A stretch of 64,000 nucleotides of DNA from Heliocybe sulcata (Eukaryota > Basidiomycota > Agaricomycetes > Gloeophyllales > Gloeophyllaceae): positions 162,150 to 226,149 of the forward strand of contig ML213519.1 in NCBI GenBank assembly GCA_004369045.1, in the 5' to 3' direction. The notes under the pieces were generated by a model that saw only the letters and a list, made by a program, of their open reading frames with translations, ran no database searches and was not told where the DNA came from. How positions within the stretch are numbered: position 1 is the stretch's first letter; each line of letters starts with the position of its first letter. The translations under genes were made by a program, and so were the position numbers. Of this stretch, positions 1-64,000 are shown in pieces.

Positions 1-1061
1 ACACCGCGCACGAATTCCTTCCTCAGCGGGCCCAGGATCTTCTTCGGAGTGGCTTGAATCGGCTCTTCAAGCCGACCTGTCAGCAAAACTGGCTGCTCGA
101 TAACATACCCAAGCTGCGCGAAGCGATTCAGGCCCCAGCTGAGTACCTCGCCACCCGCAGTTAGCGCAAGCGTGTGGTCCTGCCCGAGTGCAACAGACAC
201 GATGGTGTGGTTGAAGTGCGGGATCGTCGTGGGGCTGAATTGAGTATGCTGACCGGGTCCGAGACGTCCGCCGCTGCCAAACCCGCAGGCACGCAGGTTG
301 TTCCGTGACTCGTCGGTGACCACGACGGTATGCAGACGGGACATTTGCACTTGTCGGACGTGGATGGGGGAGAGGGTGTGCGCAAGGGATGGGGTATCGT
401 CGGAGCGGAGGATGACTTGTTCAGGGTAGGCGCGGTCGTTGCTATCACCGAGGCCTAGCGTAGCATTGCTGTAAAATGTTGTCAGAGGAGAGAGAGAACC
501 CGAAGGATGCCTACGCACCGATTCGCACCCCACGTAAATAGTTCCAACTGGCTCACCTCCGTCAGGCCCGGCTTTGTATCCTCGACCGTCGAGTTGTACA
601 GATCAAACGCAGTGTATCCCTCCAGGTCCTTCAGCGACGTGTCCGTGTCCGAACGTTGCAGCAACAGAATTCTGAAAACCGTTCAGCTCCCGCCACTCAT
701 TCGAAACACGGCGCACGCACGCAGAAGCCAAGTTGCCATGGTACAGCGCCCGGTGCAGCGCCGTCCAATGACTCTCCGTATCCTGCAAATTCACATTGAT
801 CGCCGGGTGCGCGAGGAGCATCCGAACGTATTCGGGCGCGCTCGCCTCCTGGCTCGCGCACGTCAGGTGCAGGACCGTCCTGCCCTGCGCGTCTCTTGCA
901 TTCACTTCAGCGGCCATAATCTCCTTCAGCGAGCTACCCCTGTGACTCCAGGACCGCCCCCCGCTGGGGCTCGAGGTTGGTGCGGGCCCGCTGCTGCCAT
1001 CGAGCAGGCGCCGGAAGGCCTGCTGGTTTCTGAGGTGGAAGTAGACATGGAGAAGGCTCAT
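1..1061 (-). CDS. Ankyrin-RCC1 repeat protein (IBtk-like), 3' part outside the window
   Basis: The first Met of the open frame is at 1061, reading leftwards. The N-terminal part carries ankyrin-type repeats, with motifs such as GRTVLHLTCASQEA, YVRMLLAHPAINVNLQD and HWTALHRALYHGN, followed by LKDLEGYTAFDLYNSTVED. After a small intron near 480-520 the frame continues with RCC1-like motifs: ELFTWGANR, then TLGLGDSNDRAYPEQVI, and GQDHTLALTAGGEVLSWG near 100-180. Ankyrin repeats followed by an RCC1 propeller and usually BTB domains is the layout of the inhibitor-of-Bruton-kinase family, which is thought to serve as Cullin-3 substrate adaptors. The BTB part would lie beyond base 1 and is not visible, so the family call is inferred. 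The gene is cut only by the window edge. Confidence 0.75.
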
Positions 1062-2057
1062 ACGACGTTGGAGGCGGTCGACAGCGACCTGGAAGGAGTA
1101 CTAGTGTAGCTCCTTCGCTGGGCGTTGTCTTGGGTGCCGTGCTCTGACTCGGAGAGCACTGACGATTCTTCAGGTGCTTATAATACACCGATAAGATAGT
1201 TCGAGGCCGGAAGTTGGTGGAAGTTAACTAGACGAGGCTCTACGACGGGAAGAGATGTATAAGTTAAACTAAGGCGTCGAACAGTATCGGTCCTGAGGCG
1301 TATATATCCAGCTGAGTACCGGGGCGAACGTGGAGGGTGTAGCGCAGAGAGTGGGCGGCGCCTGCCATATCAGGCTGACTCGGTGCGGTCATATTCCAGT
1401 CATAGTCGCACGTTGCTGGATCAGAGTTGAAGAAGTTCAAATAAGGGTGCGACATGGAGGGCCTACGACGAGGTGCTAGAGGAGGAGCAGCCTAGTGTGG
1501 CAGGAGGGAGAGGGAAAGGGAGAGGAAGTAGTAGGAGGGAGGGGGAGAATGCTCGGAGTAAGACTAGGTCTGCACTCCTTGATCGCTGCTGCATGGACGG
1601 ATTAAGTCTCGGACTCGAAAGTACGCGGCTAATATGCATCAGGATATTATTCGTAGACAGTGCATTCTGAAAAGGTAGAATACAAAATCCAAATGGCATA
1701 TGAAGGTGAATAGACATGAGGCACGCCTCGTGCTTTTCCCCCTGTTTGATAATCCCTTCGAGCTTATGTCTCGTCATGCTAACGGAGACGTGCGAGCAAC
1801 ATCCTAGTGATCTGCATGTGAGGTAACCGGTCACTGAACCCACAGGATAGCATCTTGAAGTGTTTTGGAGGGAGTGGTCGGACGGAGCGTGTAAAACGAT
1901 GAGATCAAACCACGTCTTACATCTTGAGCACCATGTGAGGGTCCAATTCTGCAGATCTGCTAGAGAAAGGATGGTTCTGCAGGATGCACAGAAGTGTACG
2001 TCAATGAAATGAAAACAACATCTTCATACTGACTGAATGGGACGCACCTAGCCCCAG
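1062..2057. other. Intergenic stretch with no supported gene
   Basis: This 1-kb interval separates two minus-strand genes. It holds a 63-codon minus-strand frame (1264-1455) and a minus-strand frame at 1463-1843 whose C-terminal part is low-complexity, but neither shows a recognisable domain or exon chain. A purine-rich run at about 1480-1550 (repeated gga/gag units) is low-complexity sequence. Confidence 0.5.
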
Positions 2058-2276
2058 TTACTTGCTCTGGTGCTCCGCTCTCAACGCCTCATTTAGCTTC
2101 TGCAGCTGCACAGTGACGGTCATATCGCCCGTATTCGATGCCGTGCTGCGATTCTGGAAATCAGCCAGGAATTGATCCAAGCGGGCTTGGGTCTCTTCGG
2201 TCGATATGGGCCTTGAGAAAGAGGCTTGAATGCGCACAGGAGGGATGGTGATTTGGGCGTCCATTGGGAAATGCAA
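2058..2276 (-). CDS. Small conserved-looking hypothetical protein (about 68-72 aa)
   Basis: An open frame of 72 codons ends at a TAA at 2058-2060. Two Met codons are possible, at 2276 and 2264; the second gives a 68-aa protein starting MDAQITIPPVRI. The composition is ordinary for a folded or helical protein: a polar N-terminus, then a predicted helix around RPISTEETQARLDQFLADF and another around TVTVQLQKLNEALRAEHQSK. There is no signal peptide, membrane segment or metal-binding motif. I do not recognise the family. It could be a one-exon gene or the last exon of a larger one, since 2280-2450 upstream contains splice-like signals but no obvious coding exon. Confidence 0.45.
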   Translation of the reverse strand: MHFPMDAQITIPPVRIQASFSRPISTEETQARLDQFLADFQNRSTASNTGDMTVTVQLQKLNEALRAEHQSK

Positions 2277-2786
2277 AAACTATAGAAAGAGATGAGGAGG
2301 TGGGTTCGATATATTGAGTTTTCTTCCAAAACAAAAGGCAGCAGACGAGGGATTCAACTGTTGAGTCCTACATAAAGATAGCTTTAACTGTCAGCAAGAT
2401 AGAGATTACCCGAGCCTACTGTTACCTTTCAGCCAGCAGATCCTCTAGCGCAGGAGGAGACTGGGTTTCTGTCTTCGGCAGTTATTTGACAGCTGTCGAT
2501 TGCAATTCCTGCTGCACGCGAGCGAGTAGATTCACAGTTAAGCGGAGAATAGGGATCAGAAAATAAGTAACCGCTGAGTAGTGTCAGGACTCAGGACTGA
2601 GGGAGCCCGAGCGTGGCTGATGGATAAATGGATGTCATTAGATACGCCTGCCCTACACGCCTCATGTACACGTGACCGTGTCGCGTCTTCGCGTCGCGGG
2701 CGCCGTTCCCCGCAGCGTCAACATCACTACCGCCATCCTCTTCTGCGACATCTGGGACAACGACGCAGCCCTCTCAGCGGCCGGCC

Positions 2787-5574
2787 ATGTCAAAGACACC
2801 ACAAAGGGCTGTGCATTGGGCCCTCCAGGGCTCGCCTGTCGGGTCTCCGTTTACCGAGGGCTCTTCGACAGAATCGTTCTCGTCAGGCTCTAGCTTGCAG
2901 TTCATAAACGACCAGCTGATTTCTCATGGATTCACGCACTCGCCTGGATTATCGTTGGAGGCGCTGGCCAATATTGATGCAGAGAAGGTCGTGAAGTGCC
3001 TGCTTGCTATGCTCAGTCAACGAATCGTACGTTACTGTGCACGTTGATTTTTGAAGCCGCCAATAATATGCCTGCAATGTGTGATATGGTGATAGGAAGA
3101 TATGGCCCGCGCAGAAGACTTGACTACGAAATTACGGACACTATCTTATGACCATGAACGACTTCGGACGATGCATGCGGATGTGAAGGAGAGGGCTGCC
3201 AGTGCGGACAGAGAAGTTGAGACTTACAAGAGCCGCCTTGCGTGGGTGAACTGTTCATTATCTACTTGTTCGTTGACCCATTGACGCCTTTCTGTACGCA
3301 TGGCAATTGACAGTAACACCAACCGCGCATTGCAAACATCCGAAGCCGCACACAAATCAACGACTGCCGAACTCCAGCGCACTCGCTCAAGCCTTCAAAC
3401 CGTACGCGCCACCTACCAAGCCGAGATCAGGAAAAAAGAGAAGGAACTTGAGCGCACCGTCGAGAAATGGACAAAGTTATCTGATTCACAACTCAAGTTG
3501 GGTGCAGTCGCGAGTAGTATGACCATGCGATGCGCCAATGGCGCTGTGACTGGCGCGGGTATTATGGGCAAGGGCAAGGGATTTTTGGAAGTCGCTCTTG
3601 AGCAGGCGGAGAAGGCGGCCAAGGAGTTGAGGGATGAGAACTCTAAGCTGCGGGTCATGATTCTTGGCGCTGTGAACGAGATGCAGTCTGTTCTGCACCT
3701 GGCTAAGAGCATGGCTAGCCAGAGCGAGGAAGATGTGAGCAGAATTTTCTACTGGGCATTTCAGTTATTCACACCGACACAGCCCACGCCTTTGACCATG
3801 ACATCTCTCTTCCCTTTATCCCCCACTGGTGCCGCCAGCCAGAAGATGGACTCATTACTGAGCGCAATACGAGATTCCCTGACGTTACTCTCACAAAGTA
3901 CAGCATCCGCTCCTGCCAGCTCGACGTCAAGTGCCCAGACGAAGGTCGCATCCGAGGAAGAAGCGGAGCGACTGCACGGTATTATCGACGGACTGAAGAC
4001 AGAACTCGGTAAGTTCGAAGCATCGATCAGCGCACACCTTATATCAACATGCCTTGCCCAGAACGAGCTCGTGCCCAGTCATCCGAGCATACTGTCAAGA
4101 TTCAGCAGATGGTAGACAGGTACGCCGAAGACGAGCGGCTGCAAGGGGGGATGGCCGAGATGTCTATGGAGCTCATGACTGTTCCTATGCGGGATGAGGA
4201 GAAGGAGAGACTTGATAATCGGGCAAAGGACCTCGAGGATGAACGTAGGAAGTTCACGGAGGCGACTGTTCGGTTGGGGAAAGAGAGGGCTGCTCTAGAG
4301 GTCTGTATTGGGCGGCTTTCTTGTGGAGTCTTTCCTGATAGGTACACTTGCAGGCCGAGAAGATCAAGTTGCAGGAAGAGATGAGGTCGTGGCAGGTGCA
4401 GCAGATGCTGTCTGAGCTGCCGCCAACTCCCGGCAGTGTCGCTGCACGACCAACACCACCACCTGTTATTACGATGCGAAAACAGCCTCCCGAGGTCATC
4501 TCGGAGAAGAAGAAGGCGCATGTCGCTGCGCCTTCTCCCATGTTGCCGCGCAGAAGTAAGAGGCTCTCGAAATCTCCCGCCAAGTCCCCAAGGAAAGGAG
4601 GTATCAGCGTAGCAGTTGGCAAGGGCGCGAGTGCGAAGCGCGTCAGGGTGTCTAGGCGGTCTTCGTTGGGCGTCAGTCCGACGAAGGTGGTGCCCGCCTT
4701 TGAGACGGAGCTACTAGCTCCCCTACCGGCTCCGACGTTCAAGACGAGCCTGGTACCGAGCGAATCTGATCCTTTCTTGCTGCCTTCCGCGTTTGTGTTA
4801 CCTCCTCCGTCTCCATCGTCTACGCTCCCCCCTCCAGATCCTCTCCTAATGCCACGCTCCGCTGCAGCGGAAGACCATGCGATACCCACCACGACTTCAA
4901 GTGAGAAACCGTTCACGACCGAATCTTTGGCAAGCCAACCACCGAAAGCTGGGCCCAGCATATTCCCTCCATCCACACCAGCGAAGAATCTGTTCCCCGT
5001 CGCGAAGCCGTTCGCGAACCGCATGACGCACGCGTACTCGCCTGCGAAACCCAGCCCGCTCAGTCGAATCCTCATGCTAGGCGCTTCCCCGGAGAGCCCG
5101 AACGCCGGTCTATCGCCGCCCCTGGGAATTCTGAGAGAGGAAGACGAGGCGGATGAGCCGGAGCCACTGCGGGTGGAACAGGGCCTCACGCTCGCGCAGG
5201 AGCTGGGGGTGGAGGATGACGAGGAGAGTCCGCTGAGGGAGAAAGCGCCTGCGCAGAATGCGAACCCCGGTGCTTTGGCGAAGGGGAAGCAGAGGGCTGT
5301 TCCTGCAGTGAAGAGCCGTGGGCGGCCTGCTCCTGGTGCGCTTGAGAAGGAGAATAATGGCAAGCGTGCCAAGACAAGGGCAGCTCCGATGGCTTCTGTT
5401 GCTGTTAGTAGGGCTGGAATGACGACTAGGTCTTCGAAGATGGCCGCGAAACCTTCTGCACCGCCTACTTCCAAGTCAAGGGTCAAGCCAGCTGTGGGCA
5501 GGGGCGGTGGACCTCGTCGGGTCCCGATAGGGAGTGCAGAGGCTGCACCTGTCGGCCCTGGTTGGAAGGGCTAA
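2787..5574 (+). CDS. Msd1/SSX2IP-like (ADIP domain) microtubule-anchoring coiled-coil protein
   Basis: Six exons (2787-3026, 3096-3241, 3314-3734, 3783-4008, 4062-4300, 4354-5574) join in frame to about 830 aa. The N-terminus has the afadin/alpha-actinin-binding (ADIP) signature: FINDQLISHGF at residues 38-48, ALANIDAEKVVKCLLAMLSQ near 60-80, then RAEDLTTKLRTLSYDHERL. Long coiled-coil segments follow (KEKELERTVEKWTKL, VALEQAEKAAKELRDENSKL). The C-terminal half is disordered and basic, with the patch RRSKRLSKSPAKSPRKG and many Ser-Pro sites that suggest cell-cycle phosphorylation. ADIP proteins (fission yeast Msd1, human SSX2IP) anchor gamma-tubulin complexes and microtubule minus ends at spindle poles; that role is inferred from the family. 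The Met at 2787 opens the first conserved exon. Confidence 0.8.
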
Positions 5575-5787
5575 ACTCTCTGTGCTCTGGTATATTTATT
5601 GTAGTGTCCACGCGCCTTACACCTCGGATAATTCCCCTTGCTCTTGTTTTCGTCGCCATTCATCATCTGTCAGCATCAATTACAGTTCGGACACAAAAAG
5701 AGGAGACACTCTGTTCGTTGTATTATGGTACAATCATACTATGCGATACATCATGCCACGATTAGCCCAGTGTCCGTCAGCCCAAGG

Positions 5788-8339
<2,552 letters not shown>

Positions 8340-10022
8340 CGTAGTACCGACAGTCCGCTGTGGAGGGGAGGAAAGTAGAATGTGGTATGATAGACGAACG
8401 ACCCAAGAGCGAGACGGGTGAACCAGAAAATCACTGTACTCGTCCTGGGCTTTTTAAAACCAAACAGACGTCTGAATTACAGCTGAGAATCGGAGATAAC
8501 AGTACCTGTAATGCATGCTTTCTCAGCCGCCACATAGGAGCGCTCAGGGAAGCCGGTATATTCGGTGCATAACAATGATGAACGGAACGTGAAATACCTA
8601 TTTTCACTCGTGATTAGACTCTCTCCACATATTGGAACAGGAGTGGTGTACCGAATCGGAAATGAAATCGTGGTGACAGCCGAGGACGTCTCGAAAGAAA
8701 GCTTCGGATCCCTCACAGCGCATGCTGTTCACAGACAAGAGACAGCGCCACCGCGTCCGATCTGCTTCTCGAGGGCGCTTTCACCCTAGCTTGCTGTCGC
8801 TCTGAGGAAGTGGACTTAGAGCGGAAGCAAGCTTGCGCGAAATGCAGCACCACGAGTCAAGATCCATGTTGCCAGGCTGCTCTTTCGAATCCGCGTGTCT
8901 CAAACGCGTCATTGCAGGTACTTGAATGCGAGCAAGACAATCACTGGAGCACCCTCGTTATTGGCGAAGGCGTTAACCTCGGACTGAAAGTTATGACGTA
9001 CCCGGGCAGCAAGATCACGTAGAAGACAGATTTTGCCATGTGCTGGGCGGCTCTCAGGTAATCCTTGATAGGTTACATGTATCTGGTATGCCTCAAAGCA
9101 TAATCGAGGGAACCCAACAGGACGTGTTGATGCGCGTAGACAGCATCGATATCCACGCGGACTTAACGCGGGAACTGACTGGCGAGTTCGGAGAGAATGT
9201 TGGGCGAGGACCAGGGCACGGTGGCACTTTGGTGGGCCCCAGTAAGGCATCGCCGCTCTGCACCAGTGCACAGCGAGATGCGGGAGGATACGCAGTCTCC
9301 GAAAGTATTAGCTCACACAGATATGGGCATCACCCAGAAGAATCAGACGCACCTCGGTGAAGGCTTGTATGCGGAAAGGCGGTGCATGTGAATGTCACAC
9401 GGCAGCGTCGACAGGCGATAATCCTGCAGGGTAGTCACCATAAATTAAGTCCAATTTTGCCAAGATCGGATACGAGATGATATATTGACTGGAATTTCTA
9501 CAGCTTCGACCTCTTCCCTATTTGATCCTGGAATTGGTAGGGTCCTGCGTCATGTATGAGCGTGGGGCTTCCTACGGCAACGGAGCTTGGTCATGGAAAG
9601 GAGATTGTTGATCGAGTGAAGCATATTGTTTCCGGACATATCATTCCAGTCTGCTGGAGGGTCCTTCTTGTCCGCTTCTGTGGTGTTTAGAATCTCATTG
9701 GGGGAGCTTGCTCCCCCTTTTGTTACGCTAGGGGAGGCCAAAATCGTTAGTGCCGGCCAACCCTAGCGTAAGGTTAGAGCCACGTGGCGTGACCGCTTTC
9801 AGTGTGCTGCGTTCCCACACAATGCAGCGTAGCCACGTGGTGCATCCGGCCTTCACCCCCGAGCCCCGAGCCCCGGAAAACATGTAAATACACATAGCTT
9901 ACCCGTCCTTTTAGCTCTTGTGTGTCGGGGACTACTTCTTGCACTACCTCTGGAGATGAAGGAACTCTGGAGACATTTCCAGCTTGGGATGGTCTGAACA
10001 TTGAGTGCCTTTAAGACTGGCT
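8340..10022. other. Gene-poor interval before the assembly gap
   Basis: No complete gene is visible. A short coding-like minus-strand stretch at 9070-9235 reads PNILSELASQFPR, then an in-frame stop, then VDIDAVYAHQHVLLGSLDYA. I cannot assign it; it may be an eroded exon. A 10-bp inverted repeat lies at 9724-9770. The sequence next to the gap is simple and non-coding in appearance. Confidence 0.45.
9724..9770. repeat. Short inverted repeat (10-bp arms)
   Basis: tacgctaggg at 9724-9733 is the exact reverse complement of ccctagcgta at 9761-9770. Inside the arms is a second, shorter ggcc/ggcc symmetry, so the strand could fold into a hairpin. It may be a transposon-end remnant. No transposase or clear target-site duplication is visible. 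Confidence 0.5.
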
Positions 10023-10422
10023 NNNNNNNNNNNNNNNNNNNNNNNNNNNNNNNNNNNNNNNNNNNNNNNNNNNNNNNNNNNNNNNNNNNNNNNNNNNNNN
10101 NNNNNNNNNNNNNNNNNNNNNNNNNNNNNNNNNNNNNNNNNNNNNNNNNNNNNNNNNNNNNNNNNNNNNNNNNNNNNNNNNNNNNNNNNNNNNNNNNNNN
10201 NNNNNNNNNNNNNNNNNNNNNNNNNNNNNNNNNNNNNNNNNNNNNNNNNNNNNNNNNNNNNNNNNNNNNNNNNNNNNNNNNNNNNNNNNNNNNNNNNNNN
10301 NNNNNNNNNNNNNNNNNNNNNNNNNNNNNNNNNNNNNNNNNNNNNNNNNNNNNNNNNNNNNNNNNNNNNNNNNNNNNNNNNNNNNNNNNNNNNNNNNNNN
10401 NNNNNNNNNNNNNNNNNNNNNN
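10023..10422. other. Assembly gap (400 N)
   Basis: Exactly 400 consecutive N mark a scaffold gap of arbitrary or estimated size. The next gene's 3' end begins only 39 bases to the right, so the gap does not interrupt that gene, whose stop codon lies at 10462-10464. Confidence 0.99.
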
Positions 10423-10461
10423 AATATTCATTTGGAAACTGATTAGAATTGTGTAATGTAC

Positions 10462-12240
10462 TCAGATAAAATAAGCTCTCCCTGAAGTAGGTGGGAAACC
10501 CACATACAAGCCATATTCAATGTCGGCGAGGAGTCGCCGAATCATGTCACGAAGGACGTCGGTATGCACGACGCGTTGAGACGGCAGCATGTGTTCCCTC
10601 TGCCCAGGCGCGCAGCATGCCAGTTTATGCTTCGGCCAGTCACCTCGGAGGCAGTCTCTACTGCAGTACAAAGCCTGAGTGTCCTGTCAGTAGTCGCACA
10701 ATAAATAACGCAATATGCCTCACTATTTGGCACCTTGTACAGCGGGACAACTTAGGTAAATCCCGGCCTTCACGCTTGTCGCAGTTCGTGCCCTCACACA
10801 TCGCGTATAAAGCGCCTAGGTGCACCCCAATCTGGGCAACTCGTTCGACCTCCGTAGAATCCCGACTGTCTGTACCCTGGGCGATATACTCGTCAACAAA
10901 CCCATTCCACTCCTCTGCCAAGTGCTTTCCATCCTCCTTGGACCAGGCACGCCCGTTGGGCCTGCAATGAATAAGGTCGCATCAACATGCACACGAAAAA
11001 ATACATGTAATCACATGGGACATGCCCCTACTCGCTCTACGGCGTAGGCGAAAGCAGCATCGACCTGATTCTTCGGTACCAGATATTCCCGGAGGTAGTC
11101 CGTGACGGCTTTCCAGTATAGTTCGGGCGTCCTGGCAAGACCCTGCTTTACCTGAGCCATACTTCATGCCTTGCCAAATCCAAAACCACCGTATAGCTCC
11201 TCCAAATATCGAAGGCAGACGTCGAGCCTGAAAAATCCCATTGGCTCATTTGGGGACACAGCTCCCTCGGATCACCATAGCTTCGCTGGGTCGTAACCAG
11301 AGCTTGCTTGGGTTTGTACCATACCTCCTGGAACGATACATTCCGCTGTAAACGGCAGTTTCCGTGAAGCTTGCCAGAGACAGATCTGCATAGGAAGACT
11401 GACGGGTACGGTTTTGGTCCTAGGGCGTGACATTCGTCCAGTAGTTTCCCGGACCAGCATGGGCAGGGTTTAGCGGGCCGCACTGGATTGGAGTTCTTCC
11501 TGACTAATCCAAGAAAGCGAGTCTTGCTTCCTGTAGCAGTTAACCTGTTGACGGCTTGCAAGCCATCGGGACCGCGTCGCTCAGGATTAGCGCCATGTTC
11601 TAATAGGAGGGTGATAAGGTTCCAATGTTCGACCTTGCAGGCTAAATCCAGAGGAGCATAATCGCCATCGGTCTTGTTGACGTCTGCATGCTGTTCGATG
11701 ATCAACTTGCACACCCAGGCAATACGGATGACTCTGCGCTTTGACCTGTGATAGTCCTCGGACCGTGATAGCTGTGCAGGACACTCGGCCGCCACTGCCG
11801 TAAGTACGACCAGATGCGTCAGACCCAGGACAAGAGGCGTCGTGAGCTCTGTATCTGGGTAGTCAATGCAAGCTCCCAGTCTTATCATTTCCAGCGCCAG
11901 CGACGGCTCGCCCTGCTGAGCAGCTGCACGGAGAAGTGTCTGTCCCTTTTCGCCCAGCCTGAGTGCGCAAGCCCGTGTTGGCACCAATGTAGCTATGTTG
12001 ATCATCACATCGGGAGGCATCCCCTTGGCACTAGGAAGCTTGACGAGTTCCAGACGGACTTCGTTGAATGCAGGCTGTAGTTAAGCGGAGTGACCGATGT
12101 CGAGCTCTTCATCACCTTCCAGCTTTTGTAGCAGCTTCGAGGGTATAAGGGGCCTGTTGAGAGGAGAAGGCATTGATGTGGCCACGACGTAGGAGGCGAA
12201 TATCTATCGTGGCACAAGCGTGGCAACCGTCGGAGATAGA
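10462..12240 (-). pseudogene. Ankyrin-MYND finger protein gene, apparently broken
   Basis: On the minus strand, ankyrin-like repeats (GQTLLRAAAQQGEPSLALEM, VNKTDGDYAPLDLACKVEHW, LITLLLEHGANPERRG) span about 11560-12070. A Cys-rich linker follows (RPAKPCPCWSGKLLDECHAL). The C-terminal exon pair, split by a 49-nt intron at 10675-10723, holds a MYND zinc finger: CEGTNCDKREG, LSRCTRCQ, then LYCSRDCLRGDWPKHKLAC. The layout matches a large basidiomycete family of ankyrin-MYND proteins of unknown partner. The open frame stops after ARHEVWLR at 11148, while QGLARTPELYWKAVTDYLRE continues in another frame at 11130-11030. The next exon (DGKHLAEEWNGFVDEY) again needs a phase that the visible donors do not give. 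I read this as two or more indels, that is, a decayed gene or sequencing errors beside the gap. Confidence 0.6.
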
Positions 12241-14802
12241 AATATATCGCATTTGTGGCTGTGTTCCACTACATGGTGCCACAAGACACGTCCGGTTACA
12301 AAAAAGACGACGGAAATCCCTCCCTCTACGAAAACTATAAAAACAATCACGATGCGTGTATATACCCCAACCCTGAGCCCGATGATAGTCACCGACTCTG
12401 ATGATGCACGCGCAGACGAATTTGGGGAAGACTACGCGCACTCGCTACGAGAGAAGAAACGCAGATCAGCGAGGTTGACAGTCCATAATAGGCTTGCTCC
12501 AGTTTCGTTAAACTGGACTTCGAATTCAAGCAGACACCTTTTGGGTGGTGTCTATCAAGGCTCCTGGAAGGCTTAGATGCCACAATCCGGAAGTGTTGAC
12601 CATTCCAAAAAGCTTACGAGCTACTACGTGTAGAGGCAGTAAAATGACAGCGGCAAATGGCAGTATGGCGCACATCGCGGAACGATATAATCAGCAAGAT
12701 GAGATTTGCAAGAAAAGGGCAACAAGGACTTCTTCAAAATCGAGGTTCTTGTGGAACGTTGAGACTTCACGGTGACGGCAGGAGAGTCGTGCTAAACGGT
12801 TTTGTAGCTGCTTCCCTGTGAGATAGTCCCCAACAGAAGGAGGTACCAGCCTGTCCTCTTCAGCCCATCTCATGATCACATCAATTCCTCAAGCAGCCGC
12901 TCGAGGATCTGAGGCAGTATAGGTATCTTCAGACACACCTGAGACGGCAATATCTCTTCCGCCTGTTCACGAGAGCCGCGCTCCGTTTTATGTAGGTGTT
13001 CGCTAATCCCTCTAGTGAGATTGCTTATTGCAATCTACCGTCTATGACAGTTATCAGTCGCCCAAAGCGTTGGTCGTATTACGGATGTTTGCTCACTATC
13101 TTCGTCGAGAGCGGGTTCAAAACGCCTTGCCCCCGAGCGGCCTCAGAACGCCCGGTATAGCGCAGCGAGACGGGATCCGATTTTTGCAGTCCTCTCGATT
13201 ATGGTCCAATCGCCACTGTCACTCACAAAGGTAGATCGCAGCCCTCAGGACAGTGTATTCAAACGCGAGATCCACAATACCAAGAGGAAACAGGACGTAA
13301 GGGCAGCCTGCCGTTAACTCCTCTCGGACAGAAAGCTCGCCGGGTAGTATTACCCGAAAGTCATTGAGCCGATGCTAAAAATTTGCAGGTGGGAGCAAGC
13401 CCGACAATATCAGAGCCATTTCGAATCCGGGGTTTATCCAGACTGGTGGGTATAAAAGTGGACATAGAGATGAAATAACGAGGCCGACCAGGGTATTGCT
13501 CTTTGTATGGTATAGTGCAAGGGTATCGTGTTAAAACTTGTTGTATAGCCCCCCAAGATGATTCTTGATTGGCCAAAGTCGTGAACGACCTGTGCCTTCG
13601 TTGGTCCCCGCGGAAGGAACTTCAAGGGTTCTACTGGATCATTTCCCAGTCCAATCACCGGGCAGTTAGAAGGCTCCGCCGCCATACCGTGTTTTACTGG
13701 ATTAAATCAGACATATATAGAGGAGGGTGACGTGCCGGAATAATCTGCGGTATGCATCCGTGAATCATGAAGAACCTTTGCTATCGATCTGTAATATGAC
13801 GGACATATGTGAGACAACGGCACAGTAAAGAGCTGCGCACGAGGTTATTATTGACTTTGAGTCCATGGGCACCTTCCTCTGTCTCGGCATCTGGCGCGAG
13901 ACAGCAGATAGCGCGAGGAAACGCCAGGCCCTTCACTTTCGTACTAAATGACGCACCTCTGCGAAATCACTTTTGTCCGGAAGTCAACAGAGGCCCGACC
14001 AACCGTGCCCATTAGGACACGGGCGTTTCTTACCCCCAATACGAGCATGAGCAACCGTGCACAGGTCGCCGACCTACCAGATATGCGCACTCTCCGTCAC
14101 TCACCAAGGGCACAGGGTTGAATGCTTAAACTGATCCTCCTGGATATTACTGAGGAGATGTAGACCGGATTGTAGCGTCGCCTCCTTGGTTAGGCAGATC
14201 TGCGCCGTGATATTGAACATCGTTCGGGAGCGAGGCAAGGTAGATGTCCCAGACAATAGCTCCCAAAGCAATAATCGACGTTGAAGATGGACTCGTCGTC
14301 AAGAGATTTAGGCCGTACTCGCGTTCACAGTGTTATCGCAGTTATGAATCAAGCCAGGAGAAACGGTGGCATTCATCAAAAGAATAATCATGTGAGCAGG
14401 CCAAGAGCAGGCTCCTATGCAGCCCGTGCGCTTCATTGAGCGTCGGAGTCATGACATATTCAATATCCGCGCACGACGCAATGTGATTCTTGGCTACGAG
14501 TCTAAACAGGCGCAGTGCACAGTAGACTGGCTGCGAGTCTGCCCCTCTCCCCCACCAAGCTGACTTGATTCATATATTGCGACCGACGGCGACAAAATCT
14601 CTGCGGATGCTCTTCTAACTGGTTCTGTGGTTCAATACCCCCAATATCCTTATTTCCAAACCTCAATTTACCCACTAAACAAGCTTGAATGCCGGGCGTT
14701 ACTGTACTACAGCCCTCACCTGCGCTCAGATCATTTCCATCAAGTTAGTGGCGGAACTTCTCTGGAATACAGCTTACTGACGTTCGAGTTGCAGCCAATA
14801 CA
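12241..14802. other. Gene-poor interval with decayed coding fragments
   Basis: No intact gene is supported. A coding-looking minus-strand run at 12880-12990 (REQAEEILPSQVCLKIPILP, LERLLEELM, stop) is followed in another frame at 12700-12872 by MRWAEEDRLVPPSVGDYLTG and STFHKNLDFEEVLVALFLQ. A possible first exon at about 13560-13685 on the minus strand begins MAAEPSNCPVIGLGNDP. These may be pieces of one dead gene, perhaps upstream parts of the adjacent ankyrin-MYND gene. From 13,700 to 14,800 I see nothing coding. Confidence 0.4.
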
Positions 14803-17800
14803 ATGCAAAATGGTTCGGCAAGGTCCCTAGAACCGACTGTTGCGGAGATCAAGGACAGGGCGAAGGAGCAATCCCAGAAAGTTTCGAAGGGGGTCTCTGC
14901 CATGACGTTGATCAAGGCGGCTCGTAGTCAAGTCGGCGCAGCACGAGTGTTCGAAGGCACAGGCGATCTTCGAAATGCTCTTAGTGCCTACACCAAGGCA
15001 GCGAGCCTCACTCAGACGTTCATGGAGTCCGCCGAGTTTCGGCAGGAAGCTCACAAGGGCCAGCAGGGAGTGCTGTTCAAGGAGTTCATGGACTTCCAAC
15101 AGGTTTACCAGATGCTTTATAACATGTTTAATCTTCTGCTGACGAGCTTAATAGAAGGACGGAAGCAAGCTAAAGGAGGAAATGCAGAACGTAGAGGAGA
15201 AGCTGAAGGAAATCGAGCAATCGGCTGGGCGGTAAGTCCTGTCCGAACCCGTTGTCACCAACTCCTTATAGTCCGACCGGCTTTCCAGTGAGAATGGCGG
15301 CACCGTCAATGGGACAGGCGATGACGAGAATGGACTCATCCGTAAAGCAGGTGGAAGTATCGCCGACCGAATCCGTGCCTTGCAGAACGCTGGTCTGAGC
15401 GACAACACGACACCGACTGTGAACAAGCGCATGTCCCGCGAGTCCATGAATGCTCCACCTGCTCTTCCCTCCACACCGCCTCTGTCTTCAGACTCTCTGC
15501 GTAACATCCGTGCCACGCCCGCTCCTTCGCCAACTCTCCAGATCTCGTCCTCCACCTCTGCGTCGGCTCCATACACTCCGACACTACCCAGTGCATTGAC
15601 TCTTCCATCACTTCAGCAATCGAGCGCTGCGTCTCCCCTTTCTCCGACTTCCGCTACTCAGCACGTGTTCGTGAACCCTTCCTCCTTCGGTCCTCCTTCC
15701 CCCACGTCCTCGGCCTCCTCCTCTCCCCGTGCGTCCCACCTCAACCTCTCAGAATTCGCACAGACCTTCCCCTCGATCGACGAACTGGATGAGAGCATGA
15801 ACGGCATGGCAATATCCTCGGAGCCAACCGGTGGCGCTGGGAGCAGCTCCAGCTCGAGCAAGTTGTCGGCGCTAGAAATGCGACCACCAGATGTGCATGT
15901 AGTGTCGCCAACTGCTATCAGTGCATCGTCTAGGTTCCCACCTATCCTGCCTATCGACCCGGGTCCCAGACCCTCCAGTACGCCCATCAAGACATCCGTC
16001 GACGCCTTTGCCAGTAGGCCCGCCAGTCCTGCTCTGCCAAACGGACGGTCGCCTATGTCTCCGACTGTGCCGAGGAAACCGTCGAACCTGTCTCTCACTG
16101 GTTCGCCACGGGTAGGACGGTCTCCGGTCTTACCGACGTTCACCGGCTCATCGGGACAGGCAAGTGCGGCGCCATCCGAGAAACTGGATATCCCGCATCT
16201 TAATGCAGTTGACCCCAAGATGCTGCATGAGTATCTGTCCAGTATCAAGGTGCTGTTGCTGGACTTGCGGACGAGAGAGGCTTTCGAGAAAGAACGGATC
16301 AAGGCAGATGCCGTTGTTTGTTTAGAGCCGTCCATCCTCCAGCGCGAGAAGTAAGGCCATTGATTGTACGTTTGCTGCGATCATTGCATCGTTAATTTGT
16401 TGCATTTTCAGTCTATCCGCAGAGGTTATAGAGGATGCTCTATCAATTGCGCCGCACAACGAAACTATGCTTTTCGGAAATCGCGACAAATTTGAACTCG
16501 TGGTGCTCTACGATGATTCGTCGGAATCATACGGTCTTCCGAACTCTCCTTTCAATCAGCTCTTACGCGCGATATATGAACGAGCCTTCAAGAAGTCCCT
16601 GAAGAAGATGCCAGTGCTGCTGATTGGCGGTCTGCAGGTTTGGAAGTCTGCCTATCCCGCAGAGGTTGTCTCTGGCGGAGGCAACGGCAGCGGCATGAAG
16701 GTCTCCACTTCTTCTTCCGAAGCACGCAGTCTATCCATGGCGAACGGTATTAATGGTACAACCACGAATGGTTTTCCCAATGGTGCCGGCGGTTTAGTTT
16801 CTGTGCCACCCACACCTCGACCGCTTCCGGAGGCCCCCAATTATCTGTTGAGCAGACCTAGAGCGGGTACGGTGGATCATATCAGGCCGTCGCCGTCTCA
16901 ACCAACGACTCCACCTGTTCCCGCCTCCCAGATGCCTGTTTCTATTGGTCGAAAGAGATCTGGAACAGACTACCAGACTGTGGCGTCAGGGAGCAATGGC
17001 GTTATGAACGGTCCCGAAGGCTCGGGGCTGACGTCGCCGACATCTCCCACTAGGACTTTGGTGCGAAAGCCTGCGATGATGCGGCCACCTTCATCCCCTC
17101 ATATTTCAAGCTATGTTAGTCGACCAATATATGAAAATGTACGTACAGCTTTGCCAGGTGCGAGCTTATACTGACTATTCCTCATGCAGCCAGCAGGCCA
17201 GCAATCACCTCCATCATCTTATCCGCTGACAAATGGCAAAACTCCGATTCAATATCCTACTGTCACCCGCTCCAATCCGCCAGCTGCGATTGCTGGATCC
17301 TCCTACAACACGAACGGAAACTACGGTGTAGTCTCACCGCCACCCCAGGCCTCTATCAACCCTTCTCCGCTTGCCCGGCGCCGGAGTGACTACGTCGACC
17401 AGTCGCAGGAAGCACTGTCGGGCCTCAACGGCCGAACATCTATAGACTACCCTAATTTATCATCTCAGCATCTTATCCGTCCTCCACCCGCTGCCGCATC
17501 TCCGGGACTTGAGCGACAGGACAATCGACCTCGAGTGATGTCACACTCACACTCTTTCTCCGTCCCCGCTGTCAACCGCGGTCCTCCGGCTGCGCCAACA
17601 ATCAATTCTGACTACCCGGTAACGTATTGGTCCGATCTCCAAATTGCGACATCAGGGTTAAAGAATCTCGGTAATACTTGCTACATGAACTCGACCATCC
17701 AGTGCTTGAGTGCCACAGTGCCTTTCGCGCGATTCTTCACTGGTACGTGCTCGCGTTACTTTGTACGTATTGTGTTTTCTAATGCCTAGTCAGATGGACG

Positions 17801-19003
17801 ATGGAAAAGTGCTATCAATATGGTTAATCCGATGGGAACGAAGGGTAACCTGACGGCAGCCTTCGCCAGCATTCTTCATGAGATGTGGCATGGAGAGATG
17901 CCATATCTTTCTCCGTTGCAATTCCGCGTATGTTCTTTCCTTGGTCTTAGTTAGATCACCTCTTGACCTATGTGACAGCGTTCCATCTGCATGCATGCAA
18001 CGCAATTCGACGGAAATGATCAACATGATTCGCAAGAGTTCTTGACATTCCTCCTGGATGGTCTGCATGAGGACCTCAACCGGATTATATACAAGCCAGC
18101 CGTCGAGACATCACCAGAGCGGGAAGAGGAGCTGGAGAGACTGCCCCAACAAATTGCCAGTGCACGGGAGTGGAAGATTTATCGCATGCGAGACGACAGT
18201 CTCGTGGTGGACTTCTTCCAGGGCCAATTCCGAAATCGTATGGAGTGCTTAACGTGTCACAAGACGTCGACGACGTACAACACGTTCATGTCTCTTTCCT
18301 TGCCCATACCCACGGGGCGTTCGTCTTCCAAAATTACCCTAATGCAATGCTTGGATGCCTTCGTCAAGGAAGAGGTTATGGAGAACTCCGAGGCCTGGTA
18401 AGGCTACATTGTTTATGCGTGTATTCCTTGCTTACAGTACGATAGGAACTGCCCTAAGTGCAAGACATTGCGCCGGGCGACGAAGCGCTTATCACTCTCT
18501 CGGTTGCCTCCGGTTCTTATCATCCAGTTGAAGCGATTTTCTTTCAAGGGCCCATTCACGGATAAGATTGAGACCTTGGTGGATTTCCCCTTGAAGAGTC
18601 TTGACCTTACGAACTACTTGCCTCCTCCACTGCCGCCTGGTGCGGACAAGTCTCAGCTTAACGGCGGGCAGCAGTTGTCGTATGATGATCCTCGATTGCA
18701 AGTCCCGCCATACAGGTACGATCTGTACGGTGTCACCAACCATTTCGGCAGTTTGAGTAGCGGACACTGTGAGTATCTGATGTCTTGCTCATTCCCTTCG
18801 ATGCTGAGCTGCAGCCTAGATACTGCATTCATATCCTCGCGCGGAGGGTGGATGTATTGTGACGACAGCCGAGTCACGACGGCAGATCCAAAGGAGGTTG
18901 TGGTACGTGCCATTCCTCATCGCGGTACGACCGGTGGACTGACCTCAGTTGTCGCAGGGTAAACCAGCATATGTATTATACTACAAGCGGATTAAAGCAT
19001 AGA
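14803..19003 (+). CDS. Ubiquitin carboxyl-terminal hydrolase of the USP8/Doa4 type (rhodanese + USP)
   Basis: A multi-exon gene starts with Met 14803 and ends with TAG 19001-19003. The N-terminus (14830-15240) resembles the USP8 dimerisation/MIT-like helical domain, with ARVFEGTGDLRNALSAYTKA. A Ser/Pro-rich disordered region (15300-16190) leads into a rhodanese-like domain (16190-16660) with VLLLDLRTREAFEKERI and VLLIGGLQVWKSAYP. A second disordered stretch is followed by the USP catalytic domain. The Cys box is GLKNLGNTCYMNSTIQCLSA (17660-17715), there is a CxxC zinc site in MECLTCHKTS / NCPKCKTLRR, and the His box is SGHYTAFISSRGGWMYCDD, split by an intron near 18770-18820. Catalytic Cys, His and Asp are all present. 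Doa4/Ubp4 and USP8 recycle ubiquitin from endosomal cargo with ESCRT-III; the same job is inferred here. Confidence 0.88.
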
Positions 19004-19137
19004 TTACTTTTTTCTATTATTCTCTGTTTTGTTATTCTGTTGTCGTTGCATCATCTGTATTTCTTCTGATATTCTTTCCATCTGCCACCACTATCATTAC
19101 AACAGGACATGTAATCTTATATCCGCATCTATGAATC

Positions 19138-22100
19138 CTATGCTACAATACAAGAGGTATTATCATCGCCTCCCTCGGCTCCCCTTTGCTCGAAATAACA
19201 TCTGTGGCAGACGAATTCGCTTCGGAATGGGTAGAAGAGGGGCGAGTACTCGGTGCCGCATTTCAAGCAGTGCGGCTCCGGACCGGGCTTTGCAGCGACG
19301 GTCTGGCCTTCCATGCTGCGGATATTCAGGATGCTGTCTAGTCGCTTTGCCTTGCGAAGGAGACCATGGGATTGAGCGACCGGGACTTGCTTGTAGTTCG
19401 TGCAGTAGACCTGCAGAGCAGTCTAAAGGCCCACAGGTCAGCCCGATGATCTTCATCATGGAGATACCCTCACCTCTCCGGCATCGTTCATGGTGCATAT
19501 GTCATAGATGATGCGCTTTGTAAAGGACGCATGCTCTTTGCAGCAGATGACGGGGTTCATAGAACCCGTTTCGTCGCCGAAGTTCACCACCGTTGTGAGA
19601 TCCCTGCGGGTGCTCTTGACCTAGGTACGTATGTCATAACAGTTAGAATAGGGTTCGCGTTGTCGACTGAGCTCGCACGCACCGGTTGGATCTCGAATCC
19701 GAATTTGTATCCATTCTGCCACGCGCATGAGATGTGGAACTCCTTCGGGCAGTCAGAACATCGGACAACGGCACCCCCGCTCTCGTTGCAGATGCCACAT
19801 TTCTAACCCGCCATGAGCGCGCAATGCGAGTGGTGTATCATTCAGAACTTACCGTAGACCATCGGTGAGGCGGGATGGTGCTTATACCCTCTACCAGACG
19901 CAGACGCGACGCATCGCTGTACGTCGTTTCCGGTATAAAGACCGAGCAGAGCACGTGCGCCCAGCCTTGGCCTTCGGTGGGTTTACAGGCACGTAAGTAG
20001 GTATCTGGAAGTGGGAAGAGCTGGTCCCTTTTTCTTTTGTCCCGTTTCTTCCGAGGGCACAGCAGGCAGTCCGTGTTCTGACGCATATAACGATCAAATA
20101 ACGATCAAACTGACGTATTTGAACGTCATGGACAACAAACTCACCACTGATGCTTCAGGACTCTTCTGGTTCTCGCAAAGATCACACATCCACGATTCCA
20201 CCGAGGCAGGATCAAGCACCGCGCCGCAGGTCGCTGCATGAACCCTGAAACCGCACTGCTTGCATTTCAGGACCTTACCCAACGGCCCACTTTTGTTACA
20301 AGTCAGACAGCGGATATGAGGCAAACTCGGAGGCGGAGCAGGTGGAGGCGGGGTGGACTGCGCGGACGCAGTAGTCTACAAAGGACCGGAGCTAAGCAAC
20401 CAAGATATTTCCCGTCAAGAGATAAACTGACCTTGGCTCGCTTGGTAGGCGGTGCAGTGAGAGGCGTACCCTCCCTCTTCTCGATACGCTCGGCGAGGGG
20501 CGGCTTCACCTTGGACGGCGGGGCGGAGCCATCCCGCATCGGCCGTATATGCAGATCAGCATACTTGCGCCAATTCAAGCCGCATTCTTCACAGAGCATA
20601 GGCGAGTTGGCGAGTCCCTTGGGAGCTTTGTACCACGTCTTCGAGTCCCTTGTCCTACACGCGCCGCAATAGGCATTCTTCGACGGGGACAGAATGACAG
20701 AGGCGGCCTCCTCGTCGTCCGAGTTGGGGATGGAGACGGTGGCCTTGTGGGGTTGAGCGAGTCCTGCTCGTATACGCGCATTCTCTTCTCGAAGTTTGCC
20801 GCTGCAAATCAGGGATGCATGAGAATATGCACTGGCGATAGATCCCGCGTCAACTTACTTCTTCCAGTGGCCGTAGAATCTTACTACCTCCGCTATAGAC
20901 CGCGTACCGACCTCTTCCCGGACTGAACGCAGTTCCGGGCCGTAGGTCGCGATGCCGTCTTCAAACGCTATGATCTCCTCGTCGTTCCACTCACGATCGG
21001 TGTATCGAGTCTCAGTCTTCTTCCACTATCGCAAAAGTTCAGTATCATATTTACTATCACCGATGCTGGTCAAGAATGCGAACCTTCTCGAATCGTACGG
21101 GGGACTTCATATTGACCGTGGAGAAGCTGCGCTTTGAAAGATAGGCTTCGCACATACGGCGAGTGACTTCTGTCAGCCAGTCCACGCTGCTCTGTAGATC
21201 TGTCCGAGCGGTCAAAGCACGCTTGCATCTTTCCACTGTATGCACTAGTTAGAAGGCATCAGTGGCGTTGTGGCGCCAGACTCACTTTCCGCCACTAAAT
21301 CAAAGCACGTGTCAATATTGCCTTAACTGGCACAGCCACACTGGTTGCCACGCACCTTCCTCTTCGGACATCTCGTTGACAAGGCTCAGCACTTCGATGG
21401 TCCCATCGCCTCCTCTCTCCTCAATGTCTAATACCGGATTACCTCGGAATAAGTGTATTATTTTCGACAACTGCTTACCTGGTGCAAGGGCCGAACTATC
21501 TGGATGATCGCGGTCAATCAACGGAGGCGGAACGGCCTGAAACTTGGCTCCGACGCGTGTGGCTGTTCGGGGGAATATCAAGTCCTCCGGATCTGTGGGG
21601 AAGCCGATCGGCAAATATCGAAGCCTGCTGTCAACAACGCCCTGGCTGACACACGCGCACACAACTCACCCAGCGTATCTTCCGCCACCGTGTACAGCCT
21701 TCCCACCGCCAGCCAACATCAATCACACTGTTTCTCTGGTACGGGGAAGACGCACCCGAAGTATCTGAACGGCCACATCTGGTAGTGCTTGATCTCCATG
21801 TTCTCCTCCTTCTCGGCCTGCGCGCGGTCCTTGCGCGGGCGCCCGCGGCCTCTGGCTGGTGGGGCGTTGGACTTGGGCGGCTTCGGCTGGGTGGGCGTGA
21901 TGTGCCGCACGACTTCGTGGCTGTCGACTTCCTTTTCGTGCTGCCGCGAGCACGGGGCACACGTCCAGCCGTACCCGCGGGACGGCTTCGCGAGCAGGGG
22001 GGGCTGGACGCAGCCCATGTGGAAGAACCTTTTGCAGCGGTCGCATTGGACGGTTTCGGGGCTGCGGGGACATTATTGGAAGGTTAGTGAGAGAGAGGAG

Positions 22101-22795
22101 ACTTGTTACGTACTGAGGACACCACTCTTCACATGTCGCGCAGAGTCGAAGTGAGTCTGTTAGATCTGGCACAATCTCTTTCTCTGCTACAACGTATTCG
22201 TATCGCGAGATGAGCACCTCCCGGATGTGATTTGGTACTGTCAGAGAATGCGGTTCGTCTAAAGGTCTTTTCGTGAATAGAAAGAAGCGCACGGTTTCGG
22301 ACGTCAGGCGAGAGAATGACCTCGAACTCTTTCTTGATGTATGGATCGAACAAGCGCGTGAAATAAAATCTGTCCGGGCGTTTCTTCCAGCCAGCGAGGT
22401 CGGAGATCTTATTCCGGTGTATGACATAGCATTTGGAGCGCAGCTGGGAGACGTCGCATATTTCGGAGTAGATGGCGGCGAGCAGGAGGCGGCAGTCGGC
22501 CACGGGGCGGTCGCTCACGTCGCTCGGCCGGTAGTACCAGGCAAGGCGGACTCGGGCATGATTTTCCTTGCCCTTTCCCTTGCCCTTGGGCGTTCCCTCT
22601 GGGGGAAGGAATTCCATGATACGAGCCACTGAGTAAGGGGTGCCATCGCGTGCGTTCCATGCTGGAGAGCAATAAACATGGTCTGTACCAAAAATTAAGT
22701 ACGCGGAGGGTAGAGGAAGATGGAGGGCTAATATGAATTTTACCGTTGACTTTGACTTTGTCGCCGTTCTGGAGGGTAACGAAGACTTGAGACAT
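19138..22795 (-). CDS. Snt2-like chromatin reader: BAH-PHD-ELM2-SANT-GATA-PHD-ePHD
   Basis: The gene starts at Met 22795 (MSQVFVTLQNGDKVKVN) and ends with TAG at 19138-19140. In order it encodes: a BAH domain (22280-22690, VYCSPAWNARDGTPYSVARI, RVRLAWYYRPSDVS, IYSEICDVSQLRSKCYVIHR); a PHD finger (21950-22160, CATCEEWCP, VQCDRCKRFFHMGCVQPP); an AT-hook-like RGRGRPRKDR; an ELM2-like stretch (VGAKFQAVPPPL); a SANT/Myb segment (REWNDEEIIAFEDGIATYG); a GATA-type finger (CGACRTRDSKTWYKAP, LCEECGLNWRKYAD); a second PHD (CLTCNKSGPLGKVLKCKQCG); and an extended PHD (CLLCPRKKRDKRKRD, GWAHVLCSVFIPE). Yeast Snt2 works with Ecm5 and the Rpd3 deacetylase at stress genes; here function is inferred from architecture. 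The 3' end sits 135 bases from the convergent deubiquitinase stop. Confidence 0.85.
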
Positions 22796-24875
22796 GATTC
22801 CCAAGTACGCGGATTGGAAATTTCCGGAATAAAAGTCGGGAACTGGAAGGAGAAATGTGTGGCAGTCGCGGGTATGAATTTGAAAGGGTGGTAGGAGGGG
22901 AGAGTGATTATTGCGGGGGATTGGAGAGGTTGCAAGGACGGGATATAGAGCAAAGAGGGAGACAACAGTGCCCGAGATGCTGCACCGAAACCAAACTCCG
23001 ACGTGTTGCACGGAATCTCCTTCCTTTTGTGTCAGTGCAGCGGGCACCAACCCGTCTTCGCATTCTATTCGTATCCCCGAATTCATGATTCCTTTTTCAT
23101 GATTACAGGCTAACCATCTGATCGCACTGATACCTCTTCTATATAGCTTATTTTATCGCTGGCGTCAGCGTGAGTCGCATTCTTGCTGCTGGGACAAGGG
23201 GACGTCGCGACTGTAGTTGCCGTTCCGGCTTCGAAACCGGTTCAAGAAAGAAGCGGAGGCATTCCGAGTATCTGCAGCGATTTCAATTATGCCAGCTGGG
23301 AATTTTGCTCTTGTGTACACATCAAGGACCTCGTTGCACGTTGCGAATCGGGGACCTGCGGGAAGAAACCTTCTACTGCCGGGAGGCCACTTGGGCCTGA
23401 AGAGCTTGAGGTCGACATATACCCATGGAGACATTTTAGGCCAGATGCATGAACGGTTGCCAGCGAGCTGCGCTGAGCGCTGTCATGCGGCAAGCGGTAT
23501 TTGCGTACCAAGTGAATCTCTCTGTAGAAAGGAATTGTGGGTACAAGATCGGAGGGGCCTGAGTCTTCATACGTATATTACAAATCGATGCGTATGAATA
23601 GCAGCTACGTGCGAACTCGAGAGTAAAGAACCTATACTGAGGTGAATGGCCACTTTTCAGATATGAGATTATGTGTCAGTCATCCTGGTTCGTTTTGCTA
23701 GCCCTCATCGTATCGTTGGGAAAGTAGACTAGTACTGGGAGTAGTACGTAGAGGTACACGTTTAGACGCTAGTTTAATTCGAATGCGACTTCGTGAGATG
23801 TTCTCAACTATTTATCGAGCATAACTTGAACTGGTCACTTTTCCCTTGGAGACTGAGAAGAGCACAAGTACTAGTGTCGAAACGGCAGCTACACAAATAC
23901 GACACTGACCCAATTGCGATTTGTACCGGTACCTGTCTTAAGTGTCAAACGTTTCTCCCGTACCACTTTGACGGTACATACACAGGGGAGATTGCGCGAC
24001 TTTATGCTGCTCAATGCGAAAATAAAGATTCCGGTACAGTTTGAGAACATATATTTCATATAAACTGTACCATCATCGCAATATTGTCAAAGCACTGTTT
24101 CGTAGGTGCAGGGTACGGTCGACTTGCGAAGAAGAGACCTTGCAACGCGGGGCCGCCGGTTGCCTGATCGAGTACTCGCTTCTATGCACAGCTTCTTGCA
24201 AGCGATCCCGTCGCCCGATGGCGGACCTCCCGACACTACCATTTACCCCGCTTTGGATTTAGTATGTTTTAGACCAGATCTAGGGTTATGTTTTCTCAGT
24301 AAAATGCAACTGCGCTATTTGAATGATATATCGGCATGGACTGCGCATTTAAAGAGTTTTGTCCTGGGGCCTGTAGCATACAGTTGAGTTGTCGCGCAGC
24401 AATGCTCGTGTCATTGCACTAGAAATTTGAGCTTCTGTATTCAATTGATGCAACCACCACATTCGTCGTCATAAAGACAGGCTTGAGAGTTTCTCACCGG
24501 GATTCTCTTGTATCTCCTAAAATAATGGGCGGTGGCGCAGTCTGCTGCAAGCTTGGATTAATGTCACGAAAGGAATTTTTCCCCAGAGCATTTTATGAAA
24601 ACACGATAAGAAATACATTATATTTCCAACATGAGGGCTTTCCTTGGTCCTTACGACGTCATATCCGTCTTAATGATTGCTGCCGTATTCAGGTACGAGG
24701 CCAGGCCTGCTAGGAATATCTTAATTGCATTTCGCGTGGGAAGGCAGCAGGTCGTTTCTCAGCTTGTCTCTGAGTCTGAATCTGCTCTCATCGCCGCCGC
24801 CACCGACAACGAGCGACCGCACCCTCCCTACTGCAGTCGTGCTCGCTGCTGGGACGCTCGGCGACGACACCCACT
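22796..24875. other. Divergent intergenic region between the Snt2-like and histidine-kinase genes
   Basis: This 2.1-kb region carries the promoters of two divergent genes. The only long frame is 90 codons on the minus strand (23165-23434); it has no recognisable domain and I do not call it. AT-rich stretches near 24000-24080 and 24570-24640 contain a 10-bp inverted repeat (24033-24042 / 24062-24071). Confidence 0.5.
24033..24071. repeat. Inverted repeat (10-bp arms, 19-nt spacer)
   Basis: ggtacagttt at 24033-24042 is matched exactly by its reverse complement aaactgtacc at 24062-24071. The spacer is AT-rich (gagaacatatatttcat core). It could be a hairpin, a dyad bound by a regulator, or a small transposon scar. 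Confidence 0.5.
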
Positions 24876-27800
24876 ATGCTCTTTAGTGGTGGATCCATCG
24901 CTGGCACATCCTTCTCCTCGAAGAAGTGGGGAGGCGACGGCGAGCTCGTCCCCATGCCCGACCTGAACTCGCCTGCGGCGCTCGACCTGGCCGAGCAGCG
25001 GGAGAAGAGGACGTCAACGCTGCAATCAACAACGGCTCCGGTCTCCCCCGCCATCTTGGATGCCCTATTACCCCAACCGGCTGTCTCTACGTCTCCGAAT
25101 CGGAAGCAGCGGAAGCGTGCCAGAGTGCACAACAACTTCAGTCTGCAATGGAGCATGCTTAAGAAACGGGTGATGAATGCGTCTGCGCCGTCGACATCGT
25201 CGCTTGTGATGAAATCGACTGAGGAGGAGAGCGAGCATCGGCCGTGGGCGGCGAAGATGGATTCGCTGGATGAGGATGGGGTTGTGGACGAGGTGGTGGT
25301 GGATCGGATGTGGTCGGAGGATATGAAGAGCTCGGTCTCGCCGTCGGATTTTGAGGGGACGCCCGAGAAGAGCACCACTCATCAGCCCGGGACTACCACC
25401 GATCACGAGAGCTTCACGCAGATCGAGGGATTCTGGGCATCTTCAACACCGCTCCTCTTCTTGCGAGGGATGATATGGCCACCCATCGATAGGTTCTTTC
25501 ATCTACGGTTTGATGATGCTCCTATCGAGGAACATTACACGAAGGAGAACTGGTTCGTCAAAAAGGTGAGCTTCCCGGTCCTTGTCGTGTGGCCTCTTAC
25601 ACGTGTCGCTATAGCCGCTTGCGATATGGGCATCTCTGTTCTACGTTCTCAACTGGGTTCTAGCCTGCGGCTTCATTCCTAAACCACTGGTCCTCTCGGA
25701 CAACATCTATTACTTCGGGGTAAGCACACATCACCTTCGCTCAATATCATCGAATAACCATCAGGGTCTATAGATTGCTACTGCCGTCACAATACCGCTC
25801 CCTCCCATGGTCATCTTCGACTGGCCTCGCGACCATAACGTCTTCTACCAGTTATTTCTCTGCTTCTCGACATGGTCATGGTCATGCTATCAGCTGGTTC
25901 AGATGTAGGGCGCAGCGCATTCCTTTGATCTTCACGACGTTGATTTGTCCACAGGTACTGCTGCGGCTTCTACACCAATGGAGAGTCGCACACGTTCTTT
26001 TCTTGTGGGAACAAGGACTTTCTTGCCACATTTTAGTGAGTCCTGCATACCTTGCGCGGGAGTATAGTGTTCATACCAAATACCTTTCTCAAGCTGGTCA
26101 GCTGGGCTGAGTACCATCTCGTTGTTTGGGTTGAAGCAGCATCGGCTGCCACACATGATCGGAGCTATCTGTTGGCTTGTCCTGTGAGTGTTCTCTCCCT
26201 AGTATTTACATGCGCAGCGTTGACTAGATTGAAGTGCTTGCGTACTCATTATCCCTGACCGGCATACATGGACGCGGAGTAAGTGCGATATCTGACTTAT
26301 GGTAGCGTATCTCCTGATCGTTTATACAGATGTCCTCAACCATGTCGTGTACCAGTCTTTCCTGCTCTACGTGCATTATACGCGAGAAAACGTGAGTATC
26401 CCCGACTCTGCGCGTCGTAACCCTTCCCCATTTGTTATGCATTCGCCGCTGTAACACCCTTCACTTTTAACTTTCCTTCTATCTCTGATGACGTCGTTCC
26501 TGCGTTTCTCCGACATTCATTCCGTTATCTGACATCTGACTGAATTGGATATGGAATTTGTTATTGTAGGGCGAGCGGAGGCTGTACATGTTGCGCGACC
26601 AAGTGAAGAAAGCGTGGCGGACGACGCAGAAGGCGCGGATCAATGAGGGGAAGGCGGCCGATTCGAAGCGGCGGTTGACTTCGTGAGTCGCTCCTACGTA
26701 TCGGTATCCAGATACATTGAGATTGACGGCAGTCCTGTGGTGGTATAGATATGTGTTCCATGATACGTATTTTCTACGAAGTTTGCGGCGGGTGGTAGGC
26801 TAATTTGGGATTTGGCGGGTGTACAGGTGCGAGTGCCGCTAAATACGGCTCTGCTCGCGGTCCAGAATATGGAAGCTGCTGGGACGGTACCGAAGAATCA
26901 GCAGATTGAGTTCAAGGCGCTGGAGGGCAGTCTAAGTATGATGTCTAAAGGTGCGTCGTCTATAGACATGTGACAAACTGTGTCCTGACGTCCTATCATC
27001 TTTTAGTGCTCAATGATGTTCTTGACTTGTACGTTCATGCCTTTCGATCATTACAGATTTGATGCAAACGTGGTCGTATCTCCAGCGACCGTATGGACAG
27101 TGGACGGTTTGAATCGGTTTCGAAGCCCTACTCTTTCCATCATGTTATGCGGTCTCTGCTTGTGCCCCTACAACTTGCGACAAACGCACGAAATCTGGAA
27201 TTGGTCACTGAGTTTGATGAGAATATCGATTTAGTACGTGACTATGTACCATGCTGTGTCTGACCTTTCTCACGATAACCACAGGTGTCCCGAAGAGCTG
27301 CGTACCTGGCAATGGGCCACCAGCCAGACGTAGTCGAGAAGCTCGTACAAGAGCATCCTGACGAGGACGGCATCGTGTGCGGCGACGAGACCCGGTTCCG
27401 GCAGATCATCACCAACCTCGCGAGCAACGCTTGCAAGTTCACGCAGTCTGGTGGGAAGCTCAGTGTCAGGACCCAGCTTGTTATGCCCAGCGTCGCGCCT
27501 CCTGCGCATTCGAGCTGCGAGCCACCATGTTCGGAGACGGACTTTACGGATCATACTGATGGGTCGAAGGTCCCGGATTCGGCGGTGTTGGATGTGGAGG
27601 AGGGGTTCGGCGATAAGGTCCTGGGGCACCATGTTCTTTCGGCGACGCATCTGAGCCAGCATAATCTGCACCATGCGCAAGGGAACCCTTTGGAGTGGAT
27701 CGTGGTGCGCATTGAGGTTACGGATACGGGGTGTGGGATCAAGCCGAAGGATATGGCGCATAGCAAGTTGTTCTCGGCGTTTAATCAGACTGAGCAGGGT

Positions 27801-29143
27801 AGGCAGCAAGGTATGTGGTGAGCTAGGAGGAACAGGAGGTGCTGTGACTGATTTGGGCGTTGGTAGGTGGGAAAGGCACTGGTTTGGGCCTTGCGCTCGT
27901 ACGGCAGATTGTGATGCTGAGTCGAGGAAGACTTGGTGTCCGGTCGAAGGTCGGTGAGGGATCTACTTTCTGGGTGGAATTGCGTAAGTCGATCATGGTC
28001 GAGTGGAGAGATGCATGAAGCTCAACTACGTTTGCGTAGCGCTGGGAGTAGGCACGAAGGCGATACAGGGCGCGACTCCCCGGCCGAATTTGGTTGAACG
28101 CTCGGACGAACTGGGTATTCCCTCATTGCTCTCGGATGGTCAACACACATCGGACAAGCCAGAGAAGATTGCGCGGGACAAGCGAACGTCCTCTGCCTTC
28201 ACTACGATCATGGAACAAGGTTCGTTTCCTTCTTTTTGCGAAGTTGTTTATGGTGCCGACATGCCATCGTGTAGGCGGTTTGGTGGAGTTGATCCCCAGC
28301 AAGCCGGGAGAGGCGCCTGTGCTCACTCGGACGATTGGCGACCCGAATACTGGTACAGGGCCTGATAAAGCAACGCCTCGAGAAATGTGGCAACCTCCAC
28401 CTCCTGAGCCTTCGTCTCCTACGGATGCTCCGCGCACGACTGCCCGTCCGTCGCATGTGGACTTGCCCAAACCTCGGCAGTTCACGGCGTACGACTTTGT
28501 CGATCCGGCCGTCTCTTCGTCCTCGACTCTGGCTCCGGGTCAGACGCCTCCATCTGCGAGAACTGATCCATCCACGCCGCCTGAGTTCGAGAGCGGGATA
28601 CCTGTCTTTCGTGGACGACGACCCGTTGACTCGGATGCTTATGAAGCGGCTGCTGACGAGAGTGGGCTGTCGCGTGTCTACGGCCGAGAACGGGGAGGTT
28701 GCGCTGGAAATGATCTTGAACGGTACACGTCCCTCTGCGGAGACGCCTGGCAGTCAGGGATCAGAGCCTGCTGAGAGTTCGGCATCGGGTACTGGGCCAC
28801 AAATAGCCGAGGAGAGTCGGTTCGCAGCCGTGTTCTTGGACAACCAGATGCCTGTGTTGTCTGGTCTTGACACGGTGGCGAAACTACGCGAGGCGGGCAG
28901 ACGTGACTTCGTGGTCGGCGTTACAGGCAATGCGCTTTTGCAGGACCAAGAGGATTATCTGCAGGCTGGCGTGGATTAGTGAGTTGCTGCGATCTTGTGA
29001 TGTGCTCCGGCCACTGACGTTAGTCTAGCGTCTTGACTAAACCTGTTCTTGAGAAGAGCTTACGAAGTATGCTGGCCTTGGCCGACGAACGACGTAAACG
29101 GGCACAACTAGAACATCAGTCCCCGCCACAACCATCCTCTTGA
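24876..29143 (+). CDS. Membrane-bound hybrid histidine kinase (HK + receiver)
   Basis: The gene starts at Met 24876 and ends with TGA 29141-29143. A 220-residue cytosolic N-terminus precedes about six hydrophobic segments (for example LAIWASLFYVLNWVLACGFI, VFYQLFLCFSTWSWSCYQLV, MIGAICWLVLACVLII). A coiled linker leads to the H-box FHEVRVPLNTALLAVQN (phospho-acceptor His near 26760), the N-box NLASNACKFTQSGG, the G1 box VTDTGCGI, the F-box SAFNQTEQ and the G2 box GKGTGLGLALVRQIV. After a Pro/Ser-rich linker a receiver follows with the acidic pocket FVDDDPLTRMLMKRLL, phospho-acceptor Asp in FLDNQMPVLSGLD, and the conserved Lys in LTKPV. Fungal hybrid kinases signal through Ypd1 to Ssk1/Skn7 in stress responses. 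Two oddities: the H-box needs an AT-AC intron (26763-26824), and the receiver lies in a different frame from the linker (near 28600). Confidence 0.85.
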
Positions 29144-30061
29144 TCGTCAAACTGTATTTTCTTGGGTTTTTGGTGGGACTTTCATTGTATTCCCTGCGGT
29201 CATATACCGTCAACTCTCTGCATCGCCATGACCGAACATATCGCATGATCTATCTAATATCGTATTTGTATGTATTATTGAATACGTTCTCGCTCACGCT
29301 CATCCATCTGACGACGATGTTGCCATGTACTAGTAGAATAGGATTTGACTCCCTGCATTCGTATACATCTGTACGCGCAGAAACCGTATGCTCGAGTGGA
29401 TAGGAGCCGAGAGTAATATTAATCAGGCCACAGACGCGCTTGCGGCGCGACAATCCAGTCGGGGCGTGTCGCGACGTGTCAGAGTCATTCACTCGAGCTG
29501 CATCCTGATTCCTTCGATATCTACCGTCGGAGGAAATCGAGGCAAATAATGGAGGTCCCGGCCGCACTCTGTCTTTGATATTTTCCGTGATTCAGAACTC
29601 TGGCGCGAAACAGAGGGAGCTGGCGAAATGGCATTGCCGCCAGACACGAAGAGTTGTGCGCTATCGCTCGATACCGGCGAGTCGCTCTGGCTCAGCCGAC
29701 AGGCTCAAGGTGAGATAATGCCCTTCATTACGGAGCTTCCTGTCGGTGAGCGTTGAGCGCCAGAGCAATAGGCCACGGCGACGGCTTGCGACGATCCTTG
29801 ACTGACGACCATAAGTGGATGATCGATGAATATTGAATGTCCATACGGAACCCATCGGTGGGACCGTATGAATAAGCACAAAGGCGGCGCACGTCAAAAC
29901 TTCTGCGCGTGTATGCTCCGCATTGTGGGTCCTTGCTTGCGTCGTGTATGCAGTGAAGTGCCCACGTGTCTTCAGAGCGCTTTACTGCCTTCATCTCGCT
30001 AGGTCTACTCTCGACAATTATCTTGAACCGAGCGAGTCTTCTATACACGCATTCCCCGAGA
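29144..30061. other. Intergenic, no gene seen
   Basis: The interval between the kinase stop and the first BTB gene has only short frames without domains. The first 300 bases are probably the kinase 3' UTR and terminator, and the last 200 bases the promoter of the BTB gene. Confidence 0.5.
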
Positions 30062-31090
30062 ATGACATCAAAGAAAACGTCCGACTGGCGGCCAACCGGT
30101 ACGTGCTCAATCTGAAAGCTCAGACTCCGCTAGTAGTGTGGCCGAAAATTGTTACTAACCGCGTCCTCAGAGTCGCTGTTCCAAGAAGATCCCACTGCCG
30201 ACGTGGTCCTCCGCTCTAGGGATGGAGTAGACTTCCGCGCGCACATGCATATCCTATCCATTGCCTCCCACTTATTCCGCGACATGTTCAGTCTGGGCAA
30301 AGCCAGCGATCCAGCGCCCGAAAGGAAGGACGTGCTATCGCTCGAGGATCGCGTAGTCCCTATGACTGAGGAGACGGCCGAGGTCGTCGAGAAGCTCTTG
30401 CAGCTTTGTTATCCAGTAGATCAGCCGACATGGGACAATGCAGGGCAGATACACCCCGTCCTCGCCGCCGCCAAGAAGTACCAGATGGAGACAATCGTGA
30501 GGAGGCTCATGAAAGAGCTGATGACGCCGAGGTTTCTCGAGAAGGAGTCGTTGCGAATCTTCGCAATCGCTTGCCATCTGAAGTTGAATGACTCTGCACA
30601 GGTAGCAGCGAGGCATACTCTGTCTCACCCTATACAGATGAAGCACGCCAGGAAGGAGTTGCAATTTATTTCTGGCCTCTCTGTGCTTGGGCTCTTCGAG
30701 TTCCGACAGGAGTGCAGCAAGGCCGCTGCTACGTTGGCCACCGACCCTGGATGCATAGACGTCGTCAGAGGTGAGGGCAACTGGGCCTTGTTCAAATGCT
30801 CGGATACCACATGCCATCCCGTATACCGGTCCCAGGCCTATTCAAGAGAGTGTCCTCAATGGTGGTACACCTACCTGTCCAGCGCCCACGCTGCTCTGAC
30901 AGAGAAACCTTCGGGTACTTCTGCAATGACTGACGAAACACTGAAACCAGCGCTGGAGGAAGCAAGTAGGTGCAACAGGTGCTGTTCGAGCGCGTACTTG
31001 GACTTGGCACGGTTCGGTAGACTACTCGGGGTTATCGTGGAGAGAACAGTCGAAAAGGCGAGTGCAGAGCTTAGCAGTCCGTCCGCCTGA
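30062..31090 (+). CDS. BTB/POZ domain protein, paralogue 1
   Basis: Two exons (30062-30098 and 30171-31090) give 318 aa. The start Met was chosen because MTSKKTSDWRPT plus a phase-1 GTACGT donor joins cleanly to ESLFQEDPTADVVLRSRDGV, the intron having a CTAAC branch site. Residues 15-110 form a BTB fold: DPTADVVLRS, DFRAHMHILSIASHLFRDMF, VPMTEETAEVVEKLLQLCYP. The rest (IHPVLAAAKKYQMETIVRRL, FLEKESLRIFAIACHL) is the alpha-helical extension usual in basidiomycete BTB proteins, ending in a Cys-containing region (CNRCCSSAYLDLARFGRLL). BTB proteins often dimerise and may recruit Cullin-3, but no substrate-binding domain is present. It is a paralogue of the genes at 33562-34644 and 35682-36713 and lies in the opposite orientation. 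Confidence 0.8.
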
Positions 31091-31362
31091 GCTAATCGTC
31101 CTTCCTTAAAACTTACAGATCACGAAAACGTATGACTTCTGTGAGGCCTAGTTACGTGCAGCGGTTGTCAGCGGACATGTCACAAAGTACATGACGAAGA
31201 GCTCACTTACTCTGCCTGCGATCATACATGTACCTGGATGATAAGAAAGCAGAGTTTAGTGTTTGGAATATCAAGGACATCAGCTGTTGCGTCATGCCCA
31301 TGCAGCACCAGATAATGACAAATATTCCGTTGGTAGAGATCCATTTTACGTACAAGTCACCC

Positions 31363-32550
31363 TCATCCCTGGACGATCTTCCACCTCCCCACCATCTGAT
31401 TGCCCCTCATCACTAACAAATCCCTCAACATCTGCAAACTCGCCATCATCACATTCAGCTTACTCCCGGGCACTTCGTGCCACTCGATCGGCACCTCTGC
31501 GACAGGAATCTTTAGCTGCTTCGCCAACAATAAGAGCTCGACATCGAAAATCCAGTTCGTGATGTGCTGCGCGGGGAAGATGGCCCGGGCGGCGGGACGA
31601 TTGAACAGTTTGAAGCCGCATTGGGTGTCGCGGATGTGGCCGACGCCGACGATGCGCAGGACGGTGTGCAGGCCGTACATGAGGACGTTGCGGAGGAGGG
31701 AGCGCTGGACGGGGTGAGGTGGATGGGGAGTGAGCGGTGAGTGAGGTACGGACCTTTACGACAGCTTCTGTCTTTACGAGGTGAGCTCGGCTCCCGACGG
31801 CGATGGCAGGGTCGTCCTCGCTTGGCACGAGCTCGTCCATACTTTTCCATAGCGACTCGAGGTCCTCGAAGCGACTTGCTCCGTCAGCGTCGACCATGAG
31901 CAGCCTCTTCCCGCTCCCATGCAGCATCCCATGACGCACCGCACCGCCCTTTCCCAAGTTTTTTTCCAACTGCACGATCCGGATGTCACTTTGCGGGTAC
32001 TCGTTCACAGCGAGCTTGAGCATCAAGTCCGGTGTGCCATCCGAGGACCCGTCATCGACTATCAGGATCTCGTACGACCGTGATGCCTTGAGTGACTCGA
32101 GGTGCTTGATCGTTGTTGCTAGCATGTCTGGCAAACGCTCTGTCTCGTTGTAGGCTGGGATGACCACGGAGAGATCGACGCGCGCGGGGTCGGTTATTGA
32201 TGGCAGAGGGAGGGGTTTCGAGGGCGAGTACTTTGAGCGGTATCTCCGCTCCCCTTCACGAGTGATTATTGGGGGTGGAGACCATAGTAGTAGGGCTGCG
32301 TAGCACTAGAGCGCATTAGTGGCAGGACAAGTGTAGTTATTATAATTTAGGTCAGAACGAAAGGCGCGTTGCCTACCCTACTTGTCGTCTTCGCCTCAGC
32401 GTACGCACGCGGCGACCCAAAGCTCGAAGAACAAGGATGATCTGGGAACTCATCCCTGAAACGCATATCAAAATTGCGACTCACCAGAGTAAATCCCAGC
32501 ACGAGCACCGAGACTGCGAGATACGCAGCTGAAGACTGATCCACCGCCAT
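31363..32550 (-). CDS. ALG5: Dolichyl-phosphate beta-glucosyltransferase (ALG5)
   Basis: The gene starts at Met 32550 with an N-terminal membrane anchor (AYLAVSVLVLGFTL) and ends just right of 31363. A GT2-family catalytic domain follows: VVIPAYNETERLPDMLATTI, ILIVDDGSSDGTPDLMLKL, KNLGKGGAVRHGMLHGSG, and the metal-binding LLMVDADGASRFEDLESLW. After a 49-nt intron (31705-31753) the C-terminal exon reads DTQCGFKLFNRPAARAIFP, NWIFDVELLLLAKQLKIPV and VPIEWHEVPGSKLN. These are hallmark ALG5 motifs. The enzyme transfers glucose from UDP-Glc to dolichyl phosphate on the cytosolic face of the ER, supplying Dol-P-Glc for N-glycan precursor glucosylation. The 5' exon limits around 32310-32490 are less certain. 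Confidence 0.9.
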
Positions 32551-33561
32551 GGCACCGGGGACGCTCTACGACGTGTCCAGCGCGTTCGGTACGTGCACAC
32601 CGTTCAGCACGTCTATGGGCGAGCTGATTGGAGTAACTGGCTGAAGTGGTGGTCGAACTGAAGGAAGAGTAACATGTTTCAAGAGAAGGATTTGTCGCTG
32701 GGTGCCACGTCGCCACAACTAAACGCGCTCTTACCGAAACTGCCATCACGCCGTCTGCTGGAACTGCTTAAATTGCTACGAACTGGCCACCGAAGTATAT
32801 GGATGCCACTGTACTATCAGAAGTGCGCGCTAAGCGCAGGAGGGAAGCGAAGATCTTGCAAGAGCGCCGAAAATAATATATGCTCGGTGTCGCTGGCTCG
32901 GTGTGCGTATACTGATATGGTGGTTTGTTGCAGGCTGTGGAAGGTTGCAAGTGGCCTCACTCGATCTGGGACTCGTGCAACGTACGGCTGTTCTGGCAGT
33001 AGCCAAGGAGGACGAGTGATCTATCACGTTGAGCATCGATAATCCGGTGCGTCTCCAGATTTGTCCGGGTGGTGGACTTCGATTCTTTAGGCCAGCCATT
33101 CCCTCTCATTTGGTTCATGGATACGATGCAAGTGTATCCCGACTCCTGGCACTAGTAGTGCCCCTCCGGAGGGCCGCATGTGCTCCAGGACTGTCTCAGA
33201 CCTGAAATTTTGAAAGACTGTGCCCAGGCTAAACGGCTTTCTGCTGTCCTATGAATCTCTGCGGTACTTTCCAATGTCATAACCTGCGGTAGAGACATGC
33301 GCGTTAAAGCCATGTTTTATGGCCTAACGATAACTATCTCTGGTTTATTCTTGTCTGCATCCCGAGCACTGAAGCATGTAACACCCATATCACGATGTCT
33401 TTGCGCCCTGTTTGCTAGCCTTGTTCCCGGTTTCTGAACCTGGTATTGGGCGCAATCAGTTTTGCATATAATGTGTGGTAGATGCTTACTGGGAGAGCTT
33501 GTCGATGGCCAGTTTCCGGGGATGACCAACTCATATGCAATTGATCGATACCGGTTCATGG
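32551..33561. other. Intergenic, no gene seen
   Basis: The 1-kb interval between ALG5 and the second BTB gene holds only short frames on both strands (for example 32674-33042 plus) that lack domains and splice partners. I see no repeat or RNA gene. Confidence 0.5.
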
Positions 33562-34644
33562 TCAATTACTGCAGAAGTCGTAAGTCTCGGCGATCTGGGG
33601 CGTCAGCAAGCTGATCGTTAGTTTCGTCACGGCCTCCTTGCTCTTCAGGCTCACCTCCTTGTTTTCTTTATCAACTGCTGCTGCCAGGAGGCCGCTGAAC
33701 CGTGCCAGGTCCCAGTACCCTCGTGCAGCGCAAGTGCTGCACGAGGATGCCGCGGCTAGAGCAGGTTTCAGTACAGATTCTGAGGTCGCCGACACACCGC
33801 AAGGTTTCTTTGTCAGGGCATTGCGAGCATCTTTCAACCACGTGTGTAGCCAGACCGATACGTTGCCATGGTAAGAGGAGTTTGTCCGAGGACAATTCTT
33901 GTTTTCGCATTTAGTCCATACCCAATCTTCGCTGGAGGCGCCCCAGCCTGATGTCTTAGTCGTTTGGACAGCAGCAGCGCTGCAATCTGAGCGATACTCG
34001 AAGAGTTTGTGCAAGGTATACGCGGAGATGACCTGTAACTCTTGTACTGTTGGTTTATTGATCATGGGCTTTCGCAGTGTCCATTCTGCCGCTATCCGTG
34101 CCTCTTCGCCGAGTTTCAGTCGACTTGCGATAACGAATATGCGCAGTGGCTCGTTCTCCAGGAACTTGGCTGTTACCAACTCTTTCCTCAGCAATCTTGT
34201 CGCGGCTTCAACTTGGTATTTGATAGCTGCTGCCAGGACGGGATGGATCTCTGCGGCGTCCCTCCATGACGGCGGGTCGACGGGATAGCAGAGCTGTAAC
34301 AGCTTCTCCACGACCTTGCCATTCTCCTCCGTCATAGGTACAGTGTCGCTGTTGCCAGTGGCCTGCCCCTCTGACTTGCTTGCCGCACCGCCTACTTTGA
34401 AATGCATGTCACGGAATAGTTCGGATGCAAGCGACAGGATGATTTTGTGGGCGCGGAAGTCGAACCCGTCTGTGGAGCGCAGGATAACATCGGCTGTCTC
34501 ATCTTCCTGGAAGAGTCGCTCTGATAGACGATCAATGAAGTCAACGATGATTGGGCTTTGTTTGTGGTACGTACGAGTCAGCTGCCATTGGGGAGCGTCA
34601 TCGACTAGTGGTTCAGGTGAAGCTACTTCGGACGATGCGTCCAT
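33562..34644 (-). CDS. BTB/POZ domain protein, paralogue 2
   Basis: The start is Met 34644 and the stop is at 33562-33564. The frame is open throughout (360 codons), but the two paralogues have an intron exactly after the W-Q/R-x-T motif. Here the same place has a perfect GTACGT...CTATCAG intron (34521-34574, 54 nt, no stop). Splicing gives 342 aa with QLTQRLFQEDETADVILRST matching the paralogues. BTB motifs: DFRAHKIILSLASELFRDMH and VPMTEENGKVVEKLLQLCYP, then IHPVLAAAIKYQVEAATRLL and FLENEPLRIFVIASRLKLGE. The C-terminus ends with a Cys cluster (CSTCAARGYWDLARFSGLLA) and a basic tail. Function is unknown beyond the BTB fold; a possible Cullin-3 adaptor role is inference only. Confidence 0.8.
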   Translation of the reverse strand: MDASSEVASPEPLVDDAPQWQLTRTYHKQSPIIVDFIDRLSERLFQEDETADVILRSTDGFDFRAHKIILSLASELFRDMHFKVGGAASKSEGQATGNSDTVPMTEENGKVVEKLLQLCYPVDPPSWRDAAEIHPVLAAAIKYQVEAATRLLRKELVTAKFLENEPLRIFVIASRLKLGEEARIAAEWTLRKPMINKPTVQELQVISAYTLHKLFEYRSDCSAAAVQTTKTSGWGASSEDWVWTKCENKNCPRTNSSYHGNVSVWLHTWLKDARNALTKKPCGVSATSESVLKPALAAASSCSTCAARGYWDLARFSGLLAAAVDKENKEVSLKSKEAVTKLTISLLTPQIAETYDFCSN

Positions 34645-34979
34645 TCTCGACTACCTGTGTGGAATGAGAGTGAAGCTGGTGGTGTGGTGTCAAGCAAGGA
34701 GAGCGTCTATTGTCCATGGGAGCGTTTTGTGCAAGTATGGTGATTATTTTCACTCTGGGCAATACAGACTGTTCATATTATCAGGACCGGATCTTCATGC
34801 GGTATGCAGTTAGCGTTGTTTGCAACAGAGGATCCCTGGACATTGAGAAGGTATTCTTAGATTCGTTGGATCGTTAGTATATCAAGACTAATACAAATTT
34901 CGTTTATGAGATTGAAGGTCTATTTCCACAGATATTGTTCGGCGAACGCAAAACAAGATTCATGCCAGGAGAGTGTACC
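34645..34979. other. Short intergenic stretch
   Basis: Likely promoter and 5' UTR of the second BTB gene. Nothing else is visible. Confidence 0.4.
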
Positions 34980-35225
34980 TCACTCAGACATGACGAGGGC
35001 TATGACTTCCGCAAACTGTCCTTCGCTACCCGGTACCCATTGCTTGATGCTCGGTGAACTCACGCGACCATGGAGACGTACCTCTGCAAAATCCTCATGC
35101 GTGCACCCTATTATCCTCTGGTAACTGGGGATCTGTCTCGGTCCACAAAGATCATGGATGGTAAACTCGAAGTAGCTGGAGGCCTGACGCTGGCGAAGAT
35201 TTTGCAAGCAAACTACTAATAGCAC
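34980..35225 (-). pseudogene. 3'-end remnant of an F-box/LRR-like gene
   Basis: A short minus-strand frame reads YFEFTIHDLCGPRQIPSYQR, then IIGCTHEDFAEVRLHG and EGQFAEVIALVMSE. It matches the last 60 residues of the F-box-like gene at 37003-38857 (LELIVHDAWGSRQIASLRRL, IGCMHKNLAEVRLHG, EGDFVEIIAQRLGL). No N-terminal F-box or LRR part precedes it; the upstream 400 bases do not align by eye with the intact gene. I read it as the truncated tail of a duplicated copy. Confidence 0.55.
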
Positions 35226-35681
35226 GAGTTACGGATGTATATACACTCTGTCGGCGCACTAGCTGGTTTGGGCCAGACCGTTGCAGAAACAGATCCTCGT
35301 GGTTGATCTGCGTCTGCCAATTTTCTGTTGCATCCCTCATCTCGCAGTTAGCAGGCAAGTTGTCTACCTACCAAGTCTGAACGGCAAATGGGTACTAATC
35401 TCATCGAATCGCAGCATAATTGAGTCCGTGCCCAAGTCCTTTACCTTGCGACCTATATCCCAAGGATTGACTTTGAAGTCCTTGATATCGTATACTCTCG
35501 ACACACTCCGCTACATTGGTTCAACTACGATTTCAATCAGCATACAATCATCGTCAGCGAAGCTTCCCAACGGACTCTCTGTGATATATCCAATTTACGA
35601 CGTCTTGCTCGTGAGTCGTTTTTAGGCTTCACAGAAATCGAAGGTATTCGCTATCTAAATTTTAAAGTTGGCAACATAGAA
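35226..35681. other. Interval with an unassigned coding-like patch
   Basis: On the minus strand at about 35390-35500 the frame reads VYDIKDFKVNPWDIGRKVKD and LGTDSIMLRFDEIS, bounded by stops. On the plus strand a 115-codon frame (35281-35625) overlaps it. Neither matches a family I know. It may be debris of the duplicated neighbour or chance. Confidence 0.3.
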
Positions 35682-36713
35682 TCATACATGTTGGACATGA
35701 ACACGGTATCCTGAACGCACCTCGTTAACTTTCCTATCCACAGCATCAGCAAGTCGTCTGCTGAAGCGAGTCAAGTCCATGTACGCCTTCGAGCTGCAGT
35801 TGCTGCAGGTACTTGCTTCCTCCAACGCCGCTTTAAGTGTTTCTTCTCTCGTTGCAGAGCTCCCGGAAGGGTTCTGTGTCAGAGCAGCGCGGGCGCTTGA
35901 CAGATAGGTACGCCACCACTTGACTACGTACTCGTCGAAGCGAACTGATCTGGGTCGCCAGGAATGCTTCTGACATTTGAACCATACCCAGTCGCAGTCG
36001 CAATCGGGGACCCATCCCATACACGAAGAGTCCGAAGAGTCCGTAGTCAGCTCCGCAGCTGCCTTGCTGCACTTGTCTCGAAACTGGAGGAAGCGATATA
36101 GGGAAAAGGCAGTGATAGACGACAGTTCTGTTGGAGCTTCCTCTAGGAGTATAGGGTGAGACAGCGCGTGCCTCGCAGCTACTCGCGCATCGTTGGTGAA
36201 CTTCGCATGGCAGGCGATGGCGAAGACTCGCAACGGCTCGCTCTCTAGAAATCTGGGCGCGACCAGCTCCCTCCTCAAAGTCTCCACGACCCCCTCCAAC
36301 TGGTATTTGATAGCGGCCATCAGAACGGGATGCAGCTCCGCGGCGTTCTCCCACCTCGGACCTTTGACTGGGTAGCAAAGTCGCAACAGCTTTTCGACGA
36401 CTTCGGCTCTCTCCTCGGTCATAGGCACAACACGATCATCTGGCGGTTGCATATCGTGCCTGGCAGGCATGGAATTACTGGCTCCGCCGACGCTGAACAT
36501 ATCCCGGAACAACGGGGAGGCAATGGATAGCATGAGTTTGTGCGCGCGGAAGTCTGCTCCATCCGTAGAGCGGAGAATCACATCGGCAGTAGGGTCTTCT
36601 TGGAACAACGGCTCTAAGCTCGCGATTAGCTGTCGTCTTATTCTACCGCCAGCTCTCTGCTAGTCTGGGTACGTACCGGTGGGTTGCCACCCGGATTTCC
36701 TGCTGGATTCCAT
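35682..36713 (-). CDS. BTB/POZ domain protein, paralogue 3
   Basis: Two exons (36713-36677 and 36613-35682, minus) give 322 aa. Exon 1 encodes MESSRKSGWQPT and ends in phase 1 at a GTACGT donor. The 63-nt intron joins to EPLFQEDPTADVILRSTDGA, the same site and phase as in the other two copies. BTB motifs: DFRAHKLMLSIASPLFRDMF and VPMTEERAEVVEKLLRLCYP; helical extension: LHPVLMAAIKYQLEGVVETL and FLESEPLRVFAIACHAKF. A Cys/Trp-rich part (SSCMGWVPDCDCDWVWFKC) and CSNCSSKAYMDLTRFSRRLA close the protein. It is the closest of the three to paralogue 1 in its LFQEDPTADV core. Partner proteins are unknown. Confidence 0.8.
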
Positions 36714-37002
36714 CGTAAAAATCGTAGGATTAGTATGTATGAGTCTCTCTTGGCGAATTAGGATGGTCGTCGATGGCAGGCTTGACAAGGAGCGGACGGC
36801 CGGATGTCGAAGACACGTGCATGACACACTGCATACATGAGTTAAGCGTGGACCCACAATGGAGGCTACGGACGTATTGTTATTGTCATTGGTGAATACG
36901 GAAGCTAGGCTGTTAAGTAGCAGCAACGAGGACTCCGTACTTGTCAAATATATATAAAGGTGCTATTTCCAGATACAATCTTCAAATGCCAACAAACAGG
37001 GT

Positions 37003-38857
37003 TCAAGCTATGCGAGTGTACCGCACCCGGACATAACGAGGCAGCCCCAACCTCTGAGCAATTATTTCCACAAAGTCACCTTCACTAACTGTCGCTTGAT
37101 GCTCAGTGAACTCAGTCGACCCATGGAGACGTACTTCTGCAAGGTTCTTATGCATGCACCCTATCAGCCTCCGAAGACTTGCAATCTGTCTCGATCCCCA
37201 AGCATCATGTACGATGAGCTCAAGATGAGATCTTAGGCATTGTCCATTGACGCATCGCATGGACATGGTGCACAAGCCATCCATCTTGAGGGCGACAAGA
37301 ACATATGCAAGCTTCGGGCACGTACGGGCCACCGATGCTAGGCCATCCAGCGTAACTGAGCCATATAGCGGACCGACGACACCGGGCAGCGAGATTTCCA
37401 ACCACTCCAGGTCCGTAAACGAACGCGCAATCTCTTCCAAAGACTCATTAGTGAGTCGGCTTGGTGCAGGAAGGCATAGGGTGAGCTTTCGGAGCTTCCT
37501 CAGCTGTAGCAGAGGGCGTATGACATCGAGGGTGAAAAAGGTCGTATTGAAGGGACCTCTGGGTGTCTCCACATGGATAGACAGCGTCGTAAGGGTCTTC
37601 GATAATACTCCGAGATGACGGAACCAGGCAGTCAGTGATCGCTGTGGTGGCTGAGGGCGGAGTACCACTTCCAGAGCCTCGAGTGGAGCATTCACCAGCA
37701 GCTGGCAAAGAAGAGTGCTGAGCGCAATATCATCCAGTGTGACAGATAACATTCTAAGCTTTGATAAGATGGCTGGACAGGTGCCTGAGATGGTTGAGAC
37801 CTGCCCGCGAAGTCGCAATCGCAAAGACTCGAGGTTGGGAGAGATTGCGATAGTGCCGAGATGTTTATGAGTCATTGGCAGACCGTCATCAAATTCTAAG
37901 ACCCGGAGGCTCGGAAGGAGGCTGATTATATCGGAAACGGGAAACTTGGCAATGTGTTTCTCGACGCGTCCAGTGACCCGCACTTCTTGTAAGGTGGCTG
38001 TGTTTCCAAGTAGCGCAAGTATTCGACGAGTATCCTCGTTGGTCCAGGTGCCAGAACCAGTGAGCTCTAGGCGAGATAGGCGAGATAGGAGGGTCGGAGA
38101 GAGCTTCAGATGACTGATGAATCGTGTCACAAGGGTAATAGTCCTGAGCTTTGGCATTAACCGGTCGACAGTGTCGGGATATTCCCAGAATAGTTCAAAA
38201 AGAGCTTCCGTTAGTTCTCTGATTAGATGGCACGCTTTGTCCCTTCTACGCCAGCTGTTTCCAAGAAGGCGGTTTGTCCTTGTGTGGTCCATTTCGAGAT
38301 GTCTGATGCGTTTCGAATAGGAAGAGAACCGGAAACGGTCGCCCAGAAGATCGCCAGGTTCAATGTCCCCATACATCTTCTGCAGCAGAGTATACAATTG
38401 CAATTAACCAGACATAAATGACGAAGCACGGTACGCTACTTACCCACCAAATTGACCCGTCCGATGGGATTGTCTGTTGTGTCACCAGGTGTGGTGGCAT
38501 AACTTTGATCAGATGGATCAAACTCCTGTCTGCCCAAAGATGATCCATGACTGGTTCAAAGAATGCATGGCATGTGAGTGCGAGGTTGAGCAGGTAAGAT
38601 GCGTTAACACTATCTTCGCCGCCGTCTCCGCCGCCGCTGCAGAGGCCACAGCCGTCCGACTCAGGGCCATGCGTGTCAGCCTCATCATCAGGGTCGCCAA
38701 GTCCCAGACAATTCCTTTCGGGGTCGTCTTCGCTATTTCGAATTTTTCCATGGTGCGCTACTAACAGCGGGTCACTGGCAGAGGTGGAGACGCTGTGAGA
38801 GAGCAGAGCTTGCAAGATCAGCTGTATGATATCATAACTCCATCGGCAGTTGCTCAT
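37003..38857 (-). CDS. F-box-like / leucine-rich protein
   Basis: Exon 1 (38857-38444) and exon 2 (38379-37003), separated by a 64-nt intron, give 596 aa. The N-terminus MSNCRWSYDIIQLILQAL, and SYLLNLALTCHAFFEPVMDH with LWADRSLIHLIKVMPPHLV, resemble the split F-box seen in Agaricomycete F-box-like proteins, interrupted by an acidic Gly/Cys-rich insert. The C-terminal 440 residues contain irregular leucine-rich strands (LPSLRVLEFDDGLPMTHKHL, NLESLRLRLRGQVSTI, LRKLRKLTLCLPAPSRLTNE). Such proteins are putative SCF substrate receptors, a very expanded class in these fungi. No substrate can be inferred. Its 3' end is duplicated at 34980-35225. Confidence 0.7.
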
Positions 38858-39429
38858 GATAATCGCAGAGTGGTCGGTCGCGCAGGACGTGCTGGTGGCA
38901 GGATTAAATATTAATGTGGCATTCCAGTCATTGTCTTGCACGCGTCGTGAAGCAAATAAGTGCAAATAGCGCGATGTATTCGAGCCACAGTGCACAGGTT
39001 CTCAGTACGCAGATGGTCCCTTTTCCAATCAAATGGCTAATTTCTAGGCAAACTCTAGGAACTGAGAGCAAATGACGAGACTCAAGATTCATAAATCAAG
39101 GGTTGGCAAGCCGGATCCTGACTGGTATCAACGTACAAGACTTCGCCTGGTGAATACTGTAACTTTATCGGAGACCAGGTAATATTCGTAGTTATCCGTG
39201 AAAATGATGATGCAGACCAAGGGAGGACATCAAGCTTCAAGGGGAGATGAATACGAGATGGTGAGCGATTTATTGGTCATAGTTGAAAGTCTAAGGAAGT
39301 ATACGGTCGTGTAGCATATGGACTCAAGCTTCAAAGCTATAGATTCCAAGTGTAAACATATTTTCGCTGATTCGGGTTGTCACCGTGCCAATGTGCGTCC
39401 ACTTCGTCTATCTTGCAACTAATCAATAA
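38858..39429. other. Intergenic, no gene seen
   Basis: AT-rich region upstream of the F-box-like gene, probably containing its promoter. Only trivial frames occur. Confidence 0.45.
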
Positions 39430-40050
39430 TAATATCACTCTCGCCATGGCCAGCCACAGTCGTCCGTCAATTTAAAAATGTGCCATCAAATCCATCCGAA
39501 TCCGACTTTTATGGCCCTTACAACAAGCTCTTACACCTCCTGTTCCCTGCGGATAGCGATTTCGTAGTCTCTTTCCAGTACACGCCTGACGCCCAAAACC
39601 TCCTCGACCTCGGATTAACCTACGAAATCCGTTTTGTGGACAAATCGGTTTTGCTTCTGCAAGTGAGGCGCCCAAGCCATCGCGAAATTCTATCAAAGCG
39701 TCAAGCCGCAGACGACCACATTCGAAGGCACATGGCGGATATCGTCGGTGAGGCCTGAGGTCCAGGAAGCAATGACATAGCCAATATAAGCGTGTTTGAC
39801 GCAGGGAAATGCCCTTAGAGAAGGCTGGTCGCCTTCAGCGCTCTCGGAAGGAGGGTGTGTTATTATACCATGGACACGGACGAGTACGAGGCGGAAATCA
39901 GACCCAAGGCTATCCCCGGCCAACCGACTAGGATCAACGATACTGCGCTGGTAGAGTAGTGGGATGAAGATATCCTGGAAGATAATGCGACTGAGCGCTG
40001 CTGTGTGGTGTCGTTACAGACATCAAGGGCGAATGTATTTCTCTTAATGC
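39430..40050 (+). pseudogene. Remnant of a basidiomycete orphan family (FYGPYNKLL-type)
   Basis: A frame without an upstream Met reads SDFYGPYNKLLHLLFPADSD, then DLGLTYEIRFVDKSVLLLQV and RQAADDHIRRHMADIVGEA, then stops at 39756. A second piece follows in another frame after a plausible intron (39741-39811): FSALGRRVCYYTMDTDEYEA and IPGQPTRINDTALVE, an in-frame TAG, WDEDILEDNAT, and later another shift. I recall similar blocks in uncharacterised Agaricomycete proteins that look like PD-(D/E)XK-type nuclease folds; that assignment is from memory and unproven. The missing start, internal stop and frame change argue for a dead fragment. Confidence 0.45.
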
Positions 40051-40435
40051 GTACTGATTTGCCCAAACCACATCTTCATCCATTATTTTACAACTGGAAA
40101 TCTTGTTTAGGTCACAGCCAGTTGGGAGAACCGGAGTTAGACAAATGCACCGTGTCTGAAATTCTGAATGGTCCAGCATCCAAATGTAATCCGATCGGGC
40201 CATAATGGAGAACGAAGTATAAGACTTTGCAGAAGTAATTGGTTGAAGACCAAAGGGTGTACCCTAAGCGATGTGTACAGAGTGAATTACGCAGACTTGG
40301 ATGTAGAATGTCAGCACACGAGAATGTCCCATATATGGCATATTCACAGCCATATGCGGCTGGGGTTTAGTCTCGGCTTCGGCCACAATTCCTTTACCCC
40401 CACTCCTGCACGTAAAGGCCTCCGCTTTATAAGCG

Positions 40436-41929
40436 ATGTCTGGCGACAAAGATGTCTTACTTTCCATGGGTTTTGACCCTGCTCGTGTCGAATGTGAGTG
40501 CACAAACTAACTCGCAGCAGTGTGTCGAATTTAATGAAGTTGTGCTGCAGGGGCATTAAGAGCGACCAGTGGCCGTGGCCTGCAGCCCGCGATGGATCAC
40601 ATCCTCGAGCACGAGAACGACCCGATTCCCGACCCCAGTGCGAGCGCACCTGCAGCAGGATCAGCAGGAAACCCCATGGATGTGGACGAAAACGAGGAGG
40701 ACATCGAGGCTCTGAAGGCGGCTTATGGGAAGGCAAACATTGCTCCCGCTGTTACACCGGCGGAATCGGCATCAGGGTCTGCCGCTCCTGTAGAGGCCAA
40801 GGCACGTTGATGTACCCGCGCCGATCACGCGAGATCGAGTCTGACCGGTGCTGTCAGAGTATCAAATGTTTGCAGTGCGAGAAGCTGTTCAAGAACGTCG
40901 ATCTGGCGAATTACCATGCTGAGAAGAGTGGGCACGATCAGTTTGAGGAGTCTGTCGAGGAGGTGCGCGGAATGCCGATCGTTTGCACACCGGACGGTCT
41001 GATGCCCCTCGCAGATCAAACCTCTGACCGAGGAGGAGAAGAAACAGAAGTTGGAGGAGCTGCGGAAGAAGATGGCAGAGAAGAGAGCACGGAAGGCGGA
41101 AGAGGATGCTAAAGCGGATGCCGCTAACAACGCTATTCGTCGAAAAGCTGGGAAGGTCAGATCCAGTGAATGAATCCCACATCGTCTTTGGCATTGATTA
41201 GAACCTTCACAGGACATGGGTCAAGTCAAAGAAGATCTCGCGGCAAAACAAGCTATCAAAGAGGCAGAAGCGAAGCGCAGAGGTATGTGGCACGGCACGA
41301 TTCGACCCAGTTCCTCTTCACTAATGCATCTCATTCAGAGAAATTGGAAGACGCCAAAGCACGTGCAGCCATCAAAGCACAAATCGAGGCCGACAAACGC
41401 GAGCGCGCTGCAAAGGCCGCTCGCGAGAAGGCATTACGAGAGGGCAAGACGCTAGAGGCTGCGCCTCTTGCAGCTTCAAGCAAGCCTGTTGCAGCAGCTG
41501 GAGAGAAGAAGGAATTCAAGGAAACGAGGTTGCAGATTCGGCTGGCAAGTGGCGGGACGCCGTATACCACCACTTTGCCTAGCGAAGCCCGTGCGTCTCC
41601 TTCTTTTCCTGCATTAATGGGCGTGTACTTGACGGTCGTTGTAGCGCTGCGCGAGGTCGCGGAATATTTGGCTGGGCAGACGCTGGCTGTCAACGTTGAT
41701 ACTGTAACCTTTTCGACAACGTTCCCCAGGTAGGGTTACACTCTCGTCGTGCGTTGGATGTCTTCAAACCTGCATCTTCTTCTTGCAGGAAGCAATTTAG
41801 CCAGGCTGATATGTCGCGGACGTTAAGGGAACTTGGCTTGACGCCTTCCGCAGTATGTGTTTGCTCTCTTATTCTCTTCGCACTTCGCAGTGGCTGATAT
41901 ACTTTCGACAGGTGCTTATGGCTTCGTAG
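40436..41929 (+). CDS. UBXN1-like p97/Cdc48 cofactor (UBA - zinc finger - coiled coil - UBX)
   Basis: Exon 1 (40436-40493) starts MSGDKDVLLSMGFDPARVEW and exon 2 (from 40551) continues ALRATSGRGLQPAMDHILEH, together a UBA domain. A C2H2-like finger follows (SIKCLQCEKLFKNVDLANYH, AEKSGHDQFEES). A long charged coiled coil comes next (EEEKKQKLEELRKKMAEKRA, LEDAKARAAIKAQIEADKRE). The C-terminal UBX domain reads TRLQIRLASGGTPYTTTLPS, LREVAEYLAGQT and RKQFSQADMSRTLRELGLTP, ending VLMAS and TAG at 41927-41929. This is the order of UBXN1/SAKS1, which links ubiquitylated clients to Cdc48/p97. The intron between the acidic segment and the finger uses a GC donor at 40802, unless a weaker GT donor at 40790 is used. 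Confidence 0.87.
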
Positions 41930-42178
41930 GACAAGTTCGGTCAAAAATAACGGAGATTATATGTTGTAAATCAGTGGTGTATTCATAGCACGCCGTATTG
42001 CTGTTCCGTATCCCAATTACTTTGTGTGTTGCTCTCAGGGTGAATTCCCAAAACTCGATAATTAAGGGGAGACCCGGGTCACATGGGTCTATATAGCCCC
42101 CGAGAACCCTGTATCAGAGCTATTGTGCTCACCGTGACACTTGACAGCGACGACCTCGTCGCGGCGGTCGCACACATC

Positions 42179-44342
42179 ATGTACGCTGCTCCTGACGGCG
42201 CTGATGACCAAGCCAGCCCTTCCTGGAGCTCGACCATGGCAGCAGAATCTACACTTTACATGCCTATAGCCTCTCCCCCTACTCCTGCGCCGTCTCCTAG
42301 ACCTTCTCTCAGTTCTCTAGTCTCCTCGACTTCGCCCGCGTGCTCGAGATACACATTTAACTCTCTGCAGGAGTTTGCTTTGCTGGGATCCTCTGATAGA
42401 CTCCAATATCTCCAGGCCATTCTCGGTGAATGCAACGCCTCGGAGCTACTTTTCATATCCACGACCATCGCGCCCCTCTTGAAGCGGGACTTCCTGCGAG
42501 ACTTGCCTACCGAGATTGCGCTACACATCTTGAGCTATATTACAGATGCGAAGACTCTGGCGAGAGCGAGCCAGGTGAGCAAGTATTGGAACAGGCTGTT
42601 GGCGGACGAGTGGATATGGAAGCGGATGTGCGATGTACACGATTTCCAGCCGGAGCTGGATGCGAGGGATAGGAGGAGCTTAAGGGCTGCGAGGAGGGGC
42701 AATGGCCAGGAGGGACCGGCAGTGATGCAGGTCGGCCCGGCATCTACGCCACGGCTTAACTTGTCCTTGCCACAGTATGCATTCAGGAAGCACTTCAAGG
42801 TCGCCTACACCACCAGTAAGTGACCATTCTCGACAGCTTTGAACTATGCCGACTATTCACAGTGAAGGCATGGCGGCGTGGCGGTCACCTCCTGCGTGCA
42901 CATAGAATTCCCATCGTCAGCCCGGACAGTGGCGTCGTCACCTCCGTAGCAATGGATCTCGAATGGGTCGTGGTCGGGCTCGCCAACTGCCGCATCTATG
43001 TCTTCAGTGCGAAGACTGGTGTTCTTGCGCGCACTCTGATTGGCCATGAATCTGGTGTGTGGGCGGTGAACCTTGTGAGTCGTGGCGGGTGCTGGGGCGG
43101 GTCAGCGGAAAGGGAGGGGCGCTGGGACGGCGAGGAAGAGAGTAGGCGGGATACAGCGGAGCAGTTGAGAAGTGCTGGCGGGGTGGCGGCGTCAGTCACT
43201 GGCCGGCCTGGGCTGGAACAGTTTGTCCCGCCGAGTTTAAGGAGTGCGGTCGGGTTGGACAACGTGAACAGGCCGACATCGGATGAGGAGGAGGAAGAGG
43301 AGGGGCCGAAGCATAGTGATACATGCTCCACGTCGGAGGGGTGGGGGCAAGCCAATGCTTTGGTGGTTAGTGGTGGATGCGACAAGGTCGTGCGGGTATG
43401 GGATGTGAAGTCTGGGTAAGGGTGCTTAGTTTCAATTATATCACTGATATTCAAACGTTTGCAGATACTGTATATACGTCCTCCACGGCCATACCTCCAC
43501 CATCCGCTGTATCAAAGTGCTACATCACCGTCCCATTGCAGTTTCAGGATCTCGAGACTGCACGTTGCGTGTCTGGGACGTTCAGCGTGGTAGGATGCTC
43601 AGAGTTCTGCAAGGTCATCAGCAGAGCGTGCGATGCCTGGATGTGCACGGGAATAAGGTCGTTAGTGGCAGCTATGACTGTACTTGCCGGGTATGTGTAT
43701 TTAATGTCGGATGTGATGCTCACTCTCATTCGATGTCTACGTAGCTCTGGAACGTCGATACAGGCGAGTGTCTGTACGTCCTCCGCGGGCACTATCACCA
43801 GATATACTCCGTTGCGTTTGATGGAGTGAGGATTGCTTCCGGCGGCTTGGACACTTCGGTCCGCGTATGGGATGCTTCGACAGGGTCAGTTCCAGCTCTT
43901 CAAGATAGTGGATTTCTACTGACGTGTCATCCTCAGCGAATGTATCGCACTTCTCCAGGGCCATACCGCCCTTGTATGCCAACTCCAGCTCTCCCGCCAC
44001 ATCCTCGCCACAGGAGGCTCCGACGGCCGTGTCATCACCTTCTCCATTACCCCCTCCTCCCCCAACGCCACTTTCGCCATCCAACACCGCATCAACGCGC
44101 ACGACTCGTCGGTGACTGCGCTGCAGTTCAACGAGAACCTGCTTGTCACCGGTGGCAATGACGGGCGGGTGAGGCTGTTTGAGATGAAGACGGGCAAGCC
44201 GATCAGGGAGTTGAGCGAACCGTGCGAGAGTGTGTGGAAGGTCGCGTTCAGGAAGGACGTGTGCGCGATTATGTGTAAGCGGGCTGGGAAGACAGTGATG
44301 GAGTTTTGGAGTTTCAGACCGAGAGAGGTAGAAGAGGCGTGA
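42179..44342 (+). CDS. F-box/WD40 protein, Pop1/Cdc4-like SCF substrate receptor
   Basis: The frame is open from Met 42083, but Met 42179 is the more natural start. After a Ser/Pro-rich head comes an F-box (RDLPTEIALHILSYITDAKT, LARASQVSKYWNRLLADEWI) at 42500-42620, a linker, and a WD40 propeller spread over several exons to TGA 44340-44342. Blades include SVAMDLEWVVVGLANCRIYV, LIGHESGVWAV, VVSGGCDKVVRVWDVKSG, VSGSRDCTLRVWDVQRGRML, LQGHQQSVRCLDVHGNKVVS, IASGGLDTSVRVWDAST, TGGSDGRVITF and VTGGNDGRVRLFEMKTGKPI. Such F-box/WD40 proteins present phosphodegron substrates (CDK inhibitors, replication factors) to SCF. An acidic insertion with EEEEEEG lies between two blades (43080-43320). Orthology to Pop1/Cdc4 rather than Met30 is inferred. 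Confidence 0.85.
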
Positions 44343-44714
44343 TACCTTGACCGTGGATCAGTGGTTTCGTTAATGGTTCATCTTCATCACATATCTAACA
44401 TTCACTAGCATTGGGATCGAGACGGATATTCGTATTGTACTATGATATTGGTTTGTATTTTTTGGTCCTGTACGATTGTCTGATGGAGTGTATACGTTGA
44501 TAGATGGATTTCTGTAGCTATATATCGAGTATGTCGAATGGATAACGTATAAAGGAACTTCCGAAAACATGACACCCGATACAGCATGCTGATTGCCGGA
44601 TATGAAACCACCTATCTTCGTGCGACATAAACTCTGCTCCGGTCCTGTGCGGCGCGCCACACCTTTGCGAGTTCTGCGCAACCGCTCTTCATAACCGTCT
44701 CTACTCTCTGAATA
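44343..44714. other. Short intergenic region
   Basis: 3' UTR of the WD40 gene and promoter of the next co-directional gene. No other signal is seen. Confidence 0.4.
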
Positions 44715-46806
44715 ATGGGGAATAAGAAAGGACAACAACAGAAGAGGAAGCAGCAGGCTCAGGCCCGGAAAGCTGCTGCACAGTATGTCGCTCTAACACA
44801 TAGTCCTGGCAGAGGACTTACCCTGTATCAGAAAGCAGGATGAAGTCGAGCAGTCCGCGGTCGAAGTCGAGGTCGACGGAGAGACCAGTGGCAGCTCAGA
44901 AGAGTCCTCGCCCCCGCCGCCGTACGCTGAGGAGCCACCAGTACCCGTAGATGCCGCAGCAGAGGCGGAGAAGACGAAGGAGCAAGGAAATGTTGCCTTC
45001 AAAGCAAAGCGGTGGACAGAGGCAGTCGAACTGTACACTGAGGCTATTGGTACGGTTCTCAATACTTCTATTTACTACTTACTTATTATATGCCAGATTT
45101 AATGCCGACCGAGCCTGCGTACCTTACCAACCGCGCCGCTGCCTATATGGCGCTGAAGCGGTTCCGACCTGCACTGGCAGACTGTCAACAAGCTGCCACT
45201 CTTCAGTCCGCGTCCCCGTCCGCAAAGACACTCGTTCGCCTTGCACGATGCCAGCTTGCGATTGGGTCACCTACACCAGCCCTCTCGACTCTCCGCTCCG
45301 CCTTGGAAGCCGAGCCGGGAAATGCGGCTGCTTTACAGCTCCAGGAGAAAGTGTTGGAGCTAGAGGCACATGTGCGGAACTTCGACGGCGCTAGAGCACG
45401 GAAGGACTGGGGTATGGCGCGGTTGGCGCTGGATAAGTGCTTTCAGGGTATAGAAGGAGAGGGAGGGGACACGCCTACCGAGTGGAGGCTCTGGAGAGTC
45501 GAGCTAGAACTGGCTCGTAGTAACTGGGATGCTGCCAACACCGCTGCAAAGTGAGTGCGGCAGGCTGTTGCTGTGAGGTTGTGGACTGACGCGAACCTCA
45601 TAGTGATGCTTTACGTCTCAACCCCAACTCTCCTGACGTCCTTACTCTGCGTGGCTTGATTCTGTTCCTATCCGCGAAGCTGGCGCAGGCATTACAGCAC
45701 GTATCTAGCGCCCTGCGGCTGGACCCGGGCCACGAGCCCGCCATGAAGCTACGTAGACGTGTCAAAGACGTTGAGCGGCTGAAAGAGGAAGGTAACCAGG
45801 CCTTCAAGTCAGGACAGCTTCAGAATGCAGTCGATAAGTATGGGGAAGCGCTGGAGGTCAGTACCAACCGGTTTTTCGTCCATAGTATGAGGGTACTTAT
45901 GATTGTGCCAGCGAGTGGGGGACAAGGAGGAGGAAGGGAAGGGCGGGCAGATGCGGGCAACACTGCTATCGAATCGAGCTACGACACTGGTTAAGGTGTG
46001 TCTTGCCCCAGTTGCCAGAATCTGATCTCGCTTAGATCTCAATGATGGACAGATGAACCGATACGAAGAAGCTCTCGCTGACACCGACGTATCGCTTTCC
46101 CTGAGTCCCACGTCCTTTAAGGCCCTCCGAACGCGCGCTCGTATACACCTCCATATGGAGAAATACGACGAGGCCGTGTCGGACTTCAAAGCGTCCATGG
46201 AACAAGCCGGTGTCGAAGGCAGCGACGCTGACGTGCGTGCTTTGAAGGACGAGTTGAAGAAGGCGGAGGCTGCCCTAAAGAGGAGCAAAACAAAGGATTA
46301 CTACAAAATTTTGGGTAATGCATGCTCTATCGCTCTTCCGCTTGCACGACCTGATGACTTGTGTTATAGGTGTCTCGAGGGAGGCGTCCGAGATCGAGAT
46401 AAAGAAGGCATACCGCAGGGAAAGTCTCATCCACCATCCAGACAAGGCCAGACTCTCTTCCCTTTTCTCTTGAGGCTCATAATCATATCTCATCCGTTTA
46501 TAGGGCGGCGACGAAGAGAAGTTCAAACTGGTCGTCGAAGCTCACGGAGTCCTCTCAGATCCTCGACGGCGTGAACGCTACGACCTGGGCGAGGACGAGG
46601 ACGGGCAGACGGATTCGTCAGGCATGGGTGGCATGGGCGGCATGGACTTCTCCGACTTCTTCTTCCACAGTGGTGGACACCCTGGGTTTGGCGGACACAG
46701 TAGTGGCGGATTTGGCGGTGGTGGGTTTGGCGGCGCAGGTGGGTTTGGAGGTGGAGGTGGAGGGACGTACTACCGGTCATCGAGAGGGTTTGGGGGAGGC
46801 TTCTAA
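44715..46806 (+). CDS. TPR and J-domain co-chaperone (DNAJC7/Tpr2-like)
   Basis: The start is Met 44715 ([17 protein letters not shown]), with a basic head and then an acidic linker. TPR repeats follow: [120 protein letters not shown]. The C-terminal J domain starts [20 protein letters not shown] and has the essential HPD in [11 protein letters not shown], ending [13 protein letters not shown]. The tail is very Gly/Phe-rich ([18 protein letters not shown]). This layout is DNAJC7/Tpr2, which shuttles clients between Hsp70 and Hsp90. The final exon at 46504-46806 ends with TAA. All intron joins I checked keep frame. Confidence 0.87.
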
Positions 46807-49506
46807 GGGTTGTGTTTACGTCCATTCTTATCTGTCTGTGCTGTTGCTTACACTTATGCGAGCTTTGTCGAATGCCACGTACGAGCGTCAGACGTGCGAC
46901 CCAATAGCGAGTGCACAACTCCCGTGAGTCCAACGTCCTGAGACTTTGGCTCCTGATGCATCATGCACGTTACGCATTGTATATGAAGAATGTTGTCTAC
47001 CATCTGGACAGCTCGACTATCAAATATCACCAGTATTAAAATTGACGGTAAGCGAGGCGAATAAGTAGAGATCCCCTGAAATGTGCACACTGACGGTCAT
47101 TAATTAAACTTTATATTCAAGTTAGCTGCACAATTCAATTGTGCTTCTGTTATCTATTGTCCGCGCATCTTTCTTTTCCTTCGCCACCATGCCTCCCAAC
47201 CCTACCTCAACACGCCGGCGTACTTTTATCCCCCCGAAATACATCTCGCCTGTAGAATGAGAGGCTACCGCCACGGCATTCTGTGCGTGAAGACGAAGCA
47301 GGACTGTGGACGTGCATGCGCACAACAAAGACTTGGACGCATGTCGATTAGTAATGGAGACAACATACGGTCGCTTCCCGTCGTCTCCAGTATCAAGTAC
47401 AAGGCGTGCGAGTCACCGGCACGGTTTGCAACCTTTCAGGCCACACTTGAAGCGCATTTGTGTGCGGAGCTGAGTTTAGTAGCTGGTCTATGTATGCGAC
47501 CTAACCCAACAAATGGGACTCTCAAAGAGCGAGTACAGATACCTGCGCAGAGGATGGCCAGCGTGGGGGGTAATCCGCAGGGGTCGCGGTAATCGCGCAT
47601 ACATCGGCTCAGGTAAGTAACATTGCACCATTGGGCATAGGGTCAAAGCACATACGCAGCTATGCTCAAAAGGACACGACATATCTCATATCCCAGCTGG
47701 TCTCCCGACCGATGGTACTGTTTGGGTAGGGCAGTGGAGTCCACGCTCTCTTGCAGCGAATAAAGGAACAAGAGATCGCCCACGACCAGGCAACAGACAA
47801 TGAGAAAACGAGCCATAGGTAGGGTTCCGGTAGCAGGGTCGTCTCCAAGTATTGAAGGCCAGAACGAAGGTTGGCATGATCACACGGATGCTAGCAACGT
47901 CGAGCAAATCGGGCAGAGGCTTGTGCCGTGCCGGACTCTACACGAACCACACATCAAAGCTTGTCTCCTCTGAAGAAATGCGTCCGTGATCATGAACGAG
48001 GTCACCTTTAATTAGGGCCGGCTTTGGCGACCTAGATGCCATCCTGCGATGCGCCTCGGAGCAGTATCAGTTCGCCACTCGCGGTCTCAGAAGCCATTCG
48101 AAGGGAACTAGGACGATGAGCATAGCGCCAGAGGATGAATCTCTGAACATCGTATCCCCAGGAAGTAGGCTTGCCAGCTTCTGCTCTCCTGCCCCTCCCG
48201 AAACTCCGCTCCACATTCTACGTTTCGCTCAATCTCGCACGGACATAGGGCGATTGTGCGGCGGCAGCCAAGAACCTGATGGTGTACCTTGTACTGATGG
48301 TCTTGAAACCTCGTGGCAAGGACAGACAAAAGACAAAGTCCCGGAATAATAGTCGTCGCTGGCAAGGAAGGCGAGTGCTCAAGATAGTCATCCTCGTCAA
48401 CCAGCACACCTAGGCGAGGTGATATGGTCATACTCGAAGATTGATCCAAGTGACCGCGACATTGTACGTGACCAGGTGAATCCTTGTTGTGGAGCTAACA
48501 CCTTCACACAGAGCAGGAGACATGCCGACAGAGAACAACGACTGCTTGCGGAAACGCATGAGGTACGGATTCTCTGGAGATGCCACGTCGGCGACGCAGG
48601 AATGGAAGGTGATGAGGCTCAAGGCGGCAGGAACAAGAATTAGCAAGTGCTCGGATACAAAGTCGTACGCAGAGGAGAAACTCCGGACCGGGTTTGGTGA
48701 TTCCTCCATGATAGGCAGCCCTTGTATTCGACTCGGCGACAGGACCTCGGTTACTGTGAGTTCCACGTTGCCGCATCTGTGACTGGCCATCGTCACTGAG
48801 CAAGAGAGTCGAGGAGCAAGACTTCCGCCACAGGACGCAGCGACGGAACAGAACTAGCTAGACAAAGAGGCGAGAGGCAAGCGAGAGAAGACAATAAACC
48901 GGCAGTTACCGATTACAAAAGTACGGTGGCCGAGGTCCTCGTGGCTCCGAGCGTTTGGTTCCTTCATTTACTGCAAGCTTGTTTTCAATTGCCCGTATCC
49001 AGCGCGGCGGGCCCTTGATTTCCATTTGGAAGTACAGCGTTATTGTCCCGCAATGTCGCACAACGCGCACTTTTGTCCCGTCCCACCTCTTAAGAGGATG
49101 CTTGAATGTGGTACGTCTCACCGACTTTAGAGCTAGTCTCAGTCTCCTTTGTACGACTCGCCCACGTCTTGCACGGCTCGGTCATCTCTCGACTGTTTGC
49201 TCTCGGAGGTCTTCTGTATCCCTATTCCCCGACCGCTTCTAACTCGCTTGTCGACTTGGAATTCAAGTCGTATCCCCAACTAATCGTCTTAATCGTCCTG
49301 GAAGGTCCTATCCACCTTTCCGTCCACATCAGTGGGTCTAGTTCCATTAATGGACCAAGGCTCTGTGGTCGCTGACGGTCCGGCGCCTCTATATTAGGTG
49401 TCCCTTGTTTTTGTAGCTGTACATCCGGCGCATCATTCTGAGACATAGCCCCCCACTTTCCTTAATCTCACGCTCTTCCAGTCCACTATCGTAAGTCGAT
49501 CACCAT
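46807..49506. other. Long gene-poor interval
   Basis: In 2.7 kb I find no gene that can be supported. Several 60-120-codon frames exist on both strands (for example 47257-47592 plus, 48428-48796 minus), but none shows a domain or consistent splice chain. The minus-strand stretch 47670-47850 is hydrophobic (LWLVFSLSVAWSWAISCSFI) and could be a decayed membrane-protein exon. The 300 bases before 49507 are pyrimidine-rich, as in promoters of these fungi. Confidence 0.45.
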
Positions 49507-51093
49507 ATGCCTCAGGCGCGTGCTGTGATGACCCTTCCCCGCCACAGTCACATTTCACTTAATTCAAATGCCCAAAGCTACTTCTTCATACCCTGTCCTG
49601 TCGAAGCAAGCGCTCCCTCAAAAGGTCGCGCCGACGCAGCCGCTGCCCCTGCTTTGCCTACCAGCCGAGTCTCTCCAGTCTGGGATCAACGTTTCAATAC
49701 TCACCCGCGAAACACCACATTCTCGAACATTTCTGCGTGGGCACTGAACGTGCAGCCAGGGTCTCCTGAGCCATTATCGCCTGAGCGACGGGCTTCGGTA
49801 TCTAGCCCTCGTCGGCCGTCCATCTCAGCAATCAGTCCCAGGCGCCTATCTGTACCGTCTGTGCGCGTCTCGTCTGCGTCGTTCTTAAACTTACAGGATA
49901 CCCCGCTACCTGGACAGCGAACGGCTTATACACCCATTGTAGTAGAGTTTCCTACTTCGCCCAAAACAGCTGGTCTTCCGACCCAGTTCACGAAGAAAGA
50001 CCCGGTCGCGCTCTACGGAATCCCCCTTCCACCAGTCCCCAAAAAGAGCGGTCGCGTTCTCAGCCGTATGCGCTCTCTGTCCGTCTTCGGCAATCGCGGT
50101 CGACCCAAGTCGTCTGACGGTCCCGCCGCGCCCAAGGCTGCGCCGACGGACGCGAATGCAAAACTCGCTGCGGCAGCAGAGATTGCATCTCGCAAGAAGG
50201 AGGGGTACAAAATGAAGACAAAGCAAACGTATGACCGTCCCGTCCCTTTGGCGGCTCAGCTCGAGCTGGCGCAGATGATGGACGGTGGCTCAATGGACCA
50301 TCGGATCAAGGCGCACATGCACGAGCGTGCGCGCGCTGAGCGTGGGCTGAAGCGCGGGCAGCAGGTTGTCGGTGTCGGCGATGTGTGGCGAGACGGTGAG
50401 GGTGGTATCTGGTTGGACCAGGAGGAGGAATGGGAGTACGCGCACCTGCTGTCCGGAGAAGTCCGCACAGGCGCGTCCGTAGAGCACGAATGGGTGGATT
50501 TCGAACCGGGCTCTCCTGTGGCAGGGGGCGAAGGACGGAGGGGAAGCGTGTCGACGCAGTCCTCGGATCTCGACCCGAATCGCCTCGTGCAGGCATCGGA
50601 AGGGTTGGACGATAGCTTAGGTACTTTTGGCGGGAACGTCCTGCCAACTGCCGCGCACAAGCCCGGTATGCCCGTGCTCTCCTTATCTCCGGCGGGAGGG
50701 CGTTCGAGGAGCCATGAGGTTTCACAACAGAGCAGCCGCCCAGGGTCGAGCGGCTCCGCACGGAGACGCCCTGCCCCACTTATCCTCCCTCCTTCGAGCC
50801 CTTCGAGCAAGCGCCCTACGAACTCCCCGATAAACCCTGAAGCGATTCGTCGCGACTTCCTCGAGAACTCATTCCAGCCTGAGGTTGCAGAGAGTATGGC
50901 ATCGGGACCCTGCCGCGCTGATCGCGACGCTTTAAAGAAGTTGCGGAGAGGAAGCATCGCCCTGCTCTCAGGGTATACGAACGCCGCCGCTGCATCCACG
51001 GAGAGTTTCGCGAGTTCTGGAACGAAGAAGGCCGCATTGAAGAAGCCATCGTTGATGCATGTTTTCAAGGGAAAGAAGGAGGTCGCGGCTTGA
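49507..51093 (+). CDS. Single-exon 528-aa disordered basidiomycete protein of unknown function
   Basis: One uninterrupted frame from Met 49507 to TGA 51091-51093, an unusual single-exon gene here. The protein is mostly disordered, Ser/Pro/Arg-rich: SPERRASVSSPRRPSIS, SPRRLSVPSVRVSSAS, KKSGRVLSRMRSLSVFG. A central, more ordered stretch around residues 230-330 has RPVPLAAQLELAQMMDGGSM, IKAHMHERARAERGLKRGQQ and GDVWRDGEGGIWLDQEEEWE, followed by a probable acidic/aromatic motif. The C-terminus has PINPEAIRRDFLENSFQPE and a basic tail ending HVFKGKKEVAA. I do not recognise a known domain. Clustered R-x-x-S and S-P sites suggest kinase regulation (inference). The strong codon-position bias and length support a real gene. 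Confidence 0.7.
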   Translation: MPQARAVMTLPRHSHISLNSNAQSYFFIPCPVEASAPSKGRADAAAAPALPTSRVSPVWDQRFNTHPRNTTFSNISAWALNVQPGSPEPLSPERRASVSSPRRPSISAISPRRLSVPSVRVSSASFLNLQDTPLPGQRTAYTPIVVEFPTSPKTAGLPTQFTKKDPVALYGIPLPPVPKKSGRVLSRMRSLSVFGNRGRPKSSDGPAAPKAAPTDANAKLAAAAEIASRKKEGYKMKTKQTYDRPVPLAAQLELAQMMDGGSMDHRIKAHMHERARAERGLKRGQQVVGVGDVWRDGEGGIWLDQEEEWEYAHLLSGEVRTGASVEHEWVDFEPGSPVAGGEGRRGSVSTQSSDLDPNRLVQASEGLDDSLGTFGGNVLPTAAHKPGMPVLSLSPAGGRSRSHEVSQQSSRPGSSGSARRRPAPLILPPSSPSSKRPTNSPINPEAIRRDFLENSFQPEVAESMASGPCRADRDALKKLRRGSIALLSGYTNAAAASTESFASSGTKKAALKKPSLMHVFKGKKEVAA

Positions 51094-51955
51094 AGCTATG
51101 CTATTACAATTACCATGCTATGCTCCGCAACGCCGCCATGATGGGGTTGCTCCATCTGTCCTGCTACCATGTCATGTGCAATGTATCAGTATGCGCTCGT
51201 CTATTGTTATATCTATGTCTATAATAGCCTTGCATCGCCCTCTTGTCTTGAAGTCGTTAAAATCTGTAGCATTATTAATTGTTGTATGTTGATTGCCACT
51301 GATTTTCATCAGACTCGCAGCAGCCTCCTCGGAATCTAACTGGTGTCTGACCGTAGTTGACGCAAAGACGCAAATATGCCGGCTGGCATTGAATTGACCT
51401 CTTGAGCTCGACTCTTCGCGAAGTTACAATCTACCCTCTCGCGTAACTCCAGCGACTTAGCTGCAAACCGCCATGGTGCGCTCGTGGGCGTTCGCTTCTG
51501 GGTAGCTAGGCTTTACAACCAGTTCTAACTCCTGCGACCCGCTTGCCCTTAAGCGTAAGTCGCGCTCTGCCAGGTTCTTGTGCGACGACAAAACACTGCT
51601 TCCTACTGCAAGACCACAGAATTTCCATGGTAGGGCTATATGTACTCGAGCCGTAGTAATAATTGCTGACTGCCTCTGCTGTGAAGCCTGACACGATGCA
51701 TGAAGCCTAACGTCAGCGCGCACGGCCACGATTCTAGTACATCTTTCCATTTAGCTACCGACTGATGTACCAAGCCTTCTTCAGCGCTCGCACTGGAAGG
51801 CTATACGAACAGATATAGAGCAATCTATACGGACATGTGATGTGACCGAGCACTGCACGGGAGCCCGGCTGCTAGCATCGGCGGTACAAGAAGAAGAGCA
51901 TAAAGACGCGCTCCCTGCTGCCCGATTCATAAACCAGCGAGAGCCACATTCCACG
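51094..51955. other. Intergenic, no gene seen
   Basis: Region between the orphan gene and the first calpain. Minus-strand frame 51457-51750 lacks any domain. The last 120 bases are the probable calpain promoter and 5' UTR. Confidence 0.45.
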
Positions 51956-54900
51956 ATGCCAGCGCTTTCAGGGAGTCATGCCTTGAAAAGCGGAGAAAGG
52001 ACTGTTGCTCAAAGCAGAGCGAGCTCCCTCGGAGGCAAGGTACCGGTCCGCGAATATGAACAGTTGAAAGAAAAACATGTAGGTGTCATCGTAATGTCCT
52101 GCTTTCGTGCCCAACGACTCACGGATGATGTTGCTTCTTCTAGAATCTCTGCGTGACAGAGGAAATGCAATCGGCTTATGACGGGTGCAAGGCGGAGGTC
52201 GACCGAATCATTGAACACTGCAGGTAGGTGGCCTGGCGTATCGGTAGAATCGATGGACAGCGACTGAATATTTCCCTCTCATGACGCTTCTATTATTCCT
52301 GACCAGAAATGGGAACAGACGTTTCCGGTAACATTCGCTGTAGCCCTTACAAGGAGAATATATGGACTCACGTTGTAATACCTCTAGTGACCTCGAATTC
52401 GACCTCGAAGAAGATCGGGATGATTGCCTGTACGGGCTTGAAAGGGACGAGTCTTGTCAGCCGCCTGATATTCTCCGTGTGACGGATATATTCCGCGACC
52501 CCGAGCCGGTGTTATTCAAGGAAGGTGCAACTGCAGATGACCTCGTTCAGGGTCAGCTGCAAGACTGTTGGTTTCTGGCTGCGTTAGCCACAGTATGCAC
52601 CGCGAGCAAGGACTCTAACTGGATCGAAAGGAAGATATGCGTGAAGGTATTTGTTCCGCCTTCTCGGAAACTGCACGCTCACATTCTTCCCTCAAGCACG
52701 ACGTGCAAGTGGGAGTCTATGGCTTCATTTTCTACCGCGACCGCGGATGGGTCCACGTCGTAGTTGATGAGTACGGCACGCTTCTATGGTGTTGAGACCG
52801 ATGTGAATTCTGTTTGCGTTGGTAGCCTATTGTTTGTCCATGCCCCGAAATACGAGAACGTACAGGAGGAGGCAAGTACACTGTATGCTTTATATTGCAC
52901 CACCAGCGGTTCTGATTCTGACCTAGGAACAAATTCGGTTTCGAAGGGATAAGGATCAATATAATAAAGTGGCCAGGAGCGGATCGAAGTCTCTCTACTT
53001 CGCTTCCTCCGGAACTGAAGGAGAGACATGGGTGTAAGTCTATGTCTCGTTGCTGCTGACACGGGACTGACCACCTTTCTAGGCCACTCATTGAGAAAGC
53101 CTTTGCTAAGCTCCACGGCGACTATGCGGCATTAAACTATGGGTTTACCTGTGACGCAGTAGAGAGTCTGACGGGGTAAGATCAAATCCAACTCGACTGA
53201 AGGTCGTTACGCACATCACATGTTTAGCGGTGTCTACAACTGTTTCCATCTGCACGACATTCTCGACAGCGACAAGTTCTGGAGAGAAGAATTGATGAAA
53301 CTCAGCGATAAAGTTAATGGAGATAAAGCTAGCAAAGACAGAGTCTTCAGTTGTCTGCTAGCTAATCCTTCGAACGACAGCGACACGTCGGTGTCAATTC
53401 GCGGTTTGAGGCCTGGTGCGTGAACCATTATTGACTCAAGGGCTGGGCGTCATCTGATGCTGAATGTTGTGCAGAGCACGCATATTCTATCATTGACGCT
53501 ATCGAACACCCGAAGACCGGTAAGCGTTTTGTCAAGATCCGCAACCCTTGGGGTAGAGGTGGAGAGTGGGACGGACGCTGGAGCGACGGGTCTAAGGAAT
53601 GGACGACCAAATGGGCAGTGCCTGGTACTGAAGAGCTAGTTCACATTCGTGCCGAGGATCTAGGTCACGAATTTGGAGATGACGGCCAATTCATCATGGA
53701 ATGTACGTCCCATGATTTATATCTGGCTGACCGAAGTTAACCAGTCACCAGTTGATGACTTCTTGTCGACATGGTCCTATGTAGATCGAACGAAGTTGTT
53801 CAACGACGAGTGGGCCTATAGTTGCCATTGGCTCAACGTCTCTACTCGTCCTGCGCCTTGTGGGTTCTTCCATTACCCCAGGAGATACGATCTAATAGTC
53901 TGGCAGCTGCTTGGAGTCCAGGCGACGTATCATGTGAGTTCGTATACCAGTTCATGTTACTGCTCTAATGTATAGTCTGCAGTTTCGATCACAATCGCCG
54001 AAGATACCCCGGCTGTTATCGTGCTGTCGCAGCTCGACGACCGTGCATTCCATGAATTATCAGGGTGCTACAAATGGTCTTTGGATTTTGTCATGTACAA
54101 GCAAGGCGCCGGCCAGCAAGAGATTGGCAGATCTGTACATGAAAGACTATGGCGTCGCAGTGTCAACTTAGAGTTGAGTAATCTCCAGAAGGGCACTTAC
54201 ATCGTGCACGTACGTCTTTTACGAGTGACCAACCGGCGACGATCTGACAGTGGACTAGGCCAGAGTAGATCGAAAGCATAGGCAGGAAGCGTATGTTGAC
54301 CTATATCACGAGATCAAAGCTGGTGTCCGCACCACGGTGATGCCAGGAGCGTTCCATACCGAGGCTATGAAAGGGAAGGAAGTGTCGTTGTCACGTCCCT
54401 ATATCCGAGAACTGTCTCTGCGTCGAAAGGAATGGGATGAAAGGAAGCTTGCGAAGAAGTGGGCGAAGGCGATTGCCAGTAAGAGTATAGCATCCAGTGA
54501 GTAGAGAATGATTCGCATGTGTAACTGGCAGCTGATCCCGGCATGGGCCAGACTTTGTCCCTCAGTGAGTAAGCCCGCCTCCACAACATAACACAAAAAC
54601 TGAAGCGTCCGCTATAGCCTATACGAGGAAATGATCCCGATTAGCCACGACTTCCTGGGTGGACAGGATCTAAGCGAAATACAAGCTGACGTCTTCGACG
54701 ACAGGCAAGAAACATTTGAGCCGCCCTTATCGGCCGCTTCCGACTCTACAGTTTTTCAAGAGGCTTTCAGGCAGAGCCAACAGCGGCAGATAGCGGGTAG
54801 TCCCGAGTCAGTCAGAACCCGTGTACCAGAGCGGCAACGGCAGAGTACTGCTATATTTGCTGGTTTCATATGTAGCCAGTGCGAGGTGTGTAGTGACGCC

Positions 54901-55448
54901 AACTTGGCCTTCCTTCGTATAGTTGTTGAAACATCTGGAATAGGAACTCGTCGGAGGGCCGTTTTGGCGATGCCTGGAGTGAGTTAACTCCTGGCCATAG
55001 TTCTAGAATTACTGACCAATACATGAGCTTCTAGATGCGTCTCGTTTGATATCTGTAGCCGCTGTGTTGGCCTGCATGGAGGAAACCCGCGACATGACCT
55101 CCGGTTTATCCAGACACTCGAGGACGTGAAGGCGCTCAGGCAAGATGTGAGCTTCATCTATTCTCTATGTAACAGTCAGTTGATGGCTGGCAGGGATACG
55201 GCAAGGGTGCACACCCAGAAGATTGCGAGATAACGATTGGTCTACGTGTTTACACCGTGAAGAAGGCTAAACCTATTATTCACGGGTCACTGCGTCAAGG
55301 CAAGCTACTCCGCGGTATCTTCAACCGTCAGTGGGTTCCGAGCGCGGTCAACAAGGAAACAGTGAAGAGAAAGCGCACTCCTGTTCCCGTCATAGACGAA
55401 CCGAAACCGAAGAGAAGGGCATCGGCTAGAATAAGCTCAAAATCCTGA
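51956..55448 (+). CDS. Calpain-family cysteine protease with C-terminal ZZ finger, copy 1
   Basis: A many-exon gene starts at Met 51956 (MPALSGSHALKSGERTV). After a coiled N-terminus (VTEEMQSAYDGCKAEVDRII) and the linker DLEFDLEEDRDDCLYGLERD, the protease core follows: the Cys box LVQGQLQDCWFLAALATV (52540-52590), VYGFIFYRDRGWVHVVVDE, WVPLIEKAFAKLHGDYAALN, the His box EHAYSIIDAIEH (53475-53515) and the Asn box KRFVKIRNPWGRGGEWDG. All three catalytic residues are present. A calpain beta-sandwich follows (ITIAEDTPAVIVLSQLDDRA, ERLWRRSVNLELSNLQKGTY). The C-terminus carries a ZZ-type zinc finger split by an intron: CSQCEELVGGPFWRCLEC, then DICSRCVGLHGGNPRHD (54865-55110), and a basic tail KPKRRASARISSKS. 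No EF-hands are seen, so calcium regulation is uncertain. It is a paralogue of 57214-60423. Confidence 0.85.
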
Positions 55449-55668
55449 TGCTGCGTATAGCGCTCTTTGGCAAGATTTGCATGGTCTCCGTAGTATTTCA
55501 AGCGTTGTACGATCTCCTGTCTGCCCTATTAGAAGAACCGTGTAAGAATATGATATAGTAGTATTAAGTAGGGCATATAACCAACGGGAGGGTTCAGGGT
55601 CCGAGTACCAGTACTTGATCGGGCAAGTGAGCGAGTACCTCTGGTACCGCTCCTGTACTTCAACCACC
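55449..55668. other. Short intergenic region
   Basis: Spacer of 220 bases between calpain copy 1 and the ZNF511-like gene; presumably terminator plus promoter. Confidence 0.4.
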
Positions 55669-56749
55669 ATGTCCTCCTCGAAGCGTACTAGAACGCCTTC
55701 TCCTTCCACTACCCCAACTCCCAAAGCACCAAGAATAATACCAGAGCTGTCCTCAAAAGCGACTGCTCGACCCCTGCTCTGTACCCTACCTCCGACGTGT
55801 AATCCCCCAAAGAACCAACCGACGCAGCTACTGGGTTCACAGGATCTCGAGAGGCATTATGCAACGTATCATGCTCATGTTTGCGAAGAGAAAGGATGTG
55901 GGTGCGTCTTCCCAGAGGCTAGACTACTTCAACTGGTGAGGATCCTGTGAGTAGTTTGCTGAGAGAGGCTGAAGGTGTAACTCGAGTCGTGCTGCCTTTT
56001 AGCACCAGACTGAATGCCATGACCCTCTCGCCACCGTTAAGAAAGATCGCGGAGAGAAGATTGTACGCATGTTTGGCATTGTTCAAATATTCCATGATGC
56101 TGATTGCACGATTTTTGCCCATTTACGTTAGTTCGCGTGCCACCTTTCCTCTTGCGATCGACTGTTTCTGACACCCAAAGCTCGGCGCCTGCACCTAATC
56201 CAAGCTCATGGCTATCCCAAAGAGTACTTCTTTGCCATCACAAACAAAGGTGTGGGCGGCCTGCTGAAGAAATGGGGCGAAGGCGCAAGCATGATCCGGG
56301 GCGAATGGAAACACAGAGACGGCGAAACGCAGCAAGAGGGCTCAGAAAATAGTGACGAAGAGCATGCTACAACTCACGAAGACTCCGGGTCTAGGATGAA
56401 TACTGACGGAACATCTGCTGAAGAACTGATCACAACAAGTGCTCAGGGACCTACCTCTGGCGAGGATGTTGATGCCTTAGCTGACTCCATGACCTCACTG
56501 TCCCTTATTCCTTCGTCCATCCGGTTTGGCCGCGGTGGAAAGGCCGGCGGATTTGGTCCTCGGGGGCGCGGTGATCATTTCCCGCCACAGCCTTTCCACC
56601 CGACGCCACGAGGTCGTGGGGGCAGGGGAGGACCGGTCCCTAATTTTCCAGCGAGAGGTGTATTGCCTGCTCGGGGTAGAAGTGCTCCCAGGGCCGGCTT
56701 CGTTCTTCGTGCTCGCGGCAGGGATATACGAGGTGGAGGTAGAATATAG
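55669..56749 (+). CDS. ZNF511-like C2H2 zinc-finger protein with RGG tail
   Basis: Three exons. Exon 1 (from 55669) has a Ser/Thr/Pro head (MSSSKRTRTPSPSTTPTPKA) and the first zinc-finger part (LERHYATYHAHVCEEKGCGC, VFPEARLLQL). After an intron comes HQTECHDPLATVKKDRGEKI. A second intron (56072 to about 56132) joins to FACHLSSCDRLFLTPKARRL and HLIQAHGYPKEYFFAITNKG, then VGGLLKKWGEGASMIRGEW. This order and the HGYPKEYFF block match the ZNF511 family, found from fungi to humans and of poorly known function. The C-terminal 90 residues are Gly/Arg-rich (GPRGRGDHF, RGRGGRGGPVPNFPARG), suggesting RNA binding. It is the only gene lying between the two inverted calpains. Confidence 0.8.
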
Positions 56750-57213
56750 GAGTGTCGAGTTCGTTCGCGCGTATTGGAGCTTGTACCCGTCGTTCATATG
56801 GTCGCGATCCGCCTATGGTCTGCCGGTGAGTTACATGTAGTATGTGGCCTTCGATAATGAGGTGCGTGGAGCACGTGTGATGTATGCGGTTTCTTTGCGT
56901 CTATGCTATAGGAAGAGCGTCTCTGTAGCCAGAATTCACGCAGATTGAGCAATAATGTCTTCGCTGACCCATTGCTATGGCTGGATTACTGATCGCCATC
57001 GATCCATCCGAAGGACTCTATCATGCGTTGACGACACCACGAAATCACATAGTTAAATCTCAGTTACTATGGCCTCCGCCGCACAGTCATTCCGCGGAGA
57101 ATATTTCCCTGTCGCAGTTGGCCTCTGATGGTCGCAGGAGATTCTTTCTTGGTATAGACGCGTAAGCCCAGGGTAACTTCATAATCTTCTGGGTGCGTGA
57201 CATATCCGTGCAC
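56750..57213. other. Intergenic, between convergent genes
   Basis: A 460-base spacer between two convergent 3' ends. A 62-codon plus-strand frame (56977-57165) has no domain. I see no repeat. Confidence 0.4.
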
Positions 57214-60200
57214 CTAAGTACTCGCACCGGTCAGCTGTTTATCCACTGGCTTGAGGTCAAAGCTTACTTCGTCTTTCAGTTTCTTAGCTTCTGTCGTGGT
57301 ATCCACTCGCAGCGTAATATGTGAGCCTCGTTGATGCCCGTGAGCAGTCATGCATTTCTTGCAGATGTCGTATTCGGCACATCTAGTGCATAAAATTTAG
57401 TCTCCATGATTCATGAACACTCGGGCAACCTACTCCATGCATCGATAGAACGTTCCCACGATTGGATATGCCTGATAGTCGAAGTGCTGTAAAATCTGAT
57501 ATTCCACTGAGAACGTCCAACTCACCCCGCAGCCGTTACATTTGAATGATTGGTGTTTGGTGGCGGCATCGCCCTGCTCCTGCTGCTCGAGGGGATGATC
57601 GTGCATGTCAGTCTTGTATTCATTGGCGAGTCCGACGACTTTAGCTGGTGCTTGCTCAAGCGTGGATCGAGTCGGGAATCCATTCAATGCCACACTTGGC
57701 GTCGGACCGATGGGACTCGAGACGAAGCTCCGTGTTCCCGATATCGACATGTTTGCAAGTTGCTGAATTACTGCGAGATTCTTTCCCTTGAAGATTGCAT
57801 CGTCCAATGGTATGGCATCTCCATAGCGCCTGAATGCTGGAGTCAGCTACACGGCAAGTTCGCAACCTGAAGGGATTCACTCAGGATTGAAATCTATCGT
57901 CGGCAGGTGCTCAGTAAGTCGCCCAAGAGAGAGCCACAGAACTCACTTCTCGCCAAGCTGCGGCTTGCATACGCACCCGCCCACTTGCGGCCCAGTTTCC
58001 GTATGTCCCAGGACGACTCCAGTTTGCGAACAACAGAAAGGGAGTGTTGACTAGCGCGAACGTGGACTCCGGGCATCATGCCCTCCTTGTCAGAGGCTCT
58101 GTCATGGTAAAGATCGGCATGCGCATTCAGCTTTTTCTTCCGGTCAACTCGCGCCTGGGTGGAGTCGGTCACGTACATCTTCGAGTCATGAAAGCAATGA
58201 ACGTACGTGTACCACGTAATTGCCGGCTTCAAGATCTATCTCTAGATTGACGCTACGTCGCCAGAGACGCTCATGTGTCGACGTTGCTACAAGTTCATCG
58301 GTACCTTCTCGGTACAGGCTGAAGTCCAGTGACCACTCGTAGCATCCTGATAGCTCGTAGAAATGACGGTCATCCAGACGTGACAACACGATGACGGCAG
58401 GGGTATCCTCATCGACGTGGATCGTATCTGATGCGAATGTCAAAATTAGCATCAACGAATCAGACCATGTCTATGAGACCCACACGACACATCGCCGTAA
58501 TTCCAAGCACCTTGTGTGGTTTCAGGGTATTGATCAAGCGAACTAGGCAGATCACATACAGGGAAGGGAACGGGCGGTCACATTGAGCCAGAGGGAACTG
58601 ACGATCCAGGAATCATCGAACAATCTTGTCCGATCCACATATGTCCATGTTGACAGAAAATCTTTGTCTACTGCCGTTCAGCCTCAACTTGCATAGGGAC
58701 AATGAAGGCACTCACATTCCATAATGAACTCCCCATCCTCGCCGAATTTATGGCCAATATCCGTAGGGTGTAGCAGGGATGTCCATTCCTTTGACCCGTC
58801 ACTCCATGGACCAGTCCATTCACCCTTACCCCATGGGTTCCTGATCTTGAGGAAGCGTTTACCTTTGTGGAGAACCGAGATGAACATCGATTATTATACG
58901 GATGAACGACTGGACGGACCTTTGTACTCTATAGCTTCCATGATCGAGTAAGCGTGGTCTTGGATGTTGTTAGTGCAATGAACGTGTCTTGAATAATGAG
59001 TGTATTACCTTCCCATAAGCCTGCGTGACGCAGCAGATTATCAGAACATCGAAAGCACCAAGGGCGTAATAGCAGACTAGCCTGAAGATGAATTCAGAAT
59101 GACGCAGCTAAATACTCTGTCCTTCTCCGCTCCTTCTTTCAGCTTCAGCAGTTCTTCGTTCCAGAATCGCTCTTTATCCAGAATATCATGCAGATAGAAG
59201 CAATTGGAGACGCCGCTGGGAATAATCAATGCCTTTGGAAATGTTATCATACCACAAGAAAAGCTCACCCTGTTAAGCTCTCGACACCTTCACATGTCCA
59301 GCCATGATTTAAGGCCTCATAATCGCCATGGAGCTTCGCAAACGCTTTCTCAATCAGCGGCCTAGGCAATAATCAGTCTCCTTTCAGGTGGATAATTCCG
59401 TTGAATGTTGCACATACACCCAAGTCTCGTTCTCCGTTCCAGACGAAGCATAGTATAGGGACTTCGTGCCTCTTCTTGCCATTTTGTCATACAAGGCTTT
59501 GTTAGAGCGGAAGTAGTGTTTCTCCTGTAAGTGGAGATAAATATGTGTTACCGCATCGGCGAAAATGCAAAATGGGTCCTGTACCTTATCCGGCAGATCT
59601 TCGTATTTTGGAGCGTATATGGGAAGCAAACTGGAAAGACAAACGTAAGTCAGCTCGCAATATTACTAGAAGGTACAGTAGTCTGACTCGTCCACGATGA
59701 CGTCGACCCATCCGCCATCTCTGTAGAATATGAAACCGTAGACGCCTACCACTGGATCGTGCTGCAAACAAATTAGGGGAGAAGGACCGGAAGATAAGGG
59801 CAGACGACTCACATCGACGCAAATCTTATTGATTAGGTCACGGATTGTGCTGACTGTGGCAAGAGCCGACAAGAACCAGCAATCCTGTAATCTGCCCTGG
59901 ACAAGGTCTTCACCGGTAGCTCCATCAATCATGAACTGCGGATTGTCGTATAGTTCTTCTATACGAAGTATGTCCATAGGCTCATTTTCCTCGTTGGCGA
60001 GCCCGCCTCCGAGTCCGTACAGGCAGCATTGTTGGTCCTCTTCGAGATCAAATTCGAGGTCGCTACATAGCTACGGTCTCCCCTATGATCTAAACCAGAT
60101 CGATTTATACCAGGGACATACCGAAACCGTCTATTGCGTTTCCTAGAAGAAGAGCATTTTCAGCCCGGGAGTCCGCGAGCGCTTAACGATGTATGACGCT

Positions 60201-60423
60201 CTGTACCTGCAGTCTTCGCTGATACGCTTGACGCGTCTCCTACACCTTGCGATTGCGTTGTTCAAGTCTTCAGTAACAATTAATTTCTGTAAGAGCGGTA
60301 GTCTCAGTATCATCATTACCCACTGAGCAGCTAACCCACCGAGTTCTGTTCAGGCTGTTCGTATGCTAGCTCTTGCTCATCGTCAGACGGTAATAGCCAA
60401 GAAGATAGCAGGTTCAATGCCAT
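57214..60423 (-). CDS. Calpain-family cysteine protease with C-terminal ZZ finger, copy 2
   Basis: Minus strand, Met 60423 (MALNLLSSWLLPSDDEQ) to TAG 57214-57216. The exon chain mirrors copy 1: VTEDLNNAIARCRRRVKRIS, RKRNRRFRDLEFDLEED, Cys box LVQGRLQDCWFLSALATV, VYGFIFYRDGGWVDVIVDE, WVPLIEKAFAKLHGDYEALN, His box DHAYSIMEAIEY and Asn box KRFLKIRNPWGKGEWTGPW. The catalytic Cys, His and Asn are intact. The beta-sandwich (IHVDEDTPAVIVLSRLDDRH, ERLWRRSVNLEIDLEAG) precedes a ZZ finger: FKCNGCGVSWTF, FYRCMECAEYDICKKCMTAH, GHQRGSHITLRV. A 12-nt exon (59009-59020) lies just before the His box, and the intron upstream of it begins with GC. It is tail-to-tail with copy 1. Confidence 0.83.
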
Positions 60424-62149
60424 ATTGGCTGAGAAAGGCGCGAAGTGGAAGTAATGTCGTTGTGATTCAATAGTAGCCGTTATTTATACGGAGCAATGAG
60501 CGCCCATGCCATACAGAGTCAGGAACCGAGCATCACCGCCCGGAAGCAGCAGTGGCAGTGGCGACATGCCACCGAGATTCCGGCTCTATCTGAGGCAGAC
60601 AACCATCATTCACCAAGGCATAAGCTGCCCCGCTGAATAGTATTTTGGGACGATTATAGACGTAAATCATCGGTATCCAGGGATCACTCGTCCAGAGCGG
60701 TGTCTAAAAATCAGTGCTCCGAGCAATTGTTGAGTCAGTCAATCTTCCTGTTGCAAAGGAGTTGGCGCTAGCCTTACATGTAGTATGACAATCGGTTTCC
60801 CAGAGCGCTTGATAGCTAGTTCTCATGATGATCGTCGGGGTGCACCGCCGCAGACCGTTGATGAGGATCTATCATCTGCCTAATTGCCGGTTTTGTGTCA
60901 CCAGGGCCGTTTATACCGAGAGCTGTTGTTCTTGTTGGAACAGCAAACCGTACGGATTCCTATTTTATCGACACTCTTTCCATTTATGGTTATGTTTATC
61001 TCTCGAGTCATATATTGCCGTTCCTTATCCTTCTGACAGCTCATATAGCTATTGATTGCCTTTAGACGTATATGGACTCATCCGCGTACCTTACAACAAC
61101 TCGTAGACCTTAAGTACCGTGTCTGCCGTAGTAAGACCCCACTTTGCACCTTTCTTGTCGTCGTGCTAAGTGGGGTAAGTCTCGTACGCCTATACCTGTT
61201 TGTTCATGGACTTACGATTACCTATAGTTACTCGTCTGTTTGTACTACAGGTAATCAAACATACTTTTGCACCTTTCTTGTCGTCGTGCTAAGTGGGTTA
61301 CTCGTCTGTTTGCTACAGACCTGCACGACTACGCAAAAGTCATATTATAAGCCTTTTAGTTCTGCGGCACGTAGCTATGTGTGGTTATCAGACAAGCAGG
61401 TCCAGGTCTGTGAACTCCCGTTGCCCGCCTACTCGGAGTCACTGAGGAGACGTCCGCCAGCAAGTCTAGTCCAGGTGAGAGGCGTAGTAATAGGTGGCGT
61501 GCGCTCAAATTCCCAGGCTGGGCATATATGTTCTATTATTCGTGACTTCTATGTTTTCAATGCATCTCATGCATTATAACCGGGCCAGACGTTCTTGCCT
61601 ATACTCGATGGTCCCCTATGCCGTGGGCTACTAGAGACAACTATCTGACGCTTTAAAGGCGATATCCCACTGTGGCATCCAGCGTTATGCTACCGAAAAA
61701 ACGACAAAAGAACGCCTGATTTCCCGCACACACCGACTGGCACCGGCATACTCGCAGATAACCCTCTAACCCGCTAGCATCGCCGCCGCCTGCGAGGTCT
61801 TCAAGGGGGGCCAGCGGCGATATTGCCTGAGTCGGTATACTTTGGGTACTGAGGCTTGAGGCTCTCCATCTTTCTGTCGCTTGCTATACCGTAAAGTCAA
61901 GGTCCATGGCGCTGAAATACGTTGATTATATAGGCAACCTCTGCACAAATCTTTCGACAGCCATCGAGCCATAGAGGGCAAGCAGTGAGGACCCGACGAT
62001 AGGCTTACCAGAAGGGGAAGTCGTGTAGGCAGCGGTCTCTGCACAAAGTGAATGAGAGGCGTGCCATTGACAACCCTGCTGTTCAGCTACTTACCATGAT
62101 GTGTCAAAAATTGGAGGACCGCGGCAGGCACTGCAAGAGGGCTCAGTAG
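60424..62149. other. Gene-poor region with direct repeats
   Basis: No gene is supported in 1.7 kb. The 175-codon plus-strand frame at 61052-61579 crosses two copies of a 32-bp direct repeat and has no recognisable domain, so I do not call it coding. Confidence 0.45.
61143..61313. repeat. Imperfect tandem duplication with 32-bp and 16-bp direct repeats
   Basis: A 32-nt unit containing cacctttcttgtcgtcgtg and ending ctaagtggg occurs at 61143-61174 and again at 61267-61298 (124 bases apart). gttactcgtctgtttg occurs at 61228-61243 and 61298-61313. The two copies interleave, as in a partial local duplication followed by deletion. Confidence 0.75.
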
Positions 62150-62911
62150 TCAGTGCTTGCCGTTCACGGCGTCATCTAGGCAGTTGCACACTGCTGCTAT
62201 CAGTGCAGCATCGACTGAAGATAGGGCCGGGTAAGATCTCGATATTACACCAGAGAACTAGGCCTACCTCCTGGAGCCACTGTGACATAGTACGTCGAGA
62301 AATCGCGCAACCTTCTGCGCAACCGGGCAACCAACTCATCTCCAGCGTAAATCTCAGCATGCCGCTCCAGGATAGAGCCTTTGACGGAAAGGTTGATCTC
62401 TTTGCCGTCAAAATTCTGGAAGTGTACCGAGAGCTTATTGCTCCCTATAGCAAACTGCTGTTTCACGTGGCATAATTCAGGGCCATTGCTCTCTCCGGGG
62501 CATATCTAGAAGTTAGAGGTTAAGCACCTGCATTCCTTCCTTAACGCTCGAAATGCTCACCATGAATTGCTTGAATAGCGTGAGGATTTTGTCCTGAATA
62601 TTCAGGATCGGTTGTCCTTGTGTGTCGTACAGAGTTCTCCTACTCCGTAGCGAGTACGCTTTGCCTTTCATAGTGAAAAGGGTTTCCCCATCCGGTGTAG
62701 TAATCTGATAGTCGTCGCCACTCAAGGATAATTTCTCCTGGAACTTCAAGGTGATTTCACTCTGATGCAAAGTGAAGTCGCGAATCACTCCTAAGGGAGC
62801 TCCAATACTAGGGTAGGCTATGTTAACCAGACATGCTGGTGGGGCATTGAGGTACACTCACCCCGACATTGGACCCTCCTCTTGAAGTTCGGTGTAATAC
62901 GAGTGATCCAT
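62150..62911 (-). CDS. LURP-one-related (LOR, tubby-fold) protein
   Basis: Met 62911 (MDHSYYTELQEEGPMSG) joins over a short intron to IGAPLGVIRDFTLHQSEITL. The exon 62513-62800 reads LKFQEKLSLSGDDYQITTPD, GETLFTMKGKAYSLRSRRTL, YDTQGQPILNIQDKILTLF. The next exon has LSVHFQNFDGKEINLSVKGS, ILERHAEIYAGDELVARLRR and YYVTVAPG, and the last VDAALIAAVCNCLDDAVNG with stop TGA at 62150-62152. The tandem beta-strand pattern with a hydrophobic helix at the end is the LOR domain (tubby C-terminal-like fold, related to phospholipid scramblases). Members bind membranes or phosphoinositides; the precise role in fungi is unknown. The length (about 200 aa) is normal for the family. Confidence 0.8.
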
Positions 62912-64000
62912 CGCGACGAGATGCAATCTAAGAAATCAGGCGAGCAAAGTAATGAGGTAGAGTAGACGGAATCTGTCAGCGATGGTTTGGCACTGTGAGT
63001 CCAGCTGAAATATATATGATGAGACAATAAGGAGATATAAGGGCGATTCTCGAAAGCACTGCCTACAAGGCTGCGCCGTAGCGCGCAGCAGCCCCCAAGC
63101 AAAGTAAGTAGAGACCAACTCCCAAAGACGCCGTTGATGGTTTGCACGAGAAGCCACTCACCGCAGTTCCGATTCCTTAGGATGTTATCTCGTCGATTGC
63201 TTCGGGCCGAACCGCACGAAACCTGAGATCGCAGTTATTTGTGATGAGGACGCGGAGCACCCGGCGCAGTGTATATGCTTGTAGACTCTAGCGGCATATC
63301 CAGATACGGTCCATCGTAATCCATGTAAGTAGTTGGACTGTGCGAATAGTCTTACAGATGCAGTTCTCCGGGTCTGGTGGTTTGGATTTTACGATTGATG
63401 CAAGCACTACATCCAGAAGTTAACTCTGCTGAGCTCGTTCGCGTAATAGCCGTGGGCGGTGCACCTTTGCTGCCGCGGCTGGTACAAAACATCAAGAGCG
63501 AATCGGAACAGATAGGAACCGGTGCGCGGACGTCCCTGTGACACTGCCACCTTCACGTGGAGCACATAGCCAAGCCACAACACGCGTAGTTCACGAGCTT
63601 TCTCTTTGTTTAGCCCACCTGGCCGCCACCGTCTTCGCGGTCTGCTGACAGGAATAGCAAAGATGAATGGTTTTGAGCAGTATTGCACTCGCACCTTCAC
63701 CAATGCTGCAGACGTTCCAGTACTCACGAACGAACTTGAGGGAGTTGGCCATTGCAGGGCATGGCATTATTTCTCAAGTCCTGAGAGCATATGTATTTTA
63801 TTTATTAGTTATTTGTGATAATTTATGCATAAAGGGCCAATTTCACTGTTCTCCATTGTGCAGTAAGAAGTGCTGATATGCTGACTGTGATTCTAAAGCT
63901 CCTTGATTGCACTGTACATAAGATATGTAGAAACGGATGCTACTAGAACAATGCAGGTGTTGGAATTCGGGATTTGTCGGGATTAAGGTGCGAGCTCACA
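62912..64000. other. Right-edge interval, no gene seen
   Basis: Upstream region of the LOR gene to the window end. Frames at 63407-63727 (minus) and 63606-63818 (plus) overlap and lack domains; either could be part of a gene that continues outside. The last 250 bases are AT-rich. Confidence 0.4.

What the first reader, a model, noticed from the sequence alone, without database searches (positions are those of the whole stretch)
26763..26824. AT-AC intron inside the H-box of a hybrid histidine kinase
The conserved phospho-acceptor motif FHEVRVPLNTALLAVQN is only produced if a 62-nt intron is removed that begins ATACGTATTTTC and ends GGGTGTAC. It splits the Glu codon right after the catalytic His (CAT G / AG GTG CGA). 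The 5' end looks like a normal GTACGT donor with G1 changed to A, and the 3' end is AC instead of AG: the known compensatory pair for U2-type AT-AC introns. A CTAAT branch-like site lies about 22 nt before the end. The shifted GT-AG choice (GTATTT...ACAG, 26767-26826) gives a premature stop, and a GT-AG intron 26753-26826 would delete V-F-H-E and hence the active His. Alternative splicing could therefore switch kinase competence.
Basis: partly seen in the sequence, partly recalled or inferred. Interest (0 to 1): 0.75.

Follow-up and report, generated by a model that had tools for sequence, protein, structure and literature searches.

The report
Damaged splice site in kinase gene
A fungal sensor-kinase gene has one intron whose start lacks the usual splice signal right beside the active-site histidine; it may be a rare AT-AC intron, but it looks somewhat more like an ordinary intron that lost two letters, so it is probably unremarkable until RNA or resequencing says otherwise.

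Summary
The letters are as described. A 62-nt stretch (26763-26824, ATACGT...GTGTAC) must be removed to give the H-box SYVFHEVRVPLN of a hybrid histidine kinase (Pfam HisKA 38.6 bits); no GT-AG path within the bounds searched keeps it. The gene's other 15 introns join in frame as GT-AG. The "compensatory AT-AC pair" is not independent evidence. The stretch can slide: 26763-26824 (AT-AC) and 26764-26825 (TA-CA) both give His-Glu, and 26765-26826 (AC-AG) gives His-Asp. The AC precedes a strong canonical acceptor, TACAG|G (8.2; exceeded by 2 of 30 reference acceptors), and ACAG ends 8 of 38 ordinary introns here. A phase-0 GT-AG intron (GAG|GTACGT...TACAG|GTG) lacking the two border G's gives exactly this sequence. 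A probable, unproven second frame break lies at the receiver start of the same gene (~28605); none was seen in the parts read of five other spliced genes and three BTB frames. Best reading: a lesioned ordinary 5' splice site, by assembly error or natural allele (0.55). A genuine U2-type AT-AC intron remains possible (0.27). No fungal homologue, RNA or genome was available; a regulated splicing switch has no support.

The parts
24876..29143 (+). hybrid histidine kinase gene, 17 exons: about 230-residue N-terminal extension, hydrophobic region, HisKA, HATPase_c, linker, receiver
   Evidence: gene model; Pfam; hydropathy
26570..26682 (+). exon 8, ends ..SKRRLTS (TC of a split codon)
26683..26748 (+). 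intron 8, GTGAGT..TATAG, canonical
26749..26762 (+). exon 9 (AT-AC reading), A TAT GTG TTC CAT G: carries the phospho-acceptor His (CAT 26759-26761)
26763..26824 (+). the 62-nt stretch read as an AT-AC intron; other registers 26764-26825 (TA-CA) and 26765-26826 (AC-AG)
26800..26804 (+). CTAAT branch-like site, A 23 nt before 26826 (position worked out from the distance and read)
26822..26827 (+). TACAG|G, strong ordinary GT-AG acceptor (8.2; exceeded by 2 of 30 reference acceptors)
26753..26826 (+). alternative in-frame GT-AG intron that would delete VFHE; weak donor GTGTTC (-0.8), sum 7.5
26767..26826 (+). alternative GT-AG intron (donor GTATTT 3.1, acceptor 8.2) that gives FHDTCECR-stop
26825..26950 (+). 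exon 10, (G)AG GTG CGA GTG CCG.. rest of the H-box
28595..28615 (+). probable second frame break: linker reads in one frame up to ..EFESGIPV, receiver VDDDPLTR in another

Best explanation
Intron 9 is by descent an ordinary U2-type GT-AG intron lying in phase 0 between the Glu codon and the next Val codon of the H-box (CAT GAG | GTACGT...TACAG | GTG). In the sequence given, its 5' border lacks two G's, through an assembly error or a natural lesion or allele. The AT-AC ends are what one reads when the frame-restoring 62-nt stretch is slid left, because the exon-final AG and the intron-final AG are the same letters. If the letters are right, the GT sites nearby would most easily give a premature stop (26767-26826) or an in-frame loss of VFHE (26753-26826). 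Shown: the slide equivalence, the strong canonical acceptor, and no canonical route to the H-box within the bounds searched. Inferred: the ancestral form, the lesion, and what the spliceosome would do.
For: The registers 26763-26824, 26764-26825 and 26765-26826 restore H-E, H-E and H-D, so AT-AC is not singled out by the protein. The acceptor TACAG|G at 26826 scores 8.2, exceeded by 2 of 30 ordinary acceptors. ACAG ends 8 of 38 frame-checked introns, exons end in AG before 10 of 38, and both hold in 2 of 38, so this context is ordinary. GAG|GTACGT would score 8.6 as a donor. The same gene has a probable second frame break at the receiver start. No frame break was seen in the joined parts of the F-box/WD40, TPR and USP genes (580, 491 and 419 positions, no internal stop), in the part of a phenol-hydroxylase-like gene joined over eight introns, in an ALG5-like gene by eye or in three uninterrupted BTB reading frames.
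Against: No homologue or read shows the ancestral junction. The border that an AT-AC origin implies, ATG|GTACGT, would score even higher (9.9) than GAG|GTACGT (8.6). Losing a complete GG pair is not the typical homopolymer error (recalled), and the controls suggest a good local assembly. The receiver break is not proven: of 37 stop-free GT-AG pairs that could bridge it, one (28283-28358) scores 5.5, just above the weakest reference intron (5.3), and another 5.1. Two lesions in this gene and none in the controls could be chance; I ran no test of it. The kinase domains are otherwise recognisable and open, as expected of a working gene. AT-AC at 0.019% of annotated fungal introns (PMC7072748, Table 1) is not clearly rarer than a two-base loss at one exact spot.
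Confidence: 0.55

Rival explanations
1. A genuine U2-type AT-AC intron, spliced CATG|ATACGT...GTGTAC|AGGTG by the major spliceosome, with A1 and C-last pairing in place of G1 and G-last. The kinase is functional.
For: No GT-AG path found keeps the H-box. The donor tail ACGT matches GTACGT donors of the same gene (27029, 27234), and the GT form of this border (ATG|GTACGT) would score 9.9, a little above the GAG form (8.6). The ends fit the first/last nucleotide rule discussed for U2-type AT-AC introns (PMC2831892, passages). Kinase, ATPase and receiver domains are otherwise recognisable. The annotated rate, 0.019% of fungal introns, is not clearly lower than that of a two-base loss at one exact spot.
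Against: AC lies directly before a strong AG acceptor and arises by the slide alone, so it adds little. The gene has a probable second frame break. The published AT-AC rate is from annotations and may include such artefacts (inference). The weight matrices were trained on GT-AG introns and penalise A1 and C-last by construction (4.0 and -0.9), so those scores are not counted against it.
Confidence: 0.27
2. The real splice is the in-frame GT-AG intron 26753-26826 and the protein lacks V-F-H-E: a kinase-dead hybrid kinase, alone or as an isoform.
For: It is in the best-scoring complete GT-AG path of the enumeration and its donor-plus-acceptor sum, 7.5, lies inside the 5.3-17.8 range of 30 reference introns. 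It stays in frame.
Against: Donor TAT|GTGTTC scores -0.8, below all 30 leave-one-out scores (minimum -0.2), and the competing GT at 26767 scores 3.1 with the same acceptor. HisKA falls from 38.6 to 24.2 bits, below the cut-off of 26.9. The VFHE letters are still exactly there.
Confidence: 0.1
3. Another register is used, AC-AG at 26765-26826, giving FHDVRVPLN.
For: It uses the strong acceptor TACAG|G and keeps nearly the full HisKA score (37.5 bits; register).
Against: All combinations other than GT-AG, GC-AG and AT-AC together make 0.257% of annotated fungal introns (PMC7072748, Table 1), and it changes the Glu after the catalytic His.
Confidence: 0.05

Closest known systems
U2-type AT-AC introns (e.g. 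human SCN4A intron 21, PMC2831892 passage)
   Same: AT...AC ends in one register, U2-like donor tail and branch-like site
   Different: the AC abuts a canonical TACAG|G acceptor, splicing is unproven, and no orthologue was seen
ordinary GT-AG intron with a mutated or mis-sequenced 5' splice site
   Same: acceptor, branch-like site, length (60-64 nt; 36 of 38 introns are 46-74 nt) and donor tail all ordinary
   Different: the two G's at the border are absent
AbETR2-type (group VI) hybrid histidine kinase of Agaricus bisporus (PMC9603746, passages and section 5)
   Same: hydrophobic N-terminal half, no GAF found by Pfam, HisKA-HATPase-receiver; a Cys at 303 near their Cys291

Membership tests
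U2-type AT-AC intron | spliced junction at AT and AC shown by RNA | not testable with these tools
   no RNA data and no genome held
U2-type AT-AC intron | AT and AC the only register that gives the conserved protein | tested here: not met
   TA-CA gives the same protein, AC-AG gives His-Asp; this is a test of the evidence, not a property every AT-AC intron must have
U2-type AT-AC intron | donor tail like major-class donors | tested here: met
   ACGT tail as in GTACGT donors
U2-type AT-AC intron | same ends in orthologues | not testable with these tools
   no fungal relative found
U12-type intron | ATATCCTT donor and TCCTTAAC branch (motifs recalled) | tested here: not met
   donor ATACGT, branch-like CTAAT; no convincing minor introns in Ascomycota or Basidiomycota (PMC10639083 passage), if the host is one
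GT-AG U2 intron | GT at the start in a frame that keeps the H-box | tested here: not met
   enumeration within stated bounds
GT-AG U2 intron | strong AG acceptor in the required frame | tested here: met
   TACAG|G, 8.2, phase 0 before GTG
Hybrid histidine kinase | HisKA, HATPase_c and receiver domains | tested here: met
   38.6, 85.4 and 67.1 bits in separate joined pieces
Hybrid histidine kinase | one open frame through to the receiver | tested here: inconclusive
   frame change ~28605, only marginal GT-AG introns could bridge it

The most novel reading that the evidence does not exclude
A real U2-type AT-AC intron that splits the His-Glu of a kinase active site and competes with an in-frame GT-AG choice deleting VFHE, so that splicing sets the ratio of active to kinase-dead receptor.
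Probability: 0.06. Interest if true: 0.7.

Novelty: new member of a known kind. Interest (0 to 1): 0.25.

Why it matters
If real, it would be a rare AT-AC intron in a fungus placed exactly at a catalytic motif. If not, it is a useful caution: whenever an exon ends in AG before a damaged GT, sliding the gap makes an apparent AT..NN intron, and with the common ACAG acceptor it looks like a compensatory AT-AC pair. Catalogues of non-canonical introns built from protein or gene-model evidence alone could contain such cases.

Tried and rejected
Homologues: the search for related loci in viral contigs with the HATPase exon and with a 91-residue piece found none. The same piece in genome contigs found 165 stretches that encode a relative, of which the best 80 were kept; these are bacterial by their titles and of no use for the intron. 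A search of the paper library for the strings HEVRVPLN and FHEVRVP found 0 papers. Searches for AT-AC introns in fungi, basidiomycete kinases and non-canonical introns gave base rates and background only; four papers were opened, for passages and one section.

My first suspicion that introns 5 and 6 also lacked a G (note) was wrong: with intron 5 at 26184-26234 both are canonical and in frame. Two WD40-gene introns were one base off and set right. In one search the AC-AG candidate was labelled 26766 and it was joined one base off; one search gives the right register, 26765-26826. Codon-usage windows did not locate the receiver frame switch. One search looked at a narrower set of bridging introns (16) than (37 GT-AG, 54 GC-AG, 38 AT-AC). 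The random-stretch control (best GT-AG pair at least 5.3 in 269 of 300 stretches, at least 3.0 in 292) did not require open frames, so it cannot be set beside the 37; it does show that a pair at 5.5 is no evidence of an intron.

U12-type intron: rejected (no U12 donor or branch motif, motifs recalled). Note that 38 of 38 GT-AG holds by construction, since those introns were chosen as GT-AG that join in frame. One further junction (46447-46503) has no GT and was read as GC-AG; it is outside the 38.

Full report
What is there. The window holds a plus-strand gene at 24876-29143 that I modelled with 17 exons. Pfam finds HisKA (38.6 bits), HATPase_c (85.4 bits) and Response_reg (67.1 bits) on its joined exon pieces. 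Fifteen of its 16 introns join in frame as GT-AG: introns 1-8 and 10-15 in the joined translation, the last one by eye. The remaining one, intron 9, is the one in the finding.

The observation. ATACGTATTTTC..GGGTGTAC at 26763-26824 is exact. With it removed, the reading is RRLTSYVFHEVRVPLNTALLAVQN. I enumerated one- and two-intron GT-AG paths between exon 8 and exon 10 (donors 26640-26829, acceptors 26660-26859, introns of at least 35 nt). There were 44 open ones; four kept FH but followed by DTYFLRSLRR, and none kept a normal H-box.

Why AT-AC is not established. The excised stretch can slide: 26763-26824 (AT-AC) and 26764-26825 (TA-CA) give His-Glu, and 26765-26826 (AC-AG) gives His-Asp. The letters after the AC are AG|GTG, so the AC is part of TACAG|G. 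A weight matrix from 30 frame-checked introns gives that acceptor 8.2, exceeded by 2 of the 30 leave-one-out values. ACAG ends 8 of 38 introns in six genes. An ordinary border CAT GAG|GTACGT whose two G's are missing reads CATGATACGT, exactly what is seen. The A of the AT is then the exon's A and the T is the T of GT, so AT is automatic and AC comes along in about one case in five. The pair is therefore weak evidence for a compensatory change. The same arithmetic does not refute AT-AC either: GAG|GTACGT would score 8.6 as a donor, and ATG|GTACGT, the border from which an AT-AC intron would have come by substitution, 9.9. The low scores of the AT and AC ends themselves (4.0 and -0.9) follow from training on GT-AG introns and say nothing.

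A second anomaly in the same gene. At about 28605 the Pro/Ser-rich linker (..PSTPPEFESGIPV) and the receiver (VDDDPLTRMLMKRLL..) are in different frames. The net change is two bases missing or one extra, or an intron. Of 37 stop-free GT-AG pairs that would bridge it, the best scores 5.5 (28283-28358), then 5.1 and 3.0; the 30 reference introns range from 5.3 to 17.8. So a canonical intron is possible only at the very edge of the range, and the best one would move some 250 nt of linker into an Arg/Leu-rich frame. Codon usage did not decide between the frames. I take a frame break as likely, not proven.

Controls. The joined parts of the F-box/WD40 gene (580), TPR gene with an HPD-type J region (491) and USP gene (419 positions) have no internal stop (families by Pfam, the J region and the name USP by recall). 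A minus-strand phenol-hydroxylase-like gene (Phe_hydrox_dim) joins over eight introns without a break until the next, unjoined intron. An ALG5-like gene (Glycos_transf_2; name recalled) joins by eye over two introns. Three BTB reading frames run 317, 362 and 325 residues stop to stop. Other genes of the window were not checked. So frame breaks do not seem common in this assembly, which argues against a generally poor sequence but fits a gene-specific lesion or a local fault. I did not test whether two here and none there exceeds chance.

Base rates. Fungal annotations hold 0.019% AT-AC introns (PMC7072748, Table 1, passage seen). Minor introns are not convincingly found in Ascomycota or Basidiomycota (PMC10639083, passage), so a true AT-AC intron in such a host would be U2-type. 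Such introns exist, and U2-type splicing is strict about the first and last nucleotides (PMC2831892, passages). This prior does not exclude AT-AC, and a two-base loss at one exact place is rare too. The second anomaly is what tips my judgement; the odds are a judgement, not a computation.

How it most likely works. As sequenced, the usual donor is missing. With the same strong acceptor the GT at 26767 (3.1, stop) sums to about 11.3 and the GT at 26753 (-0.8, VFHE lost) to 7.5, both inside the range of reference introns. If the letters are right and AT-AC is not used, the product is thus expected to be truncated or kinase-dead. If the letters are an assembly fault, the gene has an ordinary intron and an ordinary kinase. 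No evidence points to regulation.

What kind of kinase. The layout (about 230-residue N-terminal extension, hydrophobic stretches, no GAF found by Pfam, HisKA, HATPase, receiver) resembles AbETR2, the group VI kinase of Agaricus bisporus with ethylene-binding helices and Cys291 (PMC9603746, passages and section 5). A Cys at 303 lies nearby, but my hydropathy scan, which found four hydrophobic stretches, did not call the one that holds it. This is resemblance by layout only.

The statements on the 7.5 and 11.3 sums, the 9.9 score and the limits of the enumeration were added, and the membrane-helix and control wording was corrected.

Noticed in passing
28595-28615: Probable frame break between linker and receiver domain of the same kinase gene; only marginal GT-AG introns could bridge it.
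   Followed up: partly
46447-46503: Intron of a TPR gene between HHPDK and GGDEEKF has no GT at its start; best read as GC-AG with an unusual GCCAGA donor.
   Followed up: partly
24876-26391: N-terminal half of the kinase resembles in layout the ethylene-binding hybrid kinase AbETR2 of Agaricus bisporus.
   Followed up: partly
10023-10422: 400 N: a scaffold gap, so this is a draft assembly.
   Followed up: no
30137-31090, 33562-34650, 35682-36659: Three BTB/POZ genes close together, each one long uninterrupted reading frame.
   Followed up: no
52344-52760 (+) and 59669-60070 (-): Two reading frames with calpain-type protease (Peptidase_C2) matches.
   Followed up: no
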